Below, one piece after another: positions 1 through 64,000 of a stretch of 64,000 bases of DNA. This DNA is from Microvirga aerophila. Its GTDB lineage: Bacteria; Pseudomonadota; Alphaproteobacteria; Rhizobiales; Beijerinckiaceae. Each line of letters opens with the position of its first letter. Within the stretch, counting starts at the first letter, position 1. Location of the stretch: NCBI RefSeq assembly GCF_003332305.1, contig NZ_QOIO01000006.1, forward strand, positions 1 to 64,000, in the 5' to 3' direction. Both the position numbers and the translations under genes were made by a program. Below the pieces are notes generated by a model. The model did not search any database. It saw only the letters and a program-made list of their open reading frames with translations, and had not been told where the DNA came from.

Positions 1-2
1 TG

Positions 3-38
3 AAAACCCCTGTGCGCCAATAGCGTCAGGGGTTTTTT
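3..38 (+). terminator. Rho-independent terminator of an upstream gene
   Basis: A ten-base stem (AAAACCCCTG at 3-12 pairing with CAGGGGTTTT at 27-36) closes a 14-base loop and runs into a T-tract. This is a canonical intrinsic terminator on the plus strand. It must belong to a gene or RNA just outside the left edge of the window. Confidence 0.85.
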
Positions 39-428
39 GCTGTTCAGAATACAGAGCAAGGATGCGAGCAGGCCGACGCCGCTTGGAGACCACACGCCAT
101 GGCGGATAATTTAATGGGACAGCGCGCTGGTAAACTCAGGCGCAATCCCGTCTTGAGCCTGCACTGAGCATTTCTCGACGTGACACCACATTTCGATTGA
201 AGCCAAGTCACACGTCGTTCCATCACGGCATCTCAGCGGTATTGGCGAGCCGTCAGTATTGTCCCCCGACCTCCGTTTGTTGTCGCGTGCAACCGCCCGC
301 TATCAGACGTATCCCTCGCTGGCTTACTGAGACAGTGCTATCTGTCCAGCACATCCCGACCTGAAACAAAAACTGGACAAACTGTAAGAAGTGTTTTCTC
401 CCTGAGCCGATCAGAGGAGGACAAGGCT
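39..428. other. Intergenic region upstream of the aldolase gene
   Basis: About 390 bases without a convincing gene. A 60-codon open frame on the minus strand (44-226) has no recognisable domain or ribosome binding site, and I do not call it. A strong ribosome binding site (AGAGGAGG, about 412-420) lies eight bases before the aldolase ATG. No clear operator or promoter could be singled out. Confidence 0.5.
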
Positions 429-1073
429 ATGTCTGCTCATACATCGATCCTGCATGGATACGTGCGGCTCGCGCCGGTGATCCCGGTCCTGACCATCACC
501 GACCCCCGTGTGAGCATCGATTTGGCCCATACACTTGTTCAGGCCGGCTTGCCGGTCATTGAGGTCACGTTGCGGACAGCTGGAGCCTTGGACGCAATCA
601 ACGCCATCGCCAAAGCTGTGCCGGATGCCGTTGTGGCCGCCGGTACGGTCGTGGAGCCACGGCAGATCCAGGAGGTCATTGATGCGGGCGCGAAATTCAT
701 CGTGACGCCGGGGACCCCTCTGCGTTTGGCGGAACGTCTCCGGGAGGCTGCGATTCCGGTGATGCCAGGTTGCTCGACGGTTTCGGAGGCCATGACTTTG
801 CAAAATCTCGGCTTCGAATTCCTCAAATTCTTTCCCGCAGCTGCCTCCGGCGGAGCCGCTTGGCTCAAGTCGCTGCAAGGCCCGTTGCCGATGCTGTCCT
901 TCTGCCCGACAGGGGGTATCGATCTTGCCACCGCTCCCTCCTATCTGTCACTTAAGAACGTTCCCTGCGTCGGCGGAACCTGGATCACACCCGCCGACGC
1001 CCTTGCGTCAGGCGATTTTGGGCGGATTGGACGCTTGGCCGCGGAGGCGGCGGCCCTTGGCCCGAACGCCTGA
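429..1073 (+). CDS. eda: KDPG-type 2-dehydro-3-deoxy-phosphogluconate aldolase
   Basis: A 214-residue class I aldolase of the KDPG/KHG family, which cleaves 2-keto-3-deoxy-6-phosphogluconate to pyruvate and glyceraldehyde 3-phosphate. The length and both catalytic landmarks match the family: Glu45 in VIEVTLRT and the Schiff-base Lys133 in FLKFFPA sit at the same positions as in the E. coli enzyme. The GTPG and PTGG phosphate-binding turns are also present. No edd lies beside it. The IlvD/Edd-family dehydratase 1.7 kb downstream could feed a related sugar-acid route, but that link is inference. The start is fixed by the GGAGG eight bases upstream. Confidence 0.93.
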   Translation: MSAHTSILHGYVRLAPVIPVLTITDPRVSIDLAHTLVQAGLPVIEVTLRTAGALDAINAIAKAVPDAVVAAGTVVEPRQIQEVIDAGAKFIVTPGTPLRLAERLREAAIPVMPGCSTVSEAMTLQNLGFEFLKFFPAAASGGAAWLKSLQGPLPMLSFCPTGGIDLATAPSYLSLKNVPCVGGTWITPADALASGDFGRIGRLAAEAAALGPNA

Positions 1074-1136
1074 ACCATTCGGTCAGGCCTCCGTTGTGTC
1101 CTTAGCTCAGCTTAGGACAGACAGGAGGAGGCCTTC

Positions 1137-1931
1137 ATGATCGATTACAAGAAGCTTTTGGACGCCATCGTCGGTACGGTCGGCCGGCCCGACGCGCCAC
1201 AAGGGCAACCCACACTACCAGACATCGGAAAGCAGCTCGAACAGGGCCTCGGCCAGCTTACCGGCCAGTCGCCCCAACAGCTTCTTCAGAAGGCGAAGGA
1301 TGCCGCCGTGCAGAACCCTGGCCTGACGCACGCGGCGGTTATTGGGTTGGCAGGCCTCATGTTCGGCAGGCGTAAGAAAAGCGGCATTGGCGGGAATCTC
1401 GTCAAGCTCGGGGGACTCGCGCTGATCGGCACTCTTGCCTACAGGGCGTTTCAGCAACAGCGAAAAGGCGAGCCCGTGCTCGCCGCTCAAGGGTCACAAG
1501 CCACGGACACTCAAAGCGCAGACGCCCAGTCTGTTAGCGAGATCCCATCGACATCTCGTTTCCATCCCATGTCGCAAACCGAGGATGACGCCATGCTGTT
1601 TCTGCGGGCCATGATCGCGGCAGCGGCCTCGGATGGACATATCGACGAGGGGGAGCGGGCGCGCATTATCAAAGGTCTCGCGGAAGCAGGCATTGATCCG
1701 CAGGCGACCAGCTGGCTCGAGCGTGAAATGGCTTCACCGGCGGACGTGGATGAGCTTTCGTCCGCCGTCAACGATCCGGAACTAGCGGCTCAGGTCTATA
1801 CGGCGGCGCGCATTGCAATCGATCCCGATACGATCCAGGAGCGGGAGTTTCTGCGGCAATTGGCTGAAGCGCTCGATCTTGATCAGGCCATGAGGCGGCA
1901 GATCGAAAGCACGGTTGATTCTATGGGGTGA
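1137..1931 (+). CDS. DUF533 (YebE-like) inner-membrane protein with TerB-like domain
   Basis: A 264-residue protein. An N-terminal Gln-rich segment (about 1-55) is followed by a hydrophobic segment at about 65-105 (VIGLAGLMFG, LVKLGGLALIGTLAYRAF), a low-complexity linker, and a C-terminal helical domain (about 150-264). The C-terminal domain carries AAAASDGHIDEGE, which resembles TerB/DUF533 acidic helices that may bind metal. The function of the family is not established. It starts 63 bases after the aldolase and has its own AGGAGG ribosome binding site, so co-transcription is possible. Confidence 0.8.
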   Translation: MIDYKKLLDAIVGTVGRPDAPQGQPTLPDIGKQLEQGLGQLTGQSPQQLLQKAKDAAVQNPGLTHAAVIGLAGLMFGRRKKSGIGGNLVKLGGLALIGTLAYRAFQQQRKGEPVLAAQGSQATDTQSADAQSVSEIPSTSRFHPMSQTEDDAMLFLRAMIAAAASDGHIDEGERARIIKGLAEAGIDPQATSWLEREMASPADVDELSSAVNDPELAAQVYTAARIAIDPDTIQEREFLRQLAEALDLDQAMRRQIESTVDSMG

Positions 1932-1933
1932 TC

Positions 1934-1956
1934 CGGCTCTGGCTTCGTCAGAGCCG
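1934..1956. terminator. Hairpin between convergent genes
   Basis: An eight-base perfect stem (CGGCTCTG with CAGAGCCG) and a seven-base loop sit between the DUF533 gene and the converging secreted-protein gene, overlapping the latter's stop codon. There is no clear T-run, so termination is inferred from position and symmetry. Confidence 0.5.
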
Positions 1957-2547
1957 TGACGGGCGGCTCAACGGCCTGATGCGTTGGTACATCACGGTCG
2001 TTTGACGCCCGCCCTTTTCATCATAGCGCTTTGCCAGGACGAAGCCGAGATCCGTGGAGTAGAGATCTGTGAACTCGAACGATACCTGTCCGTCGGCATT
2101 CATGGAGCGGTTCCGGATGATGAGAACTTGATAAGTGCAGGAGCCAATCTGAAGGCTCTCCTGGCCTGTCACAATCATCTCCAGGGAAATCAACTCTCCG
2201 ACCTTGGATGGTTCGGAAGGCGCATAAGTGAGAGCCCGCCGCGCTTTCACGGTGAGCGGAAAGATGGATCGCAGGTCGGACACGGGCACGTTGATGCTGC
2301 GCGCCGTGTCGTCGAATCGGCTGATCGGAAAAAGGCCCCGGTAATAGATGACGTCCTGCCTTTTGCCGCCCGAATAGGTGTTGACCACATGAACGAAATG
2401 CCCGGGAGCCGGCCGAATTTCCGCGTGTGCGCCCTGTCGCTCGAGGATAAACCCAAGCTTTGCCGACTCGGCGTTCGGACAATCATCGGCCACGCCCGGG
2501 CCGGCGGCGAAAATACCAAGCAGAAAAGGTGCGAAGCGCCGGAACAT
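1948..2547 (-). CDS. Secreted hypothetical protein
   Basis: A 199-residue protein of unknown function. The first 21 residues (MFRRFAPFLLGIFAAGPGVA) form a signal peptide with a likely cleavage after GVA-DD, so it should be periplasmic. The mature part is beta-rich by eye, with two cysteines (Cys23 and one in IGSCTY) that could form a disulfide. It converges on the DUF533 gene. I do not recognise the family. Confidence 0.6.
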   Translation of the reverse strand: MFRRFAPFLLGIFAAGPGVADDCPNAESAKLGFILERQGAHAEIRPAPGHFVHVVNTYSGGKRQDVIYYRGLFPISRFDDTARSINVPVSDLRSIFPLTVKARRALTYAPSEPSKVGELISLEMIVTGQESLQIGSCTYQVLIIRNRSMNADGQVSFEFTDLYSTDLGFVLAKRYDEKGGRQTTVMYQRIRPLSRPSRL

Positions 2548-2791
2548 GACCCGATGCTTTGAAATAATGTATCGAACGCATCAAAGCGCGTTCGCGACCG
2601 CGTTGCAACAGCATATCCATGAGAGCGTCCTTGCGACTGTCTCATCGTGGGATTGCCGGGCGTTTCCCGCCGATCATGCTGGAGGATTGCAACTTTCCGG
2701 AACCGGTGCGGCAGGGGACGGTTGATTTCCATCCCGGCTCCGGCTCAAATCGGCACAGCTCAATAAGCAAGACTTGAAAGGATATGAGGAA

Positions 2792-4600
2792 ATGGCTGAG
2801 AGGCTTCAACGTCGCACGCCCGATCAGCTGCGCTCCCGGCTTTGGTTCGACAATCCGGACAATCCGGGCATGACAGCCCTGTATCTTGAGCGCTACCTCA
2901 ACTTCGGCCTGACCGGCAAAGAACTCCAGGGCAAGAAGCCGATCATCGGCATAGCGCAGACAGGCTCCGATCTGTCGCCCTGCAACAGGCATCATATCGA
3001 ACTCGCCAAGCGTGTCCGCGACGGCATCACGGCCGCTGGAGGCGTCGCTTTCGAGTTCCCGTGCCATCCGATTCAGGAAACCGGCAAGCGGCCCACCGCC
3101 AGCCTCGATCGCAACTTGGCCTATCTGTCCCTGGTGGAAGTGCTCTACGGCTATCCCCTGGATGGCGTCGTTCTGATGACCGGCTGCGACAAGACCATGC
3201 CGGCCTGCCTCATGGCGGCCGCGACCGTGAACATTCCGGCGATCTCGCTCAATGTCGGTCCTATGCTCAACGGCTGGCACCATGGCGAACGCACCGGCTC
3301 GGGCACCGTCGTCTGGAAAGCCCGCGAGCGCCATGCGGCCGGCGATATCGACTATCAGCAGTTCATGGACATCGTCGGATCGAGCGCGCCGTCCGTCGGT
3401 CACTGCAACACCATGGGCACCGCCTCGACCATGAATGCGCTCGCCGAAGCCCTAGGCATGGCGCTTCCGGGATCGGCCGCCATTCCGGCTCCCTATCGCG
3501 AGCGCGGGCAAGCCGCCTATGAAACCGGCAAACGCATCGTCGAGATGGTGTGGGAGGATCTGAAGCCGTCCGACATCATGACCCGCGAAGCCTTCGAGAA
3601 CGCGATCGTCGCCAATGCGGCCATCGGCGGCTCCACCAACGCGCCCATCCACATCAACGCCATCGCCAAGCATATCGGCGTTCAGCTCGACAACGACGAT
3701 TGGGAGCGCTTCGGTCTCGACATTCCTCTGCTGGTGAACGTCCAGCCCGCAGGTGAATACCTCGGTGAGGAATACTTCCGGGCCGGCGGCTTGCCGGCCG
3801 TGTTGGCCGAATTGATCGGCGCCGGCAAGATCAACGAGGATGCGATCACCTGCACTGGCGCCACCATCGGCGAGAACAGCAGGGGCAAGTTCAGCTGGGA
3901 CCGGGACGTGATCCGCTCCTATGACAATCCGCTGAAGGAGAAGGCGGGTTTCCTGAATCTCAAAGGCACTCTGTTCGAATCGGCGATCATGAAGACCAGC
4001 GTGATCAGCGAGGAGTTCCGCGACCGGTACCTGTCCAATCCCGATGATCCGAACGCCTTCGAGGGCCGCGTCGTCGTGTTCGACGGGCCGGAGGACTACC
4101 ATCATCGCCTCGATGATCCGGCGCTCGACATCGATGAGCACACGATCCTGATCATGCGCGGAGCCGGCCCTATCGGCTATCCGGGTGCGGCTGAGGTGGT
4201 GAACATGCAACCGCCTGCGGCGCTCATCAAAAGAGGCGTTCTGTCCTTGCCGTGCATCGGGGACGGCCGCCAGTCGGGCACGTCCGCCACGCCGTCGATC
4301 CTCAATGCCTCGCCAGAGGCGGCAGTCGGAGGTGGGCTCGCGCTGCTGCAGACGGGCGACCGCATCCGTATCGATCTCAACCAGCGTCGTGCGGACATCC
4401 TGCTCTCCGATGAGGAACTGCAGCGGCGTCGTTCCGATCTGAACGCCAAGGGCGGCTATCCTTATCCTGCAAGCCAGACGCCGTGGCAGGAAATTCAGCG
4501 CGCCATGGTGGACCAACTCGCGGACGGCATGACCTTGAGACCTGCGGTGAAATTCCAGAAGGTTGCGCAAACCTTCGGAGTGCCCCGGGACAATCACTAG
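2792..4600 (+). CDS. IlvD/Edd-family sugar-acid dehydratase
   Basis: A 602-residue iron-sulfur dehydratase of the IlvD/Edd family. Three family cysteines that ligate the Fe-S cluster are visible: Cys64 (LSPCNRHH), Cys132 ([10 protein letters not shown]) and Cys205 (SVGHCNTMG). Overall it looks more like pentonate/hexonate dehydratases (arabinonate, xylonate, galactonate type) than true dihydroxy-acid dehydratase, and the SDR gene 36 bases downstream supports a sugar-acid catabolic role. The exact substrate cannot be read from sequence. I chose the ATG at 2792 over an in-frame TTG at 2774 because AAAGGA lies nine bases before the ATG. Confidence 0.85.
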
Positions 4601-4636
4601 ATCAACCTCCACGACAACCCTCATGCGGGACGCACC

Positions 4637-5383
4637 ATGACTGATCGGCTGAAAGGTAAGAAGGCCCTCGTGACCGCCGCAGGGCAGGGGATCGGACGCG
4701 CCATCGCGGACGCTTTTATCCGCGAGGGCGCAAAGGTCTTCGCCACTGATCTCGATGTCGAGAAGCTTCGTGATCTCGCGGGGGCTGAGCACCGTGCGCT
4801 CGACGTGCTCTCAGGCCAGGCCGTCAGTGAGCTCCTCGCGCAGACGGGTCCGATCGACGTGCTCGTGAACGCTGCCGGCTTCGTGCATCACGGCACCGTC
4901 CTGGATTGCTCCGACAAGGATTGGGACTTCTCGTTCGACCTGAACGTGAAATCCATGCATCGGACGATCCAGGCCGTGTTGCCGGGCATGCTCGGCAAAG
5001 GCGGCGGATCGATCGTCAACATCGCGTCGGGAGCTTCGTCCGTGCGCGGCATCCCGAACCGCTATGTCTACGGCGCCACGAAGGCCGCGGTGATCGGCCT
5101 CACCAAAGCAGTCGCGGCTGACTTCATCAAACAGGGCGTACGCGCCAACGCCATCTGTCCCGGCACCATCCAGTCGCCGTCGCTCGATGAGCGCATCCGC
5201 TCTCAGGCGGAAAGTTCGGGGCAGAGTCTTGATGTGGTGCGGCAGGCCTTCATCGACCGGCAGCCCATGGGGCGGCTCGGTACCCCTGAGGAGGTGGCGT
5301 GGCTTGCGGTCTATCTTGCGTCGGACGAGTCAAGCTACACGACGGGACATGTCCACTTGGTGGATGGCGGCTTCGCTCTCTAG
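4637..5383 (+). CDS. SDR-family dehydrogenase (sugar/hydroxy-acid type)
   Basis: A 248-residue short-chain dehydrogenase. It has the dinucleotide-binding AAGQGIG loop (about 14-20), NAA at 78-80, a catalytic serine near 131-134 (NIASGAS) and the Tyr145-x3-Lys149 pair. The C-terminal YTTGHVHLVDGGFAL is typical of classical SDRs. The family resemblance is to DHRS6/BDH2 and bacterial 2-keto-3-deoxy-L-fuconate dehydrogenases. Placed after an IlvD/Edd dehydratase, it probably oxidises the 2-keto-3-deoxy sugar acid that enzyme makes. That pathway is inferred from the pair, not shown. Confidence 0.82.
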   Translation: MTDRLKGKKALVTAAGQGIGRAIADAFIREGAKVFATDLDVEKLRDLAGAEHRALDVLSGQAVSELLAQTGPIDVLVNAAGFVHHGTVLDCSDKDWDFSFDLNVKSMHRTIQAVLPGMLGKGGGSIVNIASGASSVRGIPNRYVYGATKAAVIGLTKAVAADFIKQGVRANAICPGTIQSPSLDERIRSQAESSGQSLDVVRQAFIDRQPMGRLGTPEEVAWLAVYLASDESSYTTGHVHLVDGGFAL

Positions 5384-5468
5384 CTCAGCTCGCCGGAGCC
5401 TAATTTCGGGCTGCGATTGAACGGTGCTGATCCTGCTGGACTCGGGCAGGAACCATTACTCCGGGGAT

Positions 5469-5777
5469 CTAGGTGGCTGACCGGGCTTCCTCCGCCCGGG
5501 CCCGCTCTGCCCTGTCGAGCCATTGAACGACATTTTCATCACGCCAGTTGATCCTCAAAGCCCGGCCAAAGTCGCTGATGGCCTTATCGTACTCACCGAG
5601 GTGATACATGGTTATGCCACGACAAAGGTAGAATTGAGCGTCGTAGTCATTCTCACGGCAGGATTCTGGGGCTGAAAAAGTGTGGTCATCGCCCTGCTTC
5701 CCGTAGATGAATTTGAGAATGTAGGGAAGTCTGAACTGACTATTGCTAATAAGGGCGATGACCACGTTCAACTCCAA
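5469..5777 (-). CDS. Short TPR-repeat protein or fragment
   Basis: A 102-residue frame. Only the second half (about 45-95) is recognisable: a tetratricopeptide-type pair of helices (YLCRGITMYHLGEYDKAISDFGRAL). The first 45 residues resemble nothing and have lower GC than the neighbours. This could be the remnant of a longer TPR gene or an acquired fragment. No good ribosome binding site was seen, so both the start and gene status are uncertain. Confidence 0.35.
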   Translation of the reverse strand: MELNVVIALISNSQFRLPYILKFIYGKQGDDHTFSAPESCRENDYDAQFYLCRGITMYHLGEYDKAISDFGRALRINWRDENVVQWLDRAERARAEEARSAT

Positions 5778-5954
5778 GTTTCTAATAGTTTGTTTTAATT
5801 TCTACTTACTCAGTTAAAACCACCCTCTGTCGGCGAGTGGCAGGGAGAATGTGGCAGGTTCATTACCCTACGGAAATCGAATAACCGCAGGTCTTGTCGG
5901 AAAAACGTAGGAATAGTAGCGTTCCTTTCAGCGGGCTTCCCGCAGGAGATCGGA

Positions 5955-6998
5955 ATGGCCGATTCTGAGTATTCACCTAATACTGAAGTTGGATTTCCGG
6001 TCGCTTCGAGTAACAGCCTCATCGCTGATTTTGCATTCAGGACCCCGAAACTCGATGAGTTTGAAGATATTCTTAGGAATACTGTTACCGAGCATCGGCT
6101 GACGCCGGCGTCGCGGGGCACTAAATTCGAGGGCGAGTTCGGTTTCAGCGGTCGGAGTGACTTCAGCGTCTTCAACACGCGTTTCAGGTCGAAGTTGGAG
6201 GCGGACCTCGCTCCTGAGGAATCCGATGATCGGATCGGCTTCGCTATGGCCGTGAGGGGCAGCAACGAACTTGTCATGCGCGGCAAGGAGTATTCCATGT
6301 CGGGCTCGCAAGGCGTCACCTTCACGTCCGGGCCGCCGAGAACCCTCCGCTTCAGCGATGAGAGCGACGGTCTCGGGCTTATCATGAACCGGCACCGCAT
6401 CGCCGAGTATTGCGCAAAGCTGCTCGGGCGCGACATCGAGGGGCATGTCCAGTTCGAAACGCATTTCGATCTCGACAGTCCGGCCGGGCAAAGCTGGCTT
6501 CGCCTCGTCCGGTACACCTCGACCGAGATCAGCAACCCGCTCTCCCTCGTCAGGCAGTTTGCGGCCGCCCGCCAGCAACTTGAGCAGATGGTGATCACTG
6601 GCTTCCTGCTCTCGCATAGGCATATCTATTCGATTGCGCTGCACCAGCCGCAGCCTGCCGCCGCGCCCTATTACGTGAAGCGGGCGGAAGCCTATATCGA
6701 GGCGCATTTCACCTATCCGCTTTCGCTTGCCGACATCGCGGCTCAATCGGGCGTGAGCGCCCGAAGCCTGCAGACCGGCTTCCAGAACTTCCGCCATATG
6801 ACGCCGATGGCCTATCTCCGGTCCGTGCGGTTGCGCCATGCGCACCAGGCGCTGCTCACGGCGGACCCGGCGCTCTCCACCGTGACGGATATCGCCCTCT
6901 TCTGCGGCTTCAACCACATGGGAGAGTTCGCGTCTCTCTACAAACGGACCTATGGCGTCAACCCGCGCCAGACCCTGCTGAAGAAGCTCAAAGCCTGA
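5955..6998 (+). CDS. AraC-family transcriptional regulator
   Basis: A 347-residue regulator. The N-terminal two thirds (about 20-215) match the layout of AraC-binding-like sensor domains. The C-terminal 100 residues carry the double helix-turn-helix: first recognition region LADIAAQSGVSARSLQTGF, second DIALFCGFNHMGEFASLYKRTYGVNPRQTL. AGGAG lies seven bases before the ATG. The target is unknown; the divergent TPR fragment and the upstream dehydratase/SDR pair are candidates only by proximity. The first 100 bases are noticeably more AT-rich than the rest. Confidence 0.88.
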   Translation: MADSEYSPNTEVGFPVASSNSLIADFAFRTPKLDEFEDILRNTVTEHRLTPASRGTKFEGEFGFSGRSDFSVFNTRFRSKLEADLAPEESDDRIGFAMAVRGSNELVMRGKEYSMSGSQGVTFTSGPPRTLRFSDESDGLGLIMNRHRIAEYCAKLLGRDIEGHVQFETHFDLDSPAGQSWLRLVRYTSTEISNPLSLVRQFAAARQQLEQMVITGFLLSHRHIYSIALHQPQPAAAPYYVKRAEAYIEAHFTYPLSLADIAAQSGVSARSLQTGFQNFRHMTPMAYLRSVRLRHAHQALLTADPALSTVTDIALFCGFNHMGEFASLYKRTYGVNPRQTLLKKLKA

Positions 6999-7052
6999 CG
7001 CTTGGAGCACCGGTTTTCACCCGATGCTCATGGTGGAAGCGGTGCATGTCTG

Positions 7053-7083
7053 GTGAGGAAAGCGCGAGGCCGCTTTTCCTCAC
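7053..7083. terminator. Bidirectional terminator between convergent genes
   Basis: A 12-pair stem with one bulge (GTGAGGAAA-GCG against CGC-TTTTCCTCAC) lies between the AraC gene and the converging dehydrogenase gene. A T-run is inside the right arm rather than after it. Confidence 0.55.
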
Positions 7084-7089
7084 GACATT

Positions 7090-8076
7090 CTAGCCTGCCG
7101 TGGCGGGCGGCTCTGTCGGGGCCCATGGAGTTTCCGGCACAGGGGTGAGAGGCCCCTTTCCGCCAAACCACGAGATCAGGTTGTCGACCACGAGCTGCCC
7201 CATGGCCTTGCGCGTGTGGACGGACGCCGACGCGATATGCGGCAGGAGAACCACATGCTCCATGTCGATCAGCTCCTGCGGAACATTCGGCTCGTCCTGG
7301 AAGACATCGAGACCGGCGGAGAGGATCGTTCCTGACCTGAGAGCTTCGATCAGCGCTTGTTCATCGACCACGCTCCCGCGCGCGACGTTGATCAGAACGC
7401 CATTGGGGCCCAGGGCCTTCAGGACATCCGCGTTGATCAGGTGCTTGGTGGAGGCGCCGCCGGGCGTAATCACGATCAGCACATCGCAGGCTGCGGCGAG
7501 TTCGGTCGCGGTGGCGTAAAACGGATAGGCGACATCGTCCTGCTTCGTGCGGCCGTGATAGGCGATGGCGACGTCGAAGCCCTCGAGCCGCCTCGCGATA
7601 GCCTTGCCGATGCGGCCGAGACCCACGATGCCGACCGTGCGCGCCCTCAGGGTGGCCGAGAGAGGAAGCGGAGCCTTCAGCCAGTGTCCGGCCCGCAGAT
7701 AACGGTCCGCCTGCGGGATCTGTCTCAAGGTTGCGAGGAGAAGCCCGATGGTCAGGTCCGCCACTTCGTCGTTCAGAACATCGGGCGTGTTGGTGACGAT
7801 GATGCCGCGCTCGGCGGCGGCCGCCACATCAACGTTGTCGTAGCCGACCCCGAAGCTGGAGACGACTTCCAGATTCGGAAGGCGGCCGAAAAGCGCTGCG
7901 TTCATGGGGCCGCTTCCGGTGCTCGTGGCGATGCCGCGGATGCGGGGACCTACGTCGCGAAAGAAGGCGTCGCGGTCCGGCTGCTCCCAGAGGCGATGGA
8001 TAAGGAAGGCCTCGTCCAGCGCCTGCATGGTGCTCGGCAGCAATGGCCCCGGCATCAGAATATCGGTTTTCGTCAT
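7090..8076 (-). CDS. D-isomer-specific 2-hydroxyacid dehydrogenase
   Basis: A 328-residue NAD(P)-dependent dehydrogenase of the glyoxylate/hydroxypyruvate reductase type. The Rossmann motif GLGRIGKAIARRL lies in the middle, and the catalytic triad context is present: Arg in NVARGSVVDE, Glu in DVFQDEPN, His in LLPHIASAS. It probably reduces glyoxylate or hydroxypyruvate in the cytoplasm, but close relatives act on gluconate or phenylpyruvate, so the substrate is left open. It stands alone on the minus strand. Confidence 0.88.
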   Translation of the reverse strand: MTKTDILMPGPLLPSTMQALDEAFLIHRLWEQPDRDAFFRDVGPRIRGIATSTGSGPMNAALFGRLPNLEVVSSFGVGYDNVDVAAAAERGIIVTNTPDVLNDEVADLTIGLLLATLRQIPQADRYLRAGHWLKAPLPLSATLRARTVGIVGLGRIGKAIARRLEGFDVAIAYHGRTKQDDVAYPFYATATELAAACDVLIVITPGGASTKHLINADVLKALGPNGVLINVARGSVVDEQALIEALRSGTILSAGLDVFQDEPNVPQELIDMEHVVLLPHIASASVHTRKAMGQLVVDNLISWFGGKGPLTPVPETPWAPTEPPATAG

Positions 8077-8179
8077 GGTTCGTCCTGTGCCCTCTCGAAC
8101 GGTTTCAGCGCAGCAAGGAAAGTCTCCTCTTCGTGCTGCTTTAGCAATGGCGAACCAGAACAGCTTCGCCGGAAAAAAC

Positions 8180-8485
8180 CTAGCGGAGATTGCAGCGGGT
8201 TTCCGGGCCCTTTCGCAGAGCCCGGTCGATCCCCTTGGCTTCCTCTTGAAGGACTGCCTTCACGTCCGGCGGGAGATCAGCCCAATGGCAGCCGCGCAAG
8301 GCGGCTTCGAGCCCATAAAGAGCGTTGAGCGTGACGTTCCGAGGAAACATGAACTTCAGGCGACAGTACGCCTCGACCGCGCCGATGGTCTTCAGGGCAT
8401 CGATCGTTCCGATTCCGGCCTCATCGAGCCACCTTTGCGTCACGGGCCCGATGCCCGGAAGAGTGTTGACCGGCTCGCCGCTCAC
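8180..8485 (-). CDS. TfoX C-terminal-domain protein
   Basis: A 101-residue protein that is essentially a stand-alone TfoX/Sxy C-terminal domain. It has a helix-hairpin-helix-like LPGIGPVTQRWLDEAGIGTIDAL at about 9-31, followed by VEAYCRLKFMFP and LYGLEAALRGCHW. In gamma-proteobacteria TfoX regulates competence; isolated C-terminal domains have no assigned role. The start is GTG. It begins 14 bases after the DMT transporter gene and is probably in one operon with it. Confidence 0.8.
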   Translation of the reverse strand: MSGEPVNTLPGIGPVTQRWLDEAGIGTIDALKTIGAVEAYCRLKFMFPRNVTLNALYGLEAALRGCHWADLPPDVKAVLQEEAKGIDRALRKGPETRCNLR

Positions 8486-8499
8486 AATGCGATCCCCGG

Positions 8500-9405
8500 C
8501 TATTGCTGCCTCGCCCGCTCACGATAGAGCAGATACATGCCGGACGCGATGACGATGCCCGCGCCCAGGAACGTCCAGGCATCCGGCCAGTCCCCGAACA
8601 CGATATAGCCCAAGGCCAGCATCCAGATGATCTGGGTATAGATGAACGGCGACAGGATCGCCGCGGGAGCCCGGGCATGGGCCAGGATCAGCAGCCAGTG
8701 TCCGACGGCTCCGAAAACGCCCGTGAGGGCCAGAAGGGCCCAGGTCAGAGCCGTGGGCGGCGTGGTCCAGAACCACGGCAGGAGCGGCATCATGAGCACG
8801 ATGCCGGCGACTCCCGAGTAGAACGTCGTGGTCTTCGAGGAATCGGACGAAGCCAGCATCCGGGTGGTGATACCGTAGAACGCGTAGGAGACGGCCCCCG
8901 TCAGGGACAAAAGGGCGGCTGGATGCATGGCGCCCAGCCCCGGGCGCGTGATGACGAGAACTCCCAGAAATCCGATGCCGACGGCGACAAGACGGCGGGC
9001 GCCGACCCATTCGCCAAGGATCGGCCCGGCTACCAGGGCCACGATGAGCGGTGTGGAGAACATGATCGACATGGTCTCAACGAGCTGCAGGTACTGCAGG
9101 GCCACGAAATTGCAGACGGTGGAGAGAAAAACCAGAAACGAGCGCAGGAGCTGCAGCGGCAGCCGGCGCGTTCTGGTAAAGCCGGGCTGTGTCCAGGGAT
9201 TGATCACGAGGGACGTCAGGATGACGGCCGACATGTAGCGGGCCCACACGGTCACGAGGGGATCGACGGAGCGGTTGAGCCATTTCGCGGTGGCGTCCAA
9301 CCCGGAGAAGCAGATCAGCGCGCCGCACATGAGGGCGATGCCGACGAGACGCTGCCTGCGCAGGGAGGCAGGCGTGGCATAGGTTACGGGCAGGGTGTCG
9401 GCCAT
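8500..9405 (-). CDS. DMT-superfamily (EamA) transporter
   Basis: A 301-residue integral membrane protein with about ten hydrophobic segments in two EamA repeats (roughly 20-150 and 160-295). The family exports or imports metabolites such as amino acids and nucleotides, and the substrate cannot be predicted here. It is followed closely by the TfoX-C gene. Confidence 0.85.
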   Translation of the reverse strand: MADTLPVTYATPASLRRQRLVGIALMCGALICFSGLDATAKWLNRSVDPLVTVWARYMSAVILTSLVINPWTQPGFTRTRRLPLQLLRSFLVFLSTVCNFVALQYLQLVETMSIMFSTPLIVALVAGPILGEWVGARRLVAVGIGFLGVLVITRPGLGAMHPAALLSLTGAVSYAFYGITTRMLASSDSSKTTTFYSGVAGIVLMMPLLPWFWTTPPTALTWALLALTGVFGAVGHWLLILAHARAPAAILSPFIYTQIIWMLALGYIVFGDWPDAWTFLGAGIVIASGMYLLYRERARQQ

Positions 9406-9509
9406 GCTCGGGATGCTAGCGGCACAACTCCGTCACGGCGAGTGCGCGCCACGCACGGCCCTCCTGCGTCCCGGGCAGGGGTCGCCAGCCGACGGGCCCG
9501 GATCGGCGC

Positions 9510-10055
9510 TTAGGCAGTTGCGGCCAAGGCTGATTCCGGCTCCGCCTCGGGAGGGGTGAAGTCTTCGAACTCGTCGTCGCTCTCGCCCTCGAACCCGGTC
9601 TGATCGGCGCCCGTGAGCCGGGCGAGGTTCTTGGCGGCCTTGCGAAGGAGCTTGCGCAGGCGCTTGCGCTCCTTGTTGTCGAAGCCTTCCAGAAGTTCGG
9701 CTTCGACCTCGTCCCAGAGGGCATCGATGGCGGCGGCCTTGCGCTTTCCGTCCTTGGTCAGCTTCACGCGGACCACGCGAGCGTCCCCGGGCTCCGTATG
9801 GCGCTCGACGAGCTTGAGGGCGGACAGGCGCGACACGGTCTTCGACGCTGTCGGCGGCCTGACGCGCAGAATCGCCGCCAAATCGCCCATGGTCATGGGG
9901 CCTGACGTGGCAAGAGCCTGCAGGACCTGCTCCTGCCCGGCGAAAAGGCCGAGATCCGAGAGTTTGTCGCCCGTGCGGCTTCGGTGAAGCCGCGAGGCCT
10001 GGACCAAAGCCCAGCCGACGCTCTTTCCACCAGGATGCTTGACGTCCTTGTCCAT
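9510..10055 (-). CDS. MarR-family transcriptional regulator
   Basis: A 181-residue winged-helix regulator. The MarR core is LSDLGLFAGQEQVLQAL, then the recognition region MGDLAAILRVRPPTASKTVSRL and the wing HTEPGDARVVRVKLT. The C-terminus is unusual: a Lys/Arg-rich stretch (KERKRLRKLLRKAAKNLARL) followed by an acidic tail (GESDDEFEDF). I start it at the ATG at 10055, which follows a G-rich tract; a longer frame to 10121 is possible. Neighbouring ABC importer genes on the same strand are possible targets. Confidence 0.85.
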   Translation of the reverse strand: MDKDVKHPGGKSVGWALVQASRLHRSRTGDKLSDLGLFAGQEQVLQALATSGPMTMGDLAAILRVRPPTASKTVSRLSALKLVERHTEPGDARVVRVKLTKDGKRKAAAIDALWDEVEAELLEGFDNKERKRLRKLLRKAAKNLARLTGADQTGFEGESDDEFEDFTPPEAEPESALAATA

Positions 10056-10175
10056 CCCATTCCCCCGCTGTCTTGGAACCTTGGTCGAAACATCATGGTC
10101 AGGATCCCGTGACGTTTCCATGACAGTTCAGACGATTTCACAGTCTAACGACCTTGCGCCCATCCGGCCGCAGCC

Positions 10176-11018
10176 TCAACCCTCTTGCGCAAGCACGCTT
10201 TCATGCCAGCGCCGCAGGAGGATGCGGGTGAGGGCCGACAGGAGCAGAAACAGCACGATTCCCGTGAAAGCCAGGAGCACGAGCGCCGCGAACAGGCGCG
10301 GGATGTTCAGCCGGTACTGGCTTTCCATGATGCGGTAGGCGAGCCCTGAGCCGGCTCCGGCCGATCCCGCGGCCATCTCGGCCACCACTGCCCCGATGAG
10401 GGAAAGTCCGCCTGCAATCCGCAGGCCCGCAAGAAAGGCCGGAAGGGCAGCCGGCAGACGCAGGATCCAGAGCGCTTTCAACCGGGAGCCGAACCGCGCC
10501 GCCGGGCTCTGAACAGGGGAGGCGCCATAAAGTTCGAACAGTTCGAGCAGGTTCCTGTCCGTCGATTGAAGCCCGAGCATCGTGTTGGACAGAACCGGGA
10601 AGAAGGCGACCAGCCAGGCGCAGGCGAGCACCGCGATGTCCTGCGGCAGGTAGATCAAAAGAAGCGGCGCGATGGCGATGACGGGCGTGACCTGAAGCAC
10701 CACCGCGAACGGGTAGACGGAATATTCGACCAGTTTCGACAGGCTCAGCAGAACCGCGAGCGCCACGCCGCCGACAACCGCAAGCACGAGACCGAGAAGC
10801 GTGGTCTTGAGCGTCACCAGAAGGGATGCGGACAGGAGCGGCCAGTCCGCCACCATCGTGGTGGCGATCAAGCTCGGAGAGGGCAGGATATAGGTCGGAA
10901 CCGCATGGGCGCGGACGTAAGCCTCCCAGCCCGCAATGGCAGCAATGAACACCGCGGCCGGCAGGAGCCATTCGAGAGCGTTGCGCCGTCCAAGGGCCGG
11001 GGAGAGGGGCGCTGTCAT
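10176..11018 (-). CDS. ABC transporter permease (SsuC/TauC type)
   Basis: A 280-residue permease with about six membrane helices and the BPD_transp_1 cytoplasmic loop (residues around VAEMAAGSAGAGSGLAYRIMES). Its ATG overlaps the stop codon of the ATPase gene in an ATGA junction, which fixes the start and shows translational coupling. It forms an importer with the ATPase and the NMT1-type binding protein upstream on the same strand. Confidence 0.9.
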   Translation of the reverse strand: MTAPLSPALGRRNALEWLLPAAVFIAAIAGWEAYVRAHAVPTYILPSPSLIATTMVADWPLLSASLLVTLKTTLLGLVLAVVGGVALAVLLSLSKLVEYSVYPFAVVLQVTPVIAIAPLLLIYLPQDIAVLACAWLVAFFPVLSNTMLGLQSTDRNLLELFELYGASPVQSPAARFGSRLKALWILRLPAALPAFLAGLRIAGGLSLIGAVVAEMAAGSAGAGSGLAYRIMESQYRLNIPRLFAALVLLAFTGIVLFLLLSALTRILLRRWHESVLAQEG

Positions 11019-11812
11019 GATAGAGCGCCTTCGTTCGAGGTCAGGTCGATCATCACCCGTGAGACGTGGCGGCACAGCTCGGCATAAGCAGTGCTTGTAC
11101 GGAAATCCATGTCACGCCCGCCTTGCGCAACCCCCTCGATCTCGGCGGCGATTCTGCCAGGCCGCGGCGTCATCACGGCGATGCGGCTCGACAGATAGGC
11201 GCTCTCGTAGACCGAATGCGTCACGAACACGATGGTGCAGCCCACATCGCGCTGCAACTTCAGAAGGTCGTCGTTCAGCTTGAAGCGCGTGATCTCGTCG
11301 AGGGCGGCGAAGGGTTCGTCCATCAAGAGGAGTTTGGGCTTGATGCTCAGCGCCCTCGCAATCGACACCCGCATCCGCATTCCGCCGGACAGCTCCCGCG
11401 GATACGCGTTCTCAAAATCCTTCAAGCCGACGAGAGACAAACTCTCCGAGATGTTCTCCCTTGCGGCATCTCTCGAGACGCCGCGAAGGCGTGATGGGAG
11501 CCAAACATTGTCCGCCACATTGGCCCACGGCATCAGCGTCGGGTCCTGAAAAACGAAACCGATCTCGCCGCGATGATCCTGCGTGGCCGCATTGGGCCAC
11601 GTGACGCCGCCGCTGCTCGGGCGACTGAGACCCGCGATGATGCGCAAAGCCGTCGACTTGCCGCATCCCGAAGGTCCGAGCAGAGACAGGAATTCCCCCG
11701 GACGAACGTCGAGATCAAAATCTGCGAGCGCCATGACGCCATTGGTGAAGACCTTCGTCACGCCTTGTAACGACACCAGTGGAGTAGCAATCTCTGCCAT
11801 GGGACGCAGCAC
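11015..11812 (-). CDS. ABC transporter ATP-binding protein (SsuB/TauB type)
   Basis: A 265-residue ATPase. Walker A GPSGCGKST is at 46-54, the signature LSGGM at 141-145, and Walker B LLLMDEP at 161-167, with FVTHSVYESAYL as the switch-His region. The GTG at 11812 has AGGA five bases upstream and lies six bases after the binding-protein gene. An ATG four codons in is the alternative. It energises the aliphatic-sulfonate/nitrate/taurine-type importer encoded around it. Confidence 0.9.
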   Translation of the reverse strand: MLRPMAEIATPLVSLQGVTKVFTNGVMALADFDLDVRPGEFLSLLGPSGCGKSTALRIIAGLSRPSSGGVTWPNAATQDHRGEIGFVFQDPTLMPWANVADNVWLPSRLRGVSRDAARENISESLSLVGLKDFENAYPRELSGGMRMRVSIARALSIKPKLLLMDEPFAALDEITRFKLNDDLLKLQRDVGCTIVFVTHSVYESAYLSSRIAVMTPRPGRIAAEIEGVAQGGRDMDFRTSTAYAELCRHVSRVMIDLTSNEGALS

Positions 11813-11818
11813 CGCGTC

Positions 11819-12832
11819 CTATTTTGTCAGCTTCAACCCCACGCCCTTGTTCACGAACTGGAGCGTGTAGGCTTTCCGGTGGTCGAAATCCGCCTTGAAG
11901 AGGCCGGCCTTCACCATCTTGTCGAAGAAGTCCTTCATCCGCGCATCGGTCATGGCCCCGATGCCAAGCTTCGCGGTGTCGCCTGAATCGACGATGCCGT
12001 GCTCCTTCATCCGGGCGACCGAATAGGCCAAGAGCTCGTCGGTCATCTCCGGGTTGTCGCGCTTGATCAGCGCGTTCGCCCGGGTGTTGTCGCCATGGAG
12101 ATAGTGGCTCCAGCCGATGATGGAGGCATCGACGAAGCGCTGCACCAGGTCGGGGTTTTTCTCCACCGTCTCCCGGCGGGTTTCGATGGTGGTCGAGTAG
12201 GTGCTGAAGCCGTGATCCGCGAGCAGGAACACATTGGGCTTGAAGCCAGCGGCCTTTTCGATGGCCAGCGGCTCCGAGGTCACGTAGCCCTGCTGCACAG
12301 CTCGCTTGTTGGCGAGGAACGGGGCCGGATTGAAGCCGTAGGGCTTCACCTGCTCGTCCTTGAAGCCATGTTCGGCCTTCATCCACTGGAAGAAGGTCGC
12401 GACGCCGTCCTTCGACAGGAGAATGTCGTTGGAGGTCTTCAGGCTCTCGAACGTGTCGAGCCCCTGGCCCGGATGGCTCAGCAGAACCTGCGGGTCCTTC
12501 TGGAACAGAGCCGCCACCACGAGGGTCGGGATATCCTTCTCGACCGCCGAGAAGGCCTGGATCATGCTGCCGCCCATATAGAAGTCGAGCTTGCCGACCG
12601 TCATGAGCATGCGGTTGCTGGCGCGGGGCCCGCCCGGCACGATCGTGACCTTCAGGCCATGCTGTTCATAGGTCCCATCGGCCACGGCCTGGTAGAATCC
12701 GCCGTGCTCAGCCTGCGCAATCCAGTTGGTGCCGAAGGTCACCTCGGTGAGGGGCTGCTGCGCCAGGGCGCTGCCTGCTCCCCAGCCAAGACCCGCCGCC
12801 ACCATTCCCGCCAGGCATGCACTCAACTTCAT
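11819..12832 (-). CDS. NMT1/THI5-type ABC substrate-binding protein
   Basis: A 337-residue periplasmic binding protein of the NMT1/THI5-like, SsuA-related class, with an N-terminal signal peptide (about 1-25, cleaving after ALAQQ). The ligand could be a sulfonate, nitrate, a thiamine pyrimidine precursor or another small molecule. I see no TPP riboswitch upstream and no thiamine, sulfonate or nitrate genes beside it, so I leave the substrate open. The ATG at 12832 is used; an in-frame TTG lies three codons upstream. Confidence 0.87.
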   Translation of the reverse strand: MKLSACLAGMVAAGLGWGAGSALAQQPLTEVTFGTNWIAQAEHGGFYQAVADGTYEQHGLKVTIVPGGPRASNRMLMTVGKLDFYMGGSMIQAFSAVEKDIPTLVVAALFQKDPQVLLSHPGQGLDTFESLKTSNDILLSKDGVATFFQWMKAEHGFKDEQVKPYGFNPAPFLANKRAVQQGYVTSEPLAIEKAAGFKPNVFLLADHGFSTYSTTIETRRETVEKNPDLVQRFVDASIIGWSHYLHGDNTRANALIKRDNPEMTDELLAYSVARMKEHGIVDSGDTAKLGIGAMTDARMKDFFDKMVKAGLFKADFDHRKAYTLQFVNKGVGLKLTK

Positions 12833-12923
12833 CCGCAGCAATTCCCGTGTTCGGCGAGGGCCCCCGCCGTTCAGCCGAGGTTCTGCGCGCTCGTGCGGGG
12901 CTTGGCAAGACCCGCAGCGGCGA

Positions 12924-12940
12924 CGGCCCCATCAGGGCCG
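12924..12940. terminator. Hairpin after the first opgD/G gene
   Basis: CGGCCC and GGGCCG pair around a five-base loop, directly beyond the opgD/G stop and ahead of the ABC importer genes. There is no T-run, so this is a likely but not certain terminator. Confidence 0.45.
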
Positions 12941-12942
12941 AA

Positions 12943-14502
12943 TCATTCCACCGACCAGGGATAGGTCCATGTTTCGGTAAGGGTTCGATTGCCTGCCTTC
13001 AGGAAGGCCCGCAGATCGGTCGATTGCCCCGGCTCAAGCTTCACGTCGATGGCTGCCCTGAAGCCCGTCGTGTGGTCGTTGGGCATGAGGAAGGTGTTCG
13101 TGATCGTCCCGGCCGACGTGGAGGGAATCAGCTGCACCTGGCCCGGGTCCCCGAAGTAATAAGGCAGGTTCCCGCCCGCGAAGTCGATGATGAAGCGCCG
13201 ATGGGTCGGATCGCTGGGCTGGTTCGAGCCGCTGGCTCGCGGCGGGGTGTGGAAGGTGTTCACCACCCCGCCGCCGGAGTGCATCGCGCCCATGGCGGAC
13301 ATGGCCCGCAGCCGGTAGGAAAGCGTGACTTCCTGGCCTGCCTCATAGGGCCGACTCGGCTCCCAGGAGACCACGATGTTGTCGTGTGTCTCATCCGGGG
13401 TCGGAATCTCCACCAGCTCCACCCGGCCTTCGCCCCACTGGCCGATCGGCTCGACCCAATAGCCGGGTCTCTGGTGATAATAGGCTTCGAGATCCTGATA
13501 GTTCTCGAAAACCCGGTCGCGCTGCATGAGCCCGAAGCCGCGCGGGTTGTTGTCGTGGAACGACGAGATCGTCTTCTGGGGCGGGTTGCGCAAAGGGCGC
13601 CAGATCCACTCGCCGGCGCCCGATTGGATGAGAAGGCCATCCGAATCGTGCAGCTCCGGCCGAAAATCGTCGGTGCGGTGCTGGTCGTTCTCGCCCTCGA
13701 AGTACATGGATGTCAGCGGGGCGATGCCCACATTGGCGAGCGTCTGACGCGGAAACAGCGTGGCCGTGATGTCGAGGGTCGTCTCCTTCGACGGGTAGAT
13801 CTCGAACCGGTACGCTCCCGCCACCGACGGGCTGTCGAGCAGGGCATAGATGGTGGCCCGCTCGCTTTCGGGCTTCGGCATCTCGATCCAGAACTCCCGG
13901 AAGTTCGGAAACTCCTCGGCCGCTCCGCCCTCGACGTTGAGCGCGAGGCCGCGGGCCGACAGCCCGTATTTCTGGCCCGCTCCCAGGAAGCGGAAATAGC
14001 TCGCTCCCACGAAGGCGATCAGCTCGTCGAACACCTTCGGGTCGTTGAGCGGGTAATGGAGCCGGAATCCCGCAAAACCGAGATTGACCGGCAGCGGCCG
14101 CTCGATCTTGTTGCGGCCGTAGTCGAACAGCTCCCGCTGATAGGGGATCGGCGTCGGAACCCCGTCGCGCAGGACGTTCACCGTGACGGGACGCTGGTAG
14201 AGGAAGCCGAGATGGAACAGGTGCATGCGGAACGGTCCGCCTCCCGAGGCCAGGTGCGCCCGGTCGGGACGGAAGCGGATATCGCGGTAATCGTCGAAGC
14301 TCAGCCGGCTGAGCGGCTCAGGCAGCTGGACCGGAATTGATTCGTAGGGAGCGGCCGCCAGCTCCCGCGCCCGGCGCACCACATCCTCGAATCGAAATGG
14401 ATTGGGAGCGGGCGCCCCCGTCTGCTGCTGGGCCCAGGCCGGCGGCACCGCGGCGGTGGCCAGGAGGCTCTGCAGGAGGGCGCGGCGGGACAGGTTCATC
14501 AT
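12943..14502 (-). CDS. Periplasmic glucan biosynthesis protein (OpgD/MdoD-like)
   Basis: A 519-residue MdoG/OpgG-family protein that acts in the periplasm on osmoregulated glucan backbones. The N-terminus (MMNLSRRALLQ, ending PAWAQQ) is a twin-arginine (Tat) signal, which fits OpgD rather than the Sec-exported OpgG. The body follows the family plan, with a beta-sandwich domain to about 390 and an Ig-like C-terminal domain. I start it at the Met before the Tat motif; a longer frame to 14571 would bury it. A paralogue lies at 26711-28288. No opgH glucosyltransferase is in the window. Confidence 0.88.
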   Translation of the reverse strand: MMNLSRRALLQSLLATAAVPPAWAQQQTGAPAPNPFRFEDVVRRARELAAAPYESIPVQLPEPLSRLSFDDYRDIRFRPDRAHLASGGGPFRMHLFHLGFLYQRPVTVNVLRDGVPTPIPYQRELFDYGRNKIERPLPVNLGFAGFRLHYPLNDPKVFDELIAFVGASYFRFLGAGQKYGLSARGLALNVEGGAAEEFPNFREFWIEMPKPESERATIYALLDSPSVAGAYRFEIYPSKETTLDITATLFPRQTLANVGIAPLTSMYFEGENDQHRTDDFRPELHDSDGLLIQSGAGEWIWRPLRNPPQKTISSFHDNNPRGFGLMQRDRVFENYQDLEAYYHQRPGYWVEPIGQWGEGRVELVEIPTPDETHDNIVVSWEPSRPYEAGQEVTLSYRLRAMSAMGAMHSGGGVVNTFHTPPRASGSNQPSDPTHRRFIIDFAGGNLPYYFGDPGQVQLIPSTSAGTITNTFLMPNDHTTGFRAAIDVKLEPGQSTDLRAFLKAGNRTLTETWTYPWSVE

Positions 14503-14571
14503 GATCTGCGGACTGTTCTTCTTGGGCTTGAAATGAGGCCGGGCGGCACCTTGATATAGGGCCGCAGCCAA

Positions 14572-15130
14572 TCTCTTGAAGCTCTCGCACTTAATGGAAG
14601 CTGAACATTAAGCCGTGGGAAAGAAGGCAGCGAGAGGCTGTAAAAAATCTCCCGAAAGGCGCGAAAAGGTCTTGTGATCGGGGGGCAACCCGCTTATTTG
14701 AGTCATGCCCAATTTCGCACGTGCCTGTGGTCGCGTGCCGGTTGGTGGGCATCCGGACAAGAGGCCGGACAGCCGCCCGAGAACGCCCTAGTTCTCGATA
14801 CCCCTAACCGGCAGCCGGAGGCGAAACCGGCGTACCTCGTTCTCAACGGGGGACGTGACTTAAAGCAACGACGAACGGGCTTTTTTGGTCTCGTTGGCCC
14901 TCCAAAGGTCAGCACCGAAGAGGCTTGTTTATCATTGCCGCGCGTGCGGACAGGGAACCTCCCTTTCCAATCCAAGGCAGCATCGTCGGGTGAAGAACCC
15001 ATTGTCTTGTCGTGTCTCCATCGCACGAAAGGCAGTGTCGTCTTCCCTCGCTGACGCCGGACGACCTGTCGTCTGAACTTTCAATCCGAGGCCCGTGAGC
15101 CTCCATTGAACCTTTGGTGGGGAGAGCGCC
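14572..15130 (+). other. Long leader region upstream of ornithine decarboxylase
   Basis: About 560 bases without a convincing gene between the divergent opgD/G and ornithine decarboxylase genes. It contains a seven-pair hairpin (CGAGAAC/GTTCTCG, 14778-14797), a T-run (14881-14886) after a GC-rich stretch, and a GACGA/TCGTC hairpin (about 15060-15073) shortly before the ribosome binding site. Alphaproteobacterial ornithine decarboxylase genes are known to carry the speF leader RNA motif. Gene identity and leader length fit that here, but I cannot confirm the motif by eye. Small open frames at 14674-15054 and 14885-15076 are not supported. Confidence 0.5.
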
Positions 15131-16285
15131 ATGACTGAGCGCATTCGTGAATTCCTGCGCAACCGACGTGAGGATGGCCCCTGCGTGGTCGTCGATCTCG
15201 ACGTGGTGCGTGACAACTACTCAAAGTTTGCCCGTGCGCTCCCCGACACGCGTGTGTTCTACGCCGTGAAGGCGAACCCGGACCCGAAGGTGCTCAAGCT
15301 CCTGGCCGACCTCGGCTCGTGCTTCGACACGGCCTCCGTGGTCGAGATCCAGCTCGCGCTGGATGCAGGCGCAACCCCTGAGCGCATCTCCTTCGGCAAC
15401 ACGATCAAGAAGGAGCGCGACATCGCTCGCGGCCTCGAACTCGGCGTGCGCCTCTTTGCGGTCGATTGCGAGGCGGAGGTCGAGAAGATCGTCCGGGCTG
15501 CTGCTCTTGTGGGCGTGCCGGCACGGGACGTGAAGGTGTTCTGCCGCATCCTGTGCGACGGCGCCGGCGCCGAATGGCCGCTCTCGCGCAAGTTCGGCTG
15601 CGTGCCGGAGATGGCGGTCGACGTGCTTGAGCATGCCTACCGGAATGGTCTCGAGGCCTATGGCGTCTCGTTCCATGTCGGTTCGCAGCAGCGCAACACG
15701 GAAGCCTGGGATCAGGCCCTCGGGTCTGCCTCCACGATCTTCCGGGAATGCGCCGATCGTGGCATCCACCTGTCGATGGTCAACCTCGGCGGCGGTTTCC
15801 CGACGAAGTACCTGAAGACCGTTCCGATGGTCGAAGCCTATGGCGAATCGATCTTCCGGGCGCTGTCGAAGCACTTCGGCAACCGCATCCCCGAGACAAT
15901 CATCGAGCCGGGCCGCGGCATGGTCGGCAATGCAGGCGTCATCGAGACCGAGGTTGTCCTCATCTCGAAGAAGAGCCAGGACGAGGATGAGGTGCGCTGG
16001 GTGTACCTCGACATCGGCAAGTTCGGCGGCCTCGCCGAGACGATGGACGAGTCGATCCGCTACCCGATCCGCAGCGAGCGCGATCACGACCGCAAGGTTC
16101 CGTGCGTGCTCGCCGGTCCCACCTGCGACTCGGCCGATGTTCTCTACGAGAAGGAGCCTTATCCGCTCCCCGTCTCGCTGGAGATCGGCGACAAGGTGCT
16201 GATCGAGGGCACGGGCGCCTACACGACCACCTATTCGGCGGTCGCGTTCAACGGCTTCCCGCCGCTCAAGTCCTACGTGATCTAA
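15131..16285 (+). CDS. Ornithine decarboxylase, fold-type III
   Basis: A 384-residue PLP enzyme of the eukaryote-like ornithine/diaminopimelate decarboxylase family. The PLP lysine is Lys47 (FYAVKANPDP). The phosphate-binding and active-site motifs HVGSQ (182-186), GGGFP (220-224) and EPGRGMVG (259-266) follow, and the catalytic cysteine is Cys332 in GPTCDSADV. The family makes putrescine from ornithine; some members also take lysine. GGGGAG lies about seven bases before the ATG. Homospermidine synthase 2.2 kb downstream would consume the putrescine. Confidence 0.92.
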   Translation: MTERIREFLRNRREDGPCVVVDLDVVRDNYSKFARALPDTRVFYAVKANPDPKVLKLLADLGSCFDTASVVEIQLALDAGATPERISFGNTIKKERDIARGLELGVRLFAVDCEAEVEKIVRAAALVGVPARDVKVFCRILCDGAGAEWPLSRKFGCVPEMAVDVLEHAYRNGLEAYGVSFHVGSQQRNTEAWDQALGSASTIFRECADRGIHLSMVNLGGGFPTKYLKTVPMVEAYGESIFRALSKHFGNRIPETIIEPGRGMVGNAGVIETEVVLISKKSQDEDEVRWVYLDIGKFGGLAETMDESIRYPIRSERDHDRKVPCVLAGPTCDSADVLYEKEPYPLPVSLEIGDKVLIEGTGAYTTTYSAVAFNGFPPLKSYVI

Positions 16286-16295
16286 CTCACGTCCC

Positions 16296-16320
16296 GCCTG
16301 CCTCGAACCGCGAGGCAGGC
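16296..16320 (+). terminator. Hairpin after ornithine decarboxylase
   Basis: A perfect ten-pair stem (GCCTGCCTCG with CGAGGCAGGC) and a five-base loop begin 11 bases after the stop codon. No T-run follows. A second perfect hairpin (CGGACGCG-TCT-CGCGTCCG) at 16366-16384 lies before the GNAT gene. Confidence 0.6.
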
Positions 16321-16441
16321 ATCAACCCCGAAAAGTTGTCCCGGACGGCCTGCTTGGGCTCACCCCGGACGCGTCTCGCGTCCGATGCTCGATGCAGGTG
16401 CGAGGGCTGTCGCTCACCCCTCACTTTGGGAGGCCACGGCC

Positions 16442-17014
16442 ATGATCACGATCCGCGAAGAAACCTTCCGCGATGTGGAAGCGCGCGAAAAGCTGCTCGA
16501 TGCCTGCTTCGGGCAGGAGCGGTTCCAGAAGACCTGCGAGCGCCTGCGCGAGGGACGCGTTCCCGCCGAAGGCCTGTCTCTCGTCATCGAGCGGGACGGC
16601 GCCATCATCGGCACGGTGCGGCTCTGGCACGTCTCGGCGCGGCCGAATCGTCCTGCGCTGATGCTTGGGCCCATCGCGATCGATCCGTCCTGCCAGGGAC
16701 TCGGCCTCGGGGCAAAGCTCATGCGCGAGGCGCTCAAGCGCGCCGCAGCACAGGGCCACGCGGCTGTGCTGCTGGTAGGCGATGCGCCTTACTACCAGCG
16801 CTTCGGCTTCTCGACCGAGGCGACCCGGTCCCTGTGGATGCCGGGCCCCTACGAGCGCGGCCGCTTCCTGGCGCTGGAGCTCCAGGCGGGCGCTCTCGAT
16901 GGTGCCCGCGGCCTCGTGTCGGCCACCGGTATGCTGGAGCAGAAGCCCGATCTCGCGGCTCTCGTGGCGGCTGCCGCGCAGGGCAACTGGGCTTGGGCCG
17001 GAAGAGCCGCCTGA
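16442..17014 (+). CDS. GNAT-family N-acetyltransferase (YhbS-like)
   Basis: A 190-residue acetyltransferase. The acetyl-CoA binding motif A is LGPIAIDPSCQGLGLGAKLMREAL (about 77-100), followed by VGDAPYYQRFGF, typical of the YhbS group. The substrate is unknown; lying directly after ornithine decarboxylase, a polyamine or related amine is a reasonable guess. The ATG at 16442 is chosen because GGAGG lies nine bases upstream; the longer frame from 16385 has no such site. Confidence 0.85.
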   Translation: MITIREETFRDVEAREKLLDACFGQERFQKTCERLREGRVPAEGLSLVIERDGAIIGTVRLWHVSARPNRPALMLGPIAIDPSCQGLGLGAKLMREALKRAAAQGHAAVLLVGDAPYYQRFGFSTEATRSLWMPGPYERGRFLALELQAGALDGARGLVSATGMLEQKPDLAALVAAAAQGNWAWAGRAA

Positions 17015-17033
17015 GGCGCACATTGCTGGGACC

Positions 17034-17057
17034 CGAGAGCCTGACGTCAGGCTCTCG
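17034..17057. terminator. Perfect palindrome between convergent genes
   Basis: A 24-base perfect palindrome centred on CTGACGTCAG sits between the GNAT gene and the converging MFS gene and contains the MFS stop codon. It can form the same hairpin in either transcript and probably works as a shared terminator. The lack of a spacer loop is unusual. Confidence 0.55.
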
Positions 17058-18252
17058 TGTTCGGCAGCACGAAGGTGATTGCCGCCGCCAGCACGAGATA
17101 GGCCGCAAAGCCCAGGCTGATCGCCGCGATGCTCACATTGGCGTCCAGGAGCACTCCTGCGCCGACCGGACCCAGGGCCGACGCCGCCACCATGAAGGCT
17201 CCCGCGAGAGCGCGGATCTTGCCCAGATGATGTGTGCCGAAGAGTTCCGCCAGAACCGCCGCGATGACTACGTTGGTGCAGCCGGATGTCAGGCCGACGA
17301 GACCGAAGAATACAAGCGCCAGGGCCGGACCGCTGAACCCCGCCAGGGCCACGGATGCGGCGATCATGCCGAAAAGGTAGAAGTGACTGAGGCGAATCGC
17401 CCCGAAGCGATCGATGAGGATGCCCGCCGTCATAGTCACGGCCACGGACACCAGGGCAAAGAGCGTGATGCTGCTCGCCAGAAGCTCCAGGGGCCAGCCC
17501 TTCACGTCGGCGATGTAGCGCTGGTGGAAGAAGTACGCGGTCATGATGGCCGGATAGCCGATCATGGTGGGAATCAGAGCAAGGAACCGCCAGTCCCGCA
17601 GGATGTCGATCCAGCGCGGGCCGGCTTCGTGCTGACCGAGCGCCTGTGTGGCTTTCGGGAGGTCTCGATCCCGGGCTCTCAAAACGAATCCCAGAAGCCA
17701 GCCGGCAAGAAGAGCCACGATGATGATCGCGGCGGCGATCCGCCAGGTGCCCGTCCAGCCGAACGTAGCGATGAGCACGAGGGCGATGCCCGGAAGGGTT
17801 GCTTCGCCTGTCGGGAACCCGAGGGTCGCGACCCCGACCGCCCTGCCGCGGATGCCCTCCGCAAGGCGGGCCGTGCTCATCACGCCCGCATGGCTCAGCA
17901 TTCCCTGTCCGCACAAGCGCAGGAAGAAAAGGCTCAGGCCCAGCATGACGAGGTTCGGGGCCAGCGAGAGGCTGACGGCTGCGGCCGCCAGCCCGAGCAG
18001 CGCCACCGTTGCGTAAAGACGGACATCGACCCGATCGATGACGCTGCCGACCCAGATCATCAACAGTCCCGAGGACAAGGTGGCGACGGAGTAGATCAGC
18101 CCGAAGGTGCCGTTCGTGAGGCCGAAGGCGTCACGGATGTTCGGTCCCGACAGGGAGATGAAGAAAGTCTGCCCAAAGGAGGACAGAAACGTCAGTGCGA
18201 AGCCAAGGCCGATGACACGGCCGTGTCGCACGATCAGTTCATAAAGTTTCAT
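17047..18252 (-). CDS. MFS transporter
   Basis: A 401-residue major facilitator protein with about 12 membrane segments and the loop-2/3 type motif WVGSVIDRVDVRL near residue 67. The loop between helices 6 and 7 carries the charged stretch RARDRDLPKATQALGQHEAG. The substrate is not predictable. It lies between polyamine genes on the opposite strand, so a polyamine role is only a positional guess. Confidence 0.85.
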   Translation of the reverse strand: MKLYELIVRHGRVIGLGFALTFLSSFGQTFFISLSGPNIRDAFGLTNGTFGLIYSVATLSSGLLMIWVGSVIDRVDVRLYATVALLGLAAAAVSLSLAPNLVMLGLSLFFLRLCGQGMLSHAGVMSTARLAEGIRGRAVGVATLGFPTGEATLPGIALVLIATFGWTGTWRIAAAIIIVALLAGWLLGFVLRARDRDLPKATQALGQHEAGPRWIDILRDWRFLALIPTMIGYPAIMTAYFFHQRYIADVKGWPLELLASSITLFALVSVAVTMTAGILIDRFGAIRLSHFYLFGMIAASVALAGFSGPALALVFFGLVGLTSGCTNVVIAAVLAELFGTHHLGKIRALAGAFMVAASALGPVGAGVLLDANVSIAAISLGFAAYLVLAAAITFVLPNTRA

Positions 18253-18488
18253 CGGATCGGGAAGCGTGAAGGGCGCCTTAGTGGCAAGGCTGTTGTTACA
18301 GCATGGCGAAGGCCGGGCCGGAATGCCAGCGCCGATCCAAGGACCGCCCTATATCCCAGGGCAAATCCCGGTCCACCACAAGGAAACGTCGACAACCATT
18401 GACCCCGGTGGCTCCGCAACACTAGATGCCGCCTTAATGCCGCGATCCTGTCGGCACCCTCCCATCCGCTCATCTAGGAGAACCATTG

Positions 18489-19919
18489 ATGACCAACTGG
18501 CCCGTCCATGGCCGCATCACCGGCCCGATCGTCATGATCGGCTTCGGCTCGATCGGCAAAGGCATGCTGCCCTTGATCGAGCGCCATTTCGAATACGACA
18601 AGAGCCGCTTCGTGGTCATCGACCCCAACGATGCCGACCGCCATCTGCTCGACGAGCGGGGGATCAAGTTCGTCCATGCGGCCGTGACGCGGGAGAACTA
18701 TCGCGATCTTCTCGCGCCGCTTCTGACCGCAGGCGCTGGTCAGGGCTTCTGCGTCAACGTCTCGGTCGACATCTCGTCCCGGGCCGTCATGGAACTGTGC
18801 CGCGAACTCGGAGCGCTCTACGTCGATACCGTCGCCGAGCCCTGGGCCGGCTTCTATTTCGACAAGAGCGCCGGTCCCGGGGCCCGCACCAACTATGCCC
18901 TGCGTGAGGACATTCTCGATGCGCGCCGCCAGAAGCCTGGCGGCACCACGGCGGTCTCGTGCTGCGGCGCCAATCCGGGCATGGTGTCCTGGTTCGTCAA
19001 GCAGGCGCTGCTCAACATCGCGGCCGACCTCGGCATGAAGGTCGAGGAGCCCAAGTCCCGCGAGGAATGGGCCCGCCTCATGCAGCAGGTCGGCGTGAAG
19101 GGTATCCACATCGCCGAGCGCGACACCCAGCGCGCCACGTCCGAAAAGCCCATGGGCGTGTTCGTGAACACGTGGTCGGTGGAAGGCTTCGTGTCGGAGG
19201 GCGTGCAACCCGCAGAGCTGGGCTGGGGCACGCACGAGACATGGATGCCCGAGAACGGGCGCACGCACGAGAAGGGCAGCCAGGCGGCGATCTATCTGCT
19301 TCAGCCCGGCGCCAACACGCGCGTTCGCACCTGGTGCCCCACGCCTGGGCCGCAATACGGCTTCCTGGTCACGCACAACGAGGCGATTTCCATCGCCGAC
19401 TTCTTCACCGTGCGCGAAAACGGCAAGGCCGTGTATCGGCCGACCTGCCATTACGCCTATCATCCGTGCAACGAGGCCGTTCTCTCGCTGCACGAGATGT
19501 TCGGCGATGCCGGGCGCGTGCAGGAGAAGCATCACATCCTCACCGAGAACGAAATCGTGGACGGCGTCGATGAACTCGGCGTGCTGCTCTACGGCCACGG
19601 CAAGAACGCGTATTGGTACGGCTCGCAGCTCTCAATCGAGGAAACCCGCAAACTCGCGCCCTACCAGAACGCCACCGGCCTTCAGGTCACGTCCGCGGTG
19701 CTCGCCGGCATGGTCTGGGCGCTCGAAAACCCGGATGCGGGCATCGTCGAGGCGGACGAGGTCGACTTCCGCCGCTGCCTCGAGGTGCAGACGCCGTATC
19801 TCGGCCCGGTGGTTGGCGTCTACACGGACTGGACACCCCTCGATGGCCGCCCGGGTTTCTTCCAGGAAGACATCGACACCTCCGACCCGTGGCAGTTCCG
19901 GAACGTGCTGGTGCGGTAA
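18489..19919 (+). CDS. hss: Homospermidine synthase
   Basis: A 476-residue NAD-dependent enzyme that makes homospermidine from putrescine (or putrescine plus spermidine). The Rossmann-type VMIGFGSIGKGMLPLIERHF opens the protein, and family motifs such as VSCCGANPGMVSWFVKQAL and EPWAGFYFD follow. The length matches rhizobial Hss. I use the ATG at 18489, with AGGAG about ten bases upstream, rather than the adjacent TTG. With the ornithine decarboxylase it gives a complete ornithine-to-homospermidine route. Confidence 0.93.
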   Translation: MTNWPVHGRITGPIVMIGFGSIGKGMLPLIERHFEYDKSRFVVIDPNDADRHLLDERGIKFVHAAVTRENYRDLLAPLLTAGAGQGFCVNVSVDISSRAVMELCRELGALYVDTVAEPWAGFYFDKSAGPGARTNYALREDILDARRQKPGGTTAVSCCGANPGMVSWFVKQALLNIAADLGMKVEEPKSREEWARLMQQVGVKGIHIAERDTQRATSEKPMGVFVNTWSVEGFVSEGVQPAELGWGTHETWMPENGRTHEKGSQAAIYLLQPGANTRVRTWCPTPGPQYGFLVTHNEAISIADFFTVRENGKAVYRPTCHYAYHPCNEAVLSLHEMFGDAGRVQEKHHILTENEIVDGVDELGVLLYGHGKNAYWYGSQLSIEETRKLAPYQNATGLQVTSAVLAGMVWALENPDAGIVEADEVDFRRCLEVQTPYLGPVVGVYTDWTPLDGRPGFFQEDIDTSDPWQFRNVLVR

Positions 19920-20033
19920 CAACACGCGGCATGGCCGGCCTTGAGCCGGCCATGCAGGTCTTCTATGCCCTGATGAAACACGGCGTGGATCACCGGGCGC
20001 AGGCCCGCCCGACCAAGAACGGAGAAAGCCGGA

Positions 20034-20372
20034 ATGCCGCATTTCGAGGAATTCTACGCCGACAAGCTCCGGGGCGCGCTTGGGGTCACGGATGCGGAAT
20101 CCGTGCTCGATCTGCGCGGTGCATCACGCGAGCAAGCGGCGGCCTCGATTCAGGACATGCTGGAACGAAGCCGCTTCGCACAGAGCAAATCGGTCGCCAT
20201 CCGCCTCGCGCCGCCGCCGGAAGGGGGCGGAGAGACCCTGTTCCAGCCCGTCGGAAAGGCGCTGCTCGAAGCGAAGAAGCGCGGCTGGATCGAGCGCCTG
20301 CAGACCCTGCCGGCCCAGGATGGGTTGGGGTTTTACGTGGTGCTGGCCGGAAAGCCCGAAACCGAACGCTAG
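20034..20372 (+). CDS. Small hypothetical protein, faintly Smr-like
   Basis: A 112-residue cytoplasmic protein. A LDLRGASREQAAASIQDML stretch (about 25-43) and an overall alpha/beta pattern recall the opening of Smr domains, but the HGxG-type loop is absent, so I do not assign the family. It lies 114 bases after homospermidine synthase on the same strand. An intergenic repeat starts at its stop codon. Confidence 0.6.
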   Translation: MPHFEEFYADKLRGALGVTDAESVLDLRGASREQAAASIQDMLERSRFAQSKSVAIRLAPPPEGGGETLFQPVGKALLEAKKRGWIERLQTLPAQDGLGFYVVLAGKPETER

Positions 20373-20420
20373 CGCATCGTGCGGAAAAGTGGACCCGGTT
20401 TTCCGCTCAATACGATGTGC
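20372..20420. repeat. Nested-hairpin intergenic repeat, copy 1
   Basis: An outer arm GCGCATCG (20372-20379) pairs with CGATGTGC (20413-20420), and an inner arm GCGGAAAA (20381-20388) with TTTTCCGC (20399-20406). A second copy in the opposite orientation is at 32492-32540, sharing the segment GCGGAAAAGTGGACC. It begins on the last base of the preceding stop codon. This is a REP-like family element. Confidence 0.75.
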
Positions 20421-20432
20421 TGCTTGAGAGCG

Positions 20433-20464
20433 GAGCATCGGACCCAAAAGTGGGTCCGATGCTC
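20433..20464. terminator. Fourteen-pair hairpin between convergent genes
   Basis: A perfect 14-pair stem (20433-20446 with 20451-20464) and an AAAG tetraloop end on the final base of the DUF2937 stop codon. It is the natural end of the long minus-strand zinc operon and may also stop plus-strand transcripts. There is no T-run. Confidence 0.65.
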
Positions 20465-20988
20465 TAAGCCTGAGCGCGGGCGGCCGCCCGCCCGCGAGGC
20501 CGCCGCAGGCTGCGCAGGAAGCCTGCCAGCAGCAGAATGCCGCCCCAGACCGCCACGAACCCGATCGCGGCCGACAGGAGCCCTTCCTCGGTGACGGGCA
20601 CCGCAGGCTCGAAATCGCGATAGGCGGCTTCCATGACGTCCAGGTCCCCGTCCCGGACCATGGTGGCGACCCGTGCGAAGGGGCCGGCCTGGATCATGGC
20701 CTGGCGGTGGGCGTCGAGCCGTCCCAGGCGTTCCACATTGCCCTGCATGGCCACGCCCTGGCGGCTGACGAGATCGTCCGGGTTGCCCCGCAGGCGGGCA
20801 ATCGCGCCGTCCCGTGTCTCGCCGTTGGCCTGGGCGTCGTTGTCGAAGCGGGCAATGACCTGGTTGAGCTCGTCGATCGCGCCCCCGAGCCTCTGCCGAT
20901 ATTGCTGTGAAAATTCAGGGCCTTGCGAGGCCACGACCCCGCCCATGAGTCCAAGCCCGAAAGCCACGATACGGATGATTCGGGACAA
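20464..20988 (-). CDS. DUF2937 family membrane protein
   Basis: A 174-residue protein with an N-terminal hydrophobic segment (about 5-22), a long charged, probably helical periplasmic part, and a second membrane segment near the C-terminus (about 140-160), ending in an Arg-rich tail. The family function is unknown. It begins 12 bases after the preceding minus-strand gene, so it is probably the last gene of the zinc operon, although it has no metal motif itself. Confidence 0.78.
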   Translation of the reverse strand: MSRIIRIVAFGLGLMGGVVASQGPEFSQQYRQRLGGAIDELNQVIARFDNDAQANGETRDGAIARLRGNPDDLVSRQGVAMQGNVERLGRLDAHRQAMIQAGPFARVATMVRDGDLDVMEAAYRDFEPAVPVTEEGLLSAAIGFVAVWGGILLLAGFLRSLRRPRGRAAARAQA

Positions 20989-21000
20989 GACGCCACCTCC

Positions 21001-21276
21001 TCATGACTCAAGAGCTTGGCCGATATCTTGTTCCGTGACCTCGTCCAGTGGTTTGGGGACCTTGTAGGCTCGTGTCTTCGCCCCAGGCTCCATCACCAGG
21101 ATCACGGTTTCGATGCCCGGACACCCCGGATCGGCGCAGACGATCTCATTGACGGCAAATGCCGTGTCGTCCGGCGCCCGGAGCGCTGCCCGGGTCCAAT
21201 CCTTCACCTGCTGGACCGCCTGCCTGTCCGGTTTGGAGCGGCCGAACGCATCCTTGAGAAAAGCACCGAGACGCAT
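21001..21276 (-). CDS. Small conserved protein with CxxxxC motif
   Basis: A 91-residue cytoplasmic protein whose clearest feature is VCADPGCPGIETVILVME (about 46-63), with two cysteines four residues apart. It could bind metal or form a disulfide. It follows the WD40 gene by six bases and precedes the DUF2937 gene by 12, so it is co-transcribed within the zinc operon. Function unknown. Confidence 0.7.
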   Translation of the reverse strand: MRLGAFLKDAFGRSKPDRQAVQQVKDWTRAALRAPDDTAFAVNEIVCADPGCPGIETVILVMEPGAKTRAYKVPKPLDEVTEQDIGQALES

Positions 21277-21282
21277 GGGGAG

Positions 21283-22290
21283 CTAGGTTGGAAGGGTCAG
21301 GATGCCGCCCTGTCCATCCGCGCAGCCGAAGGCGAGGCGTCGGCCAGCCTTGTCCCAGGCCATGGCCGTGACGCCGCTATCCTGCACGGCCGGGCGCACG
21401 AGCAGCTCGGACGCATCGTTCAGGCGGATGAGCAGGATGCAGCCATCCTCGTAGCCGACGGCCAGCACATAAGTGTTCGGATGAAAAGCGACGCGGCTGA
21501 CCTTGGCGTGACGCACGCCGCATTCCCGCGGCTGCTTGCCCATGGGGCCTTCCTTCGATTCGAAGGGCCACACGATGGCGGCCTCCGCCCCGGAGGTGGC
21601 GAGCCATTTGCCGTCGCCGGACCAGGAGAGCGAGCGCGTCTTCGACGGGTAGCCGCTCATGCGCATGTGTCCCTTGTCGGGGATCAGGCGCCAGCCGTGA
21701 AGGGCATTCTCCTGCATGGAGGTCACCACGAATCGCGCGTCAGGCGACCAGGTGATGTCGAGGTGGGACCCCTTCCATTCCAACACCTCGGGCTTGGCCT
21801 CGACGTTGGGGAACCACAGGGTTGCGCCGTTATAGTGCGAAATCGCGAGCCGGTATCCCTTGGGCGCGAAGGAGAGGCCGCGGGCCGTGGTGGGCACCTC
21901 AAGGGTCTTCTCCCGTCCCCGGTCGTCATGGGCGATGACGCGCTTGCCGGCCCCGTAGGCGAAAGCGCCGCCCGAGCTGATCGCCAGCGAGTCGATCCAG
22001 GCGCCCTTGGTTTGCGCCAGCGTCTTCGTGGAGCCGTCCTGGCCGGTCACGGCGACGCGGCCGTCATCGCCGCCCGTGACGAAGCGCTCGCCGTCGCTGG
22101 CCGCCACCAGAATGCCCGCATCCGGATGCGCCTCGACCCGGTGCGTCTCCGCATCCTTTGCCAGCAGGACGCCGCCGTCGGTCAAGCCGAACGCGACGGT
22201 GCCTTTGAGCCAGCCGACGGCCGTGACATGCGCCCCGGCATTCACCGGGACGACGCTTTGGGTCAGAGACGGAGCAGTTCCAGCAGTCAT
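21283..22290 (-). CDS. WD40-repeat protein of the zinc operon
   Basis: A 335-residue protein that reads as about seven WD-type blades. Recurring ends include LDITWSPDARFVVTSM, LSWSGDGKWLATSG, VAFHPNTYVLAVGYEDG and MAWDKAGRRLAFGCADG. There is no signal peptide, so it should be a cytoplasmic scaffold. Its place between a CobW-type metallochaperone module and two small Cys proteins suggests a protein-interaction role in zinc handling, which is inference. Confidence 0.82.
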   Translation of the reverse strand: MTAGTAPSLTQSVVPVNAGAHVTAVGWLKGTVAFGLTDGGVLLAKDAETHRVEAHPDAGILVAASDGERFVTGGDDGRVAVTGQDGSTKTLAQTKGAWIDSLAISSGGAFAYGAGKRVIAHDDRGREKTLEVPTTARGLSFAPKGYRLAISHYNGATLWFPNVEAKPEVLEWKGSHLDITWSPDARFVVTSMQENALHGWRLIPDKGHMRMSGYPSKTRSLSWSGDGKWLATSGAEAAIVWPFESKEGPMGKQPRECGVRHAKVSRVAFHPNTYVLAVGYEDGCILLIRLNDASELLVRPAVQDSGVTAMAWDKAGRRLAFGCADGQGGILTLPT

Positions 22291-22326
22291 TCGGGCAATC
22301 CCTCCGGGGGAGCCGTAGCACGGTCT

Positions 22327-22785
22327 CTAATGATCATGACAGATAGGACACCCATATTGCGATGTGTAAATTTCATGAATGGGACAGGTGGCGATCACTG
22401 GGTCATTCCCGCCTATCGAACCTTCCTCAATCGCACGAGTGTGCTCAAGCCGAAATTCCTGGAGCATAAGGCAGAAGTGATCGAGCCGGCGTATGATCAA
22501 CTCGTCAGGCGGCGTGTAGTCGAGCCGCTCCCAGCCGGTTTTCGTCATGGCAAGCCGTACCGCCGAGAGCATGAAATCTTCATCGGCTGCTATCGTTTCG
22601 GCTTTCCACGGCATGTCGGCGATGTCGAACCCCGCAAAACCGTGGCCGAGGATGGCCTGATCTTGTGACGCGATCCAAGCCGCGAACTCTTTATGGCGTC
22701 TTGTCTCGGCCGCCAGGGAGGACGCAATGGACAGGACAGAGACAAAAACCGACATAAGGCCATTGCTCATCCTTATAGGGTCCAT
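22327..22785 (-). CDS. Protein with C-terminal Cys/His metal-site-like tail
   Basis: A protein of about 152 residues of unknown function. The last 19 residues read CPIHEIYTSQYGCPICHDH, a CxxH...CxxCHxH cluster that looks like a zinc site. The N-terminus (MSVFVSVLSIASSLA) is hydrophobic and may be a signal or anchor. The start is uncertain: ATG at 22785 is used here, a GTG at 22821 and ATGs at 22770 and 22755 are alternatives. It lies between cobW and the WD40 gene in the zinc operon. Confidence 0.6.
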   Translation of the reverse strand: MDPIRMSNGLMSVFVSVLSIASSLAAETRRHKEFAAWIASQDQAILGHGFAGFDIADMPWKAETIAADEDFMLSAVRLAMTKTGWERLDYTPPDELIIRRLDHFCLMLQEFRLEHTRAIEEGSIGGNDPVIATCPIHEIYTSQYGCPICHDH

Positions 22786-22860
22786 ATCCGGACGAGCGCC
22801 GTATGTTATTTGGTTAGCCACTGTCCTGTCGAACAGGTCACGTCCGGGCGCTGCGCCGCC

Positions 22861-23823
22861 TCAAGCCGCGCAGGCCAGAAACCCTTCGCGGATGGCCTTC
22901 TCGTTCAGGTCGCGGCCGATGAACACCACCTTGGAGTCCCGCTTCTCGCCGGGCTTCCAATCACTCTGCACGTCGCCATCGAGGATCATGTGCACGCCCT
23001 GGAAAACGAAGCGCTTCGGCTCGTTCGGAAAGGCCACGATGCCCTTGCAGCGCAGGATGTTGGGGCCCTCGACCTGCGTGAGGTTCGAGATCCACGGCAT
23101 GAACTTCTCGGGATCCACTTCGCCGTCGATCTTCATCGACACGGACTGCATGTCCTCGTCGTGATGGTGATGGTGGCCTTCCTCGAGGAAGTCGGGCTCG
23201 AGCTCGATGATGCGGTCGAGATCGAAGGCCTTGCGGTCGAGGACTTCATCGATCGGGATGGCGCAGTTCTGCGTCCGGTGGACTTTGGCATAGGGGTTGA
23301 TGGCGCGGATGCGAGCTTCGACCTCGTCGAGCTCCTGCGGGCTCACGAGATCGATCTTGTTGAGGATGATCACGTCCGCGAAGGCGATCTGGTTCTTGGC
23401 CTCCGGCGCGTCCTTCAGGCGGTCCGAGAGCCACTTGGCGTCGGCCACCGTCACCACCGCGTCGAGTCGCGCGGTGTCGGACACGTCCTGGTCCATGAAG
23501 AAGGTCTGGGCCACCGGCGCGGGGTCGGCGAGGCCGGTGGTCTCGACGATGATGGCGTCGAACTTGCCCTTGCGCTTCATGAGCCCGTCGAGGATGCGGA
23601 TCAGGTCGCCGCGCACGGTGCAGCAGATGCAGCCGTTGTTCATCTCGAACACTTCCTCGTCGGCGCCGACCACGAGTTCGTTGTCGATGCCGATCTCGCC
23701 GAACTCGTTGACGATCACGGCGTATTTCTTGCCGTGCTGCTCCGTGAGGATCCGATTGAGGAGCGTGGTCTTTCCGGCGCCGAGATAGCCGGTGAGAACG
23801 GTAACTGGAAGCTTATCGGACAT
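22861..23823 (-). CDS. CobW/COG0523-family GTP-binding zinc chaperone
   Basis: A 320-residue G3E-family P-loop GTPase. Walker A is GYLGAGKTT (12-20), the CxCC metal site is Cys65-Ile-Cys67-Cys68, NKID is at about 155-158, and a pentahistidine run at 217-221 follows a glycine. The C-terminal CobW domain ends the protein. These proteins insert or deliver metals, and Zur-controlled members serve zinc. It sits 60 bases after znuA, which supports zinc here rather than cobalamin. The ATG at 23823 has GGA about nine bases upstream. Confidence 0.92.
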   Translation of the reverse strand: MSDKLPVTVLTGYLGAGKTTLLNRILTEQHGKKYAVIVNEFGEIGIDNELVVGADEEVFEMNNGCICCTVRGDLIRILDGLMKRKGKFDAIIVETTGLADPAPVAQTFFMDQDVSDTARLDAVVTVADAKWLSDRLKDAPEAKNQIAFADVIILNKIDLVSPQELDEVEARIRAINPYAKVHRTQNCAIPIDEVLDRKAFDLDRIIELEPDFLEEGHHHHHDEDMQSVSMKIDGEVDPEKFMPWISNLTQVEGPNILRCKGIVAFPNEPKRFVFQGVHMILDGDVQSDWKPGEKRDSKVVFIGRDLNEKAIREGFLACAA

Positions 23824-23883
23824 GGGATATTCCAAGGGCACGTTGGACGAAGGACCATCCCCATCGGGGAGGCGGAAACCTGG

Positions 23884-24804
23884 TCAGCTCGACAGGGCCG
23901 TGCTGAAGGCTCTTATATTGTGTCGCATCATCTCAATGTAAGTCCCGGCTTGGCCGTTCTCATCCGAGAGAGCGTCTGAATAGACCCGCTCGCCGATCCT
24001 GGCGCCGGTTTCCTTTGCGATGCGCTCCATCAGCCGCGCATCCGAAACGTTCTCCACGAACACCGCCTTGATGTTCTGGCGCCTGATCTGCTGGATGATC
24101 CTGGCCACGTCCTTGGCCGAAGCCTCGGCGTCGGTGGACACGCCCTGGGGAGCCACGAAGTCGATCCCGTAGGCATCCTCGAAGTAGCGGAATGCGTCGT
24201 GGGACGTGATGATCTTACGGCGATCGGCCGGAATGCGCGCGACCAGCCCTTTGATTTCCTGTTCGAGCTCGTCGAGTTTCTTGAGATAGTCGGCGGCATT
24301 CGCCTCGTAGGCGGCTTTACCGCTCTGATCGGCTGCGATCAGGGCGTCGCGGATGTTGGCCACATAGATCTTCGCATTGCCGATGCTCTGCCACGCATGG
24401 GGATCGGAGTTTCCGTGGGCGTGACCATGGTCATGTCCGGCCGCCGCCTCCTTCAGGGCCTTCACGCCCTTGGCGGCTTCCACCGCCGGAGCCTTGGTGC
24501 CGGAGGATTTGACCAGGCGGTCGATCCACCCTTCGAACTTGAGGCCGTTGGTGAAGACGATGTTCGCCTCCGTGAGTCGTCGGCCGTCGGCCGGGGAGGG
24601 GGAGTAGACGTGCGCGTCCCCGTTCGGGCCGACCAGGGTCGTGACCTCCACCCGGTCGCCGCCCACATTGCGCACGAGATCGCCCAGGATCGAGAAGGTA
24701 GCCACCACCTTCAGCTTGTCGGCCGTCTGGGCGGCTGCGGGCAGCGCCGTGCCGGCCATGACAAGCCCGGTGAGCAGCGCCATGGCGTTCCTGCGAGTCA
24801 GCAT
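23884..24804 (-). CDS. znuA: Zinc ABC transporter substrate-binding protein
   Basis: A 306-residue cluster A-I binding protein with a signal peptide (about 1-25). The metal ligands expected of the family are visible as His65 (DAHVYSP), His136 (DPHAW) and the His of IITSHDAFRYFE. The His-rich flexible loop HDHGHAHGN (124-132) is typical of zinc rather than manganese binders. It captures Zn in the periplasm for ZnuB/ZnuC, encoded just upstream in the same operon. Confidence 0.93.
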   Translation of the reverse strand: MLTRRNAMALLTGLVMAGTALPAAAQTADKLKVVATFSILGDLVRNVGGDRVEVTTLVGPNGDAHVYSPSPADGRRLTEANIVFTNGLKFEGWIDRLVKSSGTKAPAVEAAKGVKALKEAAAGHDHGHAHGNSDPHAWQSIGNAKIYVANIRDALIAADQSGKAAYEANAADYLKKLDELEQEIKGLVARIPADRRKIITSHDAFRYFEDAYGIDFVAPQGVSTDAEASAKDVARIIQQIRRQNIKAVFVENVSDARLMERIAKETGARIGERVYSDALSDENGQAGTYIEMMRHNIRAFSTALSS

Positions 24805-24832
24805 TGCTTTGAACCTTTCTGGTGGTCTGGTG

Positions 24833-25699
24833 TCAGGCTTCGAGATGCTTGCCGGGCCATGCGAGCCACAGCAGGCCGCCTTCGCGGCCGAGGATGAGCG
24901 AGCCCACGTAGACGATGCCCGCGGACAGGATGATGGCCGGTCCTGCCGGGAGTTCGGCGTGGAAGGACAGAAGCAGGCCGCTGATGCCTGAAACGATCCC
25001 GATCAGGACCGACAGGATCATCATCATGGTGATATCGCTGCTCCAAAACCGGGCTGCAGCAGCCGGCAGCATCATCATGCCGACGGCCAGAAGCGTGCCC
25101 AGGGCATGGAAACCGCCCACGAGGTTGAGGACGACGAGGCCGAGGAAAATGAGGTGGGTGGGCGTCCCGGCGCGGCTGACCGAGCGCAGGAAGGTGGGAT
25201 CGACGCATTCGAGCACCAGGGGACGATAGAGCACCGCCAGAGCCAGGAACGTCACGGTCGAGATGGAGGCGAGCAGCAGCAGGGCGTTGTCGTCGAGCGC
25301 CAGCACGGTGCCGAAGAGCACGTGCAGCAGGTCCACGTTGGAGCCGCGCAGGGACACGATGGTGACGCCGAGCGCCAGGGACAGGAGGTAGAAGGCCGCA
25401 AGCGACGCATCCTCCTTCAGGGACGTGAAGCGGGACACGAGACCCGCCGCAACCGCCACGATCACGCCCGCGAACAGGCCGCCAACGGTCAGAGCCGGCA
25501 GCGAAAGCCCGGCGAACAGGTAGCCGATGGCGGCGCCTGGCAGGATGGCGTGCGCCATGGCGTCCCCGGTCAGGCTCATGCGCCGGAGCATCAGGAAGAC
25601 CCCGATGGGACCGCCGCCCAGCGCGATGGCGATGACGCCCACAACGGCGCGCTGCATGAATTCGAATTCGCCGAAGGGGCTGTAGAACAGCTCAAGCAT
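24833..25699 (-). CDS. znuB: Zinc ABC transporter permease
   Basis: A 288-residue permease of the ABC-3 family with about eight membrane segments and the typical LRRMSLTGDAMAHAILPGAAIGYL coupling region near the start. I start it at the ATG at 25699 (MLELFYSPFGEFEFMQRA, typical of ZnuB). A longer frame to 25744 would overlap znuC. It forms the membrane channel of the zinc importer. Confidence 0.9.
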   Translation of the reverse strand: MLELFYSPFGEFEFMQRAVVGVIAIALGGGPIGVFLMLRRMSLTGDAMAHAILPGAAIGYLFAGLSLPALTVGGLFAGVIVAVAAGLVSRFTSLKEDASLAAFYLLSLALGVTIVSLRGSNVDLLHVLFGTVLALDDNALLLLASISTVTFLALAVLYRPLVLECVDPTFLRSVSRAGTPTHLIFLGLVVLNLVGGFHALGTLLAVGMMMLPAAAARFWSSDITMMMILSVLIGIVSGISGLLLSFHAELPAGPAIILSAGIVYVGSLILGREGGLLWLAWPGKHLEA

Positions 25700-25722
25700 G
25701 GGGCTCACAATGTCTTGGCGCG

Positions 25723-26469
25723 TCACGCCGCGCCGCGATAGCACGCGCTGGCGTGAGGATCGTAGGCCTCCACCATGCGGCGGGCCTTCAAGAGGTTCTC
25801 GGCGCTGAGCACGCCGCTCGTTTCGCCCCAGGCCACCGGCTCGCGGGCGATGAGCAGGGTCTGCGGGAAGACGCGCTTGACGAGGTCGAGATCGTGCAGG
25901 ACAGCCACCACCGTGCGGTCCTCCGCATGCCAGCGGCGCACCACGTCGAGGAGGTCGGCGGTGGTCTTGGCGTCAATGGCCGTGAAGGGCTCGTCCAGCA
26001 GGATCACGGGAGAATCCTGGAGCAGGAGGCGCGCGAAGAGCGCGCGCTGCATCTGGCCACCGGACAGGGTCGAGATGGAGCGACGCTCGAAGCCGATGAG
26101 CCCAACGGCCGCCAGCGCCTGCTCGATCCGGGTTCGGTCCTTGCGGCTGACGCTGCCGAAGAGGCCCGACCGGGACCACAGCCCCATGGCGACGAGATCA
26201 TAGACCGAGAGCGGAAAGGAACGGTCGATTTCCGCGGCCTGCGGAAGGTACGCGATGGCTGCGTTGGCCGCGCCGCCGAGACGGATCTGCCCCTCGAGGG
26301 GGCGCAGGGTTCCGACGATGCCCTTGAGAAGGGTCGACTTGCCGGCCCCGTTCGGCCCGACCACGGCGGTCAGGCTGCCGGCGGCGATCTCGCCGTCCAG
26401 ATGGTGCACGGCCGGCCGGCGGCCATAGCCGAGGGTCACCTCGTCGAAGCGAATGGCGGTCGTGGTCAT
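25723..26469 (-). CDS. znuC: Zinc ABC transporter ATP-binding protein
   Basis: A 248-residue ATPase. Walker A GPNGAGKST is at 38-46, the signature LSGGQMQRALFARLL is in the middle, and Walker B VILLDEPFTAID follows. The ATG at 26469 forms an ATGA overlap with the stop of a 50-codon His-rich gene, which decides the start and implies translational coupling. An in-frame GTG nine codons upstream is therefore unlikely. Confidence 0.92.
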   Translation of the reverse strand: MTTTAIRFDEVTLGYGRRPAVHHLDGEIAAGSLTAVVGPNGAGKSTLLKGIVGTLRPLEGQIRLGGAANAAIAYLPQAAEIDRSFPLSVYDLVAMGLWSRSGLFGSVSRKDRTRIEQALAAVGLIGFERRSISTLSGGQMQRALFARLLLQDSPVILLDEPFTAIDAKTTADLLDVVRRWHAEDRTVVAVLHDLDLVKRVFPQTLLIAREPVAWGETSGVLSAENLLKARRMVEAYDPHASACYRGAA

Positions 26470-26618
26470 GCGAGAACCAAGAAAACGAGAAGCCAAAGAA
26501 CACCCAGGACAACGCCCGCCCCGGCAATGCGCTCCCAGGCCGACAGGCGCAGGAGCGAGAAGGACGGGGTGGATGCGATCGCCCGAGCCGGGTGGTGATG
26601 GTGGTGATCACGGTGCAT
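26466..26618 (-). CDS. 50-residue His-rich membrane peptide upstream of znuC
   Basis: A short frame of 50 codons that is easy to miss. It begins MHRDHHHHHPAR, with six histidines in the first nine residues, continues with a short polar part, and ends with one hydrophobic segment (about 31-50, GAGVVLGVLWLLVFLVLA) at the very C-terminus. The TGA overlaps the znuC ATG (ATGA), and the gene sits directly downstream of the Zur-like palindromes, so it is probably the first gene of the operon. It looks like a tail-anchored metal-binding peptide; the function is unknown. Confidence 0.68.
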   Translation of the reverse strand: MHRDHHHHHPARAIASTPSFSLLRLSAWERIAGAGVVLGVLWLLVFLVLA

Positions 26619-26624
26619 GGCATT

Positions 26625-26677
26625 CAGTATAATATACGCCCACCCGATGGCTAGGGGTTGGGGCGTATATTATACGC
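26625..26677 (-). promoter_or_regulatory. Paired Zur-box-like operators
   Basis: Two palindromes, GTATAATATAC (26627-26637) and GCGTATATTATACGC (26663-26677), are inverted copies of each other with a shared GTATAATATACGCCC core and lie about 25 bases apart. Both have the TATA-N-TATA centre found in alphaproteobacterial Zur boxes. They sit just upstream of the His-rich gene and znuCBA. Zur would block transcription when zinc is plentiful. The wider 23-base consensus is only partly matched. Confidence 0.62.
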
Positions 26678-26710
26678 ATTTTTTGATTGAATGCCGTTTG
26701 GAACGCAACC

Positions 26711-28288
26711 CTAGAAGGCGGGATGATGCTGGTAGAGCCAGGTTTCGCTCAAGACCTCGTCCCCATTGCGCAGGTAGCAGCGCATTTCCACCGGATCGGT
26801 TCCCGTGACCGAAAGGTCGAACTGGGTGCGCCAGTGGCCCGGCACGTTGTTGGGCACGGCCTCGGTCAGGATATTGGCGAACTCGCCCCGGGAGGCGGAG
26901 AGGACAGGTCTCGGGATGACGCCGTTCGGGAGGTTGGTCAGCGGAGCGCCGACGAACTCCACCATGAACTTGCGAATACCCTTGGGCCGCGCCGTGCCGG
27001 CCTGCCCGCCGTTGCCGAAGCGGGTCGCCACCACCCGGGCCAAGGGTGTCGGGTAGGGCTCTTCGGCCGACCAGTGCATCCGGTAGAGGAACTCGAATGA
27101 CTGACCGGCCCGCGCCGGTTCGGCCGGCACCCACATGGCCACGATGTTGTCGTGGATCTCGTCGTCGGTGGGAATCTCGACGAGCTGAATCGTGCCTCTG
27201 CCCCATGAGCCCTGCGGCTCGATCCACAGGGAGGGGCGGCGGTCGTAATAGACCCCATCGAGATAGTGGTCGAAGTTGCGGTCACGCTGGAGCAGGCCGA
27301 AGCCTTTCGGGCTATCGTCCGTAAAGGCCGAGGTGACGATCCGCGGCGGGTTGTTGAGGGGGCGCCAGATCCGCTCGCCCGTGCCGGTCCACATGGCAAG
27401 CCCATCGGAATCGTGGATTTCCGGACGCCAGTCGACGGCGGTGGTCTTGGCCTTCTCCGAGTACCAGTACATGGAGGTGAGCGGCGCGATCCCGAGGCGG
27501 CTTACGTCCTGACGCAGGAAGACCGCGCTTTCGATGTTCATGATGATCGCCGCCGCCCGCTGCATGACGAAACGGTAGGCTCCCGTCACGCTCGGGCCGT
27601 CCAGGAGAGCGTAGAGGATTACCGTATCGGAGCCGGGCTGCGGGGTCTCGAAATACACGTGGGTGAAGTCGGGGAACTCCTCGTTCTTGCCGAACACCGC
27701 CACGTCCACCGCAAGGCCACGCGCCGACAGGCCATACTGGTAGAGTTCGCCGATCGCGCGGAAGTAGGAGGCCCCCAGGAAGGCGACCCAGTCGTTCTTG
27801 CGCCAGTCCAGCTTGCCGTTGCGGGCCTCCTGGTAGCGAAAGCCGGCAAAACCCGAATTGTCCGGCAGCTTGCGGGCCGGCGAGTCCGCCGGCATGTCGA
27901 AATAATCGCTGTCGTAGATGATCTCGCGCGCCTGGCCCTGTTCGACCGTATGCATGCGCACCGGCCGCTGGAAGAAGCGTCCGAGATGGAAGAACGTGAC
28001 TGGGAATTCGCTGGGTCCGTTGGCCCAGAGCGCCAGATCGGTCTTGAACCTGATCTTGCCGTGGGCGTCATAGTCGATCTGTTCGAGGACCTCCGGCGAC
28101 GGGCGGGGAGGGGCCACATAGGCGGCCTTGGCCATCGCCTCGGCCCGTGCCTTCAGGGCTTCGTACGAGAAGGGGGCCGGAGCGCCCGTTTTCAGGCCCT
28201 GCTGCGCCAAAGCCGTTGTGGAAAACCCGCTGGCCGCGAGGCCTGCGGTAGCGGTTGCGAACTGGAGAAACTGGCGACGATCGATCAT
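26711..28288 (-). CDS. Periplasmic glucan biosynthesis protein (OpgD/MdoD-like), second copy
   Basis: A 525-residue MdoG/OpgG-family protein with a Tat-type signal (MIDRRQFLQF, ending TTALAQQ). It shares many landmarks with the copy at 12943-14502, such as RDRV/RDRNF, IHDSDGL and IWRPLxNPP, yet is clearly diverged. Both are Tat-exported, hence OpgD-like. The ATG at 28288 is chosen because it leads straight into the Tat motif; the longer frame to 28555 runs back over the divergent TAXI gene's start. It probably modifies or releases periplasmic glucans. Confidence 0.87.
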   Translation of the reverse strand: MIDRRQFLQFATATAGLAASGFSTTALAQQGLKTGAPAPFSYEALKARAEAMAKAAYVAPPRPSPEVLEQIDYDAHGKIRFKTDLALWANGPSEFPVTFFHLGRFFQRPVRMHTVEQGQAREIIYDSDYFDMPADSPARKLPDNSGFAGFRYQEARNGKLDWRKNDWVAFLGASYFRAIGELYQYGLSARGLAVDVAVFGKNEEFPDFTHVYFETPQPGSDTVILYALLDGPSVTGAYRFVMQRAAAIIMNIESAVFLRQDVSRLGIAPLTSMYWYSEKAKTTAVDWRPEIHDSDGLAMWTGTGERIWRPLNNPPRIVTSAFTDDSPKGFGLLQRDRNFDHYLDGVYYDRRPSLWIEPQGSWGRGTIQLVEIPTDDEIHDNIVAMWVPAEPARAGQSFEFLYRMHWSAEEPYPTPLARVVATRFGNGGQAGTARPKGIRKFMVEFVGAPLTNLPNGVIPRPVLSASRGEFANILTEAVPNNVPGHWRTQFDLSVTGTDPVEMRCYLRNGDEVLSETWLYQHHPAF

Positions 28289-28442
28289 GGCGCTATGTTT
28301 TAAGCTTGTGATGGCCGAGACCCCTACCGACCAAGGTGGCAGGATTAAGTCACTCATAACCTCTTGAGAATTCTGCGTCAGCCGCCAAACTACGTCCGCA
28401 CACAGGCGCCGCCCGATCGGCGTCGATAACAGGGAGTACGCC

Positions 28443-29411
28443 ATGCGTTCCATCTTCAAGCGCCACCTCGTCGGCGCGGCTGCCGCTCTTGCGCTTGCAG
28501 GCGCGAGCCTTCCGGCCCAGGCCCAGGACTTCATCAACGTCCTGACCGGCGGCACCTCCGGGGTCTATTACCCGCTCGGCGTGGCCATCTCCAAAGTCTT
28601 CACCGACAAGGTCAAGGGCAGCCGTCCTTCAGTCCAGGCCACCAAGGCTTCCGTTGAAAACCTCACGCTTCTCCAGCAGGGCAAGGGCGAGATCGGCTTC
28701 ACCCTCGGCGACAGCCTGGCGCTCGGCTGGGCCGGCGACGAGGAGGCGGGCTTCAAGACCAAGCTCGACAAGCTGCGCGGCATGACGGCCATCTATCCCA
28801 ATTACATCCAGATCGTGGCCTCCAAGGAATCCGGCATCAAGACGCTGGCGGATCTCAAGGGCAAGCGTCTGTCGGTCGGCGCGCCGAAATCCGGCACGGA
28901 GCTCAACGCCCGGGCGATCCTCCAGGGCGCGGGCCTCACCTACAAGGATCTCGGCAAGGTCGAGTATCTGCCCTTCGGCGAATCCGTCGAGCTCATGAAG
29001 AACCGTCAGCTCGACGCCACCCTGCAGTCGGCGGGACTGGGTGTCTCGTCCATCCGCGACCTCGCCACCTCGGTGCCGATCGTCGTTGTGGAAATCCCGG
29101 CCGACGTAGTCCAGAAAGTCGGATCTCCCTATATCGGCGCCAACATCCCGGCCGGCACCTATGAGGGCCAGACGGCTGCCGTGCCGACCGCCGCCGTGGT
29201 CAACTACCTCGTGACCCATTCGGGCGTGAAGGACGAGACTGTCTACCAGATGACCAAGGCCATCTATGAGAGCCTGCCGGATCTCGCCGCAGCGCACGCG
29301 GCCGCCCGCGACATCAAGCTGGAGAGCGCCCTCACCGGAATGCCGGTCCCGATGCATCCGGGCGCGCAGCGCTACTTCGACGAGAAGGGCATCAAGAAAC
29401 AGGGTTCCTAA
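28443..29411 (+). CDS. TAXI-family TRAP transporter solute-binding protein
   Basis: A 322-residue periplasmic binding protein with a signal peptide (about 1-27, ASLPAQAQ) and the TAXI hallmark VLTGGTSGVYYPLGVAI right after it. TAXI proteins bind dicarboxylates, glutamate/glutamine or related anions, and the ligand here is not readable. It heads a three-gene unit with the fused TRAP permease and a DUF1850 protein, and is divergent from the second opgD/G gene. Confidence 0.9.
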   Translation: MRSIFKRHLVGAAAALALAGASLPAQAQDFINVLTGGTSGVYYPLGVAISKVFTDKVKGSRPSVQATKASVENLTLLQQGKGEIGFTLGDSLALGWAGDEEAGFKTKLDKLRGMTAIYPNYIQIVASKESGIKTLADLKGKRLSVGAPKSGTELNARAILQGAGLTYKDLGKVEYLPFGESVELMKNRQLDATLQSAGLGVSSIRDLATSVPIVVVEIPADVVQKVGSPYIGANIPAGTYEGQTAAVPTAAVVNYLVTHSGVKDETVYQMTKAIYESLPDLAAAHAAARDIKLESALTGMPVPMHPGAQRYFDEKGIKKQGS

Positions 29412-29504
29412 ACCCTTAGACCTATTTGACAATACAGCCGGGGCGGGCCAACTGCTCCGGCTTTTCCATGTCCAGTACATAAAACCAATAAGAGAGGCAG
29501 CGCC

Positions 29505-31799
29505 ATGAGCCAGGGTGTGAACGCGTCGGAAATCGCCAAGATGGAAGCGCCCTCCGAGGCTGTGAACCCGGAACATGGCCTCCCGGAGAGTTTCGGCGAA
29601 GGCATCTTCGGCAGAACCTTGTTCTGGATCGCGGTCGCCTTCTCGATCTTTCAGATCGTCACCTCCTTCGGCATCCCCTTGGACAGGCCTTTCCTGGGGA
29701 GCGTGACGCTCCTCCACTTCCTGATGGTGGCGCTGGTCGCGTGGGCCGGGTGGCTCATCCTGAAGGGCGTGCGCCGGCGCAACGTTCTCGACGGCGCGCT
29801 GGCCTGGATCGCCGTCGCGGCGGCGTTCGGACTGATCCTCTATTTCGGCGGCTCCCTTCCGAGCCAGGTGGTCCGCGCGCTCCACGTAGGTTTCCTGTGC
29901 CTGGTCGCAGGCGCAATGATCGGCAACCACAGGGCGACCTCGTCCACGGGCCGCGCGCTCGGATGGGGCATCGGCATCGCGGGCTTTGCGGTCGGTCTCT
30001 ATCAATGGGTCCTTTACAACGATCTCGTTGTGCGCGCCGGTGAGCTGACGCAGGCCGACATGATCTTCGGCATCGCGGCTCTCGTGATCCTGATCTATCT
30101 CGTCTGGCAGGTCATGGGCATCGCGCTGCCCATCGTGGCCTGCACGTTCCTGGCCTACTGCCTCCTGGGCCACCTGCTGCCCACGCCCCTCGACCATCGC
30201 GGCTACACGCTCGAGCAGGTGATCGAGCACATGTCGTTCGGAACGGAAGGCATCTATGCGGTGCCCACTCTGGTGTCGGCCACCTACATCTTCCTGTTCA
30301 TCCTGTTCGGCGCCTTCATGGAAAAGGCCGGCGTCATCGACTTCTTCAACGACATCTCCATGGCGGTCTTTGGCGACAAGAAGGGCGGGCCCGGCAAGGT
30401 CTGCGTCGCCTCGTCGGCTCTCATGGGCACCGTCTCGGGCTCCGGCGTCGCCAACGTGGTGGCGTCCGGCCAGTTCACCATCCCGCTCATGAAGCGCTTC
30501 GGCTTCCCATCGGCCTTCGCGGGCGGCGTCGAGGCGACATCCTCCATGGGCGGTCAGATCATGCCTCCCGTCATGGGCGCGGTGGCCTTCATCATGGCCG
30601 AGACCATCGACGTGCCGTACTCCAAGATCGTCGAGGCGGCGATCATTCCGGCAATCCTCTATTTCGGGGCCTGCTATCTGGCGGTGCATCTCGAGGCCGG
30701 CAAGCGCAACCTTCATGGGTTGCCTAAGAACGAACTGCCCAACGCCTGGACCGAGCTGAAGAAGAATTGGTTTCTGATCACCCCACTCGGCGTTCTCGTT
30801 TATCTGCTCTTTGCGGGCTACACCCCGCTTTTTGCCGGCGCGGTAGGCCTGTCCCTGACGGTTGCTCTCATCCTCGGCACGGCCATTGCGGCTGGCCTTG
30901 CGGTGCCGGCCCTGCGGGTCGCCTTCTGGGTTGCTCTCGCGCTGATCTCGGCGGCCTCCCTGGCCGCGAGCGTCACGCTGGTTCTCGTGGTCGTAGCATT
31001 GCTTTCGATCTGGAACGCCTTTTCGGGACGAGGGCGCCTCACCCTTCAGGCCTGCGTGGACGCCATGGCGGACGGGGCGCGTCAGGCGCTGCCGGTGGGC
31101 CTCGCCTGCGCGGTGGTCGGCATCGTGATCGGCACCATGACGTTAACGGGTCTCGGCACCATCGTGGGCACCTGGATGATCTCCATCGGCAAGGACAACA
31201 TGTTCCTGGCGCTTGTTCTCACCATGGTGTTCAGCCTGATCCTCGGCATGGGCATCCCGACGATCCCGAACTACATCATCACGTCGTCGCTGGCCGCCCC
31301 GATCCTCCTGAACCTGGATGTGCCGCTCATCGTCTCGCACATGTTCGTGTTCTACTTCGGCATCATGGCGGACCTGACGCCGCCCGTGGCGCTGGCAGCC
31401 TTCGCGGCGGCTCCCATGGCGAAGGTGTCGGGGCTGAAGATCGGCATACAGGCGGTCAAGATCGCCTTGCCGGGCTTCATCGTACCCTACATGGCGGTCT
31501 ACGATCCAACCCTGATGCTGCAGCCGGTGCCGGGGCTTGAGGGCGCAAGCTATTGGCTCGCGGTCGTCTACATCGTCGTCAAGGCGGCGCTCGCGCTCAC
31601 CCTTTGGGGCGTGGCGGCCATCGGCTATTTCCTGACGCCCCTGTCCTGGTGGGAGCGTCTCTGGGCGGCGGCCGCGGCGGCCTTCCTGGTGCTGGCCGTC
31701 CCGATCACCGACGAGGTTGGCTTTGGGCTCGCAGCACTCTTCATCGGCTATCATATCTGGCGCACGCGCCGGGCCGCCGCGCCTGCGATCAGCGGATGA
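29505..31799 (+). CDS. TRAP transporter fused 4TM/12TM permease
   Basis: A 764-residue membrane protein fusing the small DctQ-like and large DctM-like TRAP subunits, as usual in TAXI systems. There are about 16 or more hydrophobic segments. The DctM signatures are visible as GSGVANVVASGQFTIPLMKRFG with GGVEATSSMGGQIMPPVMGA, and GMGIPTIPNYIITSSLAAP. It imports the TAXI ligand using an ion gradient. Its stop overlaps the next ATG (ATGA). Confidence 0.92.
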   Translation: MSQGVNASEIAKMEAPSEAVNPEHGLPESFGEGIFGRTLFWIAVAFSIFQIVTSFGIPLDRPFLGSVTLLHFLMVALVAWAGWLILKGVRRRNVLDGALAWIAVAAAFGLILYFGGSLPSQVVRALHVGFLCLVAGAMIGNHRATSSTGRALGWGIGIAGFAVGLYQWVLYNDLVVRAGELTQADMIFGIAALVILIYLVWQVMGIALPIVACTFLAYCLLGHLLPTPLDHRGYTLEQVIEHMSFGTEGIYAVPTLVSATYIFLFILFGAFMEKAGVIDFFNDISMAVFGDKKGGPGKVCVASSALMGTVSGSGVANVVASGQFTIPLMKRFGFPSAFAGGVEATSSMGGQIMPPVMGAVAFIMAETIDVPYSKIVEAAIIPAILYFGACYLAVHLEAGKRNLHGLPKNELPNAWTELKKNWFLITPLGVLVYLLFAGYTPLFAGAVGLSLTVALILGTAIAAGLAVPALRVAFWVALALISAASLAASVTLVLVVVALLSIWNAFSGRGRLTLQACVDAMADGARQALPVGLACAVVGIVIGTMTLTGLGTIVGTWMISIGKDNMFLALVLTMVFSLILGMGIPTIPNYIITSSLAAPILLNLDVPLIVSHMFVFYFGIMADLTPPVALAAFAAAPMAKVSGLKIGIQAVKIALPGFIVPYMAVYDPTLMLQPVPGLEGASYWLAVVYIVVKAALALTLWGVAAIGYFLTPLSWWERLWAAAAAAFLVLAVPITDEVGFGLAALFIGYHIWRTRRAAAPAISG

Positions 31800-32161
31800 T
31801 CTGCCTCGTGGCGGGCTCTACGGTCGCGCCCCTGCTGGCGGGCGCGATCACCCTGGCCTGGACGCACTCGGTCGAGAAGATTGCCTGGGAGGAGGATTGG
31901 CGTGCAACGCCTGCCGGCCTTGAACTTGTGGAGGCTCGGGTCCGGGGCTCCGGGGCGGGCATGGAGCCGCCACCGGAGGCGCGGCTTGTCGATGGGGTAT
32001 GGAAATGGCGACCGGTCTTGGCGCCTCAGGGGTCGATCGTCATGCGGCGCTCGGGCGCGACCACGGATTGGCGGATCTGCATTTCGGGCCGGTGCCGACC
32101 CATGGAGGCTTATGTGCCGGCCGCGGCGGACCCGGTGCTCATGAAGGCGTGCGAGGGCTGA
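31796..32161 (+). CDS. DUF1850 protein of the TAXI-TRAP unit
   Basis: A 121-residue protein with an N-terminal hydrophobic segment (MICLVAGSTVAPLLAGAITLAW) and the motif TLAWTHSVEKIAWEEDW typical of DUF1850. Two cysteines near the end (WRICISGRCRPM) could form a disulfide in the periplasm. The family regularly accompanies TAXI-TRAP genes. Its start overlaps the permease stop by ATGA, showing coupling. The role is unknown. Confidence 0.85.
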   Translation: MICLVAGSTVAPLLAGAITLAWTHSVEKIAWEEDWRATPAGLELVEARVRGSGAGMEPPPEARLVDGVWKWRPVLAPQGSIVMRRSGATTDWRICISGRCRPMEAYVPAAADPVLMKACEG

Positions 32162-32419
32162 TCAAGCGTTTCCGCTGAGTGGCTCGACGGCGGTGCAGCG
32201 ACGCCAGAGCTGGACCATGAGCCAGGCGCCGAACAGGCAGAAGAGCGCCATCAGCACGTAGCCGAACACAGGCCCAAGCTCGAACAAACCGGCGATCGCC
32301 CAGCCGCTCGCGATCGCGACCCCGAACACTTCCGTGCCGATCAAGATCATGATGCTCATGACGGTGATGAAATTGCGCCAGTTGATGGGTTTTGCCTGGG
32401 CCAATGTCACGTACTCCAT
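32162..32419 (-). CDS. Small two-helix membrane protein
   Basis: An 85-residue protein with two hydrophobic segments (about 18-45 and 48-68). It ends one base beyond the DUF1850 stop and converges on it. Similar small membrane proteins are common in Hyphomicrobiales genomes; the function is unknown. Confidence 0.65.
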   Translation of the reverse strand: MEYVTLAQAKPINWRNFITVMSIMILIGTEVFGVAIASGWAIAGLFELGPVFGYVLMALFCLFGAWLMVQLWRRCTAVEPLSGNA

Positions 32420-32491
32420 TCCTTGACAGAGGCACTACCCCAAACGCCCCCTCGGGTGCAAGGTGTGCTCTTCTGCCGGTTTTGAGAAGCG

Positions 32492-32540
32492 GCACATCAT
32501 TCGAGGCGGAAAACCAGGTCCACTTTTCCGCCCGATGCGC
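32492..32540. repeat. Nested-hairpin intergenic repeat, copy 2
   Basis: Inverted relative to copy 1. The inner arms GCGGAAAA (32506-32513) and TTTTCCGC (32524-32531) and the outer arms GCACATC and GATGCGC match the element at 20372-20420 apart from a few bases. It lies 14 bases before the gamma-glutamyltransferase ATG, so it would be in that gene's leader. Confidence 0.75.
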
Positions 32541-32554
32541 ATAGTGTCGCGTCC

Positions 32555-34150
32555 ATGGCTGAAACCCCAGTTTTCTCGACGGCCGCCGTTGCGGCTCCCC
32601 ATACCCTCGCGGCCGAGACCGGCCAGATGATTTTGGCGGCCGGCGGCAATGCCGTGGAGGCCATGGTCGCCATGGCGGCGACCGTCGCGGTGGTGTACCC
32701 CCACATGAACGGTCTCGGAGGCGACGGCTTCTGGCTCGTCCGGGAGCCTAAGGGCCGCGTGCATGCCATCGACGCTTCCGGGCCGGCCGGCGCCCTCGCG
32801 ACGATCAAGCGCTACCGAACGAAGGGTTATGACGCCGTTCCTCCCCGTGGGCCGGATTCAGCGCTCACCGTGGCGGGCGCAGTCGCCGGTTGGGAGCTCG
32901 CGCTCGAACTGGCCCGTGCGCTCGGCGGCCAGCTTCCCCGCGAGCTGCTTTTCGGCGACGCCATCCGCCATGCCCGCGAGGGCTATCCGGTCTCCCGGTC
33001 CGAGGCGCGGTTCAAGACCAGCGAGGAGGCGGCCCTTTACGCGGTACCGGGATTTGCCGAGGCGTTCCTGGCCGAGGGCAAGCGGATGTCGGCCGGGACC
33101 TTGCGGCAAACGACCCGTCTCGCCGATACCCTGGAGCAGCTCGCCCATGCGGGCCTTCGCGATTTCTACCGCGGCGACATCGGGCGCGAGATCGCGGCCG
33201 ACCTGGAGCGGATCGGCTCCCCCATCGTGCGCCGGGACCTGGAGACTTACCGCGCCCGCGTGGTCCAGCCGCTGAGCCTGCGGCTGCGGGGTTCGACCAT
33301 TTACAACCTCCCGCCGCCAAGCCAGGGACTGGCTACGCTCATGATCCTCGGCATGTTCGAGCGCCTCAAAGCGACGCGCGGGGAATCGCCCGAGCATCAC
33401 CACGGTCTGATCGAGGCGACAAAGCGCGCCCTCGGCATCAGCGCATCCGTGGTGACAGACCCGCTGCACCTCGCCCACGATCCGGCCGGGTGCCTTGCGT
33501 CATCGGCTCTGGAGAGAGAGGCTGCCCGCATCGATATAGGCCGGGCCGCGCCTTTTCCGCTCCGCCACTCGCCGGAGGGGGGTACGGTCTGGATGGGAGC
33601 CGTCGACCAGGACGGCTTGGCGGTTTCCTACATCCAGTCGGTGTACTGGGCCTACGGCTCAGGCTGCCTGCTGCCGAAAACCGGCATGCTCTGGCACAAT
33701 CGCGGGGCAGCCTTCTCCCTTGATCCGGCAAGCCGCAATCCACTCGAGCCCGGCCGCAAGCCGCCGCACACCCTCAACCCGCCGCTTGCAGCCTTCGACG
33801 ATGGCCGCGTCCTCGCCTTCGGCACCATGGGAGGCGAGACCCAGCCGCAGATCCTGGGGCAGATCTTCACGCGCTATCGTCTCGGCATGGGCCTCGCCGA
33901 CACCGTGGAAGCACCGCGCTGGATCCTCGACAAGAACCGGGACTCGGAAACTGGGGTGCTGAGGGTCGAGAACGGCTTCGACCCCACGGTTATGCGGGCG
34001 CTTTCGCGGCTCGGTCACAGGATCGACGAGATGGACGAATCCGATGCCGAACGCTTCGGCCATGCCGGGATGGTCCTGCGGCAGCCGCGCAACGGAAGGG
34101 TCGAGGCCGCCCACGATCCACGGGCGGATGGAGGAGCGCTCGGGCTGTGA
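32555..34150 (+). CDS. Gamma-glutamyltransferase-like Ntn hydrolase
   Basis: A 531-residue protein of the GGT fold. Such enzymes self-cleave before a threonine that becomes the nucleophile. The candidate is Thr344 in EGGTVWMGAVDQDG, where classical GGTs have a TTH-type motif. YGSG at 367-370 matches the family oxyanion region, and FGTMGGETQPQ follows late in the small subunit. There is no signal peptide, so it is probably cytoplasmic. It may act as an amidohydrolase of the oxamate or acylase type rather than on glutathione; this is inference from the variant motif. Confidence 0.82.
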   Translation: MAETPVFSTAAVAAPHTLAAETGQMILAAGGNAVEAMVAMAATVAVVYPHMNGLGGDGFWLVREPKGRVHAIDASGPAGALATIKRYRTKGYDAVPPRGPDSALTVAGAVAGWELALELARALGGQLPRELLFGDAIRHAREGYPVSRSEARFKTSEEAALYAVPGFAEAFLAEGKRMSAGTLRQTTRLADTLEQLAHAGLRDFYRGDIGREIAADLERIGSPIVRRDLETYRARVVQPLSLRLRGSTIYNLPPPSQGLATLMILGMFERLKATRGESPEHHHGLIEATKRALGISASVVTDPLHLAHDPAGCLASSALEREAARIDIGRAAPFPLRHSPEGGTVWMGAVDQDGLAVSYIQSVYWAYGSGCLLPKTGMLWHNRGAAFSLDPASRNPLEPGRKPPHTLNPPLAAFDDGRVLAFGTMGGETQPQILGQIFTRYRLGMGLADTVEAPRWILDKNRDSETGVLRVENGFDPTVMRALSRLGHRIDEMDESDAERFGHAGMVLRQPRNGRVEAAHDPRADGGALGL

Positions 34151-34167
34151 GCCATGGTCGAAGGAGC

Positions 34168-35196
34168 TCAGCTCGCGGTCACGGACGTCCACACCCCGAA
34201 GAGCAGGCTCAGGCCCAGCACCAGCACGAAGGCGGCAGCCAAGAGCTCGATGCCGGCGATCGCGACAGCGCCGCTCATGCCGCGGCCTCCCGCGGCCCGT
34301 AGCGCCAGAGCCTTGGCGAACACCGCCAGCGCCGCGATGGCGCCGGTAGTCAGCGCCGTACCCAACGCCATGGCGAAGGTGGCGGCGATGCCGGCCGCAA
34401 AAAGGCCCTGAGACAGGGCAAAGACCAGAACCACGAGAGCGCCCGCGCAGGGGCGGATGCCGGCGGCCAGCGCCACGCCCGCCATGTCGCGCCAGCGGGT
34501 GAGGCGACTGAGCTGTTCAGGCGGCGGCATGTGAACGTGGTCGCACTCCTCCGCCGGCGTGGCCGCAAGGGGATTGCGGCTGAGCGCGATGGTGCCCATC
34601 ACCTTGCCGGCCTTGCGCCAAGTGATGGCGGCTCCGAGAAACGCCACGGCCGCGAAGCTCATCAGCTCCACGCCCTTGGTGACCTGGTTCATGGTAGCGG
34701 CCGTGGCCTTGAGGGCAAGGGCCAGGAGGCTCACCAGCCCGATGGCGACGAGCGCCTGGACCAAGGCCGCCGCGAGGCTCAAAGAGAAGCCCTTCACGAG
34801 CGCCCGCTCGTCCGCCACCACGTAGGCGGCGATCACGCCCTTGCCGTGACCGGGGCCGGCGGCGTGGAAGATCCCGTAAGCAAACCCGATGGCGAGCAGC
34901 GACCAGATGGCGGCTCCCTGCTCCTTCAAGGCCGTCACCGATTGTTGAAGGCTTCGGTAGAAGCCGCTTTGAACGGCCAGAATATAGGCGCCGATATCCC
35001 CGGATGGCGCAGCCTCGCGCAGGCCCATGCCGAAGGGATTGCGAACGGGCGGAGCCGCTGCGGGCGCAAGCCACCAGGCCAGGAGGGCCATGCCGCCCGC
35101 CACGAACGCGATGGCAGTCGCCGCGATACCGATGCGCCGCCAGAGACCGGCGCGCCCCGTTTCGGGCAAAGCCAGGGGTTCGGCCGTCACGGACAT
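34168..35196 (-). CDS. NicO/RcnA-like nickel-cobalt transporter
   Basis: A 342-residue membrane protein with about seven segments, including the NicO-type FAYGIFHAAGPGHGKGVIAAYVVA and the later GIRPCAGALVVLVFALSQGLF. The loop with CDHVHMPPPEQ is a small metal-binding stretch. It probably exports Ni or Co. The ATG at 35196 overlaps the end of the DUF1007 gene by ten bases, so I prefer it over the longer frame to 35328. Confidence 0.87.
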   Translation of the reverse strand: MSVTAEPLALPETGRAGLWRRIGIAATAIAFVAGGMALLAWWLAPAAAPPVRNPFGMGLREAAPSGDIGAYILAVQSGFYRSLQQSVTALKEQGAAIWSLLAIGFAYGIFHAAGPGHGKGVIAAYVVADERALVKGFSLSLAAALVQALVAIGLVSLLALALKATAATMNQVTKGVELMSFAAVAFLGAAITWRKAGKVMGTIALSRNPLAATPAEECDHVHMPPPEQLSRLTRWRDMAGVALAAGIRPCAGALVVLVFALSQGLFAAGIAATFAMALGTALTTGAIAALAVFAKALALRAAGGRGMSGAVAIAGIELLAAAFVLVLGLSLLFGVWTSVTAS

Positions 35197-35834
35197 GCGA
35201 TGATGGCCCGGTTGGCGTATTGCGCCCCGAAGCTGGAGGCGGCGGTCAGGGTCTGGAAGAAAGATTCCGACATACTTTGTTGCTCGGTGGTCTCGAGCGG
35301 CTTTGGCCGGGAGATGTTGGTCGCGCAACCCTTCGGGGCGCTGGCAAGCGTTACCGCGTCATTCCCGTCGGCCAGGGAAAAGCCGATGAACAAGGTCGGG
35401 TCGTAGATCTCGACCGAGGCTGTCCTGGCGCCCGTCGGAGCCTTGAGGGGCAGGAAATAGGACAGTGTCAGCGCCTCGTCCGCAAGGGCCATCGCATAGT
35501 CGCGCGGCGACGCGAATTCCTGCTTGCGCCCGTTCGCTTTCAGGACCGTGAAATAGTCGAACTCGACGAGGGATTCCGTGTTTTCCTTGGCGAGGTCCTG
35601 CAGTTCCTCGGAGGTCAGCTTCCCGTTGCTGTCCTTATCCAGGCCCTGAGTCACATAGGCCGAGTAGGCCTTGTCGAACGTCCAGGCGTGCCGAATGCCG
35701 GTCACATTTCCGCTAGTGTCGTACACCACCTCCGCCTTGGCGGTCACCCAGACGTGAGGATGCGCCAGGGCAGGGGACGCCCATGCGGCCAGGAGGGCAG
35801 CGGAAAGGCTGATGAGACCAAGGCGGTGGGTCAT
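35187..35834 (-). CDS. DUF1007 periplasmic protein
   Basis: A 215-residue protein with a signal peptide (about 1-24, ending SPALA) and the DUF1007 opening HPHVWVTAKAEVVYD. The aromatic/His-rich start of the mature protein is typical. The family accompanies NicO-type transporters and may present metal to them. Overlap with the downstream gene shows one transcript. A ten-base palindrome (AGGATATCCT, 35862-35871) lies about 30 bases upstream. Confidence 0.85.
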   Translation of the reverse strand: MTHRLGLISLSAALLAAWASPALAHPHVWVTAKAEVVYDTSGNVTGIRHAWTFDKAYSAYVTQGLDKDSNGKLTSEELQDLAKENTESLVEFDYFTVLKANGRKQEFASPRDYAMALADEALTLSYFLPLKAPTGARTASVEIYDPTLFIGFSLADGNDAVTLASAPKGCATNISRPKPLETTEQQSMSESFFQTLTAASSFGAQYANRAIIACP

Positions 35835-35952
35835 GCGTTATCTCGTAAAGCGACGCTTGAAGGATATCCTGAAGCGGTTGGACTGATCTTGTGACCCATC
35901 GTGGTTAATGGAGGCAAAACGGAGGCGCAGTTGATTGACGTTCTAAACTACA

Positions 35953-35973
35953 TATGTCAGCATTACTGACATA
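35953..35973. promoter_or_regulatory. Perfect inverted repeat upstream of the oxidoreductase gene
   Basis: TATGTCAG and CTGACATA form a perfect eight-base inverted repeat with a five-base spacer, 66 bases before the indolepyruvate oxidoreductase ATG. It is in a locally AT-rich stretch that probably contains the promoter, so it looks like an operator for a dimeric regulator. The regulator is unknown. Confidence 0.5.
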
Positions 35974-36038
35974 AATCGTAACAGAACAAGACCGGACCAA
36001 CCGGCAATGGGGCGAGGGCTCCAAGGAGGAAACGGGCA

Positions 36039-39000
36039 ATGGCCAATAGCCATGTAGCGCTCCGTGACGTTACGCTCGACGACAAATACGATCTGACCAA
36101 GGATCGCGTCTTCATTACCGGGACGCAGGCGGTCATCCGCATGCTGATGATGCAGCGTGAGCGGGACCGGCTGGCGGGCCTGAACACGGCCGGCTACGTG
36201 TCCGGTTACCGTGGCTCGCCGCTGGGCGGCCTGGACCAGAACCTCTGGCGAGCCAAGAAGTGGCTCGAAGCCTCGAACATCGTCTTCCAGCCGGGACTCA
36301 ACGAGGAGCTGGCGGCGACCTCCGTCTGGGGCTCGCAGCAGGCTGAGATTCGCGGCGACGGCAAGTACGACGGCGTTTTCGGCATGTGGTACGGCAAGGG
36401 CCCGGGCGTCGACCGCTCGGGCGACGTGTTCCGTCACGCCAACATGGCCGGCTCGTCCAAGCATGGCGGCGTGCTCGCCCTCATGGGCGACGACCACACG
36501 GCGGAATCCTCCACCGTGGCGCACCAGTCCGAATTCCACTTCGTCGACGTCATGATTCCGATCCTGAACCCGGCGGGCGTGCAGGAAATTCTCGATTACG
36601 GTCTTTACGGCTACGCCATGAGCCGCTTCTGCGGCACCTGGGTGGCGTTCAAATGCGTGAAGGAGAACATCGAGTCGACGGCGTCCGTCGACGGTTCGCT
36701 CGACCGCGTGAAGATCATCATGCCGGACGACTTCCTGATGCCGCCCGGCGGCCTCAATATCCGGCCGCGCGACGGCGTGCTGGACCAGGAAGCGCGCCTC
36801 CAGGACTACAAGCGCGACGCCATGATGGCGTTCGTGCGCGCCAACAACCTCAACCGCATCATCCTGTCGGGCGGACGTAATCCGAAAATCGGCGTCATTA
36901 CGGTGGGCAAGTCCTATCTCGACGTGCGCCAGGCGATGGACGAGCTCGGTCTCGACGAGGTCAAGGCCAACGACATGGGCATTCGCCTCTACAAGGTCGC
37001 GTGCCCCTGGCCGCTCTCGCAGCGTGAATTGCTGCAGTTCGCCGAAGGCCTCGACATGATCATTGTGGTCGAGGAGAAGCGCTCGCTTATCGAGGTGCAG
37101 GTACGCGAGGAGCTATACGGCTCCGCCAACCAGCCGATCTGTATCGGCAAGAAGGACGAGAGCGGCAACTGGCTCTTTCCCGTCAAGGGCGCGCTCGATC
37201 CCAACGACATCGCCATCGTGATCGGCGAGCGGCTTCTCAAGTACCACAACAACGACGACCTGCGGGGCCGAATCGCACGCCTGCGCCATGCGCAGGAAGT
37301 GCTGGCCCTCACCAATGACGTCGCGACCCGCGTACCGCATTTCTGCTCCGGCTGCCCGCACAATTCCTCCACCAAGGTGCCGGAGGGCATGCGCGCCTAT
37401 GCGGGCATCGGCTGTCACTACATGGTCCAGTGGATGGACCGGGAGACCGACGGCTTTACCCAGATGGGCGGCGAAGGCGCGAACTGGATCGGCGAATCCC
37501 CGTTCTCCAACCGCGGCCACGTGTTCCAGAACCTGGGCGACGGCACCTACAACCATTCGGGCGTGCTGGCGCTGCGCTGGTCGGTCGATACCAAGACCAA
37601 CGTCACCTACAAGATCCTCTACAACGACGCCGTCGCTATGACGGGCGGCCAGAAGCATGAAGGCGGGCTGACCGTCGACATGATCGCCCGTCAGGTGCGG
37701 GAGGAGGGCGTTGAGCGCATCGCGCTCGTGACCGACGAGCCGGACAAGTATCCAAAATCCATCCGCTGGCCGTCCGGCATGACGATCCACCACCGCGACG
37801 ACCTCGACGCCGTGCAGCGCGAGCTTGCTGGAATCCCTGGTGTCACGGTGATGATCTACGATCAGACCTGCGCCTCCGAAAAACGCCGTCGCCGCAAACG
37901 CGGCGAGTTCCCGGATCCGGACAAGCGCGTCATCATCAACGATCTCGTGTGCGAAGCCTGCGGTGATTGCTCGGTGCAGTCGAACTGCGTCGCCGTGCAG
38001 CCGGTGCCGACGGAGTTCGGCCGCAAGCGCCAGATCGACCAGTCCAACTGCAACAAGGACTTCTCCTGCGTGAAGGGCTTCTGCCCGTCCTTCGTGACCG
38101 TGCACGGGGGCAAGATCAAAAAGGCGGTGCCGGCTACGGGCTCCATGGACGGCGCGCTGTTCCGGCCGCTGCCGGATCCGGTCATCCCGGCGATCGATCG
38201 CACCTTCAACGTGATCGTGACGGGCGTCGGCGGCACGGGCGTCGTGACCATCGGGGCAATCCTCGGCATGGCGGCGCATCTTGAGGGCAAGGGACTGGGC
38301 ATGATCGACATGGCCGGCCTCGCCCAGAAGGGCGGCGCGGTCTACAGCCACGTGCGGCTTGCCAACTCGCAGGACGACATCCACGCCATCCGCGTGACGG
38401 CGGAAGCCGCGCACCTGGTTCTCGGCTGCGATCTCGTGGTGACCGGCACCAAGAAGGTGCTGGCTTCGGTCAAGAAGGGCCAGACCGCGATGGTGGTGAA
38501 CACCGCCGAGGTCATGCCCGGCGAGTTCACGCGCAACGCCGATTTCTCGTTGCCGACCGAGCGCCTGAAGCGCGCCATCACGTCGGCGGCAGGCCAGGAG
38601 GGCGCTGCCTTCGTGGATGCGACGACCATTGCCACGACGCTTCTGGGCAATGCCATCGCGGCCAATATGTTCACCCTGGGCTATGCCTATCAGACCGGTC
38701 ATGTGCCGTTGACGGCGGCTGCCATCGAGAAGGCCATCGAACTCAACGGCGAGGCCGTGAAGATGAACCTCGCGGCCTTCACCTGGGGCCGCCGCGCGGC
38801 CGCCGGATCGGATGTCGTGGCGAAGCTTGTTGACGACATCAAGGGGCCTGCCGACGAGTTCAAGATCTCTGAAACTCTTGACGAGGTCATCGACCGGCGC
38901 GTTTCGTTCCTCACCGGTTACCAGAGCAAGGCTTACGCCAAGCGCTATCGCCGCCAGGTCGAGCAGGTTCGCGCCTTGGAAGACAAGGTCGTGCCGGGCT

Positions 39001-39539
39001 CCACGGCCTTGACGGACGCGGTCGCCCGCTCGCTCTTCAAGCTCATGGCCTACAAGGACGAGTACGAGGTGGCCCGTCTCTACACGGACGGACATTTCGA
39101 GCGTCAGGTCGCATCCACGTTCGAGGGCGAGAACCTGCGTTACGAGTTCCATCTCGCGCCGCCGCTCATGGCCCGCAAGGACCCGACGACGGGCGTCCCG
39201 CGCAAGATGAGCTTCGGGCCCTGGATGATGAAGGCCTTCCGGGTGCTGGCGCCGCTACGCATCCTGCGCGGCACGCCGCTCGACGTGTTCGGCTATACCC
39301 ACGAGCGCAAGACCGAGCGTCAGCTCATCCGCGACTTCGAGGCGCTCATTGGCGAGATCATGGAAAAGCTCACGCCAGCCAATCACGCGACGGCCGTGGG
39401 ACTTGCCAACATCCCGCAGAAGATCCGCGGCTTCGGCCATATCAAGGAGCGGAACCTCACGACCGCCAAGGCCGAGGAGGCGGAGCTGCTGGCCCGCTTC
39501 CGCGAGCCGGAGCAGCCGCTGCCGCTCGCGGCGGAGTGA
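36039..39539 (+). CDS. Fused indolepyruvate ferredoxin oxidoreductase
   Basis: A 1166-residue protein that joins IorA- and IorB-like parts. In order: a 2-oxoacid:ferredoxin oxidoreductase pyrimidine-binding region at the N-terminus, a TPP-binding part (GGEGANWIGESPF, HNSGV-like NHSGVLALRW, about 470-550), a cysteine cluster (CEACGDC, then CNKDFSC and FCPS, about 645-690) that can hold Fe-S, and the gamma domain GVGGTGVVTIGAIL (about 728-741). It oxidatively decarboxylates aryl-pyruvates to aryl-acetyl-CoA during aromatic amino acid breakdown. The single-chain form is common in alphaproteobacteria. Confidence 0.9.
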   Translation: MANSHVALRDVTLDDKYDLTKDRVFITGTQAVIRMLMMQRERDRLAGLNTAGYVSGYRGSPLGGLDQNLWRAKKWLEASNIVFQPGLNEELAATSVWGSQQAEIRGDGKYDGVFGMWYGKGPGVDRSGDVFRHANMAGSSKHGGVLALMGDDHTAESSTVAHQSEFHFVDVMIPILNPAGVQEILDYGLYGYAMSRFCGTWVAFKCVKENIESTASVDGSLDRVKIIMPDDFLMPPGGLNIRPRDGVLDQEARLQDYKRDAMMAFVRANNLNRIILSGGRNPKIGVITVGKSYLDVRQAMDELGLDEVKANDMGIRLYKVACPWPLSQRELLQFAEGLDMIIVVEEKRSLIEVQVREELYGSANQPICIGKKDESGNWLFPVKGALDPNDIAIVIGERLLKYHNNDDLRGRIARLRHAQEVLALTNDVATRVPHFCSGCPHNSSTKVPEGMRAYAGIGCHYMVQWMDRETDGFTQMGGEGANWIGESPFSNRGHVFQNLGDGTYNHSGVLALRWSVDTKTNVTYKILYNDAVAMTGGQKHEGGLTVDMIARQVREEGVERIALVTDEPDKYPKSIRWPSGMTIHHRDDLDAVQRELAGIPGVTVMIYDQTCASEKRRRRKRGEFPDPDKRVIINDLVCEACGDCSVQSNCVAVQPVPTEFGRKRQIDQSNCNKDFSCVKGFCPSFVTVHGGKIKKAVPATGSMDGALFRPLPDPVIPAIDRTFNVIVTGVGGTGVVTIGAILGMAAHLEGKGLGMIDMAGLAQKGGAVYSHVRLANSQDDIHAIRVTAEAAHLVLGCDLVVTGTKKVLASVKKGQTAMVVNTAEVMPGEFTRNADFSLPTERLKRAITSAAGQEGAAFVDATTIATTLLGNAIAANMFTLGYAYQTGHVPLTAAAIEKAIELNGEAVKMNLAAFTWGRRAAAGSDVVAKLVDDIKGPADEFKISETLDEVIDRRVSFLTGYQSKAYAKRYRRQVEQVRALEDKVVPGSTALTDAVARSLFKLMAYKDEYEVARLYTDGHFERQVASTFEGENLRYEFHLAPPLMARKDPTTGVPRKMSFGPWMMKAFRVLAPLRILRGTPLDVFGYTHERKTERQLIRDFEALIGEIMEKLTPANHATAVGLANIPQKIRGFGHIKERNLTTAKAEEAELLARFREPEQPLPLAAE

Positions 39540-39608
39540 ACTCCGATCAAGCGTTGTCCCAGACGCCGCACGGCGATCTGAGATCGTTTGCCGAGATGAG
39601 CACCTGTT

Positions 39609-39774
39609 CCCTCCCCCTTGTGGGGAGGGTGGCCGCGTCAGCGGTCGGGTGGGGGTGGTATGACTGGGTGAAAGGCGGTGAGGTAAAGCTGTAGCGGCCT
39701 CGCGCTTCCATCATCGAGCATCGAGTTCTGACTTTCCGACCCCCACCCTCGATCCCTCCCCGCAAGGGGGAGGA
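39609..39774. repeat. Pair of inverted GC-rich intergenic repeats
   Basis: A hairpin unit at 39609-39657 (CCCTCCCCCTTGTGGGGAGGG and the following GGTCGGGTGGGGGT) faces a related inverted unit at 39737-39774 (CCCCCACCC, then CCTCCCCGCAAGGGGGAGG). Such units are frequent between genes in Hyphomicrobiales. They fill the gap between the convergent oxidoreductase and ung genes and may act as a terminator. The first unit begins about 70 bases past the oxidoreductase stop. Confidence 0.7.
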
Positions 39775-39799
39775 AAGAACGCGCGCGTTTCACGATTTC

Positions 39800-40504
39800 C
39801 TAATCCAGCCGCCAATCGACCGGCTCCAGGCCCTTTTCCACCAACCACGCATTGGCGCGGCTAAAAGGTCTTGTCCCCTTGAAGTCGTTGAGCCGGTTGA
39901 GCGGGGAGGGGTGGCCGGCTTCCAGCACCAGATGCTTGCTCCGGTCGATGAGGATTGCTCGTTTTCTCGCCGGCGCGCCCCAGAGTAGGAATGCGACGGC
40001 GGGCTGTTTTTCCGAGACCGCCGCGACGGCCTGATCGACGAGTTCCGACCAGCCGAATTTCAGATGCGCACCGGACTTGCCGGCCTCGACTGTCAGGGCC
40101 GTGTTGAGCAGCAGGACGCCCTGTTTGGCCCAGTTGCTGAGATCGCCTGTCTTCGGCATCGGCTGCCCGAGATCCTGCGCCATCTCGGCCAGGATCGTCC
40201 GTAAGGAGGCAGGCAGGCGGCGCGCGCCCTGATACGAGAACGCGAGGCCATGCGCATCGCCCGGCGTCGGATAGGGGTCTTGTCCGAGGATGACCGCCTT
40301 CACCTGGTCGAGAGGCGTGAGCAGGAGCGCGTTGAAGACCGCGTCCGGCGGCGGGAGAACCTGGGCCCCGGTTTCAATGACATCATCGACCCGGGCGGTG
40401 ACCTGATCGGCTGCGCCATCGTTGAAAAAGGGCAGTTCGCGCCATCCGGCGGCCCGAGGCTCGGCGCGAAAGGCCGCGAGGGCCTGGGTGACGGGACCTG
40501 TCAT
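39800..40504 (-). CDS. ung: Uracil-DNA glycosylase
   Basis: A 234-residue family 1 uracil-DNA glycosylase that removes uracil from DNA in base excision repair. The water-activating motif VILGQDPYPTPGDAHGLAFS and the C-terminal HPSPLN loop are intact, as is LLLNTALTVE. The ATG at 40504 gives a family-typical length; the longer frame to 40576 adds an unrelated N-terminus. Confidence 0.95.
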   Translation of the reverse strand: MTGPVTQALAAFRAEPRAAGWRELPFFNDGAADQVTARVDDVIETGAQVLPPPDAVFNALLLTPLDQVKAVILGQDPYPTPGDAHGLAFSYQGARRLPASLRTILAEMAQDLGQPMPKTGDLSNWAKQGVLLLNTALTVEAGKSGAHLKFGWSELVDQAVAAVSEKQPAVAFLLWGAPARKRAILIDRSKHLVLEAGHPSPLNRLNDFKGTRPFSRANAWLVEKGLEPVDWRLD

Positions 40505-40674
40505 CGGTTGGGATACCCTTGGTAGAGGCCTGTTCTCCAGGCTGATGACGACAATAATTGCCCTGAATCCCGGCACATAGGGCCGTCGACAGGGAGTTTC
40601 TTCTGTGACACGTTGCCGGTCCAGGTTTTGTGCCGTTCATCAGTGAACCAAACCCGACATGAGGACAATCGACG

Positions 40675-42183
40675 ATGCTTCCCAGCCGCTCTTTCGCCAC
40701 CTTCCGCGCTGGCTTCCTAGGACTTTCCCTGCTCATGTCGGGCACCGCGCTCGCTCAGGAGGCCGTCACGATCCGGTTCGTCCAGACCAATGATATCGAC
40801 CGGATGGGGGCTGAGAAGGGCCGCGGCGGCTTTGCCCGGCTGGCCACCGTCGTCAAGGAAGAGCGCGCCAAGGGGAACGCCTTCTTCATTCATGCGGGCG
40901 ACACGATCTCTCCCTCGCTCCTGTCGGGTTTCGACAAGGGCGCGCATGTCATCGACATCCTCAACAAGATGGGCGTTGACGCCATGACGCCCGGCAACCA
41001 CGAGTTTGACTTGGGGCCTGAGGCCTTCCGGGCCCGCATGGCCGAGGCGAAGTTCGACGTGCTGGCCACCAACATCGTGGACGGCAACGGCCTTCCGGCC
41101 AACACGAAGCCGGAGAAGATCATCGAGGTGCAGGGCGTGAAGATCGGCTTCTTCGGCCTTACCACCGAGGATACTCCCATTGCGTCGAGCCCCGGCAGCA
41201 TCAAGTTCTCGTCCACCATCGACACGGCCCGCAGCAAGGCGAAGGACCTGCGCTCCAAGGGCGCCGACATCGTGGTGGCCATCGCGCACACGCCGCTTGA
41301 AGTCGACATGATCATTGCCCGCTCAGCCGGCATCGACGTGATCATCGGCGGCCATGACGAGCATCTGCTGGCCTTCTACGACGGCAAGGTCACGCTCACG
41401 GAATCCGAGTCCCAGGGCAATTACGTCGTGGTCACCGAACTCGCCGTCACGAAGGCCACGAAGGACGGCAAGACCACCGTATCTTGGACGCCGAATTTCC
41501 GCATCGTCGATAGCGCCACCGTGAAGCCCGATCCCGAGATCGAGGCGGTGGTCATGGGCTATGAGGACAAGCTGTCCAAGGAGCTCGACGTGGAGATCGG
41601 CGTGACCGAAACGCCGCTCGACAGCCGCCGCGCCACCGTGCGCGGAGGCGAGGCCGCCATGGGCAACCTCGTGGCGGACGCACTCAAGGCGGCGGTGGGC
41701 GCTGACGTGGCCATCACCAACGGTGGCGGGTTGCGGGCCGACAAGCAGTACCAGGCCGGCCAGAAGCTGACCCGCCGCGACTTCCAGTCCGAGATGCCCT
41801 TCGGCAACACCACCGTTCTCATCGAGATCACCGGCGCAAAGCTGAAGGATGCGCTGGAGAATGGCGTGAGCCAGGTGCGCGAGCTGGGCGGTCGCTTCCC
41901 GCAGGTCTCGGGCCTTCTGGTCGAAGTGGACACGAAGGAGCCGGTCGGCAGCCGGGTGAAGTCCGTCAAGGTCAACGGCGAGCCGCTCGATCCGGCCAAG
42001 ACCTACAAGCTCGCCACCAACGACTTCATGGCCCGCGGCGGCGACGGCTATCGCGCCTTCGCGGAATCCAAGCAGCTCGTCGACGTCTCCGCCAGCCAGC
42101 TCATGGCCACGCAGGTAATCGATTACGTTGCGAAAGCCGGAAAGGTCGCCCCAAAGGTCGAAGGGCGCATCGTCCTGCGCTGA
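40675..42183 (+). CDS. 5'-nucleotidase/metallophosphatase (UshA-like)
   Basis: A 502-residue periplasmic enzyme with a signal peptide (about 1-27). The metallophosphatase domain has HAGDTIS, GNHEFD, AHTPLEVD and GGHDEH; the C-terminal 5'-nucleotidase domain has NGGGLRAD and ARGGDGY. It would hydrolyse nucleotides or UDP-sugars. The first metal motif is QTNDIDRMG, with Asp where UshA has the His of DxH, so metal coordination may differ. It has its own terminator. Confidence 0.88.
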   Translation: MLPSRSFATFRAGFLGLSLLMSGTALAQEAVTIRFVQTNDIDRMGAEKGRGGFARLATVVKEERAKGNAFFIHAGDTISPSLLSGFDKGAHVIDILNKMGVDAMTPGNHEFDLGPEAFRARMAEAKFDVLATNIVDGNGLPANTKPEKIIEVQGVKIGFFGLTTEDTPIASSPGSIKFSSTIDTARSKAKDLRSKGADIVVAIAHTPLEVDMIIARSAGIDVIIGGHDEHLLAFYDGKVTLTESESQGNYVVVTELAVTKATKDGKTTVSWTPNFRIVDSATVKPDPEIEAVVMGYEDKLSKELDVEIGVTETPLDSRRATVRGGEAAMGNLVADALKAAVGADVAITNGGGLRADKQYQAGQKLTRRDFQSEMPFGNTTVLIEITGAKLKDALENGVSQVRELGGRFPQVSGLLVEVDTKEPVGSRVKSVKVNGEPLDPAKTYKLATNDFMARGGDGYRAFAESKQLVDVSASQLMATQVIDYVAKAGKVAPKVEGRIVLR

Positions 42184-42253
42184 CCGGGGCATCGAAGGCT
42201 GAGCGCTGTGACCTTGCGGCGCATACAGCTTCGCCCGACGACACGGTAGGCCT

Positions 42254-42287
42254 GAAGCCGGAGCGGAAAGTCTCCGGCTTCTTTTTT
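42254..42287 (+). terminator. Rho-independent terminator of the 5'-nucleotidase gene
   Basis: A perfect ten-pair stem GAAGCCGGAG/CTCCGGCTTC with an eight-base loop is followed by six T residues. It is the cleanest intrinsic terminator after a gene in this window. Confidence 0.92.
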
Positions 42288-42354
42288 GGAGTTCAAGGGC
42301 AACCTTCGCTGTGCCATGCTGGAGGCGGTTCCTATAAGCTAAAGCGACGTCCCA

Positions 42355-44571
42355 TTGCAGAGTACAGCGCGGTCGGCCCCTTCAGACTGGTCCCTCAAAC
42401 GGCAGAGCCGATCTCTTTCACGGGGTCGCATCACGTTGATCATGGGCCTGTTCGGCGTCGCGTTCATCTTTCTGACGTTCGGCTACATTGCCTGGGAGCA
42501 GCGCAATCGCCTGATCGAGCAGAACGCAGACGATAACAGGAGCAACGCCTTCTTCATGGCGGATCATGTCGCCAGGCTCTTCGAGATCTCGGATCTGGCG
42601 CTCAAGCAGACCGCCGCTCTGGTGGCGGACGAGAGCTGGTACACGATCGAGCCGTCACGTCCCCTGTGGGAGCAGCTGCGCGCGATCAAGCAGGCGCTGC
42701 CCTACATCGACGACATCTGGCTCAATGATGCGGCCGGACGGCTGCGGATGACGTCGGGTCAATTTCCGACGCCCGAATCCAACGTGGCCGACCGGGATGC
42801 GTTCAGTGCACAGGCGCAGGCAGACCAAGGCCTGTTCGTGGGCGCGCCGATCCTCGGGCGCGTTACGAAACAGCCGACCTTCATGATCAGCCGGCGGCTT
42901 CAGTATCCGATCGGCTCGTTCCGGGGCATCGTGTCGGTGACCGTATCGTTGAACTACTTCAATCGGTACTGGGAGCGGCTGCGCTTGCCCAAGGGCAGCA
43001 GGGTGACCCTGCTGCGCGCCGATTCGACGGTTCTCGCCCAGCACCCGCCGCCAGCCGACGGCCTGTCCTTCATCCCTGGCGACAAGGCCGATTTCGACAG
43101 GGCGCTTGCGTCGGATTCCGTGGCCGGCACCTACTCTTATGAAAGCCAAGGCCAAGAACGCATCGGCTCTTACCATCGGGTCGGCGAAGCTCCACTCTAC
43201 ATTCGCGTCAGCATGCCGGCCGATGCCTATTGGAATCCCTGGATTGCCCAGACGAAACTCTACGGGGCGTTCGCCCTGATCGCCCTTCTGGCGCTTCTGA
43301 GCCTGACCACGCTCGCGTCGCAGCAGTTTCGGGAGCAGGCTGCCGGCGCGGCCCGCCTGGAGAAGGAGGTGCAGGCCCGCACCACGGCCCTGCAGGCGGA
43401 GACGAACGCCCTCGAAGTCCTCAACCGGACAGGCTCCGTGCTGTCGGCCGAACTCGATCTCGACCGGGTGGTCCAGAGCATCACGGATGCAGGCGTCGAG
43501 TTGACGGGCGCACAGTTCGGGGCGCTGTTCTACAATGTGGTCAGCAAGGAAGCCGAGAGTTACACCCTCTACGCCCTCTCCGGCGTGGCGCGGGAGGCGT
43601 TCTCCAAGTTCCCCATGCCGCGCAACACGAAGGTCTTCGCGCCCACCTTCGAGGGTGCGGGAGTGATTCGGTCCGACGACATCACGAAGGATCCGCGATA
43701 CGGGCACAACGAGCCTCACAATGGCATGCCCGAGGGTCACCTGCCCGTGCGAAGCTATCTGGCCATTCCGGTGATCTCCCGGACCGGGGAGGTCTATGGA
43801 GGGCTGTTCTTCGGCCACGAGGAACCCGGTATTTTTAACGAAAGATCCGAGCGGCTCATGGTTGGCCTAGCGGCCCAGGCGGCGATCGCCATCGATAACG
43901 GGCGGCTTTATCAAGCGGCGCAGCATGAAATCGAAGAGCGCAAGCAGGCGCAGACCCAGCAATCGCTTCTGATCCGCGAGCTTCACCACCGGGTGAAGAA
44001 CACGCTCGCGACCGTGCAGGCGGTGGTGGGCGCCACCGCGCGCTCTACCTCCAACATCGACGAGTTCTACGAAGCCTTCGTGGGGCGCATCATCTCCCTT
44101 GCCAACACCCATTCCCTCCTGACCGAAGCCGTGTGGCAGACCGCGTCCTTACGCGAGATCCTGGAAAAGGAGCTCAGCCCCTACAACGACCACAAGGGCG
44201 AGCGTATCACCCTGGAAGGCCCCGCCGTCGAGCTGCCCTCCGAGGCGGCCGTTCCCATCGGCATGGCGATCCATGAGCTGACCACCAACGCGGCCAAGTA
44301 TGGGGCCCTGTCGGCGAGCACCGGGCGGGTCGCCATTCGGTGGTCGTCGGAGCCCGAGGAGGGGGGCGTCCGCCTCCGGCTGACCTGGGATGAAAGTGGC
44401 GGGCCCGAGGTGACGCAGCCCAAGAGGCAGGGCTTCGGCTCGCGCCTTCTGCACCGCGTGCTGACAACGCAACTCAGCGCCAAGGTCGAGATGGATTTCC
44501 GGTCGACGGGCCTGCATGTCTCGATCGACGCGCCTCTCAGGCAGGCGGCCCTCCTGGACCCGGCGGCCTGA
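42355..44571 (+). CDS. HWE-family sensor histidine kinase with Cache and GAF domains
   Basis: A 738-residue membrane kinase. TM1 is at about 30-45, an extracytoplasmic Cache-type sensor at 46-295, TM2 at 303-323, a coiled coil, a GAF domain at about 365-520, and an HWE/HisKA_2 kinase core from about 540. The phospho-acceptor His is in RELHHRVKNTLATVQ, and the N-box is HELTTNAAKYGALS. The start is TTG; a GGAGG lies rather far upstream, so the start is tentative. No response regulator is adjacent, as is common for HWE kinases. Confidence 0.88.
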   Translation: MQSTARSAPSDWSLKRQSRSLSRGRITLIMGLFGVAFIFLTFGYIAWEQRNRLIEQNADDNRSNAFFMADHVARLFEISDLALKQTAALVADESWYTIEPSRPLWEQLRAIKQALPYIDDIWLNDAAGRLRMTSGQFPTPESNVADRDAFSAQAQADQGLFVGAPILGRVTKQPTFMISRRLQYPIGSFRGIVSVTVSLNYFNRYWERLRLPKGSRVTLLRADSTVLAQHPPPADGLSFIPGDKADFDRALASDSVAGTYSYESQGQERIGSYHRVGEAPLYIRVSMPADAYWNPWIAQTKLYGAFALIALLALLSLTTLASQQFREQAAGAARLEKEVQARTTALQAETNALEVLNRTGSVLSAELDLDRVVQSITDAGVELTGAQFGALFYNVVSKEAESYTLYALSGVAREAFSKFPMPRNTKVFAPTFEGAGVIRSDDITKDPRYGHNEPHNGMPEGHLPVRSYLAIPVISRTGEVYGGLFFGHEEPGIFNERSERLMVGLAAQAAIAIDNGRLYQAAQHEIEERKQAQTQQSLLIRELHHRVKNTLATVQAVVGATARSTSNIDEFYEAFVGRIISLANTHSLLTEAVWQTASLREILEKELSPYNDHKGERITLEGPAVELPSEAAVPIGMAIHELTTNAAKYGALSASTGRVAIRWSSEPEEGGVRLRLTWDESGGPEVTQPKRQGFGSRLLHRVLTTQLSAKVEMDFRSTGLHVSIDAPLRQAALLDPAA

Positions 44572-44690
44572 CCGAGTTGTAAATTTCCACCGGCGTGACA
44601 CGCCATCACGTTGGCTGAACCGCCCGAACCTCCTATTTAGGATCGATCAAAAGTGCGGAGCCTTGTCCCAGGGCCGCCAAGGAATCTTCC

Positions 44691-45752
44691 ATGAACGAAA
44701 CAGTCAAGCTGGCCGATCTTCGCCAGGGCGTGCGTCCGGTGGATCATCCGGCGATAAAAACCGGTCGGATCGGCGTGCTGCTTCTCAACCTCGGAACGCC
44801 CGAGGGCACCAGCTATTGGCCGATGCGCCGCTACCTGAAGGAGTTCCTCTCCGACCGGCGCGTGATCGAGACCCCGCGCCTGCTCTGGTGGCCGATCCTC
44901 AACCTGATCATCCTGACCAAGCGGCCGGGCCCTAAGGGGCGCGATTACGCGAGCATCTGGAACAACGAGCGCGACGAGGGGCCGCTCAAGACCATCACCC
45001 GCGCCCAGGCGGAGGACCTGGCGGATCACCTGAGGGGAATCGCTGGCGACAAGGTCACGGTCGATTGGGCCATGCGCTACGGCAAGCCGGAGATCCGGAG
45101 CCGCATCCAGGCCCTGCTCGATCAGGGGTGCGACCGCATCCTCCTCGTGCCGCTTTATCCGCAATACGCGGCCGCGACCTCGGCGACGGCCTGCGACCAT
45201 GCCTTCCGGGCTCTCATGGAGATGCGCTGGCAGCCGACCGTGCGCGTCTCGCCGCCCTACCACGACGACCCGGTCTATATCGACGCGGTGGTCAATTCTA
45301 TGAAGCAGAGCTTGGAGAAACTGACCTTCGAGCCGGAGGTCATTCTCGTGTCGTTCCACGGGGTGCCGAAGGAATACCTTCTGAAAGGCGACCCCTATCA
45401 CTGCCAGTGCGTGAAGACCTGGCGGTTGATGCGGGAGAAATTCGGCTGGTCGGCGGATAAGTTCCGCATGAGCTTCCAGTCCCGGTTCGGCAAGGCCGAA
45501 TGGCTCCAGCCCTATACGGACAAGACGGTGCAGGCCTTGGCCGAGAGCGGCGTAAAGCGCATGGCCGTCGTGGCTCCAGGCTTCTCGGCCGACTGCCTCG
45601 AGACCCTGGAGGAGCTCGACGTGGAGAACCGCGAGATCTTCATGCATCACGGGGGCGAGCAGTTCGCCTATCTGCCATGTCTCAACGACAGCCAAGACGG
45701 AATGCAGGTGATCCGTCACGTCGTGGAGCGGGAGCTCCAGGGCTGGCTCTAG
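44691..45752 (+). CDS. hemH: Ferrochelatase
   Basis: A 353-residue enzyme that inserts Fe(II) into protoporphyrin IX in the last step of haem synthesis. The N-terminal LLNLGTPEGTSYWPMRRYLKEFLSD is typical. The iron-site His is in LVSFHGVPKEYLL, the acidic helix is in the C-terminal half (ETLEELDVENREIF), and YLPCLND follows near the end. It is membrane-associated. It stands alone with a 66-base gap to the next gene. Confidence 0.94.
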   Translation: MNETVKLADLRQGVRPVDHPAIKTGRIGVLLLNLGTPEGTSYWPMRRYLKEFLSDRRVIETPRLLWWPILNLIILTKRPGPKGRDYASIWNNERDEGPLKTITRAQAEDLADHLRGIAGDKVTVDWAMRYGKPEIRSRIQALLDQGCDRILLVPLYPQYAAATSATACDHAFRALMEMRWQPTVRVSPPYHDDPVYIDAVVNSMKQSLEKLTFEPEVILVSFHGVPKEYLLKGDPYHCQCVKTWRLMREKFGWSADKFRMSFQSRFGKAEWLQPYTDKTVQALAESGVKRMAVVAPGFSADCLETLEELDVENREIFMHHGGEQFAYLPCLNDSQDGMQVIRHVVERELQGWL

Positions 45753-45818
45753 GCGGCCTTGAAGGATTGGGATAAAGCTTAGCCTTGTGCAACACAGTCT
45801 CGTTGCAGGGAGGCCCCA

Positions 45819-46805
45819 TTGCCGTTCCAGTTTGGTTTCGACATCTTCGTCATCGCCCTCGTGCTGGTCGTCATCGTGACGATCGCCATGGGGGTCCGAA
45901 CGGTGCCGCAGGGCTATGCGTACACGGTGGAGCGCTTCGGCCGGTATTCCCGCACCCTCGGTCCGGGCCTTGGCCTGATCCTTCCTTACGTCGAGCAGAT
46001 CGGCAAGAAGGTGAACGTCATGGAGCAGGTGCTCGACGTTCCGAGCCAGGAGGCCTTCACCCGGGACAATGCTGGCGTCACCATCGACGCCGCGGCCTTC
46101 TATCAGGTTCTGGATGCCGCGCGGGCTTCCTACGAGGTCTCGAATCTCAGCCAGGCGCTCCTGGTCCTGACCATGACCAATATCCGCACGGTGGTCGGCT
46201 CCATGGACCTCGACCAGCTGTTGTCCCATCGCGACGAAATCAACGAGCGCCTCCTGCGGGTCGTGGATGCGGCAGCCTCCCCCTGGGGCGCGAAGGTCAC
46301 CCGCGTCGAGATCAAGGACATTCTCCCGCCTGCGGACCTTGCGGGCGCCATGGCCCGCCAGATGAAGGCCGAGCGTGAGAAGCGCGCCGCCGTGCTGGAA
46401 GCCGAGGGCCTGCGGCAAGCCGAAATTCTCCGGGCCGAGGGCGAGAAGCAGTCGCAGATCCTATCGGCGGAAGGCCGTAAGGAGGCAGCCTTCCGGGACG
46501 CGGAGGCCCGCGAGCGGCAGGCGGAGGCCGAAGCCAAGGCCACATCCATGGTCAGCGAAGCCATCTCGCGGGGTGACCTGGCGGCGGCGAACTTCCTCGT
46601 GGCCGAGAAATACATCGACGCCATCCGGGCTCTCGCAACGGCCCCGAACCAGAAGGTCGTGATCGTGCCCATCGAGGCCGCAGGCCTTGCCGGAGCCCTG
46701 GGCGGTATCGCCGAACTGACGAAATCGGTCTTCGGCGAGGGAGGAGCCGGCCTTCAGGCCCCGCGCAGCGTACCGAGCGTGACGGGCAGAACGGAGCGCT
46801 CATGA
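45819..46805 (+). CDS. SPFH/band-7 membrane protein (stomatin-like, QmcA type)
   Basis: A 328-residue protein. A single N-terminal membrane segment (about 6-25) is followed by the SPFH domain (VPQGYAYTVERFGRYSRTLGPGL) and a long Ala/Glu-rich coiled coil (about 180-250). The start is TTG, supported by GGGAGG five to six bases upstream. It pairs with the NfeD gene, whose ATG overlaps its stop, as is usual for this family. It forms membrane microdomain scaffolds. Confidence 0.9.
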   Translation: MPFQFGFDIFVIALVLVVIVTIAMGVRTVPQGYAYTVERFGRYSRTLGPGLGLILPYVEQIGKKVNVMEQVLDVPSQEAFTRDNAGVTIDAAAFYQVLDAARASYEVSNLSQALLVLTMTNIRTVVGSMDLDQLLSHRDEINERLLRVVDAAASPWGAKVTRVEIKDILPPADLAGAMARQMKAEREKRAAVLEAEGLRQAEILRAEGEKQSQILSAEGRKEAAFRDAEARERQAEAEAKATSMVSEAISRGDLAAANFLVAEKYIDAIRALATAPNQKVVIVPIEAAGLAGALGGIAELTKSVFGEGGAGLQAPRSVPSVTGRTERS

Positions 46806-47251
46806 TCGCCAACGCCGTCACAGGGCTAGGCGCATGGACCTGGATCATTCTGGGCCTCGTCCTCATCGGCCTTGAACTGCTCTCACCCGGCGTTTTTCTT
46901 CTGTGGCTCGGCCTTGCGGGGATCCTGACCGGGCTGGCGGATGCGGCCCTCGGCCTGTCGTGGCAGGCCTCGGCGCTGGTGTTTGCGGGCTTTTCCGTCG
47001 CGGCTGTGATCCTGGGACGGATGGTCATGCGGCCGAACGCGCAGCACGACACGCAAGCCGGGCTCCTCAACCAGCGCGGCCAGGCCCTCGTCGGTCGGGT
47101 TTTCACCCTCGAAACTCCGATCAAGGACGGGGAGGGGCGTATCCGGGTCGATGACAGCTCATGGCGGGTGACCGGCGCCGACCGCTTCGCTGGCGCCAAG
47201 GTCCGCGTCGTGCGCGTTGAGGGCACCACGCTTGTGGTGGATGACGTTTAG
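46802..47251 (+). CDS. NfeD family protein
   Basis: A 149-residue protein with two or three N-terminal membrane segments (about 10-80) and a C-terminal OB-fold beta domain ending GTTLVVDDV. It is a short NfeD without a protease domain. The ATGA overlap with the SPFH gene indicates translational coupling and a shared membrane complex. Confidence 0.9.
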   Translation: MIANAVTGLGAWTWIILGLVLIGLELLSPGVFLLWLGLAGILTGLADAALGLSWQASALVFAGFSVAAVILGRMVMRPNAQHDTQAGLLNQRGQALVGRVFTLETPIKDGEGRIRVDDSSWRVTGADRFAGAKVRVVRVEGTTLVVDDV

Positions 47252-47281
47252 GGCATCAATGGCTTCGGTTGCGCGGCCGGA

Positions 47282-48280
47282 TTAAGCCACGCCCGCCCTC
47301 AGCAGATCGAGATAGTGCACCAAGCCGACAGGGCGGTGGTTCTCCACCACGATCAGAGCCGTGATCTTGGACGTTTCCTGGATCTCTAGGGCAGAAGCCA
47401 ACAGGTCGTCCGGCGCGATGGTGCGCGGCGTCCGGGTCATGATGTCGGAGACCGCAAGGGTCCGCAGGTCGGCCCGCAGATTGCGGCGCAGGTCTCCGTC
47501 CGTGACGATGCCCGCAAGCGTGCCGTCCGGATGCACCACGATCACCGATCCGAAGCCTTTCCGGCCGATCTCGTCGATGGCCTCGTCCATGCGGGCTTCG
47601 ACGCCGATGATCGGCAGGCGCTCGTTCTTGTGCATGATATCCCGGACGAGCTTGAGCCGCGCCCCGAGCTTGCCGCCTGGGTGGAAAACCCGGAAATGCT
47701 CAGCCGTGAAGCCGCGCTTCTCCAAGAGCGCGATGGCGAGCGCATCGCCAAGCGCCAGCTGCATGGTGGTGGAGGTGGTGGGCGCCAAGCCGTTCGGACA
47801 GGCTTCCTTCGCCTTTGGCAGAGTCAGGCACAGATCGGCCGCGTGGCCGAGCGACGAGGCGGGGTTCGACGTGAGCGCGATGAGCGGCACCCGGAAGCGC
47901 CTGGCGTAGCCGATCAGGTCGGCGAGTTCCGTGGTCTCGCCCGACCAGGACAAGGCGATGATCACATCCTCGGCCTGAACCATGCCCAGGTCGCCGTGGC
48001 TGGCTTCCGCCGGGTGGACGTAATGGGAGGGCGTACCAGTCGACGCGAAGGTGGCGGCGATCTTGCGGGCCACGTGTCCCGACTTGCCCATCCCGGACAC
48101 GATGATCCGACCGGACGCCGCCGCAATGGTTTCAACCGCGGCCGTGAAGACCGGACCGAGGCTACCGCCGATGGCGTCCATCAGGACCGCAAGGCCGTCC
48201 CGCTCGGTGCCGAGGGTCCGCAGGGCCGATGACACGGCCTGACCGGCGGACGAGGAAGGGGTTGGTTGTACGAGTGCCAT
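47282..48280 (-). CDS. kdsD: Arabinose-5-phosphate isomerase (KpsF/GutQ family)
   Basis: A 332-residue enzyme: a SIS domain (about 35-180, with IIVSGMGKSGHVARKIAAT and SWSGETTEL) and two CBS motifs in the C-terminal half (about 215-325). It converts ribulose 5-phosphate to arabinose 5-phosphate for KDO and lipopolysaccharide synthesis. It follows galU on the same strand, giving an envelope-sugar pair. Confidence 0.92.
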   Translation of the reverse strand: MALVQPTPSSSAGQAVSSALRTLGTERDGLAVLMDAIGGSLGPVFTAAVETIAAASGRIIVSGMGKSGHVARKIAATFASTGTPSHYVHPAEASHGDLGMVQAEDVIIALSWSGETTELADLIGYARRFRVPLIALTSNPASSLGHAADLCLTLPKAKEACPNGLAPTTSTTMQLALGDALAIALLEKRGFTAEHFRVFHPGGKLGARLKLVRDIMHKNERLPIIGVEARMDEAIDEIGRKGFGSVIVVHPDGTLAGIVTDGDLRRNLRADLRTLAVSDIMTRTPRTIAPDDLLASALEIQETSKITALIVVENHRPVGLVHYLDLLRAGVA

Positions 48281-48332
48281 GGCGGCCGCTCTAGCATGGA
48301 GCGGCCGACTGGCGGAACCCTCAAAAATAGGG

Positions 48333-49211
48333 CTACTTTTGGCTCAGGAACGCCTCGAGTTCCTGCCGGAAGGGAGCCGAGAGCTCCTCCCGCTCCAGGG
48401 CATAGGCCACATTGGCCATGAGGAAGCCGACCTTGGAGCCCGTATCGTACGTCCGCCCCCGATACTTCATGCCGAAGAACTTCTGCTCCTTCATGAGGCG
48501 GATCATGGAGTCGGTGAGCTGGATCTCGTTGCCGGTGCCGCGCTCCTGGCTGGACAGAAGGTCGAAGATCTCCGGCTGAAGGATGTAGCGGCCCGAGATG
48601 ATGTAGTTCGACGGGGCCGTACCCTTCGGGGGCTTTTCCACCATCCCGGTGATCTCGAAGGTGTCGCCGAATTCCTCGCCCACCGACACGATGCCGTATT
48701 GGTGGGTCTGGTCCTCGGGCACCTCCTCCACGGCGATGATGTTGCCCCCGTGCCGGTCGTAGGCTGCGATCATCTGCTCCATGGAGCCGCGGCTGAGCAT
48801 GTCCGGCAGAAGCACCGCGAACGGCTCGTCGCCCACCAGTTCCCGGGCGCACCAGACCGCATGGCCGAGGCCAAGAGGCTCCTGCTGGCGGGTGAAGCTG
48901 GTCTGCCCGGCCTTGGGCTGATCCTTCGTGAGGGTTTCGAGTTCCTTGGTCTTGCCGCGGCTCTCGAGCGTCCTGTTCAGCTCGTAGGCGATGTCGAAAT
49001 GGTCCTCGATCACCGCTTTGTTGCGCCCGGTCACGAAAATGAAATGCTCAATCCCAGCGGCGCGCGCCTCATCGACCACGTGCTGCACCACCGGACGATC
49101 GACGACGCACAGCATCTCCTTGGGGACAGCTTTGGTCGCCGGCAGGAACCGGGTTCCGAGACCAGCGACGGGAAGGACGGCTTTGCGGATACGCTTCATT
49201 GAGGGAGCCAT
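48333..49211 (-). CDS. galU: UTP-glucose-1-phosphate uridylyltransferase
   Basis: A 292-residue nucleotidyltransferase that makes UDP-glucose. The signature is [20 protein letters not shown], with [10 protein letters not shown] and later EIQLTDSM present. The start could also be four codons in, at MKRIRK. UDP-glucose feeds the divergent galE product and probably the periplasmic glucans handled by the OpgD/G proteins. Confidence 0.94.
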
Positions 49212-49394
49212 GATGATCGGGACAATGAGGAGTAGGAGGGAGAAGCGACAAAAACTGTCAAGGTTCGGTCATCTATAACGTGGAAGGGCCGGCCTTGTTG
49301 CATTGCGCAGGGGCGATCGTTAGGCCATGGACCTGAATCGACGCTGAAGCGTTAGTGCTAAGCTTCCAAAAATAACGGGCCGAGGAGGACTGAC

Positions 49395-50381
49395 ATGGCG
49401 GTTTTGGTGACGGGCGGCGCAGGCTATATCGGCAGCCACATGGTTCTCGAGCTCATCGATGCCGGCGAAAAAGTCGTGATCCTCGATGATCTATCCACAG
49501 GGTTTCGCTCGACCGTCCCGTCGGAGGCCGTCTTGGTGGTCGGAGATGTCGGCGACCAGGATCTAGCCTCCCGCATCATCGCCGAACACGAGATCGATAG
49601 CATCATGCATTTCGCCGCCAAGATCGTGGTGCCGGAATCGGTGGCCGACCCGCTGACCTACTACTTCAACAATACCGTCAAGACCCGGGCGCTCATCGAG
49701 GCGGCCGTCCCCAACGGGGTGAAGAACTTCGTGTTTTCCTCCACGGCTGCCGTCTATGGGAACGCCGAGGCTCCGCTCCTGTCGGAGGACATCCCGACCT
49801 CTCCCATCAATCCCTATGGCCGCAGCAAGCTGGCGAGCGAATGGATGCTGGAGGACGCCTCGCGAGCCCATGGCCTGCGCTACGCGATCCTGCGCTACTT
49901 CAACGTGGCGGGGGCGGATCCGCAGGGGCGCTCGGGTCAGTCCACGCCTCAGGCCACTCACCTGATCAAGGTGGCGGCTCAGGCGGCCCTTGGGCAGCGT
50001 CCCTATCTCGACGTGTTCGGCACGGACTACCCGACCGAGGACGGCACCTGCGTGCGGGATTACATCCAGGTCAACGATCTCGCCCGCGCCCACCTTGCTG
50101 CCCTGCACCACCTGCGCCATGGGGGCGACTGCATCACCATGAATTGCGGTTACGGCCACGGGGCTTCGGTCCTGAACGTGATCAACCTGGTCAAGAAGGT
50201 CTCAGGAGTCGATTTCGAGGTGCGCTACTCTCCCCGCCGGGCGGGCGATCCGGCGCGGCTCATCGCCAAGGTCAACCGCATCCGCAGCCTCGGATGGGAG
50301 CCAAGGCACGACAATCTCGAGGAGATCGTCGATCAGGCCCTCCGTTGGGAGAGGGCGCTGGCGGAACGGAAAGCCGCATAG
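49395..50381 (+). CDS. galE: UDP-glucose 4-epimerase
   Basis: A 328-residue extended SDR. The NAD motif is GGAGYIGSH at 7-15, the active-site serine lies in FSSTAAVYG, and the Tyr-x3-Lys pair is in NPYGRSKLASE. Substrate-side motifs GTDYPTEDGTCVRDYI and NCGYGHG are intact. It interconverts UDP-glucose and UDP-galactose. GAGGAGG lies just upstream of the ATG. Confidence 0.94.
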   Translation: MAVLVTGGAGYIGSHMVLELIDAGEKVVILDDLSTGFRSTVPSEAVLVVGDVGDQDLASRIIAEHEIDSIMHFAAKIVVPESVADPLTYYFNNTVKTRALIEAAVPNGVKNFVFSSTAAVYGNAEAPLLSEDIPTSPINPYGRSKLASEWMLEDASRAHGLRYAILRYFNVAGADPQGRSGQSTPQATHLIKVAAQAALGQRPYLDVFGTDYPTEDGTCVRDYIQVNDLARAHLAALHHLRHGGDCITMNCGYGHGASVLNVINLVKKVSGVDFEVRYSPRRAGDPARLIAKVNRIRSLGWEPRHDNLEEIVDQALRWERALAERKAA

Positions 50382-50462
50382 GCCCCCACTATCAACCGCC
50401 TGTTAACCCCCTTAATGTCGCTATGGCAGGACTAAACCCCTGTCCTGTCGTGAGCGACTCAT

Positions 50463-51689
50463 ATGCAGAAGCCGATTCGACTGGCACGCAGCCTCTGCGG
50501 CGCCCTCCTTCTTGGCCTGAGCTTCAGCCTCGTTCCGGGGGGAGGCGGTTCTCCCGCTTGGGCGCAGGATGCGTCGGACGCCCGCTTCCAGCGCTTTGTG
50601 CAGGGGCTCTGGCCGGCCGCCAAGGCGCGCGGTGTCTCCCGGGCGACCTTCGAGGAGGCCTTTCGCGGGGTGGAGCCCGATTCCAAGATCATCGCCCTGA
50701 CGAAGAAGCAGTCGGAATTCGTCCGGCCGGTCTGGGACTACATCAACGGCGCGATCTCGGCTCAGCGGCTCGACCGCGGCCGGCAGATGGCGGCCGAATG
50801 GACCAAGACCCTCGATGCGGTCGAGCGCGCCTATGGGGTGCCGCGCTCCGTGGTGCTCGGCGTCTGGGGCATGGAGACGAATTTCGGCAGCTTCACCGGA
50901 TCGATCTATGTGGTCCGGGCCTTGGCGACCCTGGCCTATACGGGTTACCGGGGCGGCTTCTTCAAAGAGGAGCTGCTGACGGCGCTCCAAGTGCTCGAAG
51001 AGAACCACATCGACCGGACCAAGATGCTTGGCTCCTGGGCGGGTGCCATGGGGCAGACCCAGTTCATGCCCTCAAGCTTCGTGAAATACGCCGTCGACGG
51101 CAACAGGGATGGGGTGCGCGACATCTGGGCCTCGGTCCCGGATGCGCTTGCGTCCACGGCCAATTATCTCAGGCAACACGGCTGGGAGCCTGGGCTTCCC
51201 TGGGGCTTCGAGGTGAAGATCCCGCAAGGGTTCGACTTCAGGCACCTGCGGCAGGGTTTTGCGGGCTGGCAGCAGCTTGGCCTGCGCCGGATGGACGGCA
51301 AGGCCATGCCCCGCACGGGCGAGGCCACCCTTTTCCTGCCGGGCGGCGCGAACGGGCCAGCCTTTCTGGTCACGGCCAACTACGACGTCATCAAGGCCTA
51401 TAATTCCTCGGATGCCTACGCGATGGGCGTCGCCCATCTGGGAGACCGGGTACTGGGAGGCCACCCAATCCAGGGCGCGTGGCCCAAGGACGAGCCCGTG
51501 CTGGACAAGGACCAGCGGCAGGAGCTCCAGAAGCGGCTCGCGGGGCTGGGTTTCTACCAGGGCGAGACCGACGGGAAATTCGGCTCTAGGACCCGGGATG
51601 CGGTGCGGAACTTCCAACTCAGGCGCGGCTTGACCCCTGATGGCTATGCGGATCTCGCGGTTCTCAGGGAGCTGCGCACGGTCCGCTGA
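50463..51689 (+). CDS. MltB-family lytic murein transglycosylase
   Basis: A 408-residue periplasmic enzyme. There is a signal peptide (about 1-35), an SLT_2/MltB catalytic domain (40-335) with the catalytic Glu138 in GVWGMETNFG and the later GAMGQTQFMPSSF, and a C-terminal peptidoglycan-binding domain (about 345-405, GLGFYQGETDGKFG...RDAVRNFQ). It cleaves glycan strands with formation of 1,6-anhydro ends. It is followed 56 bases on by another envelope hydrolase. Confidence 0.92.
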   Translation: MQKPIRLARSLCGALLLGLSFSLVPGGGGSPAWAQDASDARFQRFVQGLWPAAKARGVSRATFEEAFRGVEPDSKIIALTKKQSEFVRPVWDYINGAISAQRLDRGRQMAAEWTKTLDAVERAYGVPRSVVLGVWGMETNFGSFTGSIYVVRALATLAYTGYRGGFFKEELLTALQVLEENHIDRTKMLGSWAGAMGQTQFMPSSFVKYAVDGNRDGVRDIWASVPDALASTANYLRQHGWEPGLPWGFEVKIPQGFDFRHLRQGFAGWQQLGLRRMDGKAMPRTGEATLFLPGGANGPAFLVTANYDVIKAYNSSDAYAMGVAHLGDRVLGGHPIQGAWPKDEPVLDKDQRQELQKRLAGLGFYQGETDGKFGSRTRDAVRNFQLRRGLTPDGYADLAVLRELRTVR

Positions 51690-51745
51690 CTTCATTCCGG
51701 AGAAGCGCTATAAAGGAGCGGGTCCGGACCACAAGGGAGCCGTTC

Positions 51746-52987
51746 ATGGGCTTGACGCCGATCCTTCGCCTGCTCCTGGCAGCCCTGCTCCTCGTCGCAG
51801 GGGGCAACCTGTCCGCATGGGCGCAGGCTGGCTATCCGCAGCAATATCGGGACCCACGGGCCTATCCGCCGGGCTACTATCCAGGCAAGCTCGTGCAGCC
51901 TGCGCAACCCCAGCAGCAGCCTGGCTTCAGCTTCAGACGCCTCTTCACCCCTCAGGAGGAGGCCGCTCCGCCGTCGCAGACCCGCAGACCCGTCGTCAAG
52001 CGCCGCAAGCCGCCCCCCGCGCCGGCGGCCGTCGTCAAACAGGAGAAGCCCAAGCCGAATCCGACCACCCATGTGATGGTCTTCGGTGATTCCTTGGCCG
52101 ACTTCGCCAGCCAGGGTCTCGACGACATGTACTCCGACGACTCCGACGTCGCCGTCGTCCGCAAGACCAAAGGGGAGAGCGGGCTGACTCGGGATGCGGC
52201 CGAATGGCCCGGGTTTATCCGCGAGACCCTCGATTCAGGCCAGAAGGCCAGCCTGGCGGTGGTGATGCTCGGCGCCAACGACCGGCAGTCCATCAGAGAA
52301 GGCGAGGCGAACCTGGAGCCCCTGTCCGACCGGTGGACGCAAGTCTATCGCCTGCGGGTCGATGCGGTTTTGCGCACCTTCCAGGAGCGCTCCATTCCGG
52401 TGATCTGGATCGGCCTGCCGCCCATGAAGAACGGCAAGCTCTCGGAAGACCTGGTTGCCATGAACGAGATCTATCGGGAAAGCGTCCAGCGGCTCGGGGC
52501 GACTTACGTGGATATTTGGCAGGGTTTTGTCGACGACGACAACCGCTATACGGCGACCGGGCCCGACGTGGACGGTGAGCTGGCCAAGCTTCGGACCAAC
52601 GACGGAGTGTCCTTCACACGGGCGGGCGCCCGCAAGCTGGCCCATTTCGCCAAGACCGATATCGACCGCTTGCTCGAATCGGGCGCCGCGGCGGCGGCCC
52701 GACCTGCAGCCCCGGCCGGCGGGGAAGCGCCTGCCGCGACCTCCATCGAAGGGGCCATTCCGGCCCCGCCACAGGCCGCGGTGCCGGTGGCCTTGCCCGT
52801 GAAGCCGCTGGTCGGCCCCGTGCTGCCCCTGACCCGCGCCGATCTGGCCCCGGGTGGCGCTCTTGCGTCCGGAGCGCCGAAAATGACCGGCGATCACGCC
52901 TATCCTGTGCAGCGCGCCTTGCGGGCAGGCGTTCCGCCGAGTGTAAAGCCCGGACGGGCGGACGATTTCCGCTGGCCGTCCGAGTAG
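51746..52987 (+). CDS. DUF459 SGNH-type periplasmic hydrolase
   Basis: A 413-residue exported protein. After a signal peptide (about 1-28) comes a Pro/Gln/Tyr-rich linker, then an SGNH-like domain (about 108-315) with the nucleophile block VFGDSLADF, the GAND block (MLGANDRQS) and a late D-x-x-H-like segment (VSFTRAGARKLAHF). The tail (about 315-413) is Ala/Pro-rich and disordered. SGNH members often deacetylate or esterify cell-wall glycans; this one's substrate is unknown. It is probably in one unit with the transglycosylase upstream. Confidence 0.85.
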   Translation: MGLTPILRLLLAALLLVAGGNLSAWAQAGYPQQYRDPRAYPPGYYPGKLVQPAQPQQQPGFSFRRLFTPQEEAAPPSQTRRPVVKRRKPPPAPAAVVKQEKPKPNPTTHVMVFGDSLADFASQGLDDMYSDDSDVAVVRKTKGESGLTRDAAEWPGFIRETLDSGQKASLAVVMLGANDRQSIREGEANLEPLSDRWTQVYRLRVDAVLRTFQERSIPVIWIGLPPMKNGKLSEDLVAMNEIYRESVQRLGATYVDIWQGFVDDDNRYTATGPDVDGELAKLRTNDGVSFTRAGARKLAHFAKTDIDRLLESGAAAAARPAAPAGGEAPAATSIEGAIPAPPQAAVPVALPVKPLVGPVLPLTRADLAPGGALASGAPKMTGDHAYPVQRALRAGVPPSVKPGRADDFRWPSE

Positions 52988-52997
52988 CCGGGCGCCC

Positions 52998-54419
52998 TCA
53001 GCTCGGAAGCGTGCTTGCGCCCATCAAGTAGGTGTCGATCGAGCGCGCCGCCTGGCGGCCCTCGCGGATGGCCCAGACGATGAGCGACTGACCACGGCGC
53101 ATGTCGCCTGCCACGAAAACCTTCTCGCTCGATGTGCGGTAGTTCTGATCGTCGGCGACCACGTTGCCGCGCCGGTCCATCTCGACGCCCGACTCTTCCA
53201 GAAGGCCTTCCTTGACCGAGCCGGCAAAGCCGATGGCCAGGAACACGAGATCGGCCTTGAGGATGAACTCGGTGCCCGGAATGGGCTTGCGCTTCTCGTC
53301 AACGCGGGCGCATTGAACGCCCGACACCCGACCCTTCTTGCCCTCGATCCCGAGCGTCGCCGCCTGGAACTCGCGTTCGGCGCCTTCGGCCTGGCTGGAT
53401 GAGGTGCGCATCTTGGTGGGCCAGTACGGCCACACGGTCAGCTTGTCCTCCCGCTCCGGCGGCTTAGGCCGGATGTCGAGCTGGGTGACCGAGAGCGCGC
53501 CTTGCCGGAACGCGGTGCCGACGCAGTCGGAAGCCGTGTCGCCGCCGCCGATGACGACCACATGCTTGCCGGCGGCCAGGATCGGCTCGTCCGTGACCTC
53601 TTCGCTGCCCACGCGCTTGTTGGATTGGGTCAGGTACGGCATGGCGTAGTGTACGCCGACGAGATCCTGCCCCGGCAGGTTGGGATTGCGCGGGTCCTCC
53701 GCGCCGCCAGTGAACAGCACCGCGTCGAACTCGTTGTGCAGGGACGCGAAAGTCTTGTCCACGCCGACATTGACGCCGCAATGGAACGTGACCCCTTCAG
53801 CCTCCATCTGCTTCACGCGGCGATCGATGTGGTACTTCTCCATCTTGAAGTCCGGGATGCCGTAGCGCAGCAGCCCACCGGGCTTCGCCTGGCGCTCGTA
53901 CACATGCACGTCGTGCCCCACGCGGGCGAGCTGCTGGGCCGCCGCCATGCCGGCCGGTCCCGCGCCGATGACCGCCACGCGCTTGCCGGTCGTGACCGAT
54001 GCGGGCTCGGGCTTCACCCAACCCATCTCCCATGCCTTGTCGGCGATGGCCTGCTCGATGGTCTTGATGGTGACCGGCTGGTTCTCGAGGTTGAGCGTGC
54101 ACGCCTCCTCGCATGGGGCAGGGCAGACGCGGCCGGTGAACTCTGGGAAGTTGTTGGTGGAGTGCAGGTTGGCGGCTGCCTCCTCCCAGTTGTTCTGCCA
54201 GACGAGGTCGTTCCAGTCCGGGATTTGGTTGTGCACCGGACACCCCGTCGGCCCATGGCAGAACGGGATGCCGCAATCCATGCAGCGCCCGGCCTGCTTC
54301 TTCAGGTCGTTGGTGTCGAGCGGCAGCGTGAACTCGCGAAAGTGGCGAACCCGCTCTCCGGCAAGCTCGTACTTCTGTTCCTGCCGGTCGTATTCAAGAA
54401 AACCCGTGACCTTGCCCAT
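52998..54419 (-). CDS. gltD: Glutamate synthase (NADPH) small subunit
   Basis: A 473-residue flavoprotein that supplies electrons to GltB. N-terminal Fe-S cysteines are [16 protein letters not shown] (about 42-57) and [11 protein letters not shown]. The FAD motif is [17 protein letters not shown], and the NADPH motif is [17 protein letters not shown]. It follows gltB by 119 bases, a gap that holds a small CCGGG/CCCGG hairpin (around 54457-54472). Confidence 0.95.
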
Positions 54420-54538
54420 CGTCGTCCTACCGTAGCGTCATGTCTGTTGTCGTGACCGGGCTGATCCCCGGCCATGTCGATTTCGTGCGTCACCATCGTC
54501 GGGTTTTGCGAACCGGATCGGGTGAGCCTCGGCCTGCT

Positions 54539-59248
<4,710 letters not shown>

Positions 59249-59746
59249 TCCAGATCCTCACATCCATTCGAACACGTCATCAGGGTTCTTTGAGGCGGCT
59301 TTAGGGACCGCCGGATGATCAGATCGCCCGGATGCCCTCCGCTTCTTGCGTTCTTTGAGGCTCGGGTCCTGTAGGGGAGCCCGCTCCTCGCGGGCATCCT
59401 GAGCTGGAGTTAGCTCAGCACCGCCCGTTCCGCCCACGTTTTGCGGGCGGCTTTATGGGTATCTCGTTTCGTTCGCGTCTGGCGAAACATCAAGAAACCT
59501 CGGGGCCAAGAGTGCGAGCACTCGAAAAGGGACAGCATCGCTGTCCTAATGTCAGGCAAATTGCCAGAGTTCCTCCGGGCGCACAAGTGGGTTTAGAAAG
59601 ATTTTAGACAAAAGTTTCAACCCGACCGCCCGGAATGTAACAAAGGCATTTTTCTGGCGGCCGGAATGAAAGCCTTCGCCGATAGGTCAATGACCTTGAC
59701 ATGTGCCGCAGGGTCGGGAGGCTGCACGGCCTGAGGAGACTGATTC
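59249..59746. other. Structured intergenic region between gltB and the threonine aldolase gene
   Basis: About 500 bases without a gene. Hairpins are at 59379-59395 (GCCCGC/GCGGGC), 59399-59418 (CTGAGCT/AGCTCAG), 59430-59450 (CCGCCC/GGGCGG), 59510-59523 (GAGTGC/GCACTC) and 59530-59546 (GGACAGC/GCTGTCC). A 12-base direct repeat GTTCTTTGAGGC is at 59285 and 59350. On the minus strand this would be a folded gltB leader. GAGGAG about eight bases before 59747 serves the plus-strand gene. Confidence 0.55.
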
Positions 59747-60823
59747 ATGAACTTTGCGAGCGACAACATTGTGGGCGCCAGCGCTCCGGTGCTTCAAGCC
59801 CTGGTGCAGGCCAACAGCGGCGCGCTGCCGGCCTACGGCAACGACGAGATCACGAAGCGGGTGAAGGCGCGTTTCGCGGACATCTTCGAGCATGAGGTCG
59901 CGGTGCACCTGGTGACGACCGGCACCGCCGCCAACGCGCTTGCGCTCGCTTCCGCCGTGCCGCCCTGGGGGTTGTGCGTATGCCATCAGGAAGGGCACGT
60001 GATCGACGATGAATGCGGCGCGCCGGAATTCTTCATGCACGGAGCCAAGCTGGTCGGCCTGCCCGGCGTAGGCGGCAAACTCGCGGCTGATGACGTGGCG
60101 TCGTACCTCAAGAGCCTTCCCAAAGCGGTCAAGCAGATGCCCCCGAAGGCGCTGTCGATCTCTCAGGTGACCGAATGCGGCTTGGTCTACAGCCTAGACG
60201 AGATCAAGGCCCTGGGCGCGGTTTGTCGCGAGCACGGCCTGTCGTTCCATATGGACGGGGCCCGCTTCGTGAACGCCCTGGTGTCCTTGGACTGCACCCC
60301 TGCCGAGATGACCTGGAAGCAGGGCGTGGACATCCTGTCTTTTGGGGCCACCAAGAACGGCTGCCTCATGGCCGAGGCCATCGTAGTGTTCAATCCCGCC
60401 CTAGCCGAAGCGCTCGACTACCGGGCCAAGCGAGCCGGGCAGGTGGTGTCCAAGGGGCGCATCATCTCGGCCCAGTTCGAGGGCTATTTCGCTGATGACC
60501 ATTGGTACGCCAATGCCCGCCACGCCAACCGGATGGCCAAGCTTCTGTCTGAGGGTTTGTCCGGGATCCCCGGGGTGCGGTTGGGATGGCCGACCCAGGC
60601 TAATGAGGTGTTCCCCATCGTGCCGAAAGCCATCGATCAGGCCCTCAAGGCGACCGGCGCCCATTACCACGCCTGGACGGATGTGAGCCTGCCGGCTGAT
60701 GAGCGTGTCGGTCCGGACGAGGCGCTGATTCGCCTTGTCACCTCCTTTGCGACCACGGAGGCGGAGGTGCGACAGGTTGTGGATATCGCCCGCTCAGCCC
60801 TGTCCCGGCAGGCGGCGGAGTAA
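59747..60823 (+). CDS. Low-specificity threonine aldolase
   Basis: A 358-residue PLP enzyme of the beta-eliminating lyase group that splits threonine or allo-threonine to glycine and acetaldehyde. The PLP lysine is Lys203 in SFGATKNGC, the cofactor Asp/Arg region is HMDGARFVNAL (168-178), and YGNDEITKRV opens the protein as usual. The length fits the bacterial low-specificity class. It has a shared terminator with the converging heat-shock gene. Confidence 0.9.
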   Translation: MNFASDNIVGASAPVLQALVQANSGALPAYGNDEITKRVKARFADIFEHEVAVHLVTTGTAANALALASAVPPWGLCVCHQEGHVIDDECGAPEFFMHGAKLVGLPGVGGKLAADDVASYLKSLPKAVKQMPPKALSISQVTECGLVYSLDEIKALGAVCREHGLSFHMDGARFVNALVSLDCTPAEMTWKQGVDILSFGATKNGCLMAEAIVVFNPALAEALDYRAKRAGQVVSKGRIISAQFEGYFADDHWYANARHANRMAKLLSEGLSGIPGVRLGWPTQANEVFPIVPKAIDQALKATGAHYHAWTDVSLPADERVGPDEALIRLVTSFATTEAEVRQVVDIARSALSRQAAE

Positions 60824-60940
60824 CTTTCACCGGATGCTGCCCTATCCTGGCCGCATTCTCCCCCGATTGATCGCCTCGAAACCGTTGACCGAAGGGGTGG
60901 CTTCAAAGCCCCGCGGGACTTCAAGGACCAGGTTTCAACC

Positions 60941-60982
60941 AAAAAGAAAAGCGCCCCGGACGAACCGGGGCGCTCTTTTTTT
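60941..60982. terminator. Bidirectional Rho-independent terminator
   Basis: A ten-pair stem AGCGCCCCGG/CCGGGGCGCT (60950-60974) with a five-base loop is flanked by an A-rich tract on the left and a T-tract on the right. It therefore reads as an intrinsic terminator in both directions, serving the threonine aldolase and small heat-shock genes. Confidence 0.93.
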
Positions 60983-60999
60983 GTTGTCAGGCGGATCGA

Positions 61000-61458
61000 T
61001 TAGGCGGCCTTCTTGGCCTCGATCGTCGGAGCGCTGTTGCTCGCGATCGGGATCAGCTTCGGCTTCTTTGCCTCGGGGATTTCGCGAACGAGATCCACAT
61101 GGAGCAAGCCATTCTCAAGGGCCGCGCCAACCACCTGGACGCCATCGGCGAGCTGGAAGCGCCGCTCGAAGGTGCGCGCCGCGATGCCCTGATAAAGGAC
61201 GTCGGACTTGCGCTCTTCCGAGCCCTGCCGCTCACCGCGGACCGAAAGGGTGTTCTCCTTCACTTCGATCGTGAGGTCACGATCGGTGAAGCCGGCCACC
61301 GCGACCGAGATGCGATAGGCATTCTCGCCGGTGCGCTCGATGTTGTAAGGCGGGTAGCTGGGGGCCGCTTCGACGCTGACCAGCTGGTCGAGCATCGAGA
61401 AAAGACGGTCGAAGCCGACCGTGTTGCGGTACAGGGGAGCAAGATCGAATTGTCGCAT
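61000..61458 (-). CDS. Small heat-shock protein (Hsp20/IbpA type)
   Basis: A 152-residue alpha-crystallin family holdase. The N-terminus (MRQFDLAPLYRNTVGFDRLF) is typical of IbpA. The alpha-crystallin domain runs from about 35 to 125 with FTDRDLTIEVKENTLSV and GIAARTFERRFQLAD, and a C-terminal IPI-like segment is present (KLIPIAS). It prevents aggregation on heat stress. The leader is a likely ROSE thermometer and the promoter looks RpoH-dependent. Confidence 0.93.
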   Translation of the reverse strand: MRQFDLAPLYRNTVGFDRLFSMLDQLVSVEAAPSYPPYNIERTGENAYRISVAVAGFTDRDLTIEVKENTLSVRGERQGSEERKSDVLYQGIAARTFERRFQLADGVQVVGAALENGLLHVDLVREIPEAKKPKLIPIASNSAPTIEAKKAA

Positions 61459-61549
61459 GGCATATCCTCCAATTGAAGCAACATGCAGGTCCGATCCACC
61501 TAGGAGAGGCTGGATCGTTTAAGGTCGTGCCGCCGTCATGGCCGGCACG
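61459..61549 (-). promoter_or_regulatory. ROSE-type RNA thermometer in the hsp20 leader
   Basis: Reading 5' to 3' on the minus strand, three hairpins occur: CGTGCCG/CGGCACG (61549-61526), GATCCA/TGGATC (61516-61493), and a final one in which UUGCUUC (61481-61475) pairs across an AAUU loop with the ribosome binding site GGAGGAU (61470-61464). The last stem has the G-G mismatch between U-A and C-G pairs that marks ROSE elements. Heat would open it and free the GGAGG seven bases before the ATG. Confidence 0.72.
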
Positions 61550-61553
61550 TGGT

Positions 61554-61584
61554 TGATGTGGGAAGAGGCTTTTTTGCTGTCAAG
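61554..61584 (-). promoter_or_regulatory. RpoH-like heat-shock promoter
   Basis: On the minus strand, CTTGAC (61584-61579) is separated by 17 bases from CCACATCA (61561-61554), close to the alphaproteobacterial RpoH pattern of CTTG and a CC-rich -10. A start about seven bases on would place transcription at the first leader hairpin. Confidence 0.55.
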
Positions 61585-61630
61585 AGCCGCATGGCATCTT
61601 GTAATAACGCCCTATAAAAAGGCCAAGTTC

Positions 61631-62710
61631 GTGTTCTGGGATTCATCCGCCGTGCAACTTTACGACCATCCCGAAAACCCCATACCGGGCGATCCGACGC
61701 TCGTGAACGTCACGGCGAAGGATGGCCTTGCCCTACGGGCGGCCTATTGGATGCCGGGCGCCGAAAAGCCCAAGGGAACGGTCTGCATCCTCCAGGGCCG
61801 GGCGGAGTTCATCGAGAAATATTTTGAAGTGATCGGCGAACTGCTTGAGCGAGGCTTTGCGGTCGTGGCCTTCGACTGGCGCGGACAGGGCTTTTCCGGC
61901 CGGCAAGTGGGTAACCCGCGCAAGGGGCATGTGCGGCGCTTTGCCGATTACCGGCACGATCTCGAAGCGGTCCGGGACCAGATCCTCGTTCCCCACATGC
62001 CGGAGCCGCATTTCGGCCTTGCTCACTCCATGGGCGGCGCCATCGCCTTGAGCGCGGCCTACGAGAGCTGGCTGCCCTTCCGCCGCCTGGTCACCTCGAC
62101 GCCGATGATCGCCCTGTGCATGATCCGCTATACCCGCGCCGCAGCCCTGACGGCCAGGATCCTGAAACTGCTGGGCTTCGGGAAGACGTTCGTGCCCGGT
62201 GGAGGCGAAACCTCGATCAGCACCCTGCCATTCAAGGGAAACCGCCTCACGAGCGACCCTGTCCGCTATGCCCGCAACGCCCATGTGGCCAACGCCATCG
62301 GGGCCGGTGCGATCGGCGCTCCGACCGTCTCGTGGCTCGATGCCGCCTTCCGTTTCATGAGGCGTTTCGTCGATCCTCGTTACGCCCTAAAAATCCGCCT
62401 GCCGACCCTGATCATCGCAGCTGGGGCCGACCCGGTCTGCGCAACCCCGGCGACAGAGCGGTTCGCCGCACGCCTCAAGGCCGGGCGCGCCATCGTCCTG
62501 CCCGGGGCCAGGCATGAGATCCTGATGGAGCGCGACGTGATCCGCGAGCAGTTCTGGGCCGCCTTCGACGCCTTCATTCCCGGAAGCCCCGACAGTGCAG
62601 GGGCGAAACAGGATGCCGTCGAAACGGCGTCAGCGGCTGAGCAGCTCGACGGCGGCCGCGTGGACGCGGCGGTCGCCGGCCGCCACAATGCGCCCGCCCT
62701 CAGCGGCTGA
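61631..62710 (+). CDS. Alpha/beta hydrolase (lysophospholipase-like)
   Basis: A 359-residue hydrolase. The serine nucleophile is Ser133 in GLAHSMGGAI. DWRGQGFSGR is typical of the serine aminopeptidase S33/lysophospholipase L2 group, the acid is in IIAAGADPVC and the histidine in GARHEILME. The GTG at 61631 has AAAAGG about eight bases upstream. Starting here instead of 61538 also keeps the gene clear of the divergent heat-shock promoter. Its last 81 bases overlap the end of the converging phosphatase gene. Confidence 0.85.
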   Translation: MFWDSSAVQLYDHPENPIPGDPTLVNVTAKDGLALRAAYWMPGAEKPKGTVCILQGRAEFIEKYFEVIGELLERGFAVVAFDWRGQGFSGRQVGNPRKGHVRRFADYRHDLEAVRDQILVPHMPEPHFGLAHSMGGAIALSAAYESWLPFRRLVTSTPMIALCMIRYTRAAALTARILKLLGFGKTFVPGGGETSISTLPFKGNRLTSDPVRYARNAHVANAIGAGAIGAPTVSWLDAAFRFMRRFVDPRYALKIRLPTLIIAAGADPVCATPATERFAARLKAGRAIVLPGARHEILMERDVIREQFWAAFDAFIPGSPDSAGAKQDAVETASAAEQLDGGRVDAAVAGRHNAPALSG

Positions 62711-63412
62711 GCCGCCGTCCCAGGCGGTGACGATGCCGCCTGCGCCTTCGATGATCGGGATGAGCGCCACGATGTCGTAGGGCTTGAGGCCGGATTCGAC
62801 CACGAGGTCGATATGGCCCGCCGCCAGCATGCAATAGGCGTAGCAGTCGCAGCCGTAGCGGGCGAGACGGGCGACGCTCTCGACCCGGTCGTAGGCCCGC
62901 AGCTCCTCGCCGGCGAAGAGTTTCGGGCTGGTGGTGGAGATGACCGCATCCTTGAGGGAAGCGCAGCGGCGCGTCATCAGCTTGCGCTCGCCGCCGTGCC
63001 CCTGATAGGTCGCGCCGCCCTCGTCCCCGAAGAAGCGCTCGCCCGTGAAGGGCTGGTGCATCATGCCGAAAACCGGCTGCCCGTTGCGCGAAAGGCCGAT
63101 CAGGGTGCCCCAGGTTGGGAGGCCCGCAATGAAGGCTCGTGTGCCGTCGATGGGATCGAGCACCCAGACGTATTCCGCATCTGTCCCCTCGGAGCCGAAC
63201 TCCTCGCCGATGATGCCGTGGGTCGGGAAGGTGCGCTTGATGAGCTGGCGCATGGCCGCCTCGCTCGCCCGGTCGGCTTCCGTGACCGGATCGAAGGCTC
63301 CGCCCCGGGACTTGTCCTCCGCCGCGATGGTGGTGCGGAAGAAGGGCAGGATCGCCTGGCCCGACACAGTCGCGAGCTCGTTGACGAAATGCTTGAAGTC
63401 GATGAGCCCCAT
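62630..63412 (-). CDS. Inositol monophosphatase-family phosphatase (HisN-like)
   Basis: A 260-residue Mg-dependent phosphatase. The metal-site motifs are GEEFG (69-73, Glu70/Glu71) and DPIDGT (86-91), with a later CDCYAYCMLAAGHIDLVVE. In alphaproteobacteria this type often serves as histidinol-phosphatase, but inositol phosphate or other sugar phosphates are possible. I begin at MGLIDFKHF (63412); the longer frame to 63508 adds an unrelated charged tail. It converges on, and overlaps, the hydrolase gene. Confidence 0.88.
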   Translation of the reverse strand: MGLIDFKHFVNELATVSGQAILPFFRTTIAAEDKSRGGAFDPVTEADRASEAAMRQLIKRTFPTHGIIGEEFGSEGTDAEYVWVLDPIDGTRAFIAGLPTWGTLIGLSRNGQPVFGMMHQPFTGERFFGDEGGATYQGHGGERKLMTRRCASLKDAVISTTSPKLFAGEELRAYDRVESVARLARYGCDCYAYCMLAAGHIDLVVESGLKPYDIVALIPIIEGAGGIVTAWDGGSAAEGGRIVAAGDRRVHAAAVELLSR

Positions 63413-63544
63413 GTGCCCCGATCCCTTGTCTCTTGCCGCAGACCGCCCTGGCGGCCCCGTTTCCCCTCCGCTTTTATCAACAGCGCCTCGCGCGGCAAGC
63501 GATTCCATGGCAGGAAGCCGTTCCCGTCACGGATACCAAACGGC

Positions 63545-64000
63545 ATGAAGACTGCTCACAGCTCTGCTCCGACCCGCTCTGAGACAGCCATCGTTCTCAT
63601 CCTCGCGCTTGTGGCGATCTACGCGGTCAGCCAGTTCCTGCGTAATTCCGTGGGGGTCATCGCCCAGGATCTCGCTCGGGAACTCAGCCTGACGGCGACC
63701 CAGATCGGTCTCCTATCGAGCACGTTCTTCTTCGCCTTCGCGGCCGCGCAAATTCCTGTCGGGATCGCGATCGATCGCTATGGCCCCAAGCGGACGATGG
63801 TCGCAACCGCCGTTCTGGCGATTCTCGGTGCCGTCCTGTTCGCCCTTGCGTCATCGGGCGCGATGCTGGTGACAGCCCGCGCCGTTATGGGTCTTGGCTG
63901 TTCGGCGTTCCTGATGGCCCCATTGGTGATCTATGCCCGGCGCTTTCCGCCGGAGCGGTTCGCGAGCCTGACGAGCCTTCAGATGGGCTTTGCCAATATC
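63545..64000 (+). CDS. MFS transporter, cut by the window end
   Basis: An open frame from the ATG at 63545 to the last base, 152 codons, without a stop. It reads as the first four or five membrane helices of a major facilitator, with the loop-2/3 motif GIAIDRYGPKRTM and FFFAFAAAQIPVG before it. The rest lies outside the window. The substrate cannot be judged. It is divergent from the phosphatase gene, about 130 bases from its start. Confidence 0.82.
   Translation, partial: MKTAHSSAPTRSETAIVLILALVAIYAVSQFLRNSVGVIAQDLARELSLTATQIGLLSSTFFFAFAAAQIPVGIAIDRYGPKRTMVATAVLAILGAVLFALASSGAMLVTARAVMGLGCSAFLMAPLVIYARRFPPERFASLTSLQMGFANI

Follow-up and report, generated by a model that had tools for sequence, protein, structure and literature searches.

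A short gene encoding a 50-residue protein precedes and overlaps the ATPase gene of a zinc ABC importer in Microvirga aerophila, and it belongs to a family of mini-proteins that is tied to one zinc-importer type in many Proteobacteria and is undescribed as far as our family and literature searches reach. Comparative sequence evidence leads us to put at roughly 70% the probability that the product is a tail-anchored mini-subunit of a ZniCBA-type (AztAB-related) zinc importer, its subunit role and its topology being proposed on that basis. A new small subunit at a zinc importer had been suggested in the initial annotation of this DNA; the gene, its context and the family bear the suggestion out, and the family proves wider than had been supposed, while physical membership of the importer is the part that we infer. 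Throughout, the window is the whole stretch of DNA analysed, 64,000 nucleotides in length (contig NZ_QOIO01000006.1, positions 1 to 64,000).

The ORF occupies 26618..26466 of the window on the minus strand, with its ATG at 26618, and its product is MHRDHHHHHPARAIASTPSFSLLRLSAWERIAGAGVVLGVLWLLVFLVLA; a plus-strand reading of 26466-26618 is unrelated to this peptide. What the initial annotation described is all present, on a strand that it left unstated: a frame of 50 residues with a DHHHHHP run and a hydrophobic helix at its C-terminus, and an ATGA overlap, in which the TGA stop overlaps the ATPase ATG by 4 nt (26469-26466). In a peptide search of 101 genomes, matches were found at E <= 0.0015 in 48 of 48 genomes of the genus Microvirga (the ORF's own included) and at E <= 0.01 in 5 of 53 genomes outside it. 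We read 30 Microvirga loci, one being the ORF's own and 29 drawn from the 47 other Microvirga genomes, and the ORF is intact and directly upstream of the ATPase gene in all 30. The substitution pattern is likewise that expected of coding sequence: across 38 aligned codons the in-frame pN/pS is 0.34, compared to 1.14 and 2.13 in the other sense frames, and third codon positions are the most variable. The in-frame value reflects purifying selection. The antisense frames give 1.34, 0.47 and 2.07, the value of 0.47 being taken to mirror the sense codon register. All 30 ORFs carry between 3 and 20 His residues, for which both CAC and CAT codons are in use. A search for plasmid copies of the peptide returned no match at E <= 1. 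A chance ORF is ruled out by the selection pattern, the genomic context and the distribution, and the Microvirga ORF is a real gene. The description "unannotated" does not hold for the family as a whole, since the Skermanella mucosa and Comamonas antarctica equivalents bear the annotation "hypothetical protein".

Table 1. Features of the zinc operon and of its upstream region, in window coordinates
Feature	Position	Strand	Basis
WD40-repeat protein, often last gene of CobW-bearing clusters	21283..22290	-	family search, relatives
CobW/COG0523 GTPase, GHHHHHDED tract	22861..23841	-	family search, sequence
Zinc solute-binding protein (ZnuA-type), short His-rich loop	23884..24804	-	AztC 339.8 bits, below cut-off 350
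Zinc ABC permease, AztB/ZniB type	24833..25702	-	NF040871 AztB, 280.9 bits, cut-off 280
Zinc ABC ATPase, AztA/ZniC type	25723..26469	-	NF040873 AztA, 233.9 bits, cut-off 220
Candidate mini-subunit ORF, 50 aa, first gene of zinc operon	26466..26618	-	conservation, pN/pS, context
Single C-terminal transmembrane helix, codons 31-50, invariant Trp = residue 42	26469..26528	-	alignments, AlphaFold2
Conserved juxtamembrane motif PSFSLLRLSAWER, codons 18-30, invariant Arg = residue 30	26529..26567	-	alignments
His-rich tail, codons 2-9 (HRDHHHHH), predicted disordered, probably cytoplasmic	26592..26615	-	AlphaFold2, charge rule
Proximal Zur-like box GTATAATATACGC, 13 nt	26627-26639	not assigned	pattern search
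Distal Zur-like box GTATATTATACGC, 13 nt, inverted copy	26665-26677	not assigned	pattern search

The gene overlapped by the ORF had been named znuC, and it does encode a zinc ABC ATPase, of the AztA/ZniC type (NF040873) rather than canonical ZnuC. The operon shares the ATPase-permease-binding protein gene order reported in the available sections on ZniCBA of Klebsiella and Rhizobium, and its products are 53% (permease), 42-46% (ATPase) and 44% (binding protein) identical to those of the Klebsiella zni genes; by gene order and homology to the Klebsiella genes it is of ZniCBA type. The His tail, the CobW gene and the WD40 gene are Microvirga additions to that arrangement. Three genes are described, and zinc-responsive expression is reported, in the available sections of the ZniCBA papers (PMC10797113, PMC12183173); the "ZniCBA" of PMC11647595 is, to judge from its available sections, an unrelated efflux system. 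Compared to AztABCD of Paracoccus, the Microvirga ATPase and permease pass the NCBIfam cut-offs for AztA and AztB, the permease barely, whereas the binding protein fails that for AztC. The AztD model was not among the matches listed at E <= 1e-10 for the six operon proteins scanned (for the ATPase, the best 25 of 156). The permease is the single ABC-3 match found in this genome.

Clusters that join COG0523 subfamily 5 genes with WD40 genes and znuABC, several of them behind predicted Zur sites, were noted by Haas et al. 2009 (PMC2770081), the available sections of which describe no mini-subunit. Among the loci compared here, the WD40 protein is common in CobW-bearing zinc operons and is encoded on the opposite strand in four of them (L046, L049, L061, L194). 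Between the CobW and WD40 genes of the window lies a 164-aa ORF (22327-22821, minus strand) that ends in CPIHEIYTSQYGCPICHDH and has no Pfam match; tblastn at E <= 1 gave no match to it in 15 related loci, of which ten bear the label Microvirga.

The part of the protein that defines the family is its C-terminal half. An alignment of 23 Microvirga sequences has S-L-L-R-L-S, Arg30 and Trp42 among its invariant columns, and in 49 cores drawn from many families Arg30 and Trp42, 12 residues apart, are the sole invariant residues. A core profile of 36 columns, A2, was built from these 49 members with the window ORF as its first row, and the window's score against it (44.1 bits, E 1.5e-10) is therefore partly by construction; the pairing of an A2 match with an Arg and a Trp 12 apart is found in the window ORF and equally in 20 hits from outside the training set. 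AlphaFold2 predicts one helix for the window peptide, spanning residues 20-49, with a pLDDT of 96-97 over the last 20 residues, and assigns the tail low confidence (pLDDT 59-63). When tested, conservation of one face of the helix fell short of significance (p about 0.20, or 0.12 without Trp). No meaningful match to the mini-ORF or the cores was found in Pfam, NCBIfam or the PDB sequences: the window peptide has 0 Pfam matches at E <= 1, the 49 cores match 9 Pfam families at E <= 0.5 (best 0.0031) with one or two members each, and the SecE model (NF006910) scores 18.1 bits, below its cut-off of 96. Nor does any of the full-text matches listed, a set whose scope leaves subscription papers outside, deal with a mini-subunit of zinc ABC importers.

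An initial profile built on Microvirga matched 55 of 397 genomes of the order at E <= 0.01 and 9 of 289 genomes of the class, and in 34 of the 37 loci returned by these searches the core lies upstream of the ATPase gene; the matches in L066-L068, loci with no ATPase, are rejected as chance hits. A permease orthologue is present at E <= 1e-40 in 185 of the 397 genomes of the order. From these we hand-picked 60 loci for spread over genera, six of which (G386, G161, G305, G313, G435, G058) already had a well-placed match to the initial profile, and 49 of the 60 have a tail-anchored mini-ORF directly before the ATPase gene, as recognised by a hydrophobicity criterion, not by profile, and with no shuffled control. 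The A2 profile matched 59 of 270 genomes of the class at E <= 0.02 and 50 of 249 genomes of the phylum at E <= 0.01. When it was searched genome-wide with no use of context, the core was found directly upstream of the ATPase gene in 45 of the 46 loci returned, to which the context check refers (the window's own locus not counted, some loci coming from training families); the sole exception, L137, is cut by a contig end. All 20 of the further phylum matches outside the class, none of which is in the training set, lie directly upstream of the ATPase gene, so that together with five of the 45 the core is in place in 25 of 25 genomes outside the class with an A2 match in the phylum search. On named loci, A2 finds the mini-ORF in 78 of 80.

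Taking all loci with an ATPase (60 of the order, 80 named and 20 of the phylum), the mini-ORF is present in 147 of 160, and two of the 13 loci without it (L190, L251) are at contig ends. With ATPase starts extrapolated from alignment to the window's ATPase, the stop of the mini-ORF falls within -56 to +16 nt of the estimated ATPase start in all 147 cases; in a separate set of loci, those returned by the profile searches, the offsets run from -207 to +16 nt. The window ORF has the same placement, directly upstream of an AztA/ZniC-type ATPase gene.

Absence of the mini-ORF is concentrated in one part of the permease tree. In this quick tree of 127 rows (no mixture model, unrooted, 44 open forks), 13 of the 16 rows without a mini-ORF fall on one side of a branch with an SH-aLRT of 93, a value that did not earn a star, and the rows outside that clade are L103, L190 and L284. 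Three loci with empty extractions (L114, L126, L186) were dropped from the tree and every third of the named loci L199-L256 was included; L277 and L280-L282 were labelled by hand, and L190 was labelled absent though it is cut by a contig end. The mini-subunit is absent from the AztABC(D)-type permease clade (L085, L088, L093, L278, L279, L283 and relatives), and no core match was found in the three aztABC operons examined, L278, L279 and L283. Of these, L279 (Paracoccus versutus) and L283 (Klebsiella plasmid pBio30) bear AztD, and L278 is the Phyllobacterium aztABC operon, where no AztD was seen in the stretch examined. Since the 13-row clade and L103 do without it, the mini-subunit is not universally required. 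It was probably lost in the AztABC(D) clade, which, the tree being unrooted, is the simplest reading and not a proof.

Two named members and one fusion deserve individual mention. In the Klebsiella zniCBA locus (L277, frame 1700-1816), a 35-residue member, MFTSIFMASGAVRAAIAGVLLAALWLATWWAVTLP, scores 27.1 bits and ends at about the zniC start; it is located between mltB and pncC, behind TGTTATGTTATAACA. In a zinc-type ABC locus of Neisseria gonorrhoeae (L289, frame 1511-1732), the 34-residue MTPSLLLSGLTFRLFLALIAVFLLWGVYLWAVSV ends at about the start of the homologous ATPase; its score (15.0 bits, E 0.008) is weak alone, it is in the right place, and the record carries no annotation there. A Bradyrhizobium plasmid operon (L284) has no stand-alone ORF, and the core is found instead at the N-terminus of its fourth gene (4299-5642), the open frame of which starts with MDVPQRSPFRGALLASARSRLTVAGAVVVSLWIAVLWAS (core match 18.6 bits, E 6.5e-4) and continues into an NxxGxxAF-repeat domain; the annotated start of this gene falls inside the transmembrane helix. 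Six near-identical plasmid records carry this type of fusion and, being near-identical, are counted as one event.

Upstream of the window ORF, the paired Zur-like boxes that had been reported are indeed there, as two 13-nt copies that form 15-nt inverted arms. In the interval 26619-26680 these operator-like copies have a spacing of 38 bp, the proximal copy lies 8 nt from the ATG, and no Shine-Dalgarno sequence is seen. In most other Microvirga loci a single extended palindrome, built around GCGTATAAAATACTATACGC, is found some 57 nt upstream, and at least 10 of 11 positions match GTATAATATAC in 29 of the 30 loci, L024 being the exception; L094 carries the window's variant box, GCGTATAATATACGC. 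The strict core GTATAWTATAC has no further match in the 6.0-Mb genome, so that a wider regulon with exactly this box is not supported; two strict patterns were tried in all, and neither gave another copy of the box. A 15-mer with at least 12 matches to TGTTATA[A/T]TATAACA, which we take to be the Zur consensus, occurs within 450 bases upstream in 99 of 146 loci with a mini-ORF and in 8 of 12 loci without one. By this comparison, the box is diverged in Microvirga. The boxes and the operon are consistent with Zur control, and the boxes may be regarded as putative operators. The ORF would then be the first gene of a Zur-type operon, and its stop/start overlap with the ATPase gene suggests translational coupling.

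The orientation of the protein in the membrane is suggested by the charges that flank its helix and by the one natural fusion. The positively charged flank of a membrane helix is, by the positive-inside rule, its cytoplasmic side. The N-side has the more positive net charge in 140 of 146 members and the less positive in none, with 6 ties, in a segment that holds the anchored invariant Arg, which favours such a result; the frames for this and for the helix-face test were anchored on R-x11-W, where Arg and Trp are 100% by construction, and one of the 146 frames lacks the full segment. The bias, taken with the rule, places the His tail in the cytoplasm, and an N-in/C-out topology is suggested. 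The fusion agrees with it if the repeat domain is extracytoplasmic, as the name "choice-of-anchor" suggests. His clusters are common in periplasmic zinc proteins, and the binding protein of this operon has a His loop of its own; one could on these grounds imagine the reverse orientation, with a periplasmic His tail that takes zinc from the binding protein. We hold that to be highly improbable, as not one of the members shows the reversed charge bias and the presumably extracytoplasmic repeat domain of the fusion sits C-terminal to the helix.

With the N-terminus in the cytoplasm, the product might also be a small regulator that acts on the importer as a zinc-sensing brake or stabiliser, binding it under certain conditions only, and whose tail would sense cytoplasmic zinc and inhibit import. 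The location behind a Zur-type box and the charge bias that puts the tail in the cytoplasm are in keeping with this, as are the size and the single helix, which fit the small transporter regulators MgtS, MntS and AcrZ (PMC10710835). The available sections of that source present these, along with LucB, as small membrane partners of transporters, LucB acting with an ABC lipid importer; the likeness is one of description, and none is described there with a zinc ABC importer. Such a regulator nevertheless seems unlikely to us, in that the tight and widespread linkage to the ATPase gene across classes looks like that of a standing subunit and many members have no His tail with which to sense. A leader or coupling peptide, for which the act of translation and not the product would matter, had been offered in the initial annotation, and the overlap of stop and start and the position as first gene behind operator-like boxes would suit it. 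It is disfavoured, and we give it very little credence: an in-frame pN/pS of 0.34 and an Arg and a Trp that are invariant in 49 diverse cores point to a selected product, with helix amino acids conserved across classes, and in one operon elsewhere the core lies inside a fusion protein. The placement of the stop in 147 of 147 loci (-56 to +16 nt) leaves no room for an attenuator in most loci, and Rfam gave no match at gathering scores; on this lack of space and of an Rfam match, a leader peptide or RNA element was rejected. A subunit role is the likeliest reading for the family.

The His run, whose conservation in related loci had been put forward as a check, varies widely, down to none, and it is the helix and its flanking motif that are conserved instead; absent from many members, the run is ruled out as the defining feature. 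Fewer than five His are found in 23 of the 49 members from the order sample, and three or fewer in 16 of 20 loci outside the class (counts being taken over the last 75 residues of open frames, which possibly include untranslated codons), and the smallest mini-subunits without a tail have 34-36 residues. Within the 60-locus sample, a co-oriented cobW accompanies 18 of 26 members with at least five His and 1 of 23 with fewer, and none of the 11 loci without a mini-ORF. The link between His tail and CobW is strong in this raw table (18/8 vs 1/22) and was rejected as independent of phylogeny: the permease tree calls for 13 changes of the His label and 7 of cobW, and of 5 or 8 independent pairs (starred branches) an average of 1.4 or 1.1 are concordant and the rest equal. 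The Skermanella and Gemmobacter operons have CobW and WD40 alongside a His-free mini-subunit, and L219 has CobW and no mini-subunit. The His content of the tail does not correlate with that of the binding protein (n = 58, named loci left out) or with that of CobW (n = 19, named loci left out). Given too few independent pairs, His-free CobW operons and no His correlation, a relay from tail to CobW is offered as a hypothesis. Where present, the His tail probably faces the cytoplasm and probably binds zinc that leaves the permease; zinc buffering by the tail, as had also been proposed, is possible, and a handoff to the CobW GTPase of the operon is no more than plausible.

Under the mini-subunit reading, the single helix, with Arg at the cytoplasmic border and Trp twelve residues on, would pack against the permease and may help to assemble, stabilise or tune the ATPase-permease complex, with the N-terminus in the cytoplasm and the C-terminal end at the periplasmic face. 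In Microvirga, as in many other Hyphomicrobiales, the disordered His-rich tail would probably bind zinc at the cytoplasmic exit and hand it over, perhaps to the CobW/ZNG1-type GTPase that the operon also encodes. A bolder proposal, which we regard as tentative and rather doubtful, is that an entire branch of the cluster A-I zinc ABC importers, found in Proteobacteria both harmless and pathogenic, has an unrecognised third membrane component needed for normal transport, and that in Hyphomicrobiales its cytoplasmic His tail takes zinc at the permease exit and loads a ZNG1-like CobW GTPase, forming a direct importer-to-chaperone zinc relay. Zinc import is central both to bacterial nutrition and to infection. 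If these importers do work with a tiny extra subunit, any reconstitution or structure that contains no more than ATPase, permease and binding protein would be missing a component. The His-tailed versions make testable the route of zinc, which is scarcely free in the cytoplasm, from the importer to its first acceptor.
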